NCBI GenBank assembly: GCA_023487035.1
Contig: JAMDEN010000027.1
Location: 1 to 50,671, forward strand
Origin: Actinomycetota bacterium
GTDB taxonomy: Bacteria > Actinomycetota > Humimicrobiia > Humimicrobiales > Humimicrobiaceae
Direction: 5' to 3'
DNA: 50,671 nucleotides
This document shows, piece after piece, positions 1 through 50,671 of this stretch (its first letter is position 1; each line of letters opens with the position of its first letter). The translations under genes and the position numbers were made by a program. The notes under the pieces are model-generated. The model was not told where the DNA came from. It saw only the letters and a list, made by a program, of their open reading frames with translations, and did not search any database.

Positions 1-885
1 GCCGAAAGAAATGTTGCTTTAGCTTTTGAATCTTATGCACTTTATTACCGAATGAATATTTATGAAAATATTGCTTTCCCGCTTAGGGCTAAAGGCATGA
101 AAAATAAAGATGTAGATAAAAGTGTAAAAGAGATTGCTGAAGCTCTCAATTTAACATCTATTTTAAAAAAGAAACCTGCAGAATTAGCAGGAGGTCATCA
201 GCAAAGAGTTTCTTTAGCAAGAGCACTTGTTAGAAAACCAAACCTAACTCTTCTTGATGAGCCACTCTCTCATATGGATCAGCGTATTAGAGGAGAAATT
301 AGAGCACAAATTCGAAGAATTCATGAGTTATTTGGTAATACTACAATCTATGTTACACATGATCAAGCGGAAGCGATATCTTTATGTGATAGGCTTTTAA
401 TTTTAAATAATGCAGAATTACAACAAATTGGAACAGTTAATGAAATTTATAATAAACCTGAAAATAAATTCGTTGCATATTTTGTTGGTCAACCAGGTAT
501 GAATTTCATTAATGGTAAAATAGAATCGATAGATCATATTTTCTTACAAACTGATGATGGAAAAATTTCTTTTAAATTTAATGGTGAGATAAATCCAAAA
601 TATATTGGTTCTAATATTACAATTGGCATACGACCACAACAAATAAAAACTGCTCAAAGTAAAGAAACTAATTCAATTATTTCTGGAGTAGTAAAAATTG
701 TTGAATTTCAAGGAGATAATGACGTAATTACTTTACAGCTAAATGATATAAATAAGACTCAAATTAAAGTTGTTATTCCTGCAGGAGGATATAGGTATAA
801 ACGTGGCAATATATGCTGGTTAGAATTTGATCCTAATTTTATTCATTTATTTGATGAAGATGAAAAGTCTATAGTAAAAAGATGA
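1..885 (+). CDS. ABC sugar-transporter ATPase (MalK/UgpC type), 5' truncated by window
   Basis: The reading frame is open from base 1, so this is the last 294 residues of a longer protein; the Walker A region lies outside the window. Visible parts in order are the Q-loop region (FESYALYYR), the signature region (LAGGHQQR, about residues 62-69), Walker B (LTLLDEP, ending about residue 88), the switch His (VTHD, about 120) and a C-terminal OB-like regulatory domain from about residue 160. This order is that of MalK/UgpC ATPases, which energise import of oligosaccharides or polyols. Two family positions differ: the Q-loop Gln is Glu, and the usual LSGGQ is LAGGH. No permease follows directly, so the partner permeases must lie upstream. 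The gene starts the plus-strand catabolic cluster seen here. Confidence 0.88.
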   Translation, partial: AERNVALAFESYALYYRMNIYENIAFPLRAKGMKNKDVDKSVKEIAEALNLTSILKKKPAELAGGHQQRVSLARALVRKPNLTLLDEPLSHMDQRIRGEIRAQIRRIHELFGNTTIYVTHDQAEAISLCDRLLILNNAELQQIGTVNEIYNKPENKFVAYFVGQPGMNFINGKIESIDHIFLQTDDGKISFKFNGEINPKYIGSNITIGIRPQQIKTAQSKETNSIISGVVKIVEFQGDNDVITLQLNDINKTQIKVVIPAGGYRYKRGNICWLEFDPNFIHLFDEDEKSIVKR

Positions 886-1021
886 TATCTATTATTTTGT
901 TTTATGAATAATTTTATATAAAAATATATTAAATAATTTATTCTAAAGAATTTTTATATTTATTTTTTATATTTTTTATCAATTTTTATATAAACCTGAT
1001 TAATAATAAATAATTAAAATA

Positions 1022-1807
1022 ATGAAAATGGAAAAAATAAATAATATTTTATCATTATTTAAATTAGATGGTGAGAAAGCAATTGTAACTGGTGGCGGTA
1101 GAGGACTTGGTAGAGCGATTTCAATAGCCCTAGCTGAAGCTGGTGCGGATGTAGCTATAGTGGATAAGCTTACTGAAGAAGTAAAAGAAACTGTGAGTAT
1201 AATTGAAAAGTTTGGCAGAAAGGTTATTGCAATTAAAGCGGATGTATGTAAAGAAGAAGAAGTAAAAAAATCTGTTCAGATAGTAATCAGGGAGTTTGGG
1301 AAAATAGATATTCTTGTTTGTAATGCTGGTATTGTCAGCTGGATTCCTGCAGAAGAAATGACACTTGAAGAATGGCAGAAATTAATGGATGTAAACCTTA
1401 ATGGTGTTTTTTTGTATTGTAAATGGGTAGGGCAGGAAATGATTAAAAAAAAGAAGGGAAGCATTATAAATGTTTCTTCCATGTCAGCTTATATAGTTAA
1501 TGTTCCTCAAAAGCAATGCCATTACAATGCTTCAAAAGCAGCTGTTGTTCAATTGACTAAATCTTTAGCAGTTGAATGGGCTCCTTATAATGTTCGTGTA
1601 AATGTTGTTTGTCCTGGTTATATAATGACCCCACTTTTAAAAGAAGCTGATAATAAACTTTTAGATGAGTGGACTTCTATTTCTCCACAAAAAAGGATAG
1701 CAGATCCCTCTGAACTAAAAGGCATTTTCGTTTTTTTGGCTTCTCAGGCTGCAAGTTATTTTACAGGTAGTGCCATTATTGCAGATGGTGGCTACACACT
1801 TTGGTAA
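1022..1807 (+). CDS. Short-chain dehydrogenase/reductase (sugar or polyol dehydrogenase type)
   Basis: A 261-residue classical SDR that reversibly oxidises a hydroxyl group with NAD(P). The cofactor motif TGGGRGLG lies at residues 23-30, NAG at 101-103, the catalytic Ser near 152-153, and the YxxxK motif at Tyr168/Lys172. Length and motif spacing are those of gluconate 5-dehydrogenase and 2-deoxygluconate dehydrogenase relatives, but the substrate cannot be read from sequence. No strong ribosome-binding site precedes the ATG; a second ATG lies two codons later. The neighbours are sugar isomerase, aldehyde dehydrogenase and aldolase genes, so a role in oxidising a sugar or sugar acid is likely. 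Confidence 0.9.
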   Translation: MKMEKINNILSLFKLDGEKAIVTGGGRGLGRAISIALAEAGADVAIVDKLTEEVKETVSIIEKFGRKVIAIKADVCKEEEVKKSVQIVIREFGKIDILVCNAGIVSWIPAEEMTLEEWQKLMDVNLNGVFLYCKWVGQEMIKKKKGSIINVSSMSAYIVNVPQKQCHYNASKAAVVQLTKSLAVEWAPYNVRVNVVCPGYIMTPLLKEADNKLLDEWTSISPQKRIADPSELKGIFVFLASQAASYFTGSAIIADGGYTLW

Positions 1808-1867
1808 TAAAAAATTAAATTAATATTTTTTTGAATTTAAATTTTAATTTTATATAAGGGGGGAATT

Positions 1868-3211
1868 ATGACAGCAAATTTTAGAAAATTAAAATTTGGT
1901 TTTGTAAATTTAACTTTAGATTTCTTGGAAGAAGATGATCTTAAAACAGCAACAAGATATGCATCTGATGTTAAGAATTATCTTCAAAATGAATTTGATA
2001 TATCAATTGTGGAATCATCACCTTCAATTAATAATAGAGCAATGTCTAATGCTGCATGGAAATTATTTAAATCCGAGAATGTCGATGCAATTATAATTTT
2101 TAATGGCACATTTAGCACAGGAGAAGTCACAACCGAAATAGTAAGAAATATTGAAGTTCCTTATCTTATATGGGGAATTGAAGAATTTGCAATTAATAAA
2201 CATAACTTTACAGGTTCAATGGTAGGTGCTTTACCACAAGGTTCAATATTTAAAAACTTTGAACAGAAATTTAGTTTTGTTTATGGAAATATTTCTAAGC
2301 AATCTGTAAAAGAAAAAGTAAAAATATTTGTTAATGCTGTCAGGGCGATATCTTATCTTAGAGAAGCAACAATAGGAGTTATTGGTATGAGACCCGATGG
2401 TTTTGAAATCTCTGATTTCGATGAACTGACTATTAAGAAAAAATTTGGTACTAGTATTACAAAAGTCTCAATGTATTCATTTGTAAATACTATAAGAAGC
2501 ATAACTGAAAAAGAAATAAATGAAGATATAGTAACCCAGGAAAAAATTTTCGATATTCCAAAAGAGAATCTTTTAGAGTCAAGAGGTCTTTCAAAAATAT
2601 ATCTTGCAGTAAAAAAAGTTGTTAATGAAAGAAAATTACAGTCTTATGCACCTGATTGCTGGCCTGAACTAAGAGACCAGGATAAAACGCCTATATGTCC
2701 TGCAAATGGCAGAATGAATTCTGAGGGAATTATGGCATCTTGTGAATGTGATGTTAATGGTTCTTTGACTTTACTAATGGAATATGCTATTTCTCAATCA
2801 ACTCCATGGCTTGCTGACCTTGTAAATTACATTGAAGAAAAAGATGCAATATTATTTTGGCATTGTGGTAATGGACCATTTAATCTTTCAAAAAATAAAC
2901 CTGAAATTCATAGAATATTTGGAGGACTTGCAGAAATTTCTTTATTTAAAAAAGGAATTGCAACAGTTTGTAGGCTAAATTCAATTAAGGGAAATTACAT
3001 TATTCATGCGGCAGTAGGGGAAGTGATTGATAGTGATTTTTACCTTAAAGGCAGTAATCTTACAATAAAAATGAGAAATGGAAATATGGAATTTATTGAA
3101 TCTCTTATGAATAATGGAATCCCTCATCATAATGGTATAGTATATGGCGACATTCTTGCAGAAGTAAAAGAATTTGGAAAGTTAATGGATATACCTGTAA
3201 TAATTTCTTAA
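1868..3211 (+). CDS. L-fucose/L-arabinose isomerase-fold protein
   Basis: A 447-residue protein resembling the L-fucose isomerase family, which interconverts aldoses and ketoses using a divalent metal. The N-terminal half contains the Rossmann-like segments of this fold (VDAIIIFNGTF near 72-82, ATIGVIGMRPDG near 167-178). The C-terminal half carries Cys/Trp/Pro at 264-266, a C-E-C-D run at 292-295 and WHCGNG near 331-336, which sit where FucI-type enzymes place acidic and His metal ligands. It is shorter than FucI (about 590 residues), as are many uncharacterised family members. GGGGG just before the ATG is a good ribosome-binding site. Substrate is uncertain; L-fucose, D-arabinose and related sugars are possible. 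Confidence 0.75.
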   Translation: MTANFRKLKFGFVNLTLDFLEEDDLKTATRYASDVKNYLQNEFDISIVESSPSINNRAMSNAAWKLFKSENVDAIIIFNGTFSTGEVTTEIVRNIEVPYLIWGIEEFAINKHNFTGSMVGALPQGSIFKNFEQKFSFVYGNISKQSVKEKVKIFVNAVRAISYLREATIGVIGMRPDGFEISDFDELTIKKKFGTSITKVSMYSFVNTIRSITEKEINEDIVTQEKIFDIPKENLLESRGLSKIYLAVKKVVNERKLQSYAPDCWPELRDQDKTPICPANGRMNSEGIMASCECDVNGSLTLLMEYAISQSTPWLADLVNYIEEKDAILFWHCGNGPFNLSKNKPEIHRIFGGLAEISLFKKGIATVCRLNSIKGNYIIHAAVGEVIDSDFYLKGSNLTIKMRNGNMEFIESLMNNGIPHHNGIVYGDILAEVKEFGKLMDIPVIIS

Positions 3212-3303
3212 TAAGAAATAATAATTCATTAACTAATGCATATTAAAACTAAAATAATAAATTTAATTAAATATTATTTAAAAAATAGCAATGTGGAGGA
3301 GCT

Positions 3304-4782
3304 ATGAAAAAATTAAAATTATTTATTGATAATGAATGGGTTGAACCAGAAAATAATGAATACTTTACTTCTTATTGTCCTGCTACTGGAGAGCCTTTGG
3401 CAGAATTAGCGCTTGCTTCAGAGAATGATGTTGATAAAGCTGTTCAAGCAGCAAAAAGAGCCTTTTCTGAATGGTCAAAATTAGATGGTGATGTTAGAGC
3501 AGATTTAATGATGAAAGCACTTGAAATTTTTAAGAAAAGAAAATTAGAGTTTGCAGAATGGGAAGCTAAAGATGTTGGTAAACCTTTAAATGAGGCAATA
3601 AATGTAGATTTACCGTACACATTTCGTGCCATGGAGTATTTTTCAAATTTAGGTAGGCAAATAAGAGGAAATGTTATTCCTTTACCAGGGAGAACTGCTT
3701 TTTGTTATGAAACATATGAACCTTATGGTGTTGTTGGTTCAATAGTGCCTTGGAATTTTCCATTACATATTGCAACAAGAACTATTTGCCCTGCTCTTTC
3801 TGCTGGTAATACGGTTGTTTTAAAAGCTTCTTCTTTAGCTCCAATAACATGTTCAATGATGGCAGAAATATTTTTAGAAGCAGGATATCCTAAAGGTGTA
3901 ATTAATATTGTTTCTGGCTCAGGAAATGTTACTGGTGAAGCTATTTTAAGACACCATGATGTTAGTATGGTATCATTTACGGGATCAACAGCAGTAGGTA
4001 GAAGATGTCTTAAAGCTTCATCTGAAACTAATCTGAAAAAAGTTTTACTTGAACTTGGTGGGAAAGGCCCATTTATAGCTGAAAAAGATTGCCTGGTTGA
4101 TGATGCAGTTAATTCATTAATAATTGGTTTTGCTTTTATGCAAGGCGAAGTTTGTTGCGCATCTACAAGGGCTTATATTCATAAAGATATATATGATGAA
4201 TTTGTTACAAAGCTTGTAAAGAGATGTAACGCCATTAAACTTGGAGATATTATGGATATGTCAACTCAAATGGGTTCTCTTATTGATAAAAATCAGTTTG
4301 AACAAGTGAATGGCTATGTTAAAAGAGCTGTTAAGGATGGAGCGAAACTTCTTTGTGGTGGCTTTAGAGAAATGACCCCACCACTGAATAAAGGTTATTT
4401 TTATAGACCAACTGTTCTTGAGGTTGATAATAATAAATTTGAGTGCGTTCAACAAGAAATTTTTGGCCCAGTAGTTACTGTAAAAAGCTTTGATAATATT
4501 GAAGAAGCAATTGCACTTGCAAATGATTCGGTTTATGGACTTGGAGCTACTATATGGAGTGAAGATTATAGAACATTAATAAAAGGAGCAGAGTCAATAA
4601 ATGCTGGAATTGTTTGGATGAATACAAATGTTATGTCAAAAATTGAAGCCTCATATGGTGGCAATAAAATGAGTGGAATTGGACGAGAAGGTGGAGTAGT
4701 TGGTCTTATGGAATATTTAAAGTGTAAAAATAATGTATTATATATAGGTCCTGAAGATAATTATTATGGGTTTAAAGATTAA
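3304..4782 (+). CDS. NAD(P)-dependent aldehyde dehydrogenase
   Basis: A 492-residue full-length ALDH superfamily member, oxidising an aldehyde to its acid. Motifs in order: PWNFP at 149-153, the cofactor Lys in LKAS (174), FTGS at 225-228, the general base Glu250 in LELGGK, and the nucleophile Cys284 in GEVCCASTR, where the usual GQ is GE. The C-terminal oligomerisation region is complete. GGAGG lies a few bases before the ATG. In this cluster a lactaldehyde, glycolaldehyde or semialdehyde released by one of the two DapA-type aldolases is the most plausible substrate; betaine-aldehyde-type relatives cannot be excluded. Confidence 0.92.
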   Translation: MKKLKLFIDNEWVEPENNEYFTSYCPATGEPLAELALASENDVDKAVQAAKRAFSEWSKLDGDVRADLMMKALEIFKKRKLEFAEWEAKDVGKPLNEAINVDLPYTFRAMEYFSNLGRQIRGNVIPLPGRTAFCYETYEPYGVVGSIVPWNFPLHIATRTICPALSAGNTVVLKASSLAPITCSMMAEIFLEAGYPKGVINIVSGSGNVTGEAILRHHDVSMVSFTGSTAVGRRCLKASSETNLKKVLLELGGKGPFIAEKDCLVDDAVNSLIIGFAFMQGEVCCASTRAYIHKDIYDEFVTKLVKRCNAIKLGDIMDMSTQMGSLIDKNQFEQVNGYVKRAVKDGAKLLCGGFREMTPPLNKGYFYRPTVLEVDNNKFECVQQEIFGPVVTVKSFDNIEEAIALANDSVYGLGATIWSEDYRTLIKGAESINAGIVWMNTNVMSKIEASYGGNKMSGIGREGGVVGLMEYLKCKNNVLYIGPEDNYYGFKD

Positions 4783-4896
4783 AAAATAATAAATAATATT
4801 TATAATTTTTTAATCTTATTAAAGTGAAATTTAAAAATTTAATTAGGAGATAGTAATAGTTAAATTTATTTATTTTTATTAAAATTATGTTTCATG

Positions 4897-4932
4897 TTCT
4901 GGAGGTTATTAATAAAATAGTAGCCTCCGGAA
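4897..4932 (+). terminator. Hairpin between aldehyde dehydrogenase and hydroxyacid dehydrogenase genes
   Basis: A 12-bp stem with two G.T-type mismatches (TTCTGGAGGTTA pairing with TAGCCTCCGGAA) closes a 12-base loop. It is one of the few GC-containing blocks in an otherwise A/T spacer of 196 bases. There is no T-run directly after it, so it may be an RNA processing or attenuation structure rather than a full terminator. Confidence 0.45.
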
Positions 4933-4978
4933 AGTATAAATTAATTAAAATTAAAAAATTTTGTTGAAAGCTTAGATA

Positions 4979-5947
4979 ATGACAGATAAAAAATTCAAAA
5001 TAGTTTTTACTGATTTTGATTTTCCAAGTATAGATATTGAAAAGGATATTTTAAGTGAGATAGAATGCGAATTTGTTACTCCGCAGACAAATAATGAGGA
5101 AAAATTAATAGAAATTTGCAGAGATGCCGATGCATTGTTTGTTCAGTATGCACAAATAACAGAAAGAGTAATAAATAGCATGACAAAATGTAAAGTAATA
5201 TCAAGATTTGGCATCGGTGTAGATTCAATAGACTTAAAAGCTGCAAAAGCAAAAGGTATTTATGTATGTAATGTTCCTGATTATTGTATAAATGAGGTTG
5301 CTGATCATAGCCTTGCTATTATTCTCAGCTTGGGTAGAAAAATTGTCCAATTTTCAAACTCTGTCAGGGAAGGTATATGGGATACACTCAAAGTGGGCAA
5401 ACCAATTTATAATTTACAAAATCAAATTTTAGGATTAATTGGCTTTGGTAAAATTCCTCAAAATCTTTTTAAGAAAGCTTCTAATTTATTTAAAGAAATA
5501 TTAGTATATGATCCTTTTATTTTACAAGAGATAATTAAAAAATTTAATGTTAAAACTGCAACTTTTTATGAAATTTTAAGATATAGTGATTTTATTTCAA
5601 TTCATTGCCCTTTAAATGGAAATACAAGACATATGTTTAGCTTAAGAGAATTTCAAATTATGAAAAAAACAGCTTATATAATAAATACATCAAGAGGAGC
5701 AATAATTAATACTGCCGATCTTTATCAAGCTATAGTTAATGGTCTTATTGCAGGTGCTGGACTTGACGTTCTTGAAGAAGAGCCACCTGGAATAAATTTT
5801 GAACTTGCAAAATTAAATAATGTAATTATTACACCACATGCAGCTTTTTATTCTGAGACTTCTTTAGAAGAATTACATAATAAATGGGCTATAAATGTTT
5901 TAAAGGTTCTTAAAGGAGAAGAACCAGTAAATGTTGTTAATAAATAA
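4979..5947 (+). CDS. D-isomer-specific 2-hydroxyacid dehydrogenase
   Basis: A 322-residue D-2-hydroxyacid dehydrogenase of the phosphoglycerate/glyoxylate reductase family, interconverting a 2-oxoacid and its D-2-hydroxyacid with NAD(P)H. The catalytic triad is visible as Arg239 in NTSRG, Glu266 in DVLEEEPP and His287 in TPHAA. The dinucleotide motif is GFGKIP at 155-160; Pro stands where the third Gly of GxGxxG is usual. A second paralogue lies at 6954-7928 with an intact motif, so the two may differ in cofactor or substrate. The start is the first ATG; no clear ribosome-binding site is seen. Confidence 0.9.
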   Translation: MTDKKFKIVFTDFDFPSIDIEKDILSEIECEFVTPQTNNEEKLIEICRDADALFVQYAQITERVINSMTKCKVISRFGIGVDSIDLKAAKAKGIYVCNVPDYCINEVADHSLAIILSLGRKIVQFSNSVREGIWDTLKVGKPIYNLQNQILGLIGFGKIPQNLFKKASNLFKEILVYDPFILQEIIKKFNVKTATFYEILRYSDFISIHCPLNGNTRHMFSLREFQIMKKTAYIINTSRGAIINTADLYQAIVNGLIAGAGLDVLEEEPPGINFELAKLNNVIITPHAAFYSETSLEELHNKWAINVLKVLKGEEPVNVVNK

Positions 5948-6059
5948 TATATTTATGTATTTAAAGTAAATTTATATTAAATATACGAAAATTTTATTTA
6001 TTATGCACATTATGAAATATTAAATTATTAAAACTTAAATAATTTTTTAAAGGAGTAAT

Positions 6060-6953
6060 ATGACTATAAAAGAGAAATTAAGCGGAGTTTTTGTGCCAGC
6101 AATTACACCTTTTATTAATGATGAAATTCGATATGATAAATTAGAATATAATTTAAAGAAGTTAAATGAAACAGATATTAAGGGTTATTTAGCTTTAGGT
6201 TCAAATGGCGAAAATAAGAGTCTGACATATACAGAAAAATTAAAAGTACTTGAAATATTTATAAAAAATAAGGGAAATAAAATTATCATGGCAGGTACAG
6301 GTTGTGAATCTACTAGAGAAACAATTAGTTTTAGTAAAGAAGCTGCTAAGATCGGTGCTGATTTTGTTAGCGTTTTAACTCCAAGTTATTTTGCTAAACA
6401 AATTAAAGATGAAATACTGATTGATTATTATACTGAAATCGCTGATAACGTAGATATTCCGGTTCTTATTTATAATGCTCCTGGATTTACTGGAGGTGTA
6501 AAAGTGTCACCAAAAGTAATAAGTAAACTTGCCAATCACCCTAATATTGTAGGTATGAAAGATAGTTCAACTGATGGAATCATGAGCTTTTTGAGTGCAT
6601 CTAAGGGCATTGATAATTTTCATGTAATTGCAGGTTCTGCTAATTTTTTCCTTACTGGATTGATTTGTGGTGCAACTGGTGGAATACTTTCGTTAGCAAA
6701 TGCTTTTCCAAATATATGTTGTGAACTTTATAACTTTTTTATTGAAGGTAAGATAAAAGAAGCAACTGATCTTCATTTTAAAATTTTTAAATTGAATTCC
6801 AAAGTTTCTGGAAGTGGTGGGGTAAGTGCTGTTAAAGTTGCAGCAACATTAGCTGGGTTTTTTGGAGGAGAGCCAAGAAGACCTTTAAAGCCATTAAATG
6901 ATGTTCAGATTGGAGAAATGCGAGAATATTTAAAAGGAGAGGGAATAATTTAA
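6060..6953 (+). CDS. DapA/N-acetylneuraminate lyase family aldolase (class I)
   Basis: A 297-residue TIM-barrel aldolase of usual family length. The Schiff-base Lys167 is in GMKDSS and the catalytic Tyr138 in LIYNAPG. The substrate loop reads GSNGENKS (47-54) rather than the GTTGE of true dihydrodipicolinate synthase, which favours a catabolic lyase such as a 2-keto-3-deoxy sugar acid aldolase yielding pyruvate and an aldehyde. AGGAG lies about 5 bases before the ATG. The next gene starts directly at its stop codon, so the two are translationally coupled and probably act in one pathway. Confidence 0.88.
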   Translation: MTIKEKLSGVFVPAITPFINDEIRYDKLEYNLKKLNETDIKGYLALGSNGENKSLTYTEKLKVLEIFIKNKGNKIIMAGTGCESTRETISFSKEAAKIGADFVSVLTPSYFAKQIKDEILIDYYTEIADNVDIPVLIYNAPGFTGGVKVSPKVISKLANHPNIVGMKDSSTDGIMSFLSASKGIDNFHVIAGSANFFLTGLICGATGGILSLANAFPNICCELYNFFIEGKIKEATDLHFKIFKLNSKVSGSGGVSAVKVAATLAGFFGGEPRRPLKPLNDVQIGEMREYLKGEGII

Positions 6954-7928
6954 ATGGTAAAAATTTTATTAAGCCAGGAAATTCATAAGGATGCAATAGA
7001 ATTTATGAAAAGTAGAGATTTTGAAATACAAATATCTCCTAATCCAAAAGATGAAATAGTGAGAAAATATGCAATTGATGCTGATGCTATGATTGTAAGA
7101 ACTGCTACAAAATTAAGTAGAGATACGATTTTTGCAGCTAAAAAATTAAAAATTATAGCAAGAACTGGTGCTGGAGTTGATAATGTGGACGTAAATGCTG
7201 CATCTGAAAGGAATATTCTTGTTTGTAATACGCCAGAGGCTAATATTGATAGTGTTGTGGAACATACTATAGCTTTTATATTTGCCTTGTCTAAATATTT
7301 ATTTAAAATGGATACAGCAGTAAGAGAAAATAATTTTATAATAAGAAACAGTTATCTTCCCATTGATTTGCAAGGTAAAGTCTTAGGAATTATTGGATTT
7401 GGTAAAATTGGTAGAAAGGTAGCTGAAAAATGCTGTAAATGTTTTAACATGAAGATATTTTATTATGATAAATTTTTGCCTGATGATGTTCATGTAGATT
7501 TTCCTTGCAAAAGAATAAAAGATTTTTATGAAATATTTTTAATCTCAGACTTTGTAAGTGTTCATATACCATATACTGAAGAAAATCATAATATAATTAA
7601 TAAAGAAATTTTAAAAAATATGAAAAAAGATGCTTTTATTATAAATACATCAAGAGGCGGCATAATTGATGAAAATGCTCTTGCTGATGTCTTATCTGAA
7701 AATAAAATATCTGGAGCAGCACTCGATGTTTTTGAAAACGAACCACCTAAACCGGATAATCCTATATTAAAATTAAATAATATTATCTTAACACCACATT
7801 CTGCTGCATTAACCATAGAAAGCTCAAGAAGAATGGCAATGCATGCGGCAGAATGTGTAGTCGATGCTTTAGAAGGAAGAAAACCTAAATGGATTTATAA
7901 TAAAGATAAAATTAAATTTATTGTGTAA
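6954..7928 (+). CDS. D-isomer-specific 2-hydroxyacid dehydrogenase (PGDH type)
   Basis: A 324-residue D-2-hydroxyacid dehydrogenase whose ATG abuts the stop of the upstream aldolase. The Rossmann motif IIGFGKIGRK is complete, and the catalytic Arg (INTSRGG), Glu (LDVFENEPP) and His (LTPHSA) are all present. It resembles the catalytic and nucleotide-binding halves of SerA but lacks the C-terminal ACT regulatory domain, so a catabolic 2-hydroxyacid dehydrogenase is more likely than serine biosynthesis. Coupling to a pyruvate-forming aldolase suggests it reduces pyruvate or hydroxypyruvate, or oxidises a sugar-derived hydroxyacid. Confidence 0.9.
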   Translation: MVKILLSQEIHKDAIEFMKSRDFEIQISPNPKDEIVRKYAIDADAMIVRTATKLSRDTIFAAKKLKIIARTGAGVDNVDVNAASERNILVCNTPEANIDSVVEHTIAFIFALSKYLFKMDTAVRENNFIIRNSYLPIDLQGKVLGIIGFGKIGRKVAEKCCKCFNMKIFYYDKFLPDDVHVDFPCKRIKDFYEIFLISDFVSVHIPYTEENHNIINKEILKNMKKDAFIINTSRGGIIDENALADVLSENKISGAALDVFENEPPKPDNPILKLNNIILTPHSAALTIESSRRMAMHAAECVVDALEGRKPKWIYNKDKIKFIV

Positions 7929-7989
7929 GTAATTTTATTAATAAATTATTTTTGATTATTTTAATAATCTTTTAGAATAGGAGAGATTT

Positions 7990-9177
7990 ATGCATATCCC
8001 TAAAGGTACAGTTGTAGCAATGCTAACGCCTTTTGATGGTAGAGGAAAGATAAATGAGGTTGAAGTGAGGAAAATGGTTAATTTTTTCATTGCTAAAGGA
8101 GTAGATGGAATATTCCCAGTAGCTTCATGTGGTGAATATACTCATTTAGATTTAGCAGAGCGAAAATTTTTAATAGATATAGTAGTTGATGAAAATAGAG
8201 AAAGAGTTGACATTATTCCTGGTAGTGGTGCAACTTGTTATCACCAATCTATAGAAATGGCAAATTATGCAAAAGAAAAAGGTTGCTCAGCAGTTGTCTT
8301 ACATGGACCTTATTTTTTCCAAAATACTAAAGAAGTAGTAGAGGGGCATCTTCGAAAAGTAGCAGAATCTGTAGATATCCCAATATTTTTATACAATATT
8401 CCTTTTTTTGCTAATGAAGTTACACCAGCTATGGCAGAAAGATTATGTTCTTTACCAAATGTAGTAGGCATAAAGGAATCTTCAGGGAATATGATAAATG
8501 TTATGAATATATTGGAGATGACTAGAAAAATAAATCCAAATTTTAGAGTAATGTTAGGAGCTGAAGAAATATTTCTACCATCTTTGATGATGGGTGCTCA
8601 GGGATGTATGACTGCAACTACAGGAGTGTTACCAGAATTTATGGTAGGGATTTATAAGGCTTTTTTGGATGGTAATATTAATTTTGCTTATAATCTACAA
8701 ATGGCAATTCTACCAATAATTAGAGAGATGAAAAGTGTAAATTTTCCTCAAGGTTTTAAAGAGGCTCAATCTTTAAGAGGAATAGACATGGGGATTCCAA
8801 AAATGAATTATCCTCCCGCGGCATTAGCAAAGATTGCTGATTTAAAGGAAAGATTAAAGTTAATAATGGGGTCAGTTTTAAAAACATATTTTCCTAATGA
8901 AGAATTAAAATTTAATTTTGATATAAAAACGGCAAAATTTAAATACCCTGTCTCATCTTATAAAACAACAAGCATAAAAAAATATGATGATTGTACTTTA
9001 TGCGGGATGTGTAATGGTGATAATTGCAGAAATGAAAGTCAAGAGGTAGAAAAATCAAAAGAAAAAGGTAATTTTTATAATGATTATCAAAATTTTGATG
9101 GTAATAAGGAAATTCCTAAAGATGAAATAGATAAAATTGTATCTGAAATTGTTAAACAGATAATAAATTACAAATAA
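7990..9177 (+). CDS. DapA-family aldolase with Cys-motif and amphipathic-helix C-terminal tail
   Basis: A 395-residue class I aldolase; the family is usually about 290-310. The barrel has Tyr135 (FLYNIPF) and Schiff-base Lys162 (GIKESSG). From about residue 305 an extension follows: a linker, four Cys at 335, 338, 341 and 346 (C-x2-C-x2-C-x4-C), a polar Asn/Lys/Glu linker, and a last segment (377-395) with hydrophobic residues at i, i+3/4, i+7 spacing (Ile380, Ile383, Val384, Ile387, Val388, Ile391, Ile392). The Cys set could bind an Fe-S cluster or zinc. The terminal helix after a flexible linker resembles the encapsulation peptides that target enzymes to bacterial microcompartments, although no shell gene is in the window. 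AGGAGAG precedes the ATG. Substrate unknown; the barrel fits 2-keto-3-deoxy acid cleavage. Confidence 0.82.
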   Translation: MHIPKGTVVAMLTPFDGRGKINEVEVRKMVNFFIAKGVDGIFPVASCGEYTHLDLAERKFLIDIVVDENRERVDIIPGSGATCYHQSIEMANYAKEKGCSAVVLHGPYFFQNTKEVVEGHLRKVAESVDIPIFLYNIPFFANEVTPAMAERLCSLPNVVGIKESSGNMINVMNILEMTRKINPNFRVMLGAEEIFLPSLMMGAQGCMTATTGVLPEFMVGIYKAFLDGNINFAYNLQMAILPIIREMKSVNFPQGFKEAQSLRGIDMGIPKMNYPPAALAKIADLKERLKLIMGSVLKTYFPNEELKFNFDIKTAKFKYPVSSYKTTSIKKYDDCTLCGMCNGDNCRNESQEVEKSKEKGNFYNDYQNFDGNKEIPKDEIDKIVSEIVKQIINYK

Positions 9178-9246
9178 TTTTTAAAATATTAAAACTTCAA
9201 TTTAAATTATATAAATTCTTAAAAGTTTAAAATAAAAAATTTATTA

Positions 9247-9289
9247 AGTTAAGATATATTAATTATAAAATAATTAATATATCTTAATT
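9247..9289 (+). terminator. Long A/T hairpin terminating the first cluster
   Basis: A 16-bp perfect stem (TAAGATATATTAATTA and its complement, 9250-9265 with 9271-9286) closes a 5-base TAAAA loop and extends by further pairs on each side. It sits 70 bases after the aldolase stop. The stem has little GC, so strength is uncertain, but its length and perfection suggest a real transcription end or a shared bidirectional barrier. Confidence 0.55.
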
Positions 9290-9462
9290 ATTAATGTAAT
9301 AAATTAATAAAAATATTTATTTAATAATCTTTTTTAATCTAAAACATAAAGCTGACAATTCAGTTAATAATTTGTTTTAAAATATCTTTAAATTACAAAT
9401 CATACTACATCAAGTATAAAAATTTGAGTAGCTGTAGATGATATTATTTATAAATTATGTTA

Positions 9463-9491
9463 TTGACAAAATAATTATAGTGTAATAAATT
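9463..9491 (+). promoter_or_regulatory. Promoter-like -35/-10 pair for the rhamnose transport operon
   Basis: A consensus TTGACA at 9463-9468 is followed after 17 bases by TAAATT at 9486-9491. The operator-like palindrome at 9503-9517 lies right behind it, where a repressor would block initiation. The -10 is weak, and the background is A/T-rich, so confidence is moderate. Confidence 0.5.
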
Positions 9492-9502
9492 ATATTTACA
9501 TT

Positions 9503-9517
9503 AAAAAATCGTTTTTT
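9503..9517. promoter_or_regulatory. Operator-like palindrome 1
   Basis: The sequence AAAAAATCGTTTTTT is a near-palindrome centred on a CG-containing core in an A/T spacer. Related sites occur at 9584-9595 and, in the opposite orientation, at 16560-16573 before the second half of the regulon. CG-centred A/T palindromes are typical of LacI-family repressor sites. No LacI-type gene is in the window. Confidence 0.5.
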
Positions 9518-9583
9518 ATCCAAACTTTAATAATAATATTTTTAGGAAGTAATTTTATACATTGTAAATATATAATTAAATAA

Positions 9584-9595
9584 AAAAACGTTTTT
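9584..9595. promoter_or_regulatory. Operator-like palindrome 2
   Basis: AAAAACGTTTTT is a perfect 12-bp palindrome 67 bases downstream of palindrome 1. Paired sites at this spacing would suit a looping LacI-family repressor. The assignment is by form only. Confidence 0.5.
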
Positions 9596-9733
9596 CAAAA
9601 ATCTTATAATAATTTACCTTTTAAAATCTTATTAAAAAATTTTAATTTATTTTGTAAATAGTATATGAAGGGAGGCAAAAAGAAAGTAATATAAAGACAA
9701 AAGATGTTGTAGAATTATAAAACATAAAAAGTA

Positions 9734-9759
9734 TCAAAGTATTTAGTCAAAGTATTTAG
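9734..9759 (+). repeat. Tandem 13-bp direct repeat in leader
   Basis: Two perfect head-to-tail copies of TCAAAGTATTTAG lie about 60-80 bases before the binding-protein gene. A third partial echo (AAGTAAAGTATAC) follows. It could be a regulator half-site array or simple slippage. Confidence 0.5.
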
Positions 9760-9816
9760 TAAGTAAAGTATACTGTAAAAACAGTAATTAACAAAAAAAG
9801 GAAGGGTGTTAAAAGT

Positions 9817-10977
9817 ATGTCAAAAACAAAATTATTATTAATTTTGATGTTAGTTGTAGCAGTAGTTACAACCTTAGCTATTTTGCCAGGTTGCAAAACT
9901 ACTTCAACTGCAACTACAGCAGCAGCTACTGAAACAACAGCTGCAGCAGAAACTACAGCAGCAGCTACTGAAACAACAGCTGCAACAACAGAATCTACAG
10001 AACCTGCAGGAGGTTATCCATTTTATGAAAAAATGAGAGAAGCTGCAAAAGCAAATAAAGAATATCCTGATGCTCCTGCAAAAGATTTTTCACTTGCTTT
10101 TACAAACATTATGGGTGGAATTCCATTCTGTGAAAATGTCTGGAAAAGTGTTCAAGATCAGTGGAAACTTGCTGGTGGAGATCCTAATAAACTTTACTAT
10201 GCTGACAACCAGTATGATGCAACTATAGGACTTAAAAATGCTGATATTATGTTAGCTAAAAAGCCAAATGTTTTAATTAATTTCCAGTTTGACTCAAAAG
10301 TTAACAGTATAATAGCTACAAAATTTGGTGCAGCTAATATTCCTATTATAGCTGTTGACGTTCCAACTCCAGGTGCGCCATTCATGGGTGTAAATAACTT
10401 TAAAGTAGCTTACATGGCAGGTCAGGAAGCTATTAAAGATGTTGAAGCAATGGGTGGAATTGATAAAATTGACAATATAATTTTAATGCAAATGCCGTCA
10501 GGTGGAGAAGTAACAATGCTTCGTTCAGAAGGTTTTTATCAGGCATTTGTTGATAAATATGGTGCTGATAAAGTTGATCCCAAAACAATTAGAGCAGATG
10601 GTGGTGCTGGTGAAGCTGAACAAGCTAACAAAGCTATGACTGATGTTTTATCAAAAATACCTAATGCTAAAACTTGTGTTTTAACTTCAATTAATGAAGA
10701 AACAATGAGTGGGATTATTTCAGCTATTCAAACTGCAGGAAGATGGGATCCTGAAAAATGGATTATTATCACCCAAGGTGTAGATGCTGTTGGTCAGCAA
10801 CAAATTCGTGACGGTTTAACAGATGCTGGTATTGCTTACTTCCCGGAACATTATGGTGAATACTTAATTCCTGGAGCTGTAGCATTAATGCATAATCAAC
10901 CAGTTCCAGCATTTATGTATGTTGAAAACGCTGTTATTACAAAAGACAATATTGACCAGTATTATCCAAAAAAATAA
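9817..10977 (+). CDS. Sugar ABC transporter substrate-binding lipoprotein (RbsB/RhaS type)
   Basis: A 386-residue binding protein. A hydrophobic signal ends in the lipobox LPGC, giving lipid-modified Cys26. Residues 27-62 form a Thr/Ala/Glu linker built from a 13-residue repeat. The rest is a periplasmic-binding fold of the ribose/rhamnose type (SLAFTNIMGG near 88-97, VDVPTPGAPF, and the conserved C-terminal QGVDAVGQQQIRDG). It captures a sugar outside the membrane for the ATPase and permeases at 11100-14628. With rhamnulokinase and rhamnose mutarotase downstream, L-rhamnose or a derivative is the likely ligand. A hairpin after the gene may set its higher expression relative to the transporter. 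Confidence 0.9.
   Translation: MSKTKLLLILMLVVAVVTTLAILPGCKTTSTATTAAATETTAAAETTAAATETTAATTESTEPAGGYPFYEKMREAAKANKEYPDAPAKDFSLAFTNIMGGIPFCENVWKSVQDQWKLAGGDPNKLYYADNQYDATIGLKNADIMLAKKPNVLINFQFDSKVNSIIATKFGAANIPIIAVDVPTPGAPFMGVNNFKVAYMAGQEAIKDVEAMGGIDKIDNIILMQMPSGGEVTMLRSEGFYQAFVDKYGADKVDPKTIRADGGAGEAEQANKAMTDVLSKIPNAKTCVLTSINEETMSGIISAIQTAGRWDPEKWIIITQGVDAVGQQQIRDGLTDAGIAYFPEHYGEYLIPGAVALMHNQPVPAFMYVENAVITKDNIDQYYPKK
9913..9990 (+). repeat. Two 39-bp tandem repeats coding the Thr/Ala linker
   Basis: Units 9913-9951 and 9952-9990 match at about 36 of 39 bases, each coding 13 residues of Thr/Ala/Glu. The unit keeps frame, so copy-number change would lengthen or shorten the lipoprotein linker without breaking the gene. 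Confidence 0.8.
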
Positions 10978-11032
10978 CAGTTTTAAATTAGTTAAGAATA
11001 ATTAAAAATGATAATCTGAAAAATTATTAAAA

Positions 11033-11076
11033 AATTGAGGAGGCTAAGAATTATAAAAAGATTAGTCTCCTCAATT
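11033..11076 (+). terminator. Intercistronic hairpin between binding protein and ATPase genes
   Basis: A 15-bp stem (AATTGAGGAGGCTAA with TTAGTCTCCTCAATT, one G.T) encloses a 14-base loop. It lies 55 bases after the binding-protein stop and ends 23 bases before the ATPase start. Such hairpins commonly protect the upstream transcript or partly terminate, giving more binding protein than transporter. There is no clear T-run. Confidence 0.7.
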
Positions 11077-11099
11077 AAATATATACAGGTGGTGATAAG

Positions 11100-12593
11100 G
11101 TGGCCAATAATAATGGTATAGTTTTAAAAATGGACAATATTACTAAAACTTTTCCAGGAGTTATAGCGCTTGATGATGTTTCCATAGAGCTTTACAAGGG
11201 CGAAGTTTTAGGTATTTTAGGTGAAAATGGTGCAGGTAAATCAACACTTATTAAAATTTTAGCAGGTAATTATATTAAAGACTCAGGTTCTATTTTTGTA
11301 GATGGCCAGAAATTTGAAATAAAAAATCCTTCTGAAGCAATGGCTTCAGGTATTAGAGTAATTTATCAGGAGCTGAATTCCTTAAATAATTTAACAGTTG
11401 CAGAAAACATTTTTGTTGGTGAGCAGCTTGTCAAGAGTCCTTTTAAAATTGTTGACTGGAAAGCAATGAATAAAAGAGCTGCTGAAATTTTAAATGAGTT
11501 AAATGTTGACTTAGACCCTAATGCTATAATCGGTGATTTATCTATTTCTGAAAAACAGGTTGTAGAAATAGCAAAAGCAATATCAAAAGAAGCAAAAATA
11601 CTTGTAATGGATGAGCCGACTGCTGCTTTAAGCGAAGAAGAAACTCAATCATTATTTAAAATAATAAATACTTTAAAAACAAAAGGCGTTTCAATAATTT
11701 ATATCTCCCACAGATTAAAAGAAATTTTTGAAATAACTGACAGAGTTGTAATACTTCGTGATGGTAAAAAAGTAGGTTTAAGAAAAACTGTTGAGACAGA
11801 TGCTAATGAACTGGTTACTTTAATGGTTGGACGTGATATTAAGGAAATGTATCCTAAAAGGGAAGTGCTAATTGGAGAAACGGTACTGGAAGTTAAAAAT
11901 CTTAATGCTGAAGGTTTTAATGATATAAGTTTTAATTTGAGAAAAGGTGAAATTCTTGGAATATTCGGACTCCTTGGTTCTGGAAGAACTGCTCTTGTCA
12001 AAGCTTTGTTTGGTGCTAATAAAATTCATAGTGGAGAAATAATCATAAATGGTAAAAAAGCTAATATCAAAAGCCCGAAAATAGCAAGAGATGAAAAAAT
12101 AGGGCTTGTCCCGCTTGATAGAAAAGTTGAAGGACTTGCACTTCATCTGGGAGTTAAAGAAAATGTTACCCTGGCTAATATAGAAGACTTAGGTAAAGGA
12201 TTCTTAATAAATAAAAAACTTGAGAAAATAAAAGCTGGAAAATGGGTAAAAGAGATGGGAATAAAGACCCCTACTTTAGAGCAGGAAGTTAATAGTTTAT
12301 CAGGTGGTAACCAGCAAAAAGTGGTACTTGCAAAATGGCTTGAAAGCGGTTCAAAAATAATAATATTAAATGAACCTACAAGAGGAATAGATGTTGGTGC
12401 AAAAATTGAAATTTATAAACTTATGCAAAATTTGTGTGAAGAAGGTTCAGCAGTTATAATGATAAGTTCAGAACTTCCTGAAATATTGTCCATAGCTGAT
12501 AGAATATTAGTAATGAGTAAGGGAAGAATTACAGCACAATATTCGAGAACAGAGGCAACTGAAGAAAAATTGTTACAATCCGCATGTATTTAA
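11100..12593 (+). CDS. Sugar ABC transporter ATPase, two fused nucleotide-binding domains (RbsA/MglA type)
   Basis: A 497-residue protein with two ATPase domains in tandem, as in RbsA and MglA. Domain 1 has Walker A GENGAGKST (41-49), a signature-like LSISEKQ and Walker B LVMDEPT. Domain 2 has a degenerate Walker A (GLLGSGRT), a canonical LSGGNQQ signature and IIILNEPTRGID, with Asn in place of the first Walker B acid. Degenerate second Walker A sites are usual in this family. The GTG start follows a GGTGGTGATAAG purine-rich leader. It powers the two permeases directly downstream, forming one importer with the lipoprotein at 9817. Confidence 0.93.
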   Translation: MANNNGIVLKMDNITKTFPGVIALDDVSIELYKGEVLGILGENGAGKSTLIKILAGNYIKDSGSIFVDGQKFEIKNPSEAMASGIRVIYQELNSLNNLTVAENIFVGEQLVKSPFKIVDWKAMNKRAAEILNELNVDLDPNAIIGDLSISEKQVVEIAKAISKEAKILVMDEPTAALSEEETQSLFKIINTLKTKGVSIIYISHRLKEIFEITDRVVILRDGKKVGLRKTVETDANELVTLMVGRDIKEMYPKREVLIGETVLEVKNLNAEGFNDISFNLRKGEILGIFGLLGSGRTALVKALFGANKIHSGEIIINGKKANIKSPKIARDEKIGLVPLDRKVEGLALHLGVKENVTLANIEDLGKGFLINKKLEKIKAGKWVKEMGIKTPTLEQEVNSLSGGNQQKVVLAKWLESGSKIIILNEPTRGIDVGAKIEIYKLMQNLCEEGSAVIMISSELPEILSIADRILVMSKGRITAQYSRTEATEEKLLQSACI

Positions 12594-12614
12594 TTATTTT
12601 AAGAGGAGGAAATA

Positions 12615-13598
12615 ATGCCCGAAATCAAAGCTTCTTCAATGGAGCCGGGGAAAAAAGCTAAAATTAGCAATACCGGAATTTTATTTATAGTTCTTGTGGT
12701 TTTATTTGCTTTATTTTCTTATGTTGGAAGACCTTTCTTTTTTTCTGTTTTAAACTTAATTCCCATGCTTAACAACCTTTCATTTATTGGCATAATAGCA
12801 GCAGTATTAACAATGGTTATGGTTACAGGAGAAATTGATTTTTCAATAGGAGGAAATATAGGATTAACAGCCTGCCTGGCTGCATTTTTATTATCAAAAG
12901 GGCTTCCTGGATGGCTGGTAGTAGTAATTGCATTATTTGGTGGAGCTGTAATGGGTGCTTTTAACGGATTCCTGGCAACTGTTGTCGGAGTAAATTCAAT
13001 GATTGCTACTATAGGCACCATGTTTATATGGAGAGGGATTGGATATACATTATCAAATGGCGAATCGATGCTTGCAATTAATCCTGTTATTGATTTTATA
13101 GGAAGAGGATTTATTTTTAAAGTAATTCCATTTCCAATTGTAATATTTATTATTATATTTGCGCTAACTTATGTTGTGATGAATCTTTCAAAATGGGGAA
13201 GAAGCATTTATGCAATTGGTACAAATCCTATGGCATCATATCTTTCAGGAATTAATGTTAAAAAAGTAAAATTTATTAATTTTTTGCTATGTGGTATTAC
13301 TGCATCTTTAGGAGGATTAATTTTAACTTCTCTTTCAGCTGTTGGTATGCCGCAGCATGGACAGGGACTTGAGCTTGTTATTATTTCAGGGATAGTATTA
13401 GGTGGAACTGCGCTTGGTGGTGGAAAAGGACAGATACTCGGAACCTTAGCAGGAACTTTAATTTTAAGCCTGTTATATAATTTTTTAACAATAATGAATG
13501 TTTATTATTATTACATTCAGATTGTTCAGGGAGCAGTTTTAGTACTTGTTGTTGCTACTTATGAAATAAGACAGTCAAGGGCTTTAAAAAGAGTTTAA
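12615..13598 (+). CDS. Sugar ABC transporter permease 1 (RbsC family)
   Basis: A 327-residue membrane protein with about eight to ten hydrophobic segments and the family landmarks GEIDFSIGGNIGL near 74-86 and GGTALGGGKGQILGT towards the C terminus, which contact the ATPase. It starts 22 bases after the ATPase stop with AGAGGAGG before the ATG. It pairs with the second permease at 13648, so the channel is probably a heterodimer, as in rhamnose and autoinducer-2 type importers. Confidence 0.92.
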   Translation: MPEIKASSMEPGKKAKISNTGILFIVLVVLFALFSYVGRPFFFSVLNLIPMLNNLSFIGIIAAVLTMVMVTGEIDFSIGGNIGLTACLAAFLLSKGLPGWLVVVIALFGGAVMGAFNGFLATVVGVNSMIATIGTMFIWRGIGYTLSNGESMLAINPVIDFIGRGFIFKVIPFPIVIFIIIFALTYVVMNLSKWGRSIYAIGTNPMASYLSGINVKKVKFINFLLCGITASLGGLILTSLSAVGMPQHGQGLELVIISGIVLGGTALGGGKGQILGTLAGTLILSLLYNFLTIMNVYYYYIQIVQGAVLVLVVATYEIRQSRALKRV

Positions 13599-13647
13599 TG
13601 ATTTAATTTTGCGCTTTTTCAATAAATTTTATAGTTTTGGAGGTTAA

Positions 13648-14628
13648 ATGGCAAAACCAGAAAAACAATACTCAGGTTTAAGGAATTTTTTAAGAACACC
13701 TACGCCAACGCTGATAGGGTTATATATTGTAATGATAATAGTCTTTACGATTGCCGATAAAAATTTTTTAACTGTACAAAATTTCAGAGGAATTTTTAAT
13801 AATCTTGCAGTCTTTGGAATTTTAGCCTCAGGAATAACAGTTGTTATGATTGCGGGTGGTTTTGATCTTTCAATTGGTTCAATCTCGGGGCTTGTAGGTA
13901 TCGTAAGTGCAGTTTTAATGATGGATCAGTATGGTGTTCCAACCCCGTTAATTTTTATAATTGCAATAGCAATAGGCTGTGCTGTCGGATTAATTAATGG
14001 ACTTATAATTACAAAAATTGGAATTAACCCTATTATTACAACATTAGGTACTCTGGCAATTATCAGAGGTGTATGTTATTTTTGGGCTGATAAAAATCCA
14101 AGAATTTATAATGTTTTTATTCAAAATTTAGGGAGAAAATTTATCGCAAATGCTATTCCTTATACTACTGTCTATATAATTGTGTTTTTTGTAATTATCG
14201 CGTTAATTTTAAAATTTACAAGATTTGGAAGAAATTTATATACCATTGGTGGTAATGAAACTCTTGCAAGACTGGCAGGTATTCAAGTTGACAGAATAAA
14301 AATAATAACTTATGTAATATCCGGATTTTTTTGTTCTTTAGCTGGTCTTCTTTTAATTTCACAGTTAGGTTCAGGAAGGCCTGAATATGGAACAGGTGCA
14401 GAGCTTGAAGTATTAACCATAGTTGTTCTTGGCGGTGTTGCAGTTGGGGGAGGTAAAGGAAACCTTCTTGGCGTATTTGTAGCATTAGTTATAATTGGAT
14501 CCATTTCAAATGGTATGGTTATGCTGGATGTTCCGATATTTTTAAGACAGGTTGTAAAAGGTGCTTTACTTGTACTTGTAATATCAATTGATGCTTTAAG
14601 AAACAGACGTAATTTACAGCTTTATTAA
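13648..14628 (+). CDS. Sugar ABC transporter permease 2 (RbsC family)
   Basis: A 326-residue paralogue of permease 1 with matching landmarks (AGGFDLSIGSISGL near 72-85, GGVAVGGGKGNLLGV near the C terminus). GGAGG precedes the ATG. The two-permease, one-fused-ATPase arrangement matches rhaSTPQ-type importers, in line with the rhamnulokinase gene that follows. Confidence 0.92.
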   Translation: MAKPEKQYSGLRNFLRTPTPTLIGLYIVMIIVFTIADKNFLTVQNFRGIFNNLAVFGILASGITVVMIAGGFDLSIGSISGLVGIVSAVLMMDQYGVPTPLIFIIAIAIGCAVGLINGLIITKIGINPIITTLGTLAIIRGVCYFWADKNPRIYNVFIQNLGRKFIANAIPYTTVYIIVFFVIIALILKFTRFGRNLYTIGGNETLARLAGIQVDRIKIITYVISGFFCSLAGLLLISQLGSGRPEYGTGAELEVLTIVVLGGVAVGGGKGNLLGVFVALVIIGSISNGMVMLDVPIFLRQVVKGALLVLVISIDALRNRRNLQLY

Positions 14629-14646
14629 ATTAATATAATAATTTAT

Positions 14647-14757
14647 TAATTAGTTTGTGCTGAATAATTCAGTTATTTTTAGCATTTTTTAACATTATCA
14701 GGTTAAATTTTTAAAAATTTGTTTGATCTTTATCTATTATTCAGCAAATTCTAATTA
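14647..14757. repeat. Dispersed ~111-bp inverted-repeat element, copy 1
   Basis: Imperfect 22-base inverted arms (TAATTAGTTTGTGCTGAATAAT on the left; 19 of 22 positions match the complement of the right arm) flank an A/T centre. A second copy of almost equal length and related arms and centre lies at 33137-33248. Equal size, shared arms and intergenic location suggest a miniature inverted-repeat transposable element or a structured RNA element. No coding capacity. Confidence 0.6.
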
Positions 14758-14837
14758 GTTTTTAATTTTTTATAAAATTAGTTATTAAAATTAGTTATTA
14801 AAATTATAATTAAAAATTAGTTTTACAGGGAGAATTT

Positions 14838-16319
14838 ATGGCTTCTAAGAACTATCTTATTTTTGATTTTGGTGCAAGTAATGGAAGAGCAATAGTAGCA
14901 AAATTTGATGGCAGCAAATTTGGACTGGAAGTAACTCACAGGTTTGACAATATTCCTGTATTTGCTACCGGGATTTTATATTGGGATATTTTAAGACTGT
15001 ATTCTGAATTAAAAAACGGAATCCTGGCATCTCATAAAATTTTTAAAAATATAGAATCACTTGGGATAGATACCTGGGGAGTTGATTTTGGTTTTATTGA
15101 TAAAAACGGTCATTTGCTGTCAAATCCGCATCATTACCGTGATGAAGCCAGAACTGCAGCTGCACAGGCAGTTCATAAAGATTTTCCTCCTGAAAAATTA
15201 TTTGAATTAACCGGCGGCCTTATAATGAGCATCATGTCTGTTTATCATTTGTATAATTTAAAAATTAATAATGCAATTGAACTTCCTAATGCATATAAAT
15301 TTTTAATGATGCCTGATTTGTTTAATTATTTTCTTACAGGAAATGCCTATAATGAATTTACAGAGGCAACTACTTCCATAATATATGATCAGAAAAACAA
15401 AAAATGGTCAGATGAAATATTGGGTAAGTTAAATATTTCAAAAGACATTTTCCCTCAAATCATTCAGCCGGGAAGTAAAGTTGGAGATCTTCAAAGTTCA
15501 GTTTTAAAAGAACTTGAAATTCCAAATATTCCTGTTATTGCACCTGCGTCTCATGATTCAGCTTCAGCTGAAACAGGTATACCCGTAATTGATTCAAAAA
15601 AAGTGTGGGCATTTGTGAGTATGGGTACCTGGCTTGTGGCTGGAGTAGAAACTTCTGAGCCAATAATAACTCCTGAAGCTTTTAAATTTGGATATGGAAA
15701 TGAGGGCGGTTGTGAAGGAAGAAATTTATTTGTAAAAAATATAAATGGTTTATGGATAATTCAGCAATGCATGGGAAAATGGAGAAAAGATAAAGGAGAA
15801 AATATACCCTGGCCTGAAATTGATAAAGTTTATCCCTTAGCTAAACCTTTTTACTCATTTATAAATGTTGATGATCCTGTTTTTATACCACCTTCATCTG
15901 ACATGCCTAAAGTAATTGCAAATTATTGTAAAGATAAAGGGCAGAATATACCTGAAGGTATGGCACAAATTTCAAGAAGTTTTTATGAAAGCCTTGTCCT
16001 TAAAATAAGGTTTAACATTGAGCAGACCCAAAAATTAATTGGTAAAAAAATAGAGCTTCTTCATCTGGTTGGTGGAGGTACAAATAATAAGCTGATATGT
16101 CAGTGGATTTCCAATTCTCTTGGTGTTCCTGTTGCTGCAGGCCCTACTGAAACTACAGCTGTAGGTAATCTTCTCATGCAATTAAAAGGAACAGGTGAGA
16201 TTAAGGATGTAAATGAGGGAAGAATGATTTGCAGAAATTCATCAAATGTTTTGTTATATGAGCCAAAAGAAAAAGAAATCTGGGATGCTGCTTATGAAAA
16301 ATATTTAAAAATTTTATAA
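14838..16319 (+). CDS. rhaB: Rhamnulokinase
   Basis: A 493-residue FGGY-family sugar kinase that phosphorylates L-rhamnulose to L-rhamnulose 1-phosphate. The N-terminal phosphate-binding segment FDFGASNGR (9-17), the segments LGIDTWGVDFGF and NPHHYRDEAR, and the C-terminal HLVGGGTNN are characteristic of RhaB rather than xylulose or glycerol kinases. AGGGAG precedes the ATG. It lies between the importer and the isomerase-like gene, and rhaM further down supports a rhamnose pathway. The matching rhamnulose-1-phosphate aldolase is not in the window. Confidence 0.93.
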   Translation: MASKNYLIFDFGASNGRAIVAKFDGSKFGLEVTHRFDNIPVFATGILYWDILRLYSELKNGILASHKIFKNIESLGIDTWGVDFGFIDKNGHLLSNPHHYRDEARTAAAQAVHKDFPPEKLFELTGGLIMSIMSVYHLYNLKINNAIELPNAYKFLMMPDLFNYFLTGNAYNEFTEATTSIIYDQKNKKWSDEILGKLNISKDIFPQIIQPGSKVGDLQSSVLKELEIPNIPVIAPASHDSASAETGIPVIDSKKVWAFVSMGTWLVAGVETSEPIITPEAFKFGYGNEGGCEGRNLFVKNINGLWIIQQCMGKWRKDKGENIPWPEIDKVYPLAKPFYSFINVDDPVFIPPSSDMPKVIANYCKDKGQNIPEGMAQISRSFYESLVLKIRFNIEQTQKLIGKKIELLHLVGGGTNNKLICQWISNSLGVPVAAGPTETTAVGNLLMQLKGTGEIKDVNEGRMICRNSSNVLLYEPKEKEIWDAAYEKYLKIL

Positions 16320-16509
16320 ATTTTATAGATAAATTATAGATAAAAAAATAATTAAAAATTATTAAAAAATTAATATATTAAAAAATCAATATTTATATTG
16401 TGTTTATATTATTTTATATTAAATCTTAAAGTTAAATTAAAAATTAATATTTTTAATTTAAGAAAATTAAAATAGAAAATTTTAAAAAACTTTTTTAAAA
16501 AAAATATTT

Positions 16510-16538
16510 TTTACAACTGTTTGGTAATCAATAATAAT
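16510..16538 (+). promoter_or_regulatory. Promoter-like pair before the isomerase-like gene
   Basis: TTTACA at 16510-16515 is separated by 17 bases from AATAAT at 16533-16538. The operator-like palindrome follows about 20 bases later, the same order as before the transport operon at 9463-9517. Confidence 0.45.
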
Positions 16539-16559
16539 TGTTAAAAAAATGTTTAAAAT

Positions 16560-16573
16560 AAAAAAACGATTTT
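16560..16573. promoter_or_regulatory. Operator-like site 3, shared with the transport operon
   Basis: AAAAAAACGATTTT is essentially the reverse complement of the site at 9503-9517. Its placement behind a promoter-like pair suggests that one regulator controls both transcription units. Confidence 0.5.
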
Positions 16574-16608
16574 ATTTACCATTTTTATAAAAAAGGAAGG
16601 AGATTTTA

Positions 16609-17586
16609 ATGAAACTTAATGTGGACGCTCATTTATGGTGTCTTGGAACTTATGCTGAAAGATATGTCCCTGGAGGTTATTTTGATGAACTTACTGCAGA
16701 TCAGCAACTGGAAATTATGTCAAAAATAAAAGGTCTGACAGGTCTGTTTACATTTTATCCAACAGCCCCACTTCCAAATGATCCTGATAAACTTGTAAAA
16801 AAAGTTGAAAGTTACGGGCTTAAAGTGTCAAATATTGCTGTTGAATGCTGGGGAGACAGAAAATGGAAACATGGTTCTTTTTGCACTAATGATGATAAAA
16901 TCAGGAAAGAAGCAATAAAACTGTTTAAAGATGCAGTTGATTTTGCAAAAGCAGTAAAAGCTGATAGTGTTTTATTATGGCCTGCTCATGATGGTTATGA
17001 TTATACTTTCCAGGTAAATTATGTTGAAGGTTGGAAAAATATGGTGGAGGCAGTTAGAGAAATTGGTGAGTATGCTAAAGATATGAAGATTGCCATTGAA
17101 GCTAAAAGTAAAGACCCGAGACAAAAAGAATATATAAATGACACTGGAAAAGCCATGGCTTTTGTTCGTGAAGTTAATTTAAAAAATGTAGGATGTGCTT
17201 TAGATATCGGGCATGCTTTAATGGCAGGTGAAGGAATTGGTGAGTCAGTAGCGTTACTTGATTACTGGGGAAAATTATATCAAATCCATATTAATGAAAA
17301 TTATAAAGATGCAGATCCTGACATGATATTTGGAACAGTTAATTTCTGGGAAATTCTTGAATTTTATTATTATTTAAATAAAACAAATTATGAAGGCTGG
17401 TGTGCCATTGATATAATTTCTCCTCGAGATGATAGAGCAAAATCTCTTGCCTTAGGTGTTAAACTTATGTGGAAATATCAGGAAATGGCACAAAAACTTT
17501 TAAAGCATGAAAAAGAAATTGACAAAAATTTAAAAGGTTATCATTTTGTTGATAATATTGATTTAATTTCTGGTTTATTATTTTAA
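16609..17586 (+). CDS. Sugar isomerase/epimerase-like TIM-barrel protein (xylose isomerase-like fold)
   Basis: A 325-residue xylose-isomerase-like barrel. Likely metal ligands are Glu164 (IAIEAKSKD), Asp199 and His202 (LDIGH), and His227 with Glu230 (QIHINEN). It sits next to rhamnulokinase, where an L-rhamnose isomerase is needed and no rhaA is seen. Some bacteria use isomerases of this fold for L-rhamnose, so this is the best candidate for rhamnose-to-rhamnulose conversion, but that is inference. Strong AAGGAGG-type ribosome-binding site. Confidence 0.8.
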   Translation: MKLNVDAHLWCLGTYAERYVPGGYFDELTADQQLEIMSKIKGLTGLFTFYPTAPLPNDPDKLVKKVESYGLKVSNIAVECWGDRKWKHGSFCTNDDKIRKEAIKLFKDAVDFAKAVKADSVLLWPAHDGYDYTFQVNYVEGWKNMVEAVREIGEYAKDMKIAIEAKSKDPRQKEYINDTGKAMAFVREVNLKNVGCALDIGHALMAGEGIGESVALLDYWGKLYQIHINENYKDADPDMIFGTVNFWEILEFYYYLNKTNYEGWCAIDIISPRDDRAKSLALGVKLMWKYQEMAQKLLKHEKEIDKNLKGYHFVDNIDLISGLLF

Positions 17587-17801
17587 ACTAAAGTTATAAT
17601 ATTAAATTTAAATCAAAGAATTAATTAAATTGTTTATTATTTTTAAATTTGTTTATTAAATGTAATTTATTGGGATTTATTGTAACTATAATAACGAAGA
17701 ATAAATTATATAAAAAATTATGTTAATAAATTACTACATTAAATAAATAATTTTTATAATATTATATAATTACATAAATATTTATTTAAAGGAGGCACCC
17801 T

Positions 17802-18905
17802 TTGATAGAAACAGCTAAAATACTTCCCTATGAAGGTGATATAGATAAAAACAGACTTCTTAGTGCTTTCAGAAGAGAAAAAGTAGATAGAGTTCCTAAT
17901 TTTGAAATATTAATTGAAGACAGTCATGTTGAAAAAATATTAGGCCGCTATGCAGGAAATACCTTAGCAGTTGGAGGAGATCCTGCAAAAGGAGCTAATG
18001 CTCCGGCTGGCAGGCCAATGTATCCGGCTGATTATATAGAACTTTGCAAAATCATAGGCCAGGATGCAATGATGTTTGATGGAGGACTCTGGACCCCGTT
18101 TAAAAAACAGGATGAAAATGGCAACTGGGTTAATGCTTTTGATAGATCAGTTAGAACAAGAAAGGATTTTGAAAGCTTAAAACTTGATTCAGAAAATGCA
18201 ATACAAAATACCGTAAATTATATTCGTGAATATAAAGAAGAGGTTAAAAAACAGAATATAAACTTGGGTGTAACAGCCCTTTACGGATGTCTTATCCAGA
18301 CATTATATGAATTTGTTGTAGGCATGAATGATTTTATGATGATGATTTATGAAGACAGAGACCTTGTTGAGGATATGCTTGAAGTTTCAACAGTTCATTT
18401 CGTTAATTTAACCAAAGCAATGGTAGCTGAAAAAGTAGACTTTATATTCCCGGCAGATGACGTTGCATTTAAAACAGGACTCTTTATCCCTCCTAAACTT
18501 ATGAAAGAAATGTGGATTCCAAGAATGGCTCGTATATTTGAACCTGCCCTTAATGCAAATATTCCAATAATGTTTCATTCTGATGGTAAAGTAGATGATA
18601 TAGTAGAAGACCTTATAAATATAGGCTTAAATTGCTTGAATCCGATGGATCCTTATGGAATAGATTATCGTGACTATAAGAAAAGATTCGGTTCAAGACT
18701 GTGCTTATCAGGAAATATTGATGTTGAATTTCCACTCTCAAAAGGGACACCTGAAGATGTTGAAAAAGATGTAAAAGAACACATGGAAGTACTTAAACCG
18801 GGATACGGTTATGTAGCAACATGCTCTCATTCAATAGTAAATTACATACCTCATGAGAACTATATAGCCTACATTAATGCGATTCATAAATACGGCAGGT
18901 ATTAA
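17802..18905 (+). CDS. Uroporphyrinogen-decarboxylase-like methyltransferase (MtaA/CmuA family)
   Basis: A 367-residue URO-D-fold protein that starts with TTG 7 bases after AAAGGAGG. Family members of this type move methyl groups to or from a corrinoid protein, and the corrinoid protein gene follows 39 bases later. Zn ligands in MtaA are His-x-Cys plus a late Cys; here His259 and Cys341 (ATCSHS) are present, but the middle Cys is Asp261 (FHSDGK). This change occurs in several URO-D-like subgroups and argues against a thiol (coenzyme M) acceptor. Its place inside a rhamnose operon suggests demethylation of an O-methyl sugar or use of another methylated compound. True heme-pathway HemE is unlikely. 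Confidence 0.82.
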   Translation: MIETAKILPYEGDIDKNRLLSAFRREKVDRVPNFEILIEDSHVEKILGRYAGNTLAVGGDPAKGANAPAGRPMYPADYIELCKIIGQDAMMFDGGLWTPFKKQDENGNWVNAFDRSVRTRKDFESLKLDSENAIQNTVNYIREYKEEVKKQNINLGVTALYGCLIQTLYEFVVGMNDFMMMIYEDRDLVEDMLEVSTVHFVNLTKAMVAEKVDFIFPADDVAFKTGLFIPPKLMKEMWIPRMARIFEPALNANIPIMFHSDGKVDDIVEDLINIGLNCLNPMDPYGIDYRDYKKRFGSRLCLSGNIDVEFPLSKGTPEDVEKDVKEHMEVLKPGYGYVATCSHSIVNYIPHENYIAYINAIHKYGRY

Positions 18906-18944
18906 TAAATATTTATAAATCTTTTATCTAAAAGGAGTTACTTT

Positions 18945-19592
18945 ATGGCAATACTTGATGATATTTACAGCACAACAGTAAAAGGAGCATACAAAGAAAT
19001 AGAGCCCTTAATTCAAAAAGCACTCGGTGAAAATATTGATATAAATGACATAATAAATAATTCTCTTTCAAAGGCAATGATATATGTTGGAGATAAATTC
19101 TCAACAGGTGAGCTTTACATGCCTGATATGCTGCTATCTGCTAAGACAATGAAAGCTGCAATGGAGGTACTTAAGCCGCACATGAAGAAAAATAGTCACA
19201 TAGCAGAAAAAGGTACAATTGTAATAGGCACTGTTAAAGGTGATCTTCATGATATAGGTAAAAACCTGGTTATTACAATGGCTGAAGGTCAAGGCTTTAA
19301 AGTTATAGATTTAGGTATAGATGTGGATTATTCTAAATTTGTTGATGCAATAAAAGAGAATAATCCTGATATAGTTGCATTTTCAGGTCTTCTTACAACT
19401 ACACTTGCAAATATACCAACTCATATAAAAGCAATAGCTGATGCAGGTCTAAGAGATAATGTAATACTTGCAGTAGGAGGTGCTCCTGTTACAAGACATT
19501 TTGCAGACATGTATAATATAGAAATATATGCTCCAGATGCTTCAGCTGCTGCCAAGGAGTTTGTAAAAGCTGTGGAAAATAAGAAGAAATAG
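18945..19592 (+). CDS. Corrinoid (B12-binding) methyltransfer protein
   Basis: A 215-residue cobalamin-binding shuttle protein of the MtbC/MttC/MtaC type. An N-terminal helical cap domain (about 1-88) precedes the B12 domain, whose DxHxxG motif is Asp100, His102 and Gly105 (GDLHDIGKN); His102 is the lower cobalt ligand. The C-terminal part contains the usual SGLLTTT and AVGGAPVT segments. AAAGGAG precedes the ATG. It should carry the methyl group between a substrate methyltransferase and an acceptor; the upstream URO-D-like protein is its partner. No reductive activase (RamA-like) gene is in the window. Confidence 0.92.
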   Translation: MAILDDIYSTTVKGAYKEIEPLIQKALGENIDINDIINNSLSKAMIYVGDKFSTGELYMPDMLLSAKTMKAAMEVLKPHMKKNSHIAEKGTIVIGTVKGDLHDIGKNLVITMAEGQGFKVIDLGIDVDYSKFVDAIKENNPDIVAFSGLLTTTLANIPTHIKAIADAGLRDNVILAVGGAPVTRHFADMYNIEIYAPDASAAAKEFVKAVENKKK

Positions 19593-19799
19593 AAATATCA
19601 GATAAATAATAGATATGGCAAATATATAAAAGCAAAATAAATAGAAAATTTTTTGATTTAAATTATAATGTTTGCAAAATATTATTTTCTGTTTAAGTTA
19701 ATTTTCAGTTAATTTATCTGAATTAGTTTTATTTTAAAATTATAAAAAAATACTGATATTTTTAAAAATAATTTTCAAAAATAAACAGGAGGAAATAAA

Positions 19800-20120
19800 A
19801 TGGCAAGATATGGCATGATTTGGAAAATAAAACCTGAATTAAAAGAAGAATACAAAAAAGATCATGATAATATTTGGCCTGATATGAAAAAAGCATTAAA
19901 GGATTGTGGATATAGGAATTATTCAATATATTTTAGAAAAGACGGCACAATGTTTGCTTATCTGGAACATGATAATTTAGAAGAAGGCAGCAAAAAAATG
20001 GCAGCTACTGAAGTTAATACAAGATGGCAGAAAGCAATGGCTAAATATTTTGTAAACAGTGATCCCACGATTCTTGGACCTGAAATAGAAATGCTTGAAG
20101 AAGTTTTTCATATTGATTAA
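19800..20120 (+). CDS. rhaM: L-rhamnose mutarotase
   Basis: A 106-residue RhaM protein, which interconverts the alpha and beta anomers of L-rhamnose. Length and start are family-typical. The conserved segments around His22 (DHDNIWPDM) and Tyr/Phe-rich YSIYFRKDGTMFAYLE match; His22 is the catalytic residue known in E. coli YiiL. AGGAGG precedes the ATG. This gene is the strongest single sign that the 9817-20120 region handles L-rhamnose or a close relative. Confidence 0.93.
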   Translation: MARYGMIWKIKPELKEEYKKDHDNIWPDMKKALKDCGYRNYSIYFRKDGTMFAYLEHDNLEEGSKKMAATEVNTRWQKAMAKYFVNSDPTILGPEIEMLEEVFHID

Positions 20121-20474
20121 TTATGTCACGGGGACGTATAATTTGACATGATTACCAAAGAGATGTCAAGTTAATAGTTTTCCTGCAATCTCAACTCATG
20201 CTTCTGCGTATAATTTGATAAATAATATTTTATAAAAATAATATAGTTAGAATTATTCCTGCTGGTTTAAAAGATATTTATAAATATCATAAATATCATG
20301 TTTATATTTTTATATTTACATTTTATACTATATAAAAATTCAAGTCTTGTATCCATTTTAGGCTCATTTCTCGCTATGTAAAAGAAGTAAAGCAAATATT
20401 TACAAATCACCGAAACTATTAACTCGCCTTAACGTCTTTTTATTAAACCGTATTTAAAATTAATTGGGGGATTT
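20121..20474. other. 354-bp spacer with a likely mobile-element remnant
   Basis: No gene is seen. The first 100 bases are less A/T-rich than the surroundings and include TGTCACGGGGACG at 20124-20136, a phrase I recall from ends of Y1-transposase/REP-like elements. A 12-base direct repeat CGTATAATTTGA lies at 20135-20146 and 20207-20218. AGTTAATAGTTT near 20168-20180 recurs inverted as AAACTATTAACT near 20414-20425, roughly bounding the region. It probably is a decayed insertion; the rest shows nothing. Confidence 0.35.
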
Positions 20475-21626
20475 ATGAGATATTTATTAACAGAAGAACA
20501 AAAAATGATAGTTGAAATTTGTAGAAGAATAGTAGAAGAAAGAATTATTCCTGTAAGAGCTGAATTAGATGAGAAAATGATTTTTCCTGCAGAAATAATA
20601 GCTGAAATTGGCAGAAGTGATCTTTTCAGATTATTTATTCCTGAAAAATATGGGGGAATGGGAACAGGTATTTTTGAGGTATGTCTTGCAACTGAAGAAT
20701 TAAGCAGGGGTGATTTAAGTGTAGCGACAACGTATGCTGCAAGCGGCCTTGGCTTTATACCAATAATTTTAATGGGCAGCGAAGAACAGAAAGAAAGATA
20801 TCTTCCGCAACTTGCAAGTGGAGAAAAGCTCGCAGCTTTTGGACTAACCGAGGCGGATGCTGGAAGTGATGTAAGTGCAATTAGAACAACAGCAGTTAAA
20901 GATGGTAATTATTATATTTTAAATGGAACAAAACAATGGATAACAAACGGTGGAGAAGCAGATATTTATACTGTTTTTGCTAAAACTGATCCCTCAAGAG
21001 GAGCAAGAGGGGTTAGCGCTTTCATAGTTGAAAAAGGAACAGAAGGTTTCGAATTTGGAAAGAAAGAAAATAAACTTGGAATAAGAGCTTCTGCAACAAG
21101 AGAATTAATATTTAATGATTGTAAAGTTCCAAAAGAAAATCTTATATCTAAAGAAGGTATGGGTTTTATCATAATAATGAAAACCTTTGATCAATCAAGA
21201 CCTGCTGTTGGGGCTCAAGCTGTTGGAGTAGCACAAGCAGCATTAGAAGAAGCGTTAAATTATTCAAAGATAAGATTTCAGTTTGATTCTTCGATATCAT
21301 CTTTTCAGGCAATTCAGCATATGCTTGCTGATATGGCAACCAATGTTGAAGCAGCAAGATCACTTGTTTATTATACTGCACAAGCAATTGATAATGGTGA
21401 GAAAGATATTTCAAGATTATCTGCAATGTCTAAATTATTTGCTTCAGATATGGCAATGAAAGTTACTACAGATGCAGTGCAAATATTTGGAGGCTACGGA
21501 TTTATGAAAGATTACCCGGTTGAGAAAATGATGAGAGATGCAAAAATAACTCAGATATATGAAGGAACCAATCAGATTCAGCGAAATATAATAGCACTTG
21601 ACCTTATAAAAAAAGGTTTTATTTAA
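20475..21626 (+). CDS. Acyl-CoA dehydrogenase
   Basis: A 383-residue flavoprotein of the butyryl/short-chain acyl-CoA dehydrogenase family. The FAD/substrate segment LTEADAGSD, the WITNGG loop and the C-terminal catalytic-base motif YEGTNQIQR (Glu363) are all present. TTGGGGG precedes the ATG. EtfB and ferredoxin-EtfA genes follow, so it probably works as the dehydrogenase/reductase module of an electron-transferring (possibly bifurcating) complex that reduces an enoyl-CoA. Chain-length preference cannot be read here. Confidence 0.93.
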   Translation: MRYLLTEEQKMIVEICRRIVEERIIPVRAELDEKMIFPAEIIAEIGRSDLFRLFIPEKYGGMGTGIFEVCLATEELSRGDLSVATTYAASGLGFIPIILMGSEEQKERYLPQLASGEKLAAFGLTEADAGSDVSAIRTTAVKDGNYYILNGTKQWITNGGEADIYTVFAKTDPSRGARGVSAFIVEKGTEGFEFGKKENKLGIRASATRELIFNDCKVPKENLISKEGMGFIIIMKTFDQSRPAVGAQAVGVAQAALEEALNYSKIRFQFDSSISSFQAIQHMLADMATNVEAARSLVYYTAQAIDNGEKDISRLSAMSKLFASDMAMKVTTDAVQIFGGYGFMKDYPVEKMMRDAKITQIYEGTNQIQRNIIALDLIKKGFI

Positions 21627-21785
21627 AATTTTAAAATTATAATTTTTATAAGAATTATAAAATTTATTATCTTATTTTCTAAGAGGTAATCAGGATTATT
21701 AATAAAAAGGTAATATTTTTTTAATAAAAATTATATGCAGGAGTTTTAAAAATATTAACAATAAATAACAGGATTATTAAATATA

Positions 21786-22610
21786 ATGGCCGATAAGTTA
21801 ACAATTATAGTATGTATAAAACAAGTACCAGGTATAACTGAAATTAAAATAAATCCAGAAACGAACACTCTTATAAGAGAAGGGATTGAAAATATAATAA
21901 ATCCGTTTGATACATATGCGATAGAAGAAGGTGTTAGACTAAAAGAAAGATTTTTATCTGATACTAATAATATTAATTCAGATATTCAGGTTATTGCTAT
22001 CAGCATGGGTCCGCCCCAGTCAAAAGAAATTTTAAAAGAGGCAATTTCACTTGGAGTTGATAATGGGATTTTACTCTCTGACAGGGCTTTTGCCGGTTCA
22101 GATACATGGGCAACTGCTTATACTTTGTCAAAGGCAATTAAAAAAATTGAAGGCTGGAAAATCATAATTCTTGGCAAGCAAACACTTGATGGCGATACAG
22201 GTCAAGTTGGTCCGGAGCTTGCTCAAATTTTAAATATACCTTTTTTAGGATATGCAAGCAAAATTGTAGAAATTGATAAAAATAAAATAATAATAAAAAG
22301 GCTTATGGAAGACAGATATGAAACATTTGAAATGAAGCTTCCTGTTGCAATATCTGTTGGCAAGGACATAAATATTCCCAGAATTCCTTCGCTTAGAGGA
22401 AAAATGAAAGCTAAAAGTGCAGATATACCTGTTTGGGATAATAAACACCTGGGTTTGGATGAAAAAGAATGCGGACTTAATGGTTCTTATACTCAGGTAA
22501 TAAAAATATTTACTCCTGAACATAAACATGAAATTAAAATCATAAAAGGGACACCAGAAGAACAAGTTAATGAGATATATTCTAGATTAAAAGAATTAAA
22601 TTTAATTTAA
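21786..22610 (+). CDS. etfB: Electron transfer flavoprotein beta subunit
   Basis: A 274-residue EtfB. Visible family segments are VCIKQVPG at the N terminus, NPFDTYAIEEGVRLKE, and GKQTLDGDTGQVGPELA near 135-150. The DGDTxQVGP block is typical of Etf subunits linked to flavin-based electron bifurcation with butyryl-CoA dehydrogenase. It lies between the acyl-CoA dehydrogenase gene and etfA, the usual trio. The ATG has only a weak ribosome-binding site. Confidence 0.93.
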   Translation: MADKLTIIVCIKQVPGITEIKINPETNTLIREGIENIINPFDTYAIEEGVRLKERFLSDTNNINSDIQVIAISMGPPQSKEILKEAISLGVDNGILLSDRAFAGSDTWATAYTLSKAIKKIEGWKIIILGKQTLDGDTGQVGPELAQILNIPFLGYASKIVEIDKNKIIIKRLMEDRYETFEMKLPVAISVGKDINIPRIPSLRGKMKAKSADIPVWDNKHLGLDEKECGLNGSYTQVIKIFTPEHKHEIKIIKGTPEEQVNEIYSRLKELNLI

Positions 22611-22661
22611 TTTATGAATTTAGTTTATGAATTGGCTTTTTAAAGAATTTATTATTTTTTT

Positions 22662-22709
22662 GAATCTAATTTAATAAGAATCTAATTTAATAAGAATTTA
22701 ATTAAATAA
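22662..22709 (+). repeat. Three 16-bp tandem repeats between etfB and etfA
   Basis: GAATCTAATTTAATAA occurs twice perfectly (22662-22677, 22678-22693) and a third time with changes (22694-22709), ending shortly before the etfA ribosome-binding site TTGGAGA. Copy-number change here would alter intercistronic spacing. Confidence 0.8.
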
Positions 22710-22731
22710 GAAATTGGAGAATTTGTTTTAA

Positions 22732-23985
22732 ATGGAAATAAAAGTTGACATTCAGAAATGCACTGGTTGTGGAATATGCAAAAATTATTGTATGTATGAT
22801 GCAATAGAAATAATTAATAAAAAGGCAATAATAAATGAAAATTGTATTTATTGTGGAGCATGTGTAGAATCCTGCAAATATAATGCAATTGAAATTACAA
22901 GCGATAATAAGATTGAAAAAGATTTTTCTGATTACAAGGGTGTATGTGTTTTTCTTGAAACACATGATAATAAAATTATTGATGTAGGTTTTGAACTTTT
23001 AAGTACTGGTAAAATTCTTGCAAATAATCTTGGAGTTAATTTATCTGCTGTTTTGATTTGTGATAACGAACCATTGAATTTGTATGATGTTTTTAAATTC
23101 GGACTGAACGAGCTTTTTTTTGTAAAAAGCAATATTTTTATAAACAATACAGATGATATTTTTGCAAAAGCATTAGTGCAAGTTATAAATAAATATAAAC
23201 CGGAGATTTTTCTTGCTGGTGCAACAATGTTTGGAAGAACATTAATTCCAAAAGTTGCTGCAATAATTAAAACAGGCTTAACTGCTGATTGCACAGCATT
23301 ATCCATTGATAATGATAAAAAAATTCTCCTTCAGACAAGACCTACATTTGGAGGAAATATTCTGGCAACCATTGTTACTAAAAATTCAAGACCCCAAATG
23401 GCAACTGTAAGGCCTCATGTAATGGAAATTAAGTATGAAAACAAAACTAATGATACAGATAACAATCAGAATAATAATAATGAAAAAGGTTTATCACTTT
23501 CTGATTATCGAAACAAAATAAAATATATAGAAATTGATGAATCAAAATTTAAAACAAAATATAAATTAATCAGCAAGGAAAAAGAAACAGAAGAAAAAAT
23601 AAATTTAAATGATTATGATGTAATAGTTTCAGGCGGAAGAGGTCTTGGTGGTGCAGATAAATTTAAAATGTTAAAGGAACTTGCAGAGCTGCTGGGTGGG
23701 GTAGTAGGAGCTTCAAGAGCAGCAGTTGATTCTAACTGGATATCATATCCTCATCAAGTCGGGCAAACCGGAAAAACAGTTAATCCGAAATTATATATTG
23801 CAGTAGGAATTTCAGGGGCAATTCAGCATCTTGCAGGTATGCAAACTTCAGATATGATAATTGCTATAAACAAGGATCCCAATGCACCGATATTTAAAGT
23901 TGCTAATTATGGTATTGTGGGGGATATGTTTGATATTATACCTAAGCTTATTAACAAAATTAAAGCTGGCAAACCCATAATTTAA
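22732..23985 (+). CDS. etfA: Electron transfer flavoprotein alpha subunit with N-terminal 2[4Fe-4S] ferredoxin domain
   Basis: A 417-residue fusion. Residues 1-55 are a bacterial ferredoxin with two CxxCxxCxxxC sets (Cys10, 13, 16, 20 and Cys38, 41, 44, 48). The remainder is EtfA with the FAD-binding C-terminal block (VSGGRGLGG, GASRAAVDSNW, QVGQTGKTVNP, GISGAIQH). Ferredoxin-EtfA fusions are known from bifurcating caffeoyl-CoA and lactate systems, where the extra clusters pass electrons to ferredoxin. An Asn-rich loop near 240-250 is lineage-flavoured low complexity. Together with etfB and the acyl-CoA dehydrogenase this is a complete electron-transfer module. Confidence 0.95.
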   Translation: MEIKVDIQKCTGCGICKNYCMYDAIEIINKKAIINENCIYCGACVESCKYNAIEITSDNKIEKDFSDYKGVCVFLETHDNKIIDVGFELLSTGKILANNLGVNLSAVLICDNEPLNLYDVFKFGLNELFFVKSNIFINNTDDIFAKALVQVINKYKPEIFLAGATMFGRTLIPKVAAIIKTGLTADCTALSIDNDKKILLQTRPTFGGNILATIVTKNSRPQMATVRPHVMEIKYENKTNDTDNNQNNNNEKGLSLSDYRNKIKYIEIDESKFKTKYKLISKEKETEEKINLNDYDVIVSGGRGLGGADKFKMLKELAELLGGVVGASRAAVDSNWISYPHQVGQTGKTVNPKLYIAVGISGAIQHLAGMQTSDMIIAINKDPNAPIFKVANYGIVGDMFDIIPKLINKIKAGKPII

Positions 23986-24048
23986 AAAGTTGGTAAAATA
24001 ATTTTAATTTAAAATTTTTTTTAAAATAAAAAATACTTGACTATTTAC

Positions 24049-24070
24049 TACTAAATCAATAGACTTAGTA
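24049..24070. promoter_or_regulatory. Inverted-repeat operator, probable Rrf2-family site
   Basis: TACTAAATC and GACTTAGTA are inverted nine-base arms (one mismatch) around a 4-base centre. Rrf2 regulators bind palindromes of this size. The site overlaps the -35 region of the DoxX-like gene, and an Rrf2 gene lies 1 kb downstream. Confidence 0.5.
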
Positions 24071-24088
24071 ATAATTATAGTGTATAAA
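24060..24088 (+). promoter_or_regulatory. Promoter-like pair for DoxX-like gene
   Basis: TAGACT (24060-24065) and TATAAA (24083-24088) are separated by 17 bases. A second candidate -35, TTGACT at 24037-24042, has no good -10. Overlap with the palindrome at 24049-24070 implies repression when the regulator is bound. Confidence 0.4.
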
Positions 24089-24145
24089 TAATAATTCAAA
24101 ATATTAATAAAATATTAATAAAAGAAAAAGAAAGGGAGGTATTTT

Positions 24146-24661
24146 ATGGGCAAAGATGTTTCTATTGAAGAAAGCAAGGGTTTAAAAATTGTTCTTGCTA
24201 TTGCAAGATATGTTATGGCATTTCAATTTCTTTGGGCATTTATTGATAAGTTATTTGGTCTTGGATTTGCTACTCCTTCAGGAAAAGGTTGGATTTCTGG
24301 TGGCTCTCCAACATTTGGTTTTTTAAAAAAGGGTGCAACAGGACCATTTACTCCAATTTTTAATGCAATTGGTGGAACAGGTATCATAGACTGGTTATTC
24401 ATGTTAGCACTTTTATTTATAGGGCTAGCTTTGCTTTTAGGAATCGCAATGAAGATAGGAGCAATTTCAGGTTCGATTTTAATGTTTTTTATGTGGGCTG
24501 CAACACTTCCAAAACCAAATAATATTCTTCAAATTGATGAACATGTTGTATATATATTAGTGTTATTAATATTGATGTTTTTAAAAGCAGGCCAAATTGC
24601 AGGTCTTGGAAAATCATGGTCTAATACCAGACTTGTTAAAAGATTCCCGGGATTTGAATAA
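24146..24661 (+). CDS. DoxX/DoxD-like integral membrane protein
   Basis: A 171-residue membrane protein with about four hydrophobic segments (near 15-35, 80-100, 102-122 and 130-147). The first helix carries ARYVMAFQFLWAFIDKLFG, the pattern of the DoxX/thiosulfate:quinone oxidoreductase small-subunit family, where the Arg and Asp/Lys positions are conserved. AAAGGGAGG precedes the ATG. Family members are linked to thiosulfate oxidation or redox stress, but the function here is open. It is monocistronic, and its promoter overlaps an Rrf2-type palindrome. Confidence 0.75.
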   Translation: MGKDVSIEESKGLKIVLAIARYVMAFQFLWAFIDKLFGLGFATPSGKGWISGGSPTFGFLKKGATGPFTPIFNAIGGTGIIDWLFMLALLFIGLALLLGIAMKIGAISGSILMFFMWAATLPKPNNILQIDEHVVYILVLLILMFLKAGQIAGLGKSWSNTRLVKRFPGFE

Positions 24662-25077
24662 TAATTAAATATTTTAAATGCCAGATTTTAATAATTAAAT
24701 AATTTAATGATTAAATAAAAATAATTTGCTTTTTGAAAATTAAAGAAATCAGTTTTAATATGCGATGTAATTTCAATGAATTTAAATTTTAAAAAATCTT
24801 TTTTATATATTTTATTTTTTATATAATTATACTAATAGCAATGATAGCTGTTTAATTTTATTGTTTGGTTTCAGATTTTATATTTTTTTTAATTTTTTTA
24901 TTTATTTAAATTAATTTTTAAAAAAATTAAAATAATATAAAGAGCACGAAGATCATAAAGAGCAATAAATCAAAAAAGAACAAGATATATTATATTGATA
25001 TATAGAACGAAACAGTTATTAAAGCTATGATATAACAAATATATAAAAAAAATATATTAGTAATTTTTTTATAAGCA
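24662..25077. other. 416-bp A/T-rich spacer before the Rrf2 gene
   Basis: No gene is seen. Half-sites resembling the 24049 palindrome occur as TACTAA (24830-24835) and TTAGTA (25057-25062, close before the Rrf2 start), which would allow autoregulation, but in such A/T-rich DNA they may be chance. A purine-rich stretch at 24940-24985 has no recognised role. Confidence 0.4.
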
Positions 25078-25500
25078 ATGAAATTATCAACCAGAGGCAG
25101 ATACAGTACAAGGTTTATGATAGAATTGGCTCTTTATTATAATAAAGGGCCAATTCTTTTAAAAGAAATATGCAAGTCACAACAAATTTCTTTAAAATAT
25201 CTTTCTCAGCTTGTAATTCCTTTAAAAATTGCAGGACTGATTAAAACTTCACGTGGAGCACATGGTGGTTATTTTTTAGCAAGACCTCCTGAAGAAATAA
25301 AATTAAGTGAAATAATTACTGCAGTTGAAGGGTCATTAAACCCGGTAGAATGCATTGACAACCCTGAAATTTGTGAAAGGTCCGATAATTGTGTAACAAA
25401 AGCTATTTGGGCTGAAGTTGGAAAAAAATGCCTTGAAACACTTAGCTTTTACACATTAAAAAAGATGATAGAGCTTCAAAAAGAAATGTCAGGAAAGTAA
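25078..25500 (+). CDS. Rrf2-family transcriptional regulator, Fe-S type
   Basis: A 140-residue winged-helix regulator. The N terminus MKLSTRGRYSTR and the recognition region (LKEICKSQQISLKYLSQL) are typical of Rrf2/IscR. Three Cys at 92, 99 and 105 match the Fe-S ligand triad of IscR (92, 98, 104), so it probably senses iron-sulfur status, oxygen or nitric oxide; CymR-type cluster-free members lack this triad. The likely target is the palindrome before the DoxX-like gene. Confidence 0.9.
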   Translation: MKLSTRGRYSTRFMIELALYYNKGPILLKEICKSQQISLKYLSQLVIPLKIAGLIKTSRGAHGGYFLARPPEEIKLSEIITAVEGSLNPVECIDNPEICERSDNCVTKAIWAEVGKKCLETLSFYTLKKMIELQKEMSGK

Positions 25501-25516
25501 TATAATATAAATTATT

Positions 25517-25704
25517 CTCATATAAATTTTTCAACTGGAATTTATTTTAAAAGTGCAGGAAATCCAAATTGCGCAACGAAAGAATTTGGGGAATCTATTC
25601 ATAAAATGACTGTTAATGGGCTGGTTGATGTAATTAAGGAGTTTTATAAGGTGCAGGTTAAGCTTGAGAAAAGAACACTTCACAGGAAATGCCAGAAATC
25701 TTAA
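25517..25704 (+). pseudogene. Short open remnant without start, possible decayed gene 3' end
   Basis: The frame is open for about 62 codons up to TAA at 25702-25704 and reads like ordinary protein (segments such as FSTGIYFKSAG and KEFGESIHKMTVNG) with higher GC than nearby spacers. No start with a ribosome-binding site is present; the only internal ATG (25608) leaves about 32 residues. I do not recognise the family. It may be the tail of a gene lost by deletion. Confidence 0.3.
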
Positions 25705-25717
25705 ATTCATAAAGGAT

Positions 25718-26140
25718 TTAATTAACCTTGAAGGGAATTGATTTTATTTGTAAGCCATTCATGAATACTTTGACTTCATAGTTACCATAAGGAAAACCTT
25801 GTGATATTTTTATTTTAAATATCTTGTTTCCGCTGAATTTGTTCTCGGGCATAAAACTTTTATTATCTATCTCAAGTCCCTTATCAAGGTAAGTCCACTT
25901 AACAGAAATGTTATCTGTTTTTTGCATGTTTTTTACTTTTATTACAAGATAAATTTCTTTAGTTCCTTCTTTAAATGTATCTGTTTGTGCTGTCGGGTTT
26001 CCATTTGCATCCAGATTAGCTGTAAGAATTATTCCGTCTATGCTTACCGGTTCTTCTTTAAGGCAACCATTAGCAAAAATTAACGAAATTATGCTTATTA
26101 CTAATATTAAAATTAAAAGCAGTGTTTTTAAAAATTTCAT
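25718..26140 (-). CDS. Small lipoprotein of unknown function
   Basis: A 140-residue protein. A hydrophobic N terminus (about 3-25) ends in the lipobox ANGC, giving a lipid-anchored Cys26. The mature part reads as a single beta-rich, Ig-like domain (alternating hydrophobic strands such as IYLVIKVKNM and YEVKVFMNG). It is convergent with the remnant at 25517-25704 and divergent from the uracil-DNA glycosylase gene. No enzyme motif is seen; a cell-surface or ligand-binding role is possible. Confidence 0.75.
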   Translation of the reverse strand: MKFLKTLLLILILVISIISLIFANGCLKEEPVSIDGIILTANLDANGNPTAQTDTFKEGTKEIYLVIKVKNMQKTDNISVKWTYLDKGLEIDNKSFMPENKFSGNKIFKIKISQGFPYGNYEVKVFMNGLQIKSIPFKVN

Positions 26141-26438
26141 ATTTTTTTAAAAGTTAAATAAAAGTAAATTATTAAAAATAAATAAAAAAGTTTAAAAAAG
26201 CATAAATATGAAAAAATATTAAATTTTTAATCTCTTTTTTATTATATTATACTTAAAATTTAAATTATTAACATAAAATAAAATTTAAATTAGAAAAATA
26301 TTTTAAATTATGTTTTTATGTATAAAGATTTTACTTATATAATTATATTTCAGATATGTTTTGATTACCTTTAAAAAAAGTAATTTTAATAAGGTAGCTT
26401 TATTATTATTTAAATAGTAGTTGCTGTATTCAAATTTT

Positions 26439-27161
26439 ATGGAAACAGAAGATAAAAGGGAAAAATTAAAGCAGTATTATTTTTTAATTAAGGGCTGCAG
26501 CAAATGTAATCTTGCTCAAACAAGGACAAATTTTGTTTTTGGTAGTGGTAATGCAAATTCAAAAATATTGTTTGTTGGAGAAGCTCCAGGTAAAAACGAA
26601 GATTTGCAGGGTAAACCTTTTGTAGGTCCGGCTGGTAAGCTACTTGATGAGTTATTGAGTATAATAAATTTAACAAGAAACGAAGTGTTCATTGCTAATG
26701 TTTTAAAATGCAGACCACCTCAAAACAGAGATCCAAAGCTTGAAGAAATAGATGTATGTAAAAATTATTTATTTAAGCAGATAGAAATAATAAATCCAAT
26801 TATAATATGTACTTTGGGAAAATATTCCACGCAGTTGCTTTTAAATACTGATGAAGGAATAACCGGGCTTAGAGGCAGGGTTTTTAAAATTGATGGCAGA
26901 TATATCCTTCCAATAAATCATCCTGCTGCAGCACTTTATACACCTTCAAGATTTGAAATTTTAAAGCTGGATTTTAAAAGAATTTCAAAAGTAATAAAAA
27001 TTATTGAATCAGGTTGTGACGATGCTTCAATTACTGTTGAATATGATTATGGATTTCAGAAGAACATAAGTAAAAGTAATGTTATTAATGATGATAATAA
27101 AAATATTAATAAAAATGACAAAAATGACGATTCTTCAGCCACGCAACTGGGGTTGTTTTAA
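26439..27161 (+). CDS. Type 4/5 uracil-DNA glycosylase (Fe-S)
   Basis: A DNA-repair enzyme that removes uracil from DNA. With the ATG at 26439 it has 240 residues; a TTG six codons upstream (26421) is also open. The Fe-S ligands are Cys20, Cys23, Cys91 and Cys107; motif A is GEAPGKNED (47-55), and the C-terminal motif is INHPAAAL. The last about 40 residues form an Asn/Asp/Lys-rich tail with no family counterpart. Its stop overlaps the tsaE start by one base, so it leads the t6A gene group. Confidence 0.9.
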   Translation: METEDKREKLKQYYFLIKGCSKCNLAQTRTNFVFGSGNANSKILFVGEAPGKNEDLQGKPFVGPAGKLLDELLSIINLTRNEVFIANVLKCRPPQNRDPKLEEIDVCKNYLFKQIEIINPIIICTLGKYSTQLLLNTDEGITGLRGRVFKIDGRYILPINHPAAALYTPSRFEILKLDFKRISKVIKIIESGCDDASITVEYDYGFQKNISKSNVINDDNKNINKNDKNDDSSATQLGLF

Positions 27162-27694
27162 TGAAGCTGGAAATTTTATCTTTATCACCTGAAAATACAA
27201 AAAAAATTGGAAATGAACTATCCCGGCTTTTATCACAAGGTGATATTGTTTTTTTGCTTGGGGAACTCGGTGGTGGTAAAACTACTTTTATTTCTGGTGT
27301 AGCAGAAGGGCTTAAAATAAAAAATAGTATTTCAAGTCCAAGTTTTACCTTAATTAATGTATATGATTTTATTAAAGACAACATAGAAAACAGGCTTGTT
27401 CATTGTGATCTTTACAGAATTGATGGTTTTAAAGATATACCCGATATTGGCATAGAAGATTATATTTATGATAAAAAATCTATAGTCTTTATTGAATGGG
27501 GGATTTTTTTAAAAGAAAAAATATCAAAAAATTATTTTGAAATAAAATTTGAATATTTTTTTGAAAACTCAGATTCAGAAAATGAAACACAAGATTTAAA
27601 CCAGAAAAGAAAAATAACATTTATTGCAAATAATTCATACTGGAAACAAAAACTGGAAGTCTTTAAGAAACAAATTAACAACGATATTATTTAG
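27161..27694 (+). CDS. tsaE: tRNA t6A biosynthesis ATPase TsaE
   Basis: A 177-residue P-loop ATPase that supports threonylcarbamoyl-adenosine (t6A37) formation with TsaB and TsaD. Walker A is GELGGGKT at 34-41, followed by SSPSFTLINVY and the Walker-B-like VFIEWG region. It begins within the stop of the upstream gene, showing translational coupling. A slightly acidic Asn/Glu segment near 140-150 lengthens it over the usual about 155 residues. Confidence 0.95.
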   Translation: MKLEILSLSPENTKKIGNELSRLLSQGDIVFLLGELGGGKTTFISGVAEGLKIKNSISSPSFTLINVYDFIKDNIENRLVHCDLYRIDGFKDIPDIGIEDYIYDKKSIVFIEWGIFLKEKISKNYFEIKFEYFFENSDSENETQDLNQKRKITFIANNSYWKQKLEVFKKQINNDII

Positions 27695-27799
27695 TATCAA
27701 ATTTTTTAATTGTATTAATTATTGCATTATTTGTTGTAGTGCTTGTTACAGTACTTTTTATTTATTATATATGAATAATTATAACTACAAATAAAATAT

Positions 27800-28906
27800 A
27801 TGAGCACAATTTTAGCAATAGACAGCACAACTGAATTATTAAGTATTAGCGTAAGTGAAAATGGCATTATTTTATCAGAGCTAAAAGATGATAAAAGCCG
27901 GAAACATATGGTTAATATTATTAATGATATTGATACTACTTTAAAGAAGGCAAAAAAAACAATTAAAGATATTGACTTATTTTCTGTTAATCTGGGGCCT
28001 GGTGATTTTACTGGTGGAAGAATTGGTATAAGTGTTGTAAAAATATTTTCAATGCTTTCAGATAAACCTGTTTTTGGTTTTAATTGTCTTGATATTTTTT
28101 CAGTAGGTTGTGCTATTACAAATATAGAAGCAATAAAAAATGTTAAGAAAAAATCTAACAATACTATCAATAATATAAATAATAATGTAAACAATAATTC
28201 GAGCGATGAAGTAAATAGCAGTTTTAATGACAATGATTATTTTAATAATAATGGCAATAAGAATAATGAAAATGATGGCTCTGTTTATATTATGCCTTTA
28301 AAAGATGTAAGAAATGATGAAATTTATTTTAGTATTTATGAAGTAAGAAATTTGACGACTAAAAACGACTCGGATAACTTAATTTTTAAATTTGATTATG
28401 ATAACACTCAATATTATATATATAAAAAATTCGGGAATTTTTTAATAAAAAGTGGAGAAGCCAGCAAAAAATTAATTCAGGTTATTAATCAACTTATTAA
28501 TTTTAAAAATTTTTCCTGTTCAACATGCGGTAAAATTTTTAATAAAAATGAAGATGACCGAGATGTTATAAATAATGATTTTTATGATATAAATAATATA
28601 AATGAGAAAAATGTTGATGATAATTTTAAGAGAAATTTAAATAAAGAAGAATTTAAAGGTAAATTTAAAATAATTTTTACAGCTGATGCTGTTAAAAATT
28701 ATAAAGAATTGCTTCAAAATATATCTTTAAATATCAGGATTTTAGATAAAAAAACAAATGTCACTGTCGATATTGATGAAAATAATCTTAATCCTTCTTC
28801 AAGGTATCTTAATTTTTTAGCATATTTTAACTTTACCAGCAATTTGAAATCTCTTCCAATAGCACCTGTGTATGTAAGAAATTTTATTACATTTGGCAAA
28901 AAGTAA
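27800..28906 (+). CDS. tsaB: tRNA t6A biosynthesis protein TsaB with Asn-rich inserts
   Basis: A 368-residue TsaB; family members usually have about 220-240. The N-terminal ASKHA fold is clear (ILAIDSTTELLSISV, then NLGPGDFTGGRIG near 64-76), and the C terminus ends in the typical PVYVRN segment. The extra length is in two low-complexity inserts, about 116-160 (Asn/Ser/Asp-rich, with codons AAT/AAC repeated) and about 245-290 (Asn/Asp/Lys-rich with a CSTCGK pair). Despite this the frame is intact. TsaB pairs with TsaD, encoded next. No RimI domain is fused. Confidence 0.92.
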   Translation: MSTILAIDSTTELLSISVSENGIILSELKDDKSRKHMVNIINDIDTTLKKAKKTIKDIDLFSVNLGPGDFTGGRIGISVVKIFSMLSDKPVFGFNCLDIFSVGCAITNIEAIKNVKKKSNNTINNINNNVNNNSSDEVNSSFNDNDYFNNNGNKNNENDGSVYIMPLKDVRNDEIYFSIYEVRNLTTKNDSDNLIFKFDYDNTQYYIYKKFGNFLIKSGEASKKLIQVINQLINFKNFSCSTCGKIFNKNEDDRDVINNDFYDINNINEKNVDDNFKRNLNKEEFKGKFKIIFTADAVKNYKELLQNISLNIRILDKKTNVTVDIDENNLNPSSRYLNFLAYFNFTSNLKSLPIAPVYVRNFITFGKK

Positions 28907-29072
28907 AAATTTAAAGAATAAAAAAATAAAAAATAAAATAAAATAAATAAATTAAAGTAAAAAAATAAAAAAGAATTATAAAATCAGGATTAAAAAAAAT
29001 ATATATAAATAAAATAAAGCAAAAAAATATTAAAGTAAGAAAAATATTAAGTTAAAAAAATAAGAATTAAAA
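28907..29072. other. 166-bp strand-asymmetric A-rich spacer
   Basis: The plus strand is almost entirely A and T with A far in excess and hardly any C, built from AAAATAAAA-like units. It holds no gene and no clear ribosome-binding site for tsaD. Such tracts are expected to be stiff or curved and could affect transcription, but nothing more specific is visible. Confidence 0.5.
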
Positions 29073-30146
29073 ATGATATTTCAAGAAAATAACAAATTTA
29101 ACAATGAAAATGTTAATTTAAATAAAGATACTAGCATAATACTTGGAATTGAAACTTCATGTGATGATACCTGTGCTGCAATTGTGAAAAATGGCAAGGA
29201 AATACTTTCCAGTGTAGTATCTTCACAAAATGAGATCCACGAGAAATATGGCGGGGTTGTTCCTGAAATAGCATCACGAAAACATATAGAAATGATCGAT
29301 GTAGTTATAAGCGAAGCTCTTTCTTTGGCTAAAATTACGCCTGACGATATAAATGCAGTTGCTGTTACAAACAGACCGGGTCTTTTAGGCTCACTTTTAG
29401 TGGGAGTTGGAGCAGCAAAGGCATTCAGTTATTATAATCAGATTCCTTTAATTGCAGTTAATCATCTTAAAGCTCATATTTTTGCAAATGCGCTGGCAAA
29501 TGATGAAATAAATTTTGATTTACCTCAAAAATACATAAGTCTTATTGTTTCAGGGGGACATTCAAGCCTTTATCTTTTAGATAAAAACCTTGTTATAAAG
29601 GAAATAGGACATACTGTAGATGATGCAGTTGGCGAAGCATTTGATAAAATAGCAAGATATCTTAATCTCGGTTATCCAGGAGGTCCAGTTATAGACAAAA
29701 TATCAAAAAATGCTAACCCTCATTTTATTGAATTTACTCGTCCCATGATAGAAAGTGGTGATTTTAATTTTAGCTTTAGCGGGATTAAAACTGCTCTTAT
29801 ATATAAGACAAAAAAATTTCCTGATCTTATGAAAGAAGAAAATATTGCTGATCTTGCTGCAAGTTTTCAAGCTGCAGCAGTTGATGTTCTTGTTCAAAAA
29901 ACAATAAAGGCTTGTAAAAAGTTTAAAGTAGATAAAGTTCTTGTAAGCGGTGGAGTAGCAGCAAATTCAAAATTAAGAGAAGAATTTAGTTATGCAGCAG
30001 ATAAGGAAAACATAAAAGTTTATATTCCACCCATAAAACTTTGTATGGATAATGCAGCAATGGTTGCAAGTCTTGGTTATTTTGAATTTAAAAAAGGAAA
30101 TATTTCAAATCCTGATATTGATGTTTATTCAAGAACTGATTTTTAA
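29073..30146 (+). CDS. tsaD: tRNA N6-adenosine threonylcarbamoyltransferase TsaD
   Basis: A 357-residue catalytic subunit transferring threonylcarbamoyl from TC-AMP to A37 of ANN-decoding tRNAs. GIETSCDDT lies at 25-33, the metal ligands are His131 and His135 in NHLKAH, and VSGGHSSL, GEAFDKIARYL and SGGVAANSKLR are all present. About 20 Asn-rich N-terminal residues precede the usual start of the family; there is no internal Met at the family-typical position, so the extension is probably real. Confidence 0.96.
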   Translation: MIFQENNKFNNENVNLNKDTSIILGIETSCDDTCAAIVKNGKEILSSVVSSQNEIHEKYGGVVPEIASRKHIEMIDVVISEALSLAKITPDDINAVAVTNRPGLLGSLLVGVGAAKAFSYYNQIPLIAVNHLKAHIFANALANDEINFDLPQKYISLIVSGGHSSLYLLDKNLVIKEIGHTVDDAVGEAFDKIARYLNLGYPGGPVIDKISKNANPHFIEFTRPMIESGDFNFSFSGIKTALIYKTKKFPDLMKEENIADLAASFQAAAVDVLVQKTIKACKKFKVDKVLVSGGVAANSKLREEFSYAADKENIKVYIPPIKLCMDNAAMVASLGYFEFKKGNISNPDIDVYSRTDF

Positions 30147-30212
30147 ATTGAAATTTTAAATAAAAACTTGATTATTTGTCAGGCGCAGTTTGTTTTCCGG
30201 TGGAGAAAAAAT

Positions 30213-31667
30213 ATGCAAAAAAAGAAAAATTTAAAGCTGTTTTATATGGCTTACATTATTTTAGGCTTGACAATTCCGATATTTGACCCCCTTTATCCAT
30301 ACTTTTCTAAGAATTTCAATGTCGGATATGATAAAATCGGCATTTTATTTTTCTTTGGTTCGCTTACCGGGATAATATCGATTATTATTGCAGGAAGAAT
30401 TTCAGATAAATTCCCCTTAAGAAGAATTTTTTTGTGGTCTTTTGCCATAACTTTTGCAGGATTTGCAGTTTTTAATATATTTCAGAATTTTGCCGGGTTG
30501 ATTGTGACAGTAATAATAGTAAATGTCGGTACTATTATTTTCTGGCCTGCTGTTTATGCTAAAGTTTTTTATGATCACAACGATAACTATTCGACAATGT
30601 ATGTTAAACTTGACAGATTTTATTATCTTGCCACGGCACTAGGGCCATTATTAATAAGTTTATTGTTATATTTAAAATTATCTCCACGTTATGTCTTTAG
30701 CTTACTTCTTGTGCTGTTTTTAATGTTATTTATTGCTTTTTATATAAATTATAGTGATAAGACATCAAATACAAATAACCCGACTCATTCAAATTATTAT
30801 GAAAATTCTTCTTTAGTACCAAAGCAAATTAATTCAAGAAGACATATTGCCAATGATAAAGAAGGTGATAGCGACAGTATAAATGTTGAAAATGATGCGG
30901 ATAATATTATCGGCAATATTAAGAATACAGGTAATACAGAAGCTTCTGAAGGTTATAAAAATCATGATAATGATTTAGATAATGAAAAAAATATAAATGC
31001 CGAAGATGTCATATTAACACATGTAAATAATAAATTAAAAGACAAACCTCATAAAAAGAAAAAATTTAAACAAATAATAAAAAGGATAAGAAAGTTTTTT
31101 ACTCCTTCTGTTATTTTTGCAAATATATTATTAATGCTTTTTGCGGGTGTGTTTTCCGGGACTTCATCATGGCTTACGACATATTTTACTTCTTTTAATA
31201 TTGCTGTTTCATTTAGCTCCATTTTTGTTTCAATTTACTGGATTTTTACTTTTGTCGGATTGCAAATAACATCGAAATTACTTGCTTATTTGAATGAAGA
31301 AAAAATTCTTTTTTATGGTGGAATTTTATGTGTTATTAGCCTGACTTGTTTTAGCCTTTTTGGTATTATTTTTGTAAAAATAATATTTTTAGCTTTTGTG
31401 GCAATTTCAATTTCGGGAATTTATGCATTATGTGGAGCAATAACTGTAAGAGAAAATCCTAAAGTTGCAGGAACTGCTTCAGGATTTTCAATCGGGATGG
31501 GATTAGCTGGCGGGCTAATAGTGCAACCCGTAATGGGATTTGTTGCTCAGTATCTTAGTAAAAGTTATGTTCCTTATGTTTTAATAATACTGGCAATACT
31601 CGGAACGACAATGGCTGCATTTTTATTAAGAATTTATTTTAAAAAAGTTAAAGAAATCCAGATTTAA
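30213..31667 (+). CDS. Major facilitator superfamily transporter
   Basis: A 484-residue MFS protein with two blocks of about six hydrophobic segments. The loop after helix 2 (GRISDKFPLRR) is the MFS motif-A equivalent. The central cytoplasmic loop (about residues 185-280) is long and rich in Asn, Asp and Ser, similar to the inserts in TsaB. I place the start at ATG 30213, with GGTGGAG upstream, because an earlier TTG at 30168 gives a basic leader with no ribosome-binding site. Substrate unknown. Confidence 0.85.
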   Translation: MQKKKNLKLFYMAYIILGLTIPIFDPLYPYFSKNFNVGYDKIGILFFFGSLTGIISIIIAGRISDKFPLRRIFLWSFAITFAGFAVFNIFQNFAGLIVTVIIVNVGTIIFWPAVYAKVFYDHNDNYSTMYVKLDRFYYLATALGPLLISLLLYLKLSPRYVFSLLLVLFLMLFIAFYINYSDKTSNTNNPTHSNYYENSSLVPKQINSRRHIANDKEGDSDSINVENDADNIIGNIKNTGNTEASEGYKNHDNDLDNEKNINAEDVILTHVNNKLKDKPHKKKKFKQIIKRIRKFFTPSVIFANILLMLFAGVFSGTSSWLTTYFTSFNIAVSFSSIFVSIYWIFTFVGLQITSKLLAYLNEEKILFYGGILCVISLTCFSLFGIIFVKIIFLAFVAISISGIYALCGAITVRENPKVAGTASGFSIGMGLAGGLIVQPVMGFVAQYLSKSYVPYVLIILAILGTTMAAFLLRIYFKKVKEIQI

Positions 31668-31944
31668 CTAATAATTTAGTATAAAGATATAAACAGTTAA
31701 TAAAAAATATTTTTATTTTATAATATAATAATTTAACAGTTTGTTGTTTTTTATTTATATTTTATTAAAGCTTAAAACTAAAAATTTAAGCTAAAAGAAT
31801 TATTTAGCTTTTTATAATGCACTTTTAATATTAACATATTTTTAGCTATTAATAATTGGCAATTAATAATATTGGTATGTACCTGTTTAAATATTTAATT
31901 ATAATTATAAGAATTAATATAATTTAAAAAAATTGGAGGAAGAT
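31668..31944. other. 277-bp A/T-rich spacer
   Basis: No gene is seen. Several short A/T inverted repeats occur (TTTAGCT and AGCTAAA near 31780-31840, TAATAATTGGCAATTAATAA-like symmetry near 31845-31870) without a clear terminator tail. The last bases hold the GGAGGA ribosome-binding site of the next gene. Confidence 0.45.
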
Positions 31945-33024
31945 ATGAAATTATTCGGGAAAGAATATTCAGAAACTGAACTATTAAAAAAAACTGGTGA
32001 TATTTCTCAGCTTGGCGGAGTAAAACAGTATGAGTTTTCTGACGGGGTTGCAAAAAATTTAAGAGCAGTTGATCTTAAAAGTCCAAATGGCATTGAAATG
32101 ACTGTAATTTTAGATAGAGCCATGGATATTTCTTCCTTTACTTATAAAAACATTCCAATTGCCTGGAAATCAGCTTCAAGAGAAGCATCTGCAATTTATT
32201 ATGAAAGCAAAGGACTTGAATGGTTAAGAACTTTTTTTGGAGGATTGCTTACAACTTGCGGGCTTACTTATTTTGGTTCACCAACAACGGACAATGGAGA
32301 AGAATTGGGGTTACATGGTAGAGTAACGCATCTTCCTGCAAGTAATGTTCTTGCAGACTGCAAATGGGAAAATGATGATTATGTGATGTGGGTTGAAGGT
32401 AAGGTAAGAGAAGTTAAAGTTCTTTTTGAAAAACTGGAGCTTAAAAGAAAAATTACAACTTTTATGAGTCGACCTGCAGTTATAATTGAGGATACAGTAG
32501 AAAATATCGGTTTTAAAAAAAGCCCTTTAATGATTTTATATCATATGAATTTCGGGTTTCCTCTACTTGATTCAACCACAGAATTATTATTGCCAAAATC
32601 AACAAAAACGGTGCCTTTTAGTGAAGAAGCTAAAAAAAATATGGATAGCTTTAATAAGTTTTGTGAACCTGAAGATGATTTTGAAGAACATGTATTTTAT
32701 CATGAAATAAAAGAAGATAAAGATGGTAATTGTAATGTTGCTTTAGTAAATAAGGAATTTAACAATAATGAGGGTCTTGGAATTTCTATTAAATTTAATA
32801 AAAATAGTTTACCCTATTTAATTCAATGGAAACATGCTGCAAGCGGAGAATATGTTTGCGGTCTTGAACCAGCAAATAGCTTGCTTGGCGGAAGAAATGT
32901 GGAAATAAAAAATAAAAATGTAAGATTTATAAATCCAGGTGAAAAAATTGATTTTAAAATTGAGGTAAACATATTAAGCTCAATAAAAGAAATTGAAGAT
33001 TGTATTAAGTGGTACAATAAATAA
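31945..33024 (+). CDS. DUF4432 family protein, aldose 1-epimerase-like
   Basis: A 359-residue protein with the galactose-mutarotase-like fold expected of DUF4432. Characteristic segments are ILDRAMDISS (about 56-65), the LGLHGRV loop with its His near 125, WKHAASGEYVCGLEPAN near 295-311 and a final PGEKIDF strand. Members often accompany sugar operons and are thought to act on sugar anomers. The ATG at 31945 follows TTGGAGGAAG; a TTG at 31933 lies inside that ribosome-binding site and is an unlikely start. It is isolated from the rhamnose genes, so its sugar is unknown. Confidence 0.85.
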   Translation: MKLFGKEYSETELLKKTGDISQLGGVKQYEFSDGVAKNLRAVDLKSPNGIEMTVILDRAMDISSFTYKNIPIAWKSASREASAIYYESKGLEWLRTFFGGLLTTCGLTYFGSPTTDNGEELGLHGRVTHLPASNVLADCKWENDDYVMWVEGKVREVKVLFEKLELKRKITTFMSRPAVIIEDTVENIGFKKSPLMILYHMNFGFPLLDSTTELLLPKSTKTVPFSEEAKKNMDSFNKFCEPEDDFEEHVFYHEIKEDKDGNCNVALVNKEFNNNEGLGISIKFNKNSLPYLIQWKHAASGEYVCGLEPANSLLGGRNVEIKNKNVRFINPGEKIDFKIEVNILSSIKEIEDCIKWYNK

Positions 33025-33136
33025 CAAACAACTTATTAGTTTTTGGTAAACAATTTACTGGAGTTTAAAAAATTATAAAATTTTTAGCTTATAAAGCTGG
33101 AAAATTTATATAAAAACTTATATTAATCATCAATAA

Positions 33137-33248
33137 CTAATTAGTTCCTGGTGAATAATTCAAGTTTTAGTAAGTTATCTGTTTAAATTAATCTTAAAAT
33201 TTTCTAAATTTGGTATATTTAATCAATTATTCACCAGAAACTAATTAA
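33137..33248. repeat. Dispersed ~111-bp inverted-repeat element, copy 2
   Basis: Inverted arms of 24 bases (33137-33160 and 33225-33248, two mismatches; core TAATTAGTTCCTGGTGAATAA) flank an A/T centre. Arms and overall length agree with copy 1 at 14647-14757. It ends about 22 bases before the GTG of the PAS/HD-GYP gene, so it may influence its expression. Confidence 0.6.
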
Positions 33249-33270
33249 TATATTTTCATAAGGAGACATT

Positions 33271-34260
33271 GTGAATGATATATTTAAATCTGCTTTAATC
33301 AATTTTCCTCTTGGTATAATTATTCTAAACGAAAAAAATGAAATAATATTCGTAAATGAAATCGCAGAAAGCATTAGGCATATAAAAGGTGAAAGAATTA
33401 TAGGTAAAAGTGTATTAGACTGTCACCCGTCAAAAATTCATGATAATGTAAATAGGGCGTTAAGTACATTAAGATCATCCAAAAATTCATATTTTAAAAG
33501 AATAGTAACCGATAATATACATAGTAAGCATTATGAAAATATTTATTCATCAATTTTTGATAAGGACAATAATTTTTTAGGCTCAATGATTATATCCAGC
33601 GATGTATCAAAAAAAATTAGCGATAATCATAAAAAAGCTACTAATATTCAAGATTTGGAAGAAAGAATAAATGACCTTAATAATAAAATGAATGAAACAT
33701 TTATTTCTTCTATGGACAGTTTAATAAATGCTCTTGAAGCAAAAGATATATATACCAGTGGTCATTCCAAGAGAGTCTGGGATAATTCTAAGAAACTGGC
33801 AGAATATATTTGGGGGATTTCACCAAAATCTAAGGATACTGAACTGGCTGCAAAATTGCATGATATAGGTAAGGTTGGGATTTCAGAGATTATTTTAAAT
33901 AAAAAAGAGAAACTGACTGATTATGAATTCGAGCATATAAAAAATCATGTATTAATAGGGGGGAAAATATTAAAACCTTTCAAGAAGTTAGAAAATATAT
34001 CTAAAATAATAAGACATCATCATGAAAAATATGATGGAAGTGGCTATCCTGATGGTTTAAAAGGCGATAATATTCCCGAAGAATCAAGAATTATTACAAT
34101 TTTAGACTGCTATGATGCTATGACTTCCGATAGACCTTATAGAAATGCGATGGATCCAGAAGAGGCAATAATAAAAATGAAACCTTTGTTAGGAAATCAG
34201 CTGGATCCTTTTTTCGGGGAAACATTTTTTGATTTATTTTATACGGGAAGCATATCTTAA
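33271..34260 (+). CDS. PAS domain / HD-GYP domain signalling protein
   Basis: A 329-residue protein starting with GTG 8 bases after AAGGAGA. Residues about 1-112 form a PAS sensor (FPLGIIILNEKNEIIFVNE; IIGKSVLDCHP), 120-148 a coiled linker, and 150-329 an HD-GYP phosphodiesterase domain: His165, the His197-Asp198 pair (LHDIGK), His249-251 and DGSGYP at 255-260, then DAMTSDRPYR. HD-GYP domains usually degrade cyclic di-GMP to GMP. The PAS ligand is unknown. Confidence 0.9.
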   Translation: MNDIFKSALINFPLGIIILNEKNEIIFVNEIAESIRHIKGERIIGKSVLDCHPSKIHDNVNRALSTLRSSKNSYFKRIVTDNIHSKHYENIYSSIFDKDNNFLGSMIISSDVSKKISDNHKKATNIQDLEERINDLNNKMNETFISSMDSLINALEAKDIYTSGHSKRVWDNSKKLAEYIWGISPKSKDTELAAKLHDIGKVGISEIILNKKEKLTDYEFEHIKNHVLIGGKILKPFKKLENISKIIRHHHEKYDGSGYPDGLKGDNIPEESRIITILDCYDAMTSDRPYRNAMDPEEAIIKMKPLLGNQLDPFFGETFFDLFYTGSIS

Positions 34261-34405
34261 ATAAAAGTCAAACTCTATACTTACTGTCTATTAGATATGC
34301 AAAAAACTAAGGTTCTTTTACCCGGATTCAGCAAGGAACATAAAGACTTTGTATAAAATATTTATAAATATAGATTTTGATAAAAATATATTTAAACTCG
34401 GGCAT

Positions 34406-35695
34406 TCAAGAAGTTTTATAATATTGCTTAAATTCTTTATATTCTTTTAAAGATTCTTTTTGAGCAACCATTCTGGCAGAGTTGATCTCATCATAATTAA
34501 GCTTTAAAATTTCAACTACATTCCAATCAATTTTTTTATTTCTTGCCATTGATTCCAATACTTTTAAGCTTTCAATTTTATTCATTCCTTTTCTATATGG
34601 CCTGTCTTCAGTAATTGCTGTAAAGATATCTGAAACGGCCATAATTCTTGAACCTAACGAAAGATCATCTTCTCCTAGATGAAAAGGATAGCCTTTTCCA
34701 TCAAGACATTCATGATGAAATGATGCCCAGGTATTTATAATATCCAAATTTGCAACATTACTTAAAATTTTATATGTAAAATAAGTATGGCCTCTTATAA
34801 TTGCAAATTCATCTGTATTAAGTTTGGCCGGTTTTTCTAATATTTCTGCTGGAACGGATAATTTACCTAAATCATGTAAGTATCCGGCAATTTCCATCAT
34901 TTTACACTCAGTGTTCGAAAAATTATTTAATTCTGCAAGTTTTATTGAAGTAGCTGTAACCCCTCTGGAATGAGTAGCTGTAAATGAACTTCTAAAATCG
35001 ATAATATAGCTAAACATTTTTGCAAAATCCAGAATTTTATCTAAACTGAAATCTAACGGCAAATAACCAAGTAACCTTGAAAATGTTTGGATATGAGGAC
35101 TGGTAATTGTATCTAACCAAAAATATTCTTTTTCTTTTAAATGATTAAATAACTTCACCAGGTCTGGATTAAAATAATCTCCCGAGTACTCTGTAATTAT
35201 ATCACTAATATTGCTAACTTGTTTTAATATTTCTATATCTTTTTTAATTAATATATCAATCCTGTCAGCAAGATGAATTATTTGGCTAAATAATAAAACA
35301 TCTTTATCAACATTAATTAATTTCTTTGCTTCTTTATAAATGTAATGGTGGTATCTTATAATTTCTGCTATTTTCAACAATGGCTTAAATTTTTTTAACA
35401 GCATATATCCTACTTCAGCATGTTGATTTATTTCATTTGAATTATATTTAAATTCAAATTCAAAATTAGCTGCTTTTAATTTTTCCTGGAGAGAAAAAGC
35501 GCCTATATCATGTAATAGGCCTGCGATTACTATGCTATGCTTGTCTGATGAATTTATTTCTAATTCGTTAGCAATGTTTAGCGCGATATAGGCAACCCTT
35601 TTCCCATGATTATTAATATTTGAATCAATTAAATCTGTTGCTTCCGATATGCTTAAAATTAAATCTAAAAAAGGTATAGGTCTATTTACTAACAT
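34406..35695 (-). CDS. Tandem HD / HD-GYP domain protein
   Basis: A 429-residue cytosolic protein with two HD-type domains. The first (about 20-180) has His30, His62-Asp63 (LLHDIGA) and HH116-117 but lacks a GYP motif. The second (about 235-425) is a proper HD-GYP: His242, His274-Asp275 (LHDLGK), HHE at 327-329 and DGKGYP at 332-337, then ITEDRPYR. The architecture suggests cyclic-dinucleotide hydrolysis controlled by the first HD domain. It is convergent with the PAS/HD-GYP gene, so two related signalling genes lie side by side. Confidence 0.88.
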   Translation of the reverse strand: MLVNRPIPFLDLILSISEATDLIDSNINNHGKRVAYIALNIANELEINSSDKHSIVIAGLLHDIGAFSLQEKLKAANFEFEFKYNSNEINQHAEVGYMLLKKFKPLLKIAEIIRYHHYIYKEAKKLINVDKDVLLFSQIIHLADRIDILIKKDIEILKQVSNISDIITEYSGDYFNPDLVKLFNHLKEKEYFWLDTITSPHIQTFSRLLGYLPLDFSLDKILDFAKMFSYIIDFRSSFTATHSRGVTATSIKLAELNNFSNTECKMMEIAGYLHDLGKLSVPAEILEKPAKLNTDEFAIIRGHTYFTYKILSNVANLDIINTWASFHHECLDGKGYPFHLGEDDLSLGSRIMAVSDIFTAITEDRPYRKGMNKIESLKVLESMARNKKIDWNVVEILKLNYDEINSARMVAQKESLKEYKEFKQYYKTS

Positions 35696-35987
35696 GTAAA
35701 ATTTCTTATTGGTATTATTAAAATATTTTATAAACTATATAGGCAATTAATATAAATTATAACATGAAATATTTTTATAAAAAGTATTATCTATAAGAAA
35801 TCATATCCTATACTTTTTTAAATCAAAAAGTACTCCACTTGGTGAAAAAATAATATTTTTTCCCTTTTGTTTGTGTTAACCTAAAACTACCCCACTGTTT
35901 CAGTTGAAAAGTACACCACTTAAATTAATAATTCTATGTAATAAAAATAATATTTATTTAAATTACATAGAAGGTGGTAAAGGGAGG

Positions 35988-37574
35988 ATGATTAAATTGA
36001 TAGACAAGCAGAAGATGATAATAAGGTATTTTAATGAAGGGCTTTCCAGAAGGCAGATAGAAAAAGAACTTCACATAGGCAGAAAAACAATCAGCCGGTA
36101 CTTAAAGGAATATGAAGAAAAGAGAAACATATTGATAGAAACTAAAACGGCCGGCAGTGACAGTTCTGCTTTAATTGCCGATATTTGCCAAAAACCAAAA
36201 TATGACTCTTCAGGCAGAAAGAAGATAAAATTAACTGAGGCAGTAATAAGCAGAATCAAATTTTTCTTAAAGGAAAATGAGGATAAAAAAGCCTTAAACA
36301 GATCAAAGCAAATGAAAAAGAAAATTGACATCTATGAGGCTATTGCAGATGAAGGTCATGATATCGGCTATACCACCATTTGCTGTGCCATAGCCGATAT
36401 TAAAAGACGTGAGAAAGAAGCATACATCAGGCAGGATTATATGCCGGGACAAGTATGCGAATTTGACTGGGGAGAAGTAAAACTAACAATTGCAGGAAAG
36501 AATAAAGTATTTCAGATGCCTGTATTTACTACAGCCAAAGGTAACTACAGATCTGCTGACTTGTACCATAACCAGAAAACAGAGTCATTTCTTGACAGCC
36601 ACGCTAATTTCTTTGAAGAGGCTGGCGGAGTGTATGGTCAAATGGTATATGACAATACACGAGTTCTTGTCGCTAAGTTTGTTGGTTTAAATGAAAAGGA
36701 GCCGACAGAAGAACTTTTAAAACTTTCCATTTACTACGGATTTGCCTTCCGTTTCTGCAATAACTACAAGGCCCATGAAAAAGGCCACGCAGAACGTAGC
36801 GTCGAGTACATCAGAAGAAAAGTGTTTTCAAAAAAAGATAATTTTGATTCTTATGATGAGGCGAGATATTACTTAAAACAGGAACTTAAAATATTAAACT
36901 TAAAGCCACAGACTCTTCTTAACGGCAAAAATGCTACAGAGATGCTTGAAATGGAAAGAGAATATCTTGCCTTAAAACCCCCAAGATATGACTCTGCAAG
37001 GATACTGGATGCAAGAGTAAGCAAGTATTCATGCGTAACTGTAAACAGCTGCTGCTATTCTGTTCCGGATAGCTTAGTTGGAGAGTTTGTTTTAACTAAA
37101 GTTTATCCTGACAGGATAAACTGCTTTTACAAGGGTCAAAAGGTAGCAGAGCACAAAAGAGCCTATGGAAACCATGAATGGTGCCTAAACATAAATCACT
37201 ATTTAAAAACATTAAAGCTAAAACCGGGTGCACTACCGGGTAGCACAGCATTTAGCCAGCTGGAGCCCAGGTTAAAGAACATCTATGACAGGTATTTTGT
37301 GGGCAGTGAAAAGAGCTTTATTGAACTACTTGAACTTTCAGGCAAAATTGGCCTTGAGAAAATAGAAGAGGCAATAGCCGAGCTTGAGAAAATAAATCCC
37401 GGCTCTGTTAGCATGGATAAGATAATAGTTATCTGCTCAAGAAAAAATACTGACCTAAATGATTTTAAAGACAGAAGCAACTGCCAAATAGAAGAAACAT
37501 CAAGAGAGATGCTTTCCCTTTACGGGCAGATGTTAAGGCAAGATTTCCATAATTTAAGCGAGGTGAAAGCTTAA
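35988..37574 (+). CDS. istA: IS21-family transposase IstA
   Basis: A 528-residue DDE transposase from ATG 35988. An N-terminal helix-turn-helix (GLSRRQIEKEL, then RKTISRYL) binds the IS ends. The integrase core has its first Asp in CEFDWGEV, the second in MVYDNTR and the Glu in KGHAERSVEYI. The ATG directly abuts GGGAGG; a TTG at 35997, 9 bases after it, may be the true start, and an upstream ATG at 35904 lies within the terminal repeat. The gene looks intact, so transposition would fail only for lack of IstB. Confidence 0.93.
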   Translation: MIKLIDKQKMIIRYFNEGLSRRQIEKELHIGRKTISRYLKEYEEKRNILIETKTAGSDSSALIADICQKPKYDSSGRKKIKLTEAVISRIKFFLKENEDKKALNRSKQMKKKIDIYEAIADEGHDIGYTTICCAIADIKRREKEAYIRQDYMPGQVCEFDWGEVKLTIAGKNKVFQMPVFTTAKGNYRSADLYHNQKTESFLDSHANFFEEAGGVYGQMVYDNTRVLVAKFVGLNEKEPTEELLKLSIYYGFAFRFCNNYKAHEKGHAERSVEYIRRKVFSKKDNFDSYDEARYYLKQELKILNLKPQTLLNGKNATEMLEMEREYLALKPPRYDSARILDARVSKYSCVTVNSCCYSVPDSLVGEFVLTKVYPDRINCFYKGQKVAEHKRAYGNHEWCLNINHYLKTLKLKPGALPGSTAFSQLEPRLKNIYDRYFVGSEKSFIELLELSGKIGLEKIEEAIAELEKINPGSVSMDKIIVICSRKNTDLNDFKDRSNCQIEETSREMLSLYGQMLRQDFHNLSEVKA

Positions 37575-37930
37575 ATGAAAGAGGGTAAAAATAATGAAAT
37601 AGTAGAAAAGATAATAACGTATTCAAAGGAAATCCATCTTCCTGCTATTAGAAAATATTTAAGTGAGGAACTTGACACAGCAAGAAGCAAAAATTTAAGC
37701 TATGAAGAGTTTTTATGCAGTATTTTAGAAAAAGAATATGATATGCGGCAAGATAACGGTAAGCTTGCCAGGATAAGAATTGCAGGCTTTCCATGCAAGA
37801 AATACATTGAAGATTTAAAAATTGAAGAGCTTCCTGTAGACGGCGCCAACAAACTAAAAATGCTTACAAGTCTTGAATTTATTAAAAGCGGCACCAATGT
37901 AATACTTGCAGGGTCGACCGGGACCGGTAA
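37575..37930 (+). pseudogene. istB: IstB 5' fragment (first 118 codons)
   Basis: ATG follows the istA stop directly. The frame codes the N-terminal part of the IstB ATPase helper and reaches its Walker A (GSTGTG) at about residues 113-118, where the RIT element begins within the Lys codon. Reading then continues into element DNA and would add about 27 unrelated residues before TAA at 38012. Joining to 42843-43305 and removing one CGGTAA copy restores a 272-residue IstB with GSTGTGKTH. Confidence 0.93.
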
Positions 37931-37961
37931 TTATGTAAAGTTTTTGTTTATGGAAAGAAAT
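37925..37961 (+). repeat. RIT left terminal inverted repeat (37 bp)
   Basis: Bases 37925-37961 are the exact reverse complement of 42780-42816, all 37 positions. The repeat starts with CGGTAA, continues with TTATGTAAAG, and contains TTATGGAAAG at 37948-37957. An inverted CTTTCCATAA lies further in at 38003-38012, giving a paired-arm layout probably used for recombinase binding. Confidence 0.92.
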
Positions 37962-38025
37962 TCACAAAATAAGCACAAAGTTATCATACCTATTAGTGAA
38001 ATCTTTCCATAATATTTACCAGTTT

Positions 38026-39048
38026 TTATCTACAAAAATTGTTAAGCCAATTTAAAAGATCAGTATCTTCCTGCCAGACAGGAATATCCTGTTTTACAAC
38101 TTCCATATAAACAGATTCCAATGCCTTTCTTTTTGTTTCAGTATCTGCTCTTAAATAAATTTCAGTTGTAGTAACATTTACATGTCCTAGTAAATCCCTT
38201 ATATAAATAAGATTTACTCCTGCCTCAAGTAGATGCATTGCTTTCGAGTGTCTTAGCATATGAGAATGAAGGCTCTCTGGAAAGAGAACTTCCGGATGGG
38301 ATTTTTTAGCCTGTTGTAAATACTTATTTAAAATATATGTTATGCCGGGTCTTGTAAATGGGTGCCTGCTGCCATTGTAAAACAGAGGATGACTTTGTCT
38401 TTCGTTTTTAAGTAAACAATTTTCCAAAATATAACTCTCCAAAAGACTTTTGGTTTTCCCCATGATAGGAACACATCTTTTTTTGTTTCCTTTTCCTGTT
38501 AATGTTATAGTGGCAGGTCTTGTAAGTCTTACGTCACCTGCTTTTAAATCGATTAATTCCTGTACCCGTGCTCCAGTATCATAGAGAGTAGTCATTATTG
38601 TTAAATCACGGCGCCCTCTTTTATTTGAGGTGTCAGGTTGTTCCAATATACACTTTAAGCTTTCCTGCAGTAGATAGCTTACTGTCTTAGTGGAGCGCTT
38701 TTTAAAGCAAATACCTAAGATTCTTTGACATTCCAGTAGAATTTCCGGTTTTTCTGACTGACTGTAACGATAAAAGCTATGAATTGCTGCAAGCCTCTGG
38801 TTACGGGTGTTAATGCCAACGCTGCGCGTTTTTTCAAGCCAGGCAAGAAAATCTCTGATTGCAACTACCTTTAATTTATCAAATGTAAGGTGCTGTGGCT
38901 TGATATTTAGTTTTAAATCACAAAATAACAGCAGTTGCTTAAACGTATCACGGTAGGACTTTATTGTATTGGTGCTTAAGTTTCGCTGTCCCGGTAAGTA
39001 ATTTGAGAGAAATTTTGTCAGCACTCTTGCAAAATCAGTCTGCTTCAT
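38026..39048 (-). CDS. RIT tyrosine recombinase C
   Basis: A 340-residue phage-integrase-type recombinase, third in the trio. The N-terminal SAM-like core-binding domain (about 1-120) precedes the catalytic domain with Arg in TGARVQEL, Lys in GKGNKKRCVP, HMLRH, LGHVN and the nucleophile Tyr in TEIYLRAD. The start overlaps the end of recombinase B by 14 bases. The full catalytic set is present, so it is probably active. Confidence 0.93.
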   Translation of the reverse strand: MKQTDFARVLTKFLSNYLPGQRNLSTNTIKSYRDTFKQLLLFCDLKLNIKPQHLTFDKLKVVAIRDFLAWLEKTRSVGINTRNQRLAAIHSFYRYSQSEKPEILLECQRILGICFKKRSTKTVSYLLQESLKCILEQPDTSNKRGRRDLTIMTTLYDTGARVQELIDLKAGDVRLTRPATITLTGKGNKKRCVPIMGKTKSLLESYILENCLLKNERQSHPLFYNGSRHPFTRPGITYILNKYLQQAKKSHPEVLFPESLHSHMLRHSKAMHLLEAGVNLIYIRDLLGHVNVTTTEIYLRADTETKRKALESVYMEVVKQDIPVWQEDTDLLNWLNNFCR

Positions 39049-40018
39049 GGGGCGTCACCTCCGGAATTAAATATGAAAATTTGTCTTCAACAGAAGCAAT
39101 AATTTTTGGATATAAATCAGCAGTAAGCCTTAAATAATGCTGCGTGCCTCTTAAATCGTTATGCCCCAGATATACGCTAAGATAGGGAAGAAGATTTGTA
39201 ATATCCTCTTTGTTTAAAACCCATTTCTTTAAGCAGTGAACAGAATGCGAATGACGAAGATCGTGGAGTCTTGGACCCTTTCCGCTATGGGAAATACCGG
39301 CCTTCCAAAGCACTTTTCTAAAAAGCTTGTAGGCAGTGCTACTTTTGTAACTTCCTCCATACGGAGAGGGAAAGAAGAATGTGCCGGGGGTGCTGTATTT
39401 ATGTACTTTATCTGCATACAGGCGGCAGTGCTCAGTTAAGTTTTCTGCCATTGGAACAATGCGCTCTTTGTTAAATTTTGTATTCCGTATAAATAAAGTT
39501 TTACTTTTAAAATCAACATCAGCAAGTTTTAAATTAAGTGCTTCTGAAATTCTAAGTCCGCATCCATATAGCATGCGCAAAAGAAGGGAAATCACCAGAT
39601 GCCGGTTGGGGGAGGAGTCTGATACAGGATAGCCATCGCATATGATAAAAATTCTTTTTAACTCTTCTTTTGAAAAAATGTAGGGCACATACGAATACCT
39701 ATCAATGCTGACAGCGCAAGCCGGGTATATGTATGCCCCATATCCAAGGCGAAGCATATATCTTGCTAGACCACGCACTGCTGAAATCCTTGCGTTTCTT
39801 GTACTTTCTGTTTCATTTGGCCTTTTTTTAGTCCAAGCAAGTACCAGCTTTTTTGGAAGTTTAGTATCTGCCAAATGTTTTTTGGCAACCAGAGCATCAA
39901 ACTGTTTTAGTAGAGATGCACATTTTGTATATTTATAGCCCGCAGCTCTATTTTCTTCAATATATCCGGCAATAAGCTTGCCAAGAATACTTTTAAAATT
40001 AATAGTTATTTCAGACAT
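39035..40018 (-). CDS. RIT tyrosine recombinase B
   Basis: A 327-residue recombinase with the start at ATG 40018 (MSEITINFKS), supported by AGGAGG about 10 bases upstream and an 8-base overlap with the end of recombinase A. Catalytic residues: Arg in GCGLRISEA, Lys in NTKFNKERIVP, HDLRHSH, LGHNDLRGTQ and Tyr in HYLRLT. A longer form from an upstream codon at 40042 would add eight residues and is less likely. Confidence 0.93.
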   Translation of the reverse strand: MSEITINFKSILGKLIAGYIEENRAAGYKYTKCASLLKQFDALVAKKHLADTKLPKKLVLAWTKKRPNETESTRNARISAVRGLARYMLRLGYGAYIYPACAVSIDRYSYVPYIFSKEELKRIFIICDGYPVSDSSPNRHLVISLLLRMLYGCGLRISEALNLKLADVDFKSKTLFIRNTKFNKERIVPMAENLTEHCRLYADKVHKYSTPGTFFFPSPYGGSYKSSTAYKLFRKVLWKAGISHSGKGPRLHDLRHSHSVHCLKKWVLNKEDITNLLPYLSVYLGHNDLRGTQHYLRLTADLYPKIIASVEDKFSYLIPEVTPHEAD

Positions 40019-41252
40019 TTTCAAACACCTCCTCAGGATCAAGTGTGCACTTTCTTAATCCTTCAATTTCTGTGCGAAGATATACTATTGTAGACCTGGA
40101 ACTTATATGGCCAAGAATTTCAGATATTACCGGCAGAGGTGTTCCTCTCTCAAGCAAGTTGCTTGCTAAGGTGTGTCTTAGGGAATGCAGTCCGTGTCGG
40201 TTTCCCTTCGGTATTAAAATTCCTGCCTCTCTCGTATATTTAGTGATTATATTGTGAAGATTGGCATCTTTTCCAAAAGCCTCATAGGGTGCTCTCATCC
40301 GTATAAAAACAAATGGCAAGCTGCTGACAGGACGTGCATTTTTTAAATAATCAATAAGTGCCCAGCCAACATCATTTAAAATGGGATAAGTTACAGTATT
40401 TTTTGTTTTATTCTGCCTTATTTGTATTGTTTTTTTGTCCCAGTTTAAATCTGATAAATTAAAAGATTTAATATCGCCTGCCCTTATGCCAAGCTTGGTA
40501 ACTAAAAGAAGTATTGCATAATCTCTTTTTCCGGTTGGACTGCCCCTGTCAATATTTTCTAGCATATTTACTACATCTTCTTTGTTCCAGACCGAAGGAA
40601 CAGGGGGGTAATAATACTTATTCTGTTTTGGCACTTTTAATGAAAGATCCTCATCGGTATATTGGTTAAGGTATAAAAACCTTAAAAATACCCTGAGTGT
40701 TGTAAGTATTGAGAAAATACTTTTTTCATGATGGGAATAGATTGTTTTTACATAATCAGATATTATACCTGCGCTAATATCATTTACATTTAAAACTCTT
40801 CTAGAATCAAGATAGTCAATGAAGAAAAAAAGTCTTTGCATACGTGTACGCATGCCTCTTTTAGAATATTCATTATTTTCGCATTCCTTTTCATATGCAG
40901 TCAGTTCTCTTTCAAACTGTGACGGCTTTACATACCCCGGCTTTTTTACAATCCTTCTAACTATTACACCATGAAGCTGCCAGTCACCTAAAACCCTTAT
41001 AAACCTAATAGGTGCTTTAAAGGATTTCGTCATGGCTTGCGCGTAGTAGTTAATCCTGCAGCCATACTTTTCATTTAAGAAGCTTCTTCCCAATTCTTCC
41101 GAAAAATAGAATTCTTTTTTCTCGTTGGCAAAGGCTATAACTCTTTTGTAAAAGGCTCTAAATCCGCAAATTGAGTTGTAGGAATAATTTAGCCTTTCAA
41201 GTTCTGCCAGCACTTTAGCGACGAGCTCTTTGATAGGTAGTTTTGTTTCCAT
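40011..41252 (-). CDS. RIT tyrosine recombinase A
   Basis: A 413-residue recombinase, first of the trio and the longest, as usual for RIT elements. An extended N-terminal part (about 1-110) precedes the core-binding domain. The catalytic set is Arg in LGIRAGDI, Lys in QNKTKNTV, HSLRH, LGHISSRST and Tyr in VYLRTE. AGGAGG lies before the ATG. The IS256 element sits 31 bases upstream of the start, between this gene and the element's right end, so it may have cut it off from its promoter. Confidence 0.93.
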   Translation of the reverse strand: METKLPIKELVAKVLAELERLNYSYNSICGFRAFYKRVIAFANEKKEFYFSEELGRSFLNEKYGCRINYYAQAMTKSFKAPIRFIRVLGDWQLHGVIVRRIVKKPGYVKPSQFERELTAYEKECENNEYSKRGMRTRMQRLFFFIDYLDSRRVLNVNDISAGIISDYVKTIYSHHEKSIFSILTTLRVFLRFLYLNQYTDEDLSLKVPKQNKYYYPPVPSVWNKEDVVNMLENIDRGSPTGKRDYAILLLVTKLGIRAGDIKSFNLSDLNWDKKTIQIRQNKTKNTVTYPILNDVGWALIDYLKNARPVSSLPFVFIRMRAPYEAFGKDANLHNIITKYTREAGILIPKGNRHGLHSLRHTLASNLLERGTPLPVISEILGHISSRSTIVYLRTEIEGLRKCTLDPEEVFENV

Positions 41253-41282
41253 ATAACACCTCCTGAATAAAATTAATAATTA

Positions 41283-41291
41283 ATCTATTTT
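41283..41291. repeat. IS256 target-site duplication, left copy
   Basis: ATCTATTTT, identical to 42705-42713 on the other side of the element. Confidence 0.9.
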
Positions 41292-42704
41292 TGAGATATA
41301 ATCAAAAGTTGTGGATTTAAAGATGGAAAAGGAGCATATCCTCCGTTAAAATATTATTGTTATCAAAAAACATAATAAGGAGAATATGCTCTATGGAAAA
41401 GTGTACAGTACAAACACAAATTATTAAAGAAGAAAATAGCTGGTCGGTACTGGAACAAGTAGCCAGAGAAGGTGCAAGAAAAATGCTTCAGTTAGCATTG
41501 GAAAATGAAGTAGGAGAATTTATACAAAGATATTCAAATCTTACAGATGATAACGGAAAGAAAGTTGTGATAAAAAACGGTTATATGCCTGCAAGGGAAA
41601 TAGTAACAGGAATGGGTCCACTTGAGATAAAGCAACCAAGAATTGATGATAGAAATCTTAAAGGATATTCAGGTGAAAGATTTACAAGTAATATCCTTCC
41701 AAGATACTTAAGGTGTATGCCCAGCATAGATAATCTGATTCCTGTCCTATATCTTAAGGGAATATCAACCAGTGATTTCCCCACCGCTCTATCAGCCATA
41801 TTGGGTGAAAAAGCTGCAGGGCTATCTGCAGCAAATATAGTGCGTCTTAAAATTAGCTGGGAGAAAGATTACATAAACTGGAAAAGTAGAGACTTAACTC
41901 ATAAGAATTATGTATATTTCTGGGTGGACTTAAATATATTTTAATGTAAGACTTGATGACAGTAAATCCTGTATTCTTGTAATAATTGGTGCAGATAAGG
42001 ATGGAAATAAAGAACTTGTTGCCGTATCTGATGGATATCGTGAAAGTAAACTTGGCTGGAAAGAGATCCTTCTAGATTTAAAACAAAGAGGATTATCCTT
42101 TGCCCCTAAGCTTGCAATAGGAGATGGAGGTCTTGGCTTCTGGGCAGCCTTAGATGAAGTTTTTCCGGAAACCAAGAGCCAGAGATGCTCATGTTCATAA
42201 AACTTCAAACATTTTAGATAAAATGCCAAAGGCTATTCAGCCAAAAGCAAAGAGCATGATTTATGAAATGTATATGGCCCCTTCTAAAGAAAGTGCACTA
42301 AAAGCATATGATCATTTTATTAAAACATTTGAACCCAAATATCCAAAAGCTATGGAGTGCCTTGTAAAAGACAAAGAGAGTCTATTTACTTTTTATGATT
42401 TTCCTGCAACCCACTGGATTCACATACGTACCACTAATCCCATTGAATCAACTTTTGCAACAGTTCGTTTAAGAACTAATAAGACAAAAGGATGCGGGAG
42501 TAGAGCTGCTACTCTGTCTATGGTTTTTAAGCTTACAATGGAGGCTTCTAAAAACTCATTTAAAACTTAAAGGTCACAAGCTAATACTGCTTGTACTTGA
42601 AAACAGGAAATTTGTTGATGGGGAACTTGCTGAGGAGGTGGCTGCATAATGGTGTTCTGGAGGATGTGTAAAATTTCTCATCCACAACATTTGACAATAT
42701 CTCA
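41292..42704 (+). mobile_element. IS256-family insertion sequence inside the RIT element
   Basis: A 1413-bp element with imperfect 25-bp terminal inverted repeats (TGAGATATAATC... left; 22 of 25 positions match the complement of the right end). It is flanked by a perfect 9-bp target duplication, ATCTATTTT, at 41283-41291 and 42705-42713. Size, duplication length and transposase type agree with IS256. The intact duplication shows that insertion came after the RIT element was in place or inside its circular form. Confidence 0.92.
41393..42649 (+). pseudogene. IS256-family transposase, broken by three frameshifts
   Basis: The frame starts at ATG 41393 after AAGGAGA. It codes a mutator/IS256 transposase (NGYMPAREIVTGMGPLEIKQPR, then YVYFWVD) up to TAA at 41942. 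The protein resumes in another frame (IYFNVRLDDSK to ETKSQRC), shifts again near 42189 (VHKTSNILDKMPK to KLTMEASKN) and a third time near 42557 (LKLKGHKLILLVLENRKF) to TAA at 42647-42649. Each break is a net +1: four bases (TTAA, TCAT, TCAT) stand where the family has one codon, Gly, Trp and Trp. Restored, it would be about 400 residues, the family length. Either decay or base-calling error can explain this. Confidence 0.88.
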
Positions 42705-42713
42705 ATCTATTTT
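42705..42713. repeat. IS256 target-site duplication, right copy
   Basis: ATCTATTTT, identical to 41283-41291; both copies belong to the RIT element's interior. Confidence 0.9.
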
Positions 42714-42779
42714 GATATGTTATGGAAAGAAATAAAAATATATTTGAAAATATTAAGCTTAAAATAAAAATATATGCTT

Positions 42780-42816
42780 ATTTCTTTCCATAAACAAAAA
42801 CTTTACATAATTACCG
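42780..42816 (-). repeat. RIT right terminal inverted repeat (37 bp)
   Basis: Perfect partner of 37925-37961. A TTATGGAAAG arm lies inward at 42720-42729, opposite CTTTCCATAA at 42784-42793, mirroring the layout of the left end (arm pairs spanning about 65 bases on the left and 74 on the right). Confidence 0.92.
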
Positions 42817-42842
42817 TTATGGAAAGCTTTCCATAACGGTAA
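42811..42842. repeat. 32-bp perfect palindrome at RIT right junction
   Basis: The block reads TTACCG, TTATGGAAAG, CTTTCCATAA, CGGTAA and equals its own reverse complement. The left six bases end the 37-bp repeat, and the right six are the duplicated target copy. CTTTACATAA, the 6-base TTACCG and TTATGGAAAG (42801-42826) also form an arm-spacer-arm core like a tyrosine-recombinase crossover site. The left end has no such extra 20-bp unit. Confidence 0.92.
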
Positions 42843-43305
42843 GACCCATATTTCAATAGGGCTTGGAATAAAGGCAGCTATAGCAGGATACAGGGTTCTT
42901 TTTACGACAGTTCCACTGCTTATTAACCAGCTAAAGGAAGCAAGAGGAGCATCTACTCTTCGTTCATTTGAGCTTAGGTTTGAAAAATATGACCTTGTAA
43001 TAGCTGATGAGCTTGGTTATATATCATTTGATAAAGAAGGTTCAGAGCTTTTGTTTACAAACCTCTCCCTTAGGGCAGGAAGAAAATCAACAATAATTAC
43101 AACTAACCTTTCATTTGAGCGGTGGGATGAGATATTTCTTGACCCCGTAATTACTGCAGCGATGATAGACAGGCTAACGCATAAATCCTATATGGTTAAT
43201 ATGAACGGGCCATCTTACAGGATGAAGGAAACAAAAGAGTGGCTGGCAAAACAAAAGGAGGCGGCAGAGTTTTTGATTGAAGAAAAGGATGAAGAAATCA
43301 ATTAA
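42843..43305 (+). pseudogene. istB: IstB 3' fragment (codons 119-272)
   Basis: The rest of the split IstB resumes exactly at the third base of the Walker A Lys codon. It contains Walker B (LVIADELGY), the sensor region TIITTNLSFERW and the C-terminal DRLTHKSYMVNMNG of IS21 helpers. An internal ATG at 43051 could start a short truncated product, but it would lack Walker A and B and so be non-functional. Confidence 0.93.
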
Positions 43306-43678
43306 GATTTAAAGCAGGATATTTTTTTTACTTAAAGGCAAAAATGACCTTTTACAATCGATTTTAAGACACGATAATTTATTATCTATAGATAAATGTA
43401 CGGCAAATTTAAGGATAGAAAGTGAGGAAAATGATGGTTTAGTATTTATTATTTTTTTAGGTAAGTGGGGTACTTTTCGACTGAAATATGGTGTACTTTT
43501 CGATTGTAAAAAACACCTTTCATTTTAAAACTGCTCTGATTTTAATTCTCTTTTTTAAGCCATTCTTTTATATGTTAATAATAAATATTGACACAGGAAT
43601 ATCAATGATGTATACATATATCATTAAGATTAAAATTATAAAAGATTATAAAGGTTTAAGGATTACTAATATTTGATT
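43306..43678. other. IS21 right end and spacer to the toxin-antitoxin pair
   Basis: After istB there are about 155 bases of non-coding IS21 DNA, then the right inverted end (43462-43500). The remaining 180 bases to the antitoxin start are host A/T-rich DNA with no clear promoter; ATATTGACAC near 43585 could serve as a -35. Confidence 0.5.
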
Positions 43679-43927
43679 ATGAAGAGAACACAAATATATA
43701 TAGACGAGAATATTTATAGTGATATTGAAAAAGAAGCAAAACATGAGAGAAGAACTGTGTCTGATCTTATAAGAGAGATGCTTTCAAGAGAGTTAAGGAT
43801 AAGAAATAGAGAAAAATCTGTTAAGTCTGCAGAAATTCTCATAAAACTGATTAATCTCGCAGCAGAAGGTCCGGCAGATCTGTCTGTTAAAGGTGAGGAT
43901 TATCTTATTGAGGAGTTAACAAAGTGA
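43679..43927 (+). CDS. VapB-type antitoxin, ribbon-helix-helix
   Basis: An 82-residue protein from ATG 43679, or 84 from a TTG at 43673 that has better spacing to TAAGGA. The N-terminal strand KRTQIYIDENIY and following helices (EAKHERRTVSDLIREML) form a CopG/Arc-type DNA-binding fold. The acidic C terminus would bind and block the toxin. The toxin GTG overlaps its stop by four bases, showing translational coupling. It probably represses its own operon. Confidence 0.85.
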   Translation: MKRTQIYIDENIYSDIEKEAKHERRTVSDLIREMLSRELRIRNREKSVKSAEILIKLINLAAEGPADLSVKGEDYLIEELTK

Positions 43928-44361
43928 GTGTCTTTATTGATGCGAGTGCATTTTATGCGTTATTAAATAAAAATGATAACTTTCATAATGAAGCTATAAT
44001 TATAAGCAGTATTTTGTCTAAAAACAATGAACATCTTATAACTTCAAATTATACGCTTGCTGAAACATATACTGTTCTAAGAAGTAAAATGGGCTATGAT
44101 ATTGCATCAAAATTTGCAAATGAGATTAAAAAGAATCTGATAGAGATTATCTGGGTTGACGAAATTATTCATAATAGGGGACTTGAAGTATTTCTGGAGA
44201 AAAAAGAACCTGAAGACTTAAGTTTTTTTGATTGTATAGATTTTGCATTAATGGAAAGCGCAGGAATAGAAAAAGCTTTCAGTTTTGACAGGCATTTTAA
44301 AATCCTTGGGATTACACTGGTTGAATCCCAAATTCATCTTAATTCTAAAACTTCAAACTAA
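43924..44361 (+). CDS. VapC-type PIN-domain ribonuclease toxin
   Basis: A 145-residue PIN-domain protein with a GTG start. Acidic active-site residues are Asp6 (VFIDASAF), Glu47 (TLAETYT), Asp103 (FFDCIDFA) and Asp122 (FSFDRHF), the usual four that hold Mg2+. VapC toxins cut tRNA or rRNA. With the antitoxin gene directly upstream this is a complete type II toxin-antitoxin pair, next to the IS21 end. Its stop is 10 bases from the converging GH65 gene. Confidence 0.9.
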   Translation: MSVFIDASAFYALLNKNDNFHNEAIIISSILSKNNEHLITSNYTLAETYTVLRSKMGYDIASKFANEIKKNLIEIIWVDEIIHNRGLEVFLEKKEPEDLSFFDCIDFALMESAGIEKAFSFDRHFKILGITLVESQIHLNSKTSN

Positions 44362-44370
44362 ACCAAAGTA

Positions 44371-46674
44371 CTAATTCTTGCTGTTGTAAATAATACGGCG
44401 GCATTTTAAACATTTTTCTTTGTTAACATTGAATTTATTAGAATAAATAAAAATATCCATATCATCTCCCTTAAGTAGCGTTATAGAAATTTCTTTTTTT
44501 GATATTGATATAGAAAGCAACCTTTCTCTAAAAATAACTCTCACTTTTAATAATTTCCACTCAGGTGGCAGATAAGGTGAGATTTGTATCTTATCGTCCT
44601 TGACTTTTAATCCTATAAATCCTTCCAGGATTGATAAACATGTACCGCCCATTGAAGTAATATGCAAACCATGTTCCGTATTATTATTTATATCCTCTAA
44701 ATCATATAGTGCAGATTTTTTAAACAATTCAAAAGCCTTATCGTATAAACCTATATGAGAAGCTAATATTGAATATATGGATGGAGATAATGATGATTCA
44801 TGCAATGTTCTTAATTCATAAAAAATAAAATTTTCTTTTTTCTCATTTAAAGTAAAATGGTCACTTAATAAATACAGACCAAGAATTACATCTGCTTGTT
44901 TAATTAAGCTCACCCTATTAATCCTATCCCAGGACCAGTGCTGTACAACAGGCAATTGGTCATGTGGAACATCATATATTGTTAACTGTTCTTTTTCAAA
45001 AAAACCATCAAATTGTACGAAAATATCACCTTTTCTGTTAAGAAATATTTTTTCTGAAATTTCCTGCCACTTTTTAAACTCTTCCTTTTTGAAATTATAT
45101 TTTTTACAAATTTCATTAAATTTTTCTTCATTTTTATTTTTCAGCCAGGCAGATTGCTTATAGGCATAATTTAAAACCCATTTTGCCATTAAATTTGTAT
45201 ACCAATTATTATCAACATTATTATGAAATTCATCAGGCCCAGTTACTCCTAATATTGTATATACCTTATTTTCAGAATTATAAATAACCCTGTCAGCCCA
45301 GAATCTTGCTATATTTGCTATGACCTCAAAGCCAAAATCAACCATATAATTTGTATCACCTGTTGCTATTATGTAATTATAAATAGCAAATGCCATCGCG
45401 CTATTTCTATGGATCTCCATTAATGTTATTTCCCACTCTGCATGACCTTCATTTCCATCTAAAGTTATCATTGGATATAGTGCACCTTTAAGCCCTAATA
45501 GTTTTGCATTGTTTATAGCTTGTGGTAAAAAGTTGAATCTGTATAATAAAAGATTTTTAGCAATCTGCGAATCTAAATATAGAAAATAAGGTAGGCAATA
45601 AATTTCTGTATCCCAATAGGTAGAACCATTATACATTTCTCCAGTAAAACCTTTTGGACTAATATTAAGAGATTTATCTTCTCCTGTATAAGTTGAATTC
45701 AACATAAATAAATTAAATCTTATTGCCTGCTGTGAATAAACATCTCCATCAATTTTTATATCAATTTTCTTCCAAATTTTTTTCCACTTTTTTTCAGAAG
45801 CCAGCAATAAATAATCGAAATCATATTTTGAATTATTGGCAATATCTGATTTTGATAATTTTAAAATTTCATTTTTTTCAATATTTCTTGAATTAAAACT
45901 TGATACAAATTTTTCAATTTTAAGTGCTGTCCTCTTAGGTAAATTTATGATATATTTTTGACCTATATATTTACCTTTTTTAACTGATATATATTCAGAA
46001 TTTAAAGGTTTATTATCTAAAGATATTTTTACTCTCATTGTTGAAGCTATATGAAAATCAGTACTTTTAGTTTTAACAACCAGAGATTCCTCATCCTTAT
46101 AAACCTCTTTCCAGAAACAATCAGTTTTTTCTCCTGAGTCTGAATTAGTGACATTACCATCAATATAAGGTTCAAATTCTACTATTGCAGAACGGTCAAT
46201 AGGTACAATACTATATGAGATAGCCAGCAAATTCTTGTTATGCATTGATAAAAATCGCTTAACAATTATATCTGATTGCATTCCGTCTTTATCAATAAAT
46301 ATAAAAGATCTTTTCAGCAAACCATTTTTCATATTTAAAATTCTTTTAAAATTTTTAAAACTATTTTTAAATAAATCTAATTTTGAGCCATTAATTTTTA
46401 TTTTTATTCCAATTATATCCGGAGAGTTAATTACCTTGTTATTTTTTAAAGGATATCCGATTTTATACCAGCCATATTGTGCTTTATCAGGATAATATAC
46501 TCCAGCATGAAAAAAGGATCTTAAAGTTTTACCACCATATCCTTCTTCAAAATTACCTCTTCCACCCATATATCCATTTGCAAGGCTGAAAATACTCTCC
46601 GAAAATAAAGAATTTTCATCATCAAAGCATTCTTGTACAATTGTCCACTCATCTCCACTTAAAATTCTTCTCAA
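44371..46674 (-). CDS. Glycoside hydrolase family 65 disaccharide phosphorylase
   Basis: A 767-residue GH65 enzyme, cleaving an alpha-glucoside (maltose, trehalose, kojibiose or nigerose) with phosphate to give beta-glucose 1-phosphate and a sugar. N-terminal segments ESIFSLANGYMGGRGN and FFHAGVYY, the barrel entry STYWDTEIYCLPY, and the general acid Glu482 in GVTGPDEFHN mark the family. Length is typical. It starts with TTG inside the stop of the beta-phosphoglucomutase gene (TTGA), with GGGAGG 6 bases upstream, so the two are translationally coupled. The pairing with that mutase fixes beta-glucose 1-phosphate as the product. The exact disaccharide is open. Confidence 0.92.
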   Translation of the reverse strand: MRRILSGDEWTIVQECFDDENSLFSESIFSLANGYMGGRGNFEEGYGGKTLRSFFHAGVYYPDKAQYGWYKIGYPLKNNKVINSPDIIGIKIKINGSKLDLFKNSFKNFKRILNMKNGLLKRSFIFIDKDGMQSDIIVKRFLSMHNKNLLAISYSIVPIDRSAIVEFEPYIDGNVTNSDSGEKTDCFWKEVYKDEESLVVKTKSTDFHIASTMRVKISLDNKPLNSEYISVKKGKYIGQKYIINLPKRTALKIEKFVSSFNSRNIEKNEILKLSKSDIANNSKYDFDYLLLASEKKWKKIWKKIDIKIDGDVYSQQAIRFNLFMLNSTYTGEDKSLNISPKGFTGEMYNGSTYWDTEIYCLPYFLYLDSQIAKNLLLYRFNFLPQAINNAKLLGLKGALYPMITLDGNEGHAEWEITLMEIHRNSAMAFAIYNYIIATGDTNYMVDFGFEVIANIARFWADRVIYNSENKVYTILGVTGPDEFHNNVDNNWYTNLMAKWVLNYAYKQSAWLKNKNEEKFNEICKKYNFKKEEFKKWQEISEKIFLNRKGDIFVQFDGFFEKEQLTIYDVPHDQLPVVQHWSWDRINRVSLIKQADVILGLYLLSDHFTLNEKKENFIFYELRTLHESSLSPSIYSILASHIGLYDKAFELFKKSALYDLEDINNNTEHGLHITSMGGTCLSILEGFIGLKVKDDKIQISPYLPPEWKLLKVRVIFRERLLSISISKKEISITLLKGDDMDIFIYSNKFNVNKEKCLKCRRIIYNSKN

Positions 46675-47333
46675 ATAAAACCTCCCATTGCCTGAATTTC
46701 CTCTAAGTTAAATTCTTTTAAATCTTTAATACAAATATTGGCCATATACAACACTTCTTTTTTACCAATACCTATTGAAAACATCCCGCAACTGTTTATA
46801 GCAATAATACCTGCAACCGAATCCTCAATCCCTATACAATTGCAAGGCTTTATTCCAATTCCTTCTGCAGCTCTAATAAATATCTCAGAATCAGGTTTAC
46901 CTTCCTTTATTTCTTTTGGATTTACAATAAAATCAAAATAATTTTCAATATTCAAAAGTTTCATTACTAAATTTGCATTACTGCTTGCAGATGCCAAAAC
47001 AATCTTAATATCTTTTTCTTTCAACAGATTAAAACATTCAAGAACACCTGGAAGTAAATTTGCATCTGTAATTGCTTTAACATAATTAAGATAATAATTG
47101 TTTTTTTTATCAGCAAGCATGCTTATTTCCAGGTCTGAACACTTGCATTTGCCAAATTGTAATATTAAATCAAGAGATTTCATTCTACTGATACCTTTTA
47201 ACTTCTCATTAAACTCTTTTGGCAATTTTATACCAATTTCTTTTGCCAGTTCTTCCCATGCCTTAAAATGCATAGAAGAAGTATCAGTAATTACTCCATC
47301 CAGATCAAATATCGCTGCCTCTAATACTCTCAT
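46671..47333 (-). CDS. pgmB: Beta-phosphoglucomutase
   Basis: A 220-residue HAD-superfamily enzyme that converts beta-glucose 1-phosphate to glucose 6-phosphate. The nucleophile Asp10 and acid Asp12 are in IFDLDGVITDT; motif II is VLASASS; Lys and acidic residues follow in KEGKPDSEIF and CIGIEDSVAG. Its stop overlaps the TTG of the GH65 gene, a tight link between phosphorolysis and entry into glycolysis. Confidence 0.94.
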   Translation of the reverse strand: MRVLEAAIFDLDGVITDTSSMHFKAWEELAKEIGIKLPKEFNEKLKGISRMKSLDLILQFGKCKCSDLEISMLADKKNNYYLNYVKAITDANLLPGVLECFNLLKEKDIKIVLASASSNANLVMKLLNIENYFDFIVNPKEIKEGKPDSEIFIRAAEGIGIKPCNCIGIEDSVAGIIAINSCGMFSIGIGKKEVLYMANICIKDLKEFNLEEIQAMGGFI

Positions 47334-47359
47334 TTAATTTAAAAAAGTCATTTTATTTT

Positions 47360-48769
47360 TTATCTTCCAAATGTCTGTACAGGTTTTAAAACATAACTGG
47401 TATATCTGGTTATATTTTTCAAAATCAATCTATTACTTAAAACTTCAAAATATTTTTCTGAAAGAATATCAACCCATATCTTATTAGCGTTTAATTTATT
47501 GGGCAAAGGGATCTCCAAATCCGGTTGTCTTTCTCCTGCATTGATGACAACAATTATGTTGTCTGAGGAATCACTTCTTAAATATGAATAGAATCTGTTA
47601 AAAACCAGCAAGGTTACAAATTCACCGGTTCTTAATGAAGAATGATTTAATCTTAAATCAATCAGCTTCTTATAGGTATTGTTTATTTTTTTATTCCAAA
47701 GTGATTCATCCCATATCATAGTCCTCCTGCAGTCCGGGTCATTGCCACCCTCCATTCCAATTTCATCACCATAGTAAATCATCGGCACACCAATATACGT
47801 CATTAAAAAAGTTATAGCTAAAATTACCCTGCTAACATCATTATTTGCTAAAGTTAATATTCTGGGAGTATCATGACTGCTAAGAAGATTTAACATAAAA
47901 TAAATTTTTTGACCCATTATTTTTGAAAGATATTTTAATTCATAATCAAAATCTTCTGCATCTAGAGAATCTCTAATGCAAAAATCAATTATCAAATCTC
48001 TTAATTTATAATTCATTACTCCGTCAAATGTATCACTATGAATCCAAAATTCAGGGTCTCGCCAAATTTCTCCTACCAGATACGATTCAGGATTAATTAT
48101 TTTTACTAATTCTCTAAAATTTTTCCAGAAATCAAAACTTATCTTCCAGGGAACATCCAGTCTCCAACCATCTATTTTTGCATTTTTAGTCCAATAACTA
48201 ACTGCCTCAAATATATACTTTCTTGTCTCCTGGTTATTAACATTTAACTTAGGAAGATATTCACATCCCCCAGCTGTCTGATAGTTAACAGGGTCTTTGA
48301 TAATCTTGTCTCCTAATATAAAAAACCAATCATAATATTTTGATTTTTTACCTTTTTCCAAAACATCTTTAAAAGCCCAGAAACCATCACCACAATGATT
48401 AAAAACACCATCCAGAATTACCTTTATATGAAGGTTATGAGCTTTATTAACAAGTTCTATTAATTCTGACTCACTGCCGAATGCAGGATCTATAGAAAAA
48501 TAATCCCAGGTATCATATTTATGATTTGTGCCAGCCTTAAAAACAGGATTCAAATAAATTGCATTAATTCCCGTTTCTTTAAGATATAGTAATTTTTTCT
48601 TTATCCCTTCCAAATCACCGCCAAAGAAATTATTCCTCGTTGGTAAACTTTCCCATTGAGCAACACCGGGCGGATCATTTTTCAAATTACCATTATAAAA
48701 TCTATCCGGAAAAATTTGATAAAATATAGCATCTTTAACCCAATTAAGTTCTATGTAATTTTTACTCAT
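47360..48769 (-). CDS. GH13 alpha-amylase-family enzyme (neopullulanase/cyclomaltodextrinase-like)
   Basis: A GH13 enzyme hydrolysing alpha-glucans or maltooligosaccharides. From ATG 48769 it has 469 residues; a TTG three codons earlier is alternative. The four conserved regions are visible: DGVFNH, GWRLDVP with nucleophile Asp205, VGEIW with acid/base Glu234, and SSHDTPR with Asp300. There is no signal peptide, so it acts in the cytoplasm on imported oligosaccharides, feeding the GH65 phosphorylase. Region KYDTWDYFSIDPAFG is typical of the cyclomaltodextrinase/neopullulanase subfamily, though the usual N-terminal domain is missing. Confidence 0.92.
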   Translation of the reverse strand: MSKNYIELNWVKDAIFYQIFPDRFYNGNLKNDPPGVAQWESLPTRNNFFGGDLEGIKKKLLYLKETGINAIYLNPVFKAGTNHKYDTWDYFSIDPAFGSESELIELVNKAHNLHIKVILDGVFNHCGDGFWAFKDVLEKGKKSKYYDWFFILGDKIIKDPVNYQTAGGCEYLPKLNVNNQETRKYIFEAVSYWTKNAKIDGWRLDVPWKISFDFWKNFRELVKIINPESYLVGEIWRDPEFWIHSDTFDGVMNYKLRDLIIDFCIRDSLDAEDFDYELKYLSKIMGQKIYFMLNLLSSHDTPRILTLANNDVSRVILAITFLMTYIGVPMIYYGDEIGMEGGNDPDCRRTMIWDESLWNKKINNTYKKLIDLRLNHSSLRTGEFVTLLVFNRFYSYLRSDSSDNIIVVINAGERQPDLEIPLPNKLNANKIWVDILSEKYFEVLSNRLILKNITRYTSYVLKPVQTFGR

Positions 48770-48807
48770 TATAATCAAAGATCTCCTGTTTATATTTTTA
48801 TTTCAAA

Positions 48808-49647
48808 CTATTGTTTTAAACCACCAATTGTAAGACCACTTTTTAGATATCTTCTTCCAATAATAAATAAAATAAGCATCGGTATCGCATATATTAGAGC
48901 CATAGCTGAAAAGTGATTCCATGGTGTCTCCCATCTACCCTGAAGTGTCACTAATCCAACAGGCATTGTGAATTTATCAGAATTTAACAATATTCCTGCC
49001 AAAACCCATTCACTCCATACAATTATCGAAATAAAAATCAATGCTGTATAAATTCCAGGTTTTGCAAGAGGTAATATTACCAACCTCCATATCTGATTAA
49101 AACTTGCTCCATCAATTAATGCAGCTTCATCAAAATCCTTTGGGATTGTATCAATAAATGTCTTTAAATACCATGTAATATAAGGAATTAAAGAAGCAGT
49201 ATAAACTAATGCTAAGATAACCAGTGAATTTATTAATTTTAGTCTTACCAATATTGTATAAAGTGGTATCAGTGCTACAATTCCCATACCACTCATGAAC
49301 TGGGATAATATAAAATAGCTATTAAGGAGTAACCCTTTCCCTAAAAAATTAAACCTTGAAAAAGCATAAGCCGCAGGAATAGTAATAAACAAAGTAACTA
49401 TAACTGTAATAATATATACTATTAAACTGTTTTTTAACCATATAAAAAAATCAGACTCTAAAAATACCCACTTAAATGATTCAATATTCGCATTCTTTGG
49501 TATAAAGCTTATGTCTGTAGTAAATAAAGTACTGTATGGCCTAAAAGCACTAGATATTACCCACATTAGGGGAAAAATTAGAAGTAGTGTAATTATAATA
49601 ACTAATAAAGTTAAAAAAAATATTGAAATGGTTTTTCTAATATTAAT
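48808..49647 (-). CDS. ABC sugar permease, MalG type, probable AUU start
   Basis: A six-helix inner-membrane permease. The EAA loop DEAALIDGASFNQIW, then LVILPLAKPG, contacts the MalK-type ATPase. From the first ATG (49566) the first helix would be cut in half. The frame stays open upstream with no ATG, GTG or TTG. An ATT codon at 49645-49647 lies 8 bases after GAGGAG and gives a complete first helix (ISIFFLTLLVIIITLLLIF) and 279 residues, the family length. I therefore place the start there. It begins 2 bases after the stop of the partner permease. Confidence 0.82.
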   Translation of the reverse strand: MNIRKTISIFFLTLLVIIITLLLIFPLMWVISSAFRPYSTLFTTDISFIPKNANIESFKWVFLESDFFIWLKNSLIVYIITVIVTLFITIPAAYAFSRFNFLGKGLLLNSYFILSQFMSGMGIVALIPLYTILVRLKLINSLVILALVYTASLIPYITWYLKTFIDTIPKDFDEAALIDGASFNQIWRLVILPLAKPGIYTALIFISIIVWSEWVLAGILLNSDKFTMPVGLVTLQGRWETPWNHFSAMALIYAIPMLILFIIGRRYLKSGLTIGGLKQ

Positions 49648-49649
49648 TT

Positions 49650-50543
49650 TTAATTCTCCTCATTCACTTTTGTTATTTTTGCGTATAAAAATACTAATAA
49701 TGATAGAATAAAAAATACCAATACCATAAATGCTGCAGCATACCCATATCTACCCTGACTAAAAGCTTCCTGATAACCATAAATCATCAGAAATTCATTA
49801 ATCCTTGCAGGTCCACCTTTATTTAATAAAAATGGAACACCAAATATCATATAAGAAGCCATGATTTGTATTAATGTAACCCATATCAGAGATTTTTTTA
49901 GCATCGGTAATGTAATAAATTTAAAACTATTCCATTCATTAGCACCATCCATTTTAGCTGATTCGTATAACTTATCAGGGATACTTTGCATTGCAGACAA
50001 GATAACAGACATTACAAATGGGTAAGTTAACCAAACCTCTACGATATTATAAGTTAAAAACGAAGTCCAAACTCCATTAAGCCAATTAACTGCTGGTAAA
50101 CCCACTTTTTGTAGTATTTGGTTAATAATACCAAAATCAACATTCAGCATTCCTCTCCAAACCATAACAGATAGAAACCAGGGGAGTGCCCACGGAATTA
50201 ATATAACTGGATATAATATTTGTTTTAGTTTTACCAACTTCAAATTAAAAAAAGCTGATAATATCAATGCAAAAATAATTTTTAGCGGAACGCTTGTTAA
50301 TATAAATAAAAATGTTTTTAATAAGGGCAGGAAAAATTTTGCTTCAAAGATTAATTCTTTGTAATTTTTTAATCCTATAAATTCAGGTCCTTTTATAAGA
50401 TTAAAAAAGCTAGCATCAGTTAACGAAAGTTTAACCGAATAAATAATGGGATATAAAAAAAACAAACTGAAAAATAAAATTCCAGGCAATATTAATAATA
50501 GGCCTCTTCTGGAATCCCAGATTGTTCTTTTCTTTGTAAGCAT
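49650..50543 (-). CDS. ABC sugar permease, MalF type
   Basis: A 297-residue permease with six predicted membrane segments. The N-terminal LLLILPGILFFSLFFLYP helix is family-typical, as is the EAA loop (YESAKMDGANEWNSF, then ITLPMLK). It has the short form common in oligosaccharide importers, without the large periplasmic loop of E. coli MalF. Together with the MalG-type permease and the binding protein ahead of it, it imports the oligosaccharides degraded by the downstream enzymes. No ATPase gene is present, so a shared MalK-like ATPase is likely. Confidence 0.92.
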   Translation of the reverse strand: MLTKKRTIWDSRRGLLLILPGILFFSLFFLYPIIYSVKLSLTDASFFNLIKGPEFIGLKNYKELIFEAKFFLPLLKTFLFILTSVPLKIIFALILSAFFNLKLVKLKQILYPVILIPWALPWFLSVMVWRGMLNVDFGIINQILQKVGLPAVNWLNGVWTSFLTYNIVEVWLTYPFVMSVILSAMQSIPDKLYESAKMDGANEWNSFKFITLPMLKKSLIWVTLIQIMASYMIFGVPFLLNKGGPARINEFLMIYGYQEAFSQGRYGYAAAFMVLVFFILSLLVFLYAKITKVNEEN

Positions 50544-50572
50544 CTTTCCTGCCCTAAAATCAATAATATTTA

Positions 50573-50671
50573 TTACTTTTTTAACTTATTAATTTTTTGC
50601 TGTATCTCAGCCTGTGCATCGTCTAAAGCTGTACTTGTATCTTTTACACCGGACCATATAGCATTTAATGC
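50573..50671 (-). CDS. Sugar-binding protein of the same importer, C-terminal 32 codons only
   Basis: The frame is open from the window edge to TAA at 50575-50573. The last residues (such as ALNAIWSGVKDT, then an amphipathic AEIQQKINKLKK) look like the C-terminal helix of MalE-type extracellular solute-binding proteins. Position directly before malF-type genes fits. The rest lies outside the window. Confidence 0.7.
   Translation of the reverse strand, partial: ALNAIWSGVKDTSTALDDAQAEIQQKINKLKK

Follow-up and report, generated by a model that had tools for sequence, protein, structure and literature searches.

A RIT element in an istB gene and the anatomy of its ends

The window, i.e. the whole stretch of 50,671 nucleotides that was analysed, contains a recombinase-in-trio (RIT) element that interrupts an IS21 istB gene (Table 1). 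In-silico joining of the two flanks with a single CGGTAA gives an uninterrupted istB reading, GSTGTGKTHISIGLG. Between its ends the element holds only ritA, ritB, ritC and a broken insertion sequence. The three recombinase genes are consecutive, lie on the same strand and are of the RitA, RitB and RitC types, each intact and encoding a full phage-integrase domain, and their homologues are co-linear in trios. RIT proteins have been described as about 315-410 aa long, with genes overlapping by 4-8 bp (PMC3414803). The lengths found here fit this range; ritA and ritB overlap by 8 bp, and ritB and ritC by 14 bp, which exceeds the published values. Two core-binding domains have been reported in RitA (PMC8138268), and the structure model of the present RitA places four-helix bundles at 7-94 and 111-195, with a mean pLDDT of 82 and a pTM of only 0.54. 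On this model, RitA might hold two half-sites simultaneously.

The Mutator/IS256-like insertion is located between ritA and the right end of the RIT, and its broken transposase is seen as two ORFs (41393-41944 and 42154-42570). Subtraction of this IS and its repeat (1422 bp) from the 4880 bp of the element leaves 3458 bp, which fits the usual RIT size of about 3.5 kb (PMC3414803). A protein search in related genomes found no near-identical copy of this exact element elsewhere. Beside the element, two small adjoining genes at 43673-44361 resemble, judged by translation, a ribbon-helix-helix antitoxin and a PIN-domain toxin.

Table 1 Features of the RIT element and its insertion site, in window coordinates
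Feature	Position	Strand	Remarks
istB 5' part (IS21 ATP-binding)	37575-37930	+	interrupted in Walker A motif; flanks joined with one CGGTAA restore ILAGSTGTGKTHISIGLG
Plain-end 6-mer CGGTAA	37925-37930	+	native target bases; role from comparison with other copies
RIT element	37931-42810	-	in IS21 istB gene
Outer half-site (o), ritC-side end	37931-37940	+	TTATGTAAAG; directly abuts CGGTAA
Inner half-site (m)	37948-37957	+	TTATGGAAAG; 7 bp inward of o
Inverted inner half-site (m'), ritC-side end	38003-38012	-	
ritC	38026-39048	-	tyrosine recombinase, 340 aa; PF00589, E=5e-30
ritB	39035-40018	-	tyrosine recombinase, 327 aa; PF00589, E=2e-25
ritA	40011-41252	-	tyrosine recombinase, 413 aa; PF00589; catalytic domain preceded by two predicted four-helix core-binding bundles
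Mutator/IS256-like insertion	41291-42704	+	broken transposase; 8-bp direct repeat ATCTATTT at 41283-41290 and 42705-42712
Inverted inner half-site (m'), ritA-side end	42720-42729	+	
Inner half-site (m), ritA-side end	42784-42793	-	CTTTCCATAA
Outer half-site (o'), ritA-side end	42801-42810	-	CTTTACATAA
Inner 6-mer TTACCG	42811-42816	+	spacer of unused core; by the model, the 6-mer of the parent site
20-bp palindrome	42817-42836	.	TTATGGAAAGCTTTCCATAA; halves 42817-42826 TTATGGAAAG and 42827-42836 CTTTCCATAA, i.e. two inverted inner half-sites
Outer 6-mer CGGTAA	42837-42842	+	by the model, carried spacer of the core used for the present insertion
istB 3' part	42843-43305	+	remainder of interrupted gene

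Both ends present the same trio of half-sites, namely an outer arm, an inner arm 7 bp further in and an inverted inner arm about 50 bp deeper. They form a perfect inverted repeat of 37 bp with the 6-mers and of 31 bp without them, in line with the RIT criterion of about 28-34 bp. The right end carries, in addition, the unit pointed out in the first-pass annotation, in which an arm-6 bp-arm core with a TTACCG spacer is followed by the rest of a palindrome and by CGGTAA; its coordinates agree with that description, and the left, ritC-side end is devoid of it. From 42811 to 42842 the sequence is a perfect 32-bp palindrome, because all three 6-mers of the window read CGGTAA. Such identity is what one would expect if the element has moved between istB genes that share their Walker A codons; since the three are equal, the window is uninformative on the polarity of the 6 bp.

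A 32-bp palindrome that is perfect and confined to one end, in an assembly that is 80% complete and divided into 174 contigs, is a typical suspect for a one-off local duplication or a fold-back or hairpin artefact of the contig. As a general explanation this is refuted by the occurrence of the unit at the identical 6-bp distance in dozens of unrelated copies, complete plasmids and chromosomes included, and we consider its probability to be negligible.

Distribution and orientation of the one-ended palindrome

RIT copies were sampled by protein search in related genomes, by a scan of 84,980 species genomes and from plasmids; the alignment used for the genome scan biases the set to one RitC clade. 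Both ends were located by script via their shared arms, and 78 copies had both ends readable. The palindrome is present at exactly one end in 61 of them (33 on the ritA side, 28 on the ritC side), at both ends in 2 and at none in 15. The 61 one-ended copies span Actinobacteria, Proteobacteria, Firmicutes and others. The 156 RIT ends were scored for 20-bp palindromes that pair at 8 or more of their 10 positions. Of these, 59 stand precisely 6 bp away from the outer arm, and no other distance is seen more than twice, a spacing beyond chance. The palindrome halves match the inner arm of the same element at 8.5 of 10 positions on average. These data confirm that the one-ended palindrome is characteristic of RITs in general, with dozens of unrelated copies carrying it, and is not a local accident. 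The comparison of copies and borders that the first-pass annotation had suggested thus does away with the idea of a one-off. Its view of the right end as unusual is upheld as regards the one-ended unit, and not as regards a peculiarity of the window copy.

Some of the 15 copies without a palindrome proved, by eye, to be failures of end detection, e.g. L112, whose half-sites read TTGTT. Genuine exceptions are L014 and L121, with two plain ends, and L090 and L141, with two palindromes; in both of the latter the A-side outer 6-mer equals the C-side inner 6-mer. Recombination between copies or chimeric assembly may explain these four. L014 is a second RIT of the same genome as the window (contig C109, 21.3-25.4 kb), about 50% identical to the window element. 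Each of its plain ends falls within an HxLRH motif, the two motifs belonging to different xer-like recombinase genes. A solo palindrome, as would be left by a second crossover at L014, was searched for in this genome and none was found.

When the flanks of the copies were joined with a single 6-mer, an open reading frame was obtained in most of them, often with recognisable motifs of IstB, IstA, IS256, IS66, IS110, ISAs1, Xer-like and strawberry-notch proteins. The palindrome as part of the target was rejected on this basis, as flanks rejoined with one 6-mer give ORFs. Strawberry-notch helicase genes of alphaproteobacterial plasmids (L198-L220) are a recurrent target of one RIT group, with up to 4 copies per strain.

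The palindrome lies on a constant side of the target motif in 33 of 33 insertions, whichever way round the A and C ends are. This was established for the five target classes in which both orientations occur (IstB VIDE, IS256, DUF3489, ISAs1 and strawberry-notch). Palindromes that are not fully symmetric have their left half towards the A-end and their right half towards the C-end, at whichever side they are found. Examples are those of Rhodobacteraceae AG16, on the C side in L188 and L189 and on the A side in L190, and those of Sphingobium, on the A side in L063 and L206 and on the C side in L207. An exception is L209, whose palindrome is inverted. The simplest reading of these sequences would be a mobile form with the palindrome between the ends (A-a-palindrome-b-C), in which integration opens core a or core b.

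Native and carried 6-mers

Each insertion offers three 6-mers, termed plain, inner and outer. The plain one is at the end opposite the palindrome, the inner one separates the palindrome from the outer arm, and the outer one lies past the palindrome. Uninterrupted strawberry-notch homologues show the residues WGIIHRN of L206 to be native with the plain-end 6-mer, where the outer one would give WAIIHRN. In the same way, L200 has AFAIIHNN, with an exact GCCATC, at its plain end, and the outer 6-mer would give AFRTIHNN. The IS256 motif RCRVHKTRN is retained in L084 only with the plain 6-mer, and in L054 the motif QTCVLHLIRN is kept with the plain 6-mer, better than with the alternative. L184 and L185 lie in identical stretches of one IS and both present ATCGTG at the plain end. 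A search for empty IS sites in Mycobacterium and Rhodobacteraceae genomes gave none that was usable. By these comparisons, the native 6-mer of the target stays at the plain end.

Near-identical RIT copies, of RITs other than that of the window, occur at different targets in multi-copy strains, and their 6-mers are linked by a simple rule: the inner 6-mer of a daughter equals the plain 6-mer of its donor, and the outer 6-mer of the daughter equals the inner 6-mer of the donor. Of the 11 multi-copy strains, 10 follow the rule, with 16 ordered pairs in all; 11 of these pairs are informative, i.e. the donor 6-mers are not all equal. Examples of such chains are L185 to L184; L188 to L190 to L189; L200 to L201; L203 to both L202 and L204; L206 to L207; L213 to L214; and L217 to L218. 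Four pairs, those of P11, SCSIO 75233, S. amiense and S. xenophagum, came to be read when the rule was already recorded. Shuffling of the 6-mer roles within copies gave a mean of 3.0 and a maximum of 10, the value of 11 never being reached in 5000 trials. Over all ordered pairs, cross-strain matches to the chain rule amounted to 5, every one between Sagittula and Paracoccus, strains in which the RIT proteins are annotated under the same accessions. In the eleventh strain, N. pentaromativorans, the outer 6-mer of L219 equals the plain 6-mer of L220 with the palindrome on the same side, and this pair fits only with one unsampled intermediate. For strain US6-1 the missing copy is predicted to have its palindrome on the A side, with GATGCC as inner, CACGGC as outer and GATCGC as plain 6-mer.

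These chains bear on the possibility that the palindrome is remade at each insertion by fold-back copying of the element end and the target 6-mer through a hairpin intermediate, the inner 6-mer being then a copy of the local target. The strong single-strand fold of the 32-mer (-13.1 kcal/mol, z = -7.7) and the identity of all three 6-mers in 20 of 60 scored copies, the window among them, would suit such a process. In many copies, however, the local target and the inner 6-mer are different, the latter being identical to the target of a sibling copy, and asymmetric palindromes hold their A-to-C orientation at both sides, which makes fold-back copying very improbable.

In all 11 informative pairs the palindrome is at opposite ends of donor and daughter. 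This strict alternation was noticed post hoc, after the pairs were assembled; most informative pairs are from one group, the strawberry-notch RITs of Alphaproteobacteria, and none from the subfamily of the window element. If the alternation holds, the core closing on exit would differ from the core opening on landing. A two-core circle whose polarity the element itself determines (from A to C, in the manner of SE elements) predicts no alternation, its carried 6-mers remaining unchanged and the copies being siblings of one circle. One shared circle each would indeed account for 10 sibling pairs, but it misses L198-L200, L211-L212, L215-L216 and L188-L190. Moreover, A-side copies would then have their native 6-mer at the outer junction, where the homologues and IS256 motifs (L200, L206, L084, L054) indicate the plain end, and we regard a fixed polarity as unlikely.

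A candidate two-core joint and its relation to known systems

What is established at the level of sequence is the anatomy of the ends, the general occurrence of the palindrome at one end only, the side that it takes at the target, and the polarity and chains of the 6-mers; a mechanism can be proposed that would unite them. In order, the joint of the mobile form would comprise the A-end, a 6-bp stretch a, the 20-bp palindrome, a second 6-bp stretch b and the C-end. A tyrosine-recombinase core would be made up of either palindrome half, a 6-bp spacer and one outer arm, so that the joint would consist of two inverted cores. At insertion, one core would recombine with a 6-bp target; the 6 bp of the target itself would then adjoin the outer arm at the plain end, the carried 6 bp would land past the palindrome, and the unused core would remain whole between the palindrome and the opposite outer arm. 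On exit, the plain end would join the free palindrome half, carrying the plain-end 6-mer along, and the next insertion would open the other core, so that with every jump the element would be turned round with respect to the target motif. The 6-mers would thereby act as a shift register, in which plain stands for the present site, inner for the parent and outer for the grandparent.

We assign this whole reading, i.e. the two-core palindromic joint, the 6-mer polarity, the reversal at each jump and the shift register, a probability of about 0.75. The circular intermediate is putative and RitABC are the predicted catalysts; movement is presumed to be by copying out (replicative) rather than cutting out, because donor and daughter coexist in finished genomes. 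The three recombinases might serve three kinds of half-site, namely outer arm, palindrome arm and target. The role of the 6-mer as coupling sequence in a tyrosine-recombinase-like crossover core, put forward in the first-pass annotation, is borne out. Its guess of a circle junction survives in part: a retained circle joint is the best explanation of the right end, but not as a simple A-end/6 bp/C-end junction, since the palindrome is a separate module.

The palindrome could instead serve mainly as a folded single-stranded recombination site (an attC-like hairpin) or as a regulatory operator, with its position at the end being secondary. Its strong single-strand fold agrees with this, as does the earlier belief that SE elements move single-stranded (PMC10214605). 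The SE intermediate, however, turned out to be double-stranded (PMC10214605), and the fixed 6-bp spacing, the identity of the halves with the element's own inner half-site and the transfer from end to end fit a double-strand core, so that a hairpin or operator function is highly unlikely to be the main one.

SE elements (Idola et al. 2023, PMC10214605) resemble RITs in having a 6-bp spacer, with the target 6 bp at one junction and the carried 6 bp at the other, a polarity that RITs show in general. As proposed for RITs, the 6-mer of the donor flank enters the circle, and donors are apparently kept (PMC10214605). SEs have a strand-biased nicked circular intermediate and leave no empty site. They differ in their four core genes (two active tyrosine recombinases), their simple C/C' joint and a polarity fixed to one end, whereas in RITs the polarity goes with the palindrome, and the two ends can exchange their parts. 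The SE gene set intA-tfp-intB-srap is absent from the window element.

Tn554 and its relatives also use several tyrosine recombinases, and a 6-bp footprint that lay left of the donor reappears on the right at the new site (PMC10214605). The RIT polarity equals that of SE and Tn554, the plain end corresponding to left and the palindrome end to right. The Tn554 family genes tnpA, tnpB and tnpC are absent from the window element. To our knowledge, no palindrome module is known in Tn554 and its relatives.

In the description of RIT elements by Van Houdt et al. 2012 (PMC3414803), the repeats were said not to fit the usual binding sites and the palindrome was given no role. RIT mobility was stated there to await experimental proof, and RIT movement and empty sites are listed as not tested in PMC10214605. 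The one-ended position, the two-core joint, the native and carried 6-mers and the alternation were not found in the RIT literature covered, a coverage to which Ricker et al. 2013 (Plasmid 70:226) does not belong; novelty is claimed for the mechanism and not for the existence of the palindrome. That RITs follow an undescribed alternating-core mechanism, in which a hinge with two inverted cores reverses the element at each move and keeps the 6-mers of the last two landing sites, seems to us moderately probable.

With respect to RIT movement, the palindrome supplies a concrete anatomy of the proposed joint, and it would explain the variable RIT ends of earlier authors. If the mechanism is true, each copy has a built-in record of its recent moves: its 6-mers would name the parent and grandparent sites, and donor-to-daughter trees could be read in finished genomes. 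A mobile element that passes a piece of its end to the opposite side whenever it jumps would add a new variation to transposition by tyrosine recombinases.

The circle joint was not found in 2.9 million viral contigs or in 396 genomes of the phylum. Three viral matches to the full-joint pattern were rejected as ordinary insertions whose target begins with TTATG. RITs are also present in phage-like viral contigs (L224, L225 and L226); in L225 the insertion seems to lie where a portal-like gene ends. The target bases that follow the 6-mer (TTATGGAAAG) are similar to the outer arm.
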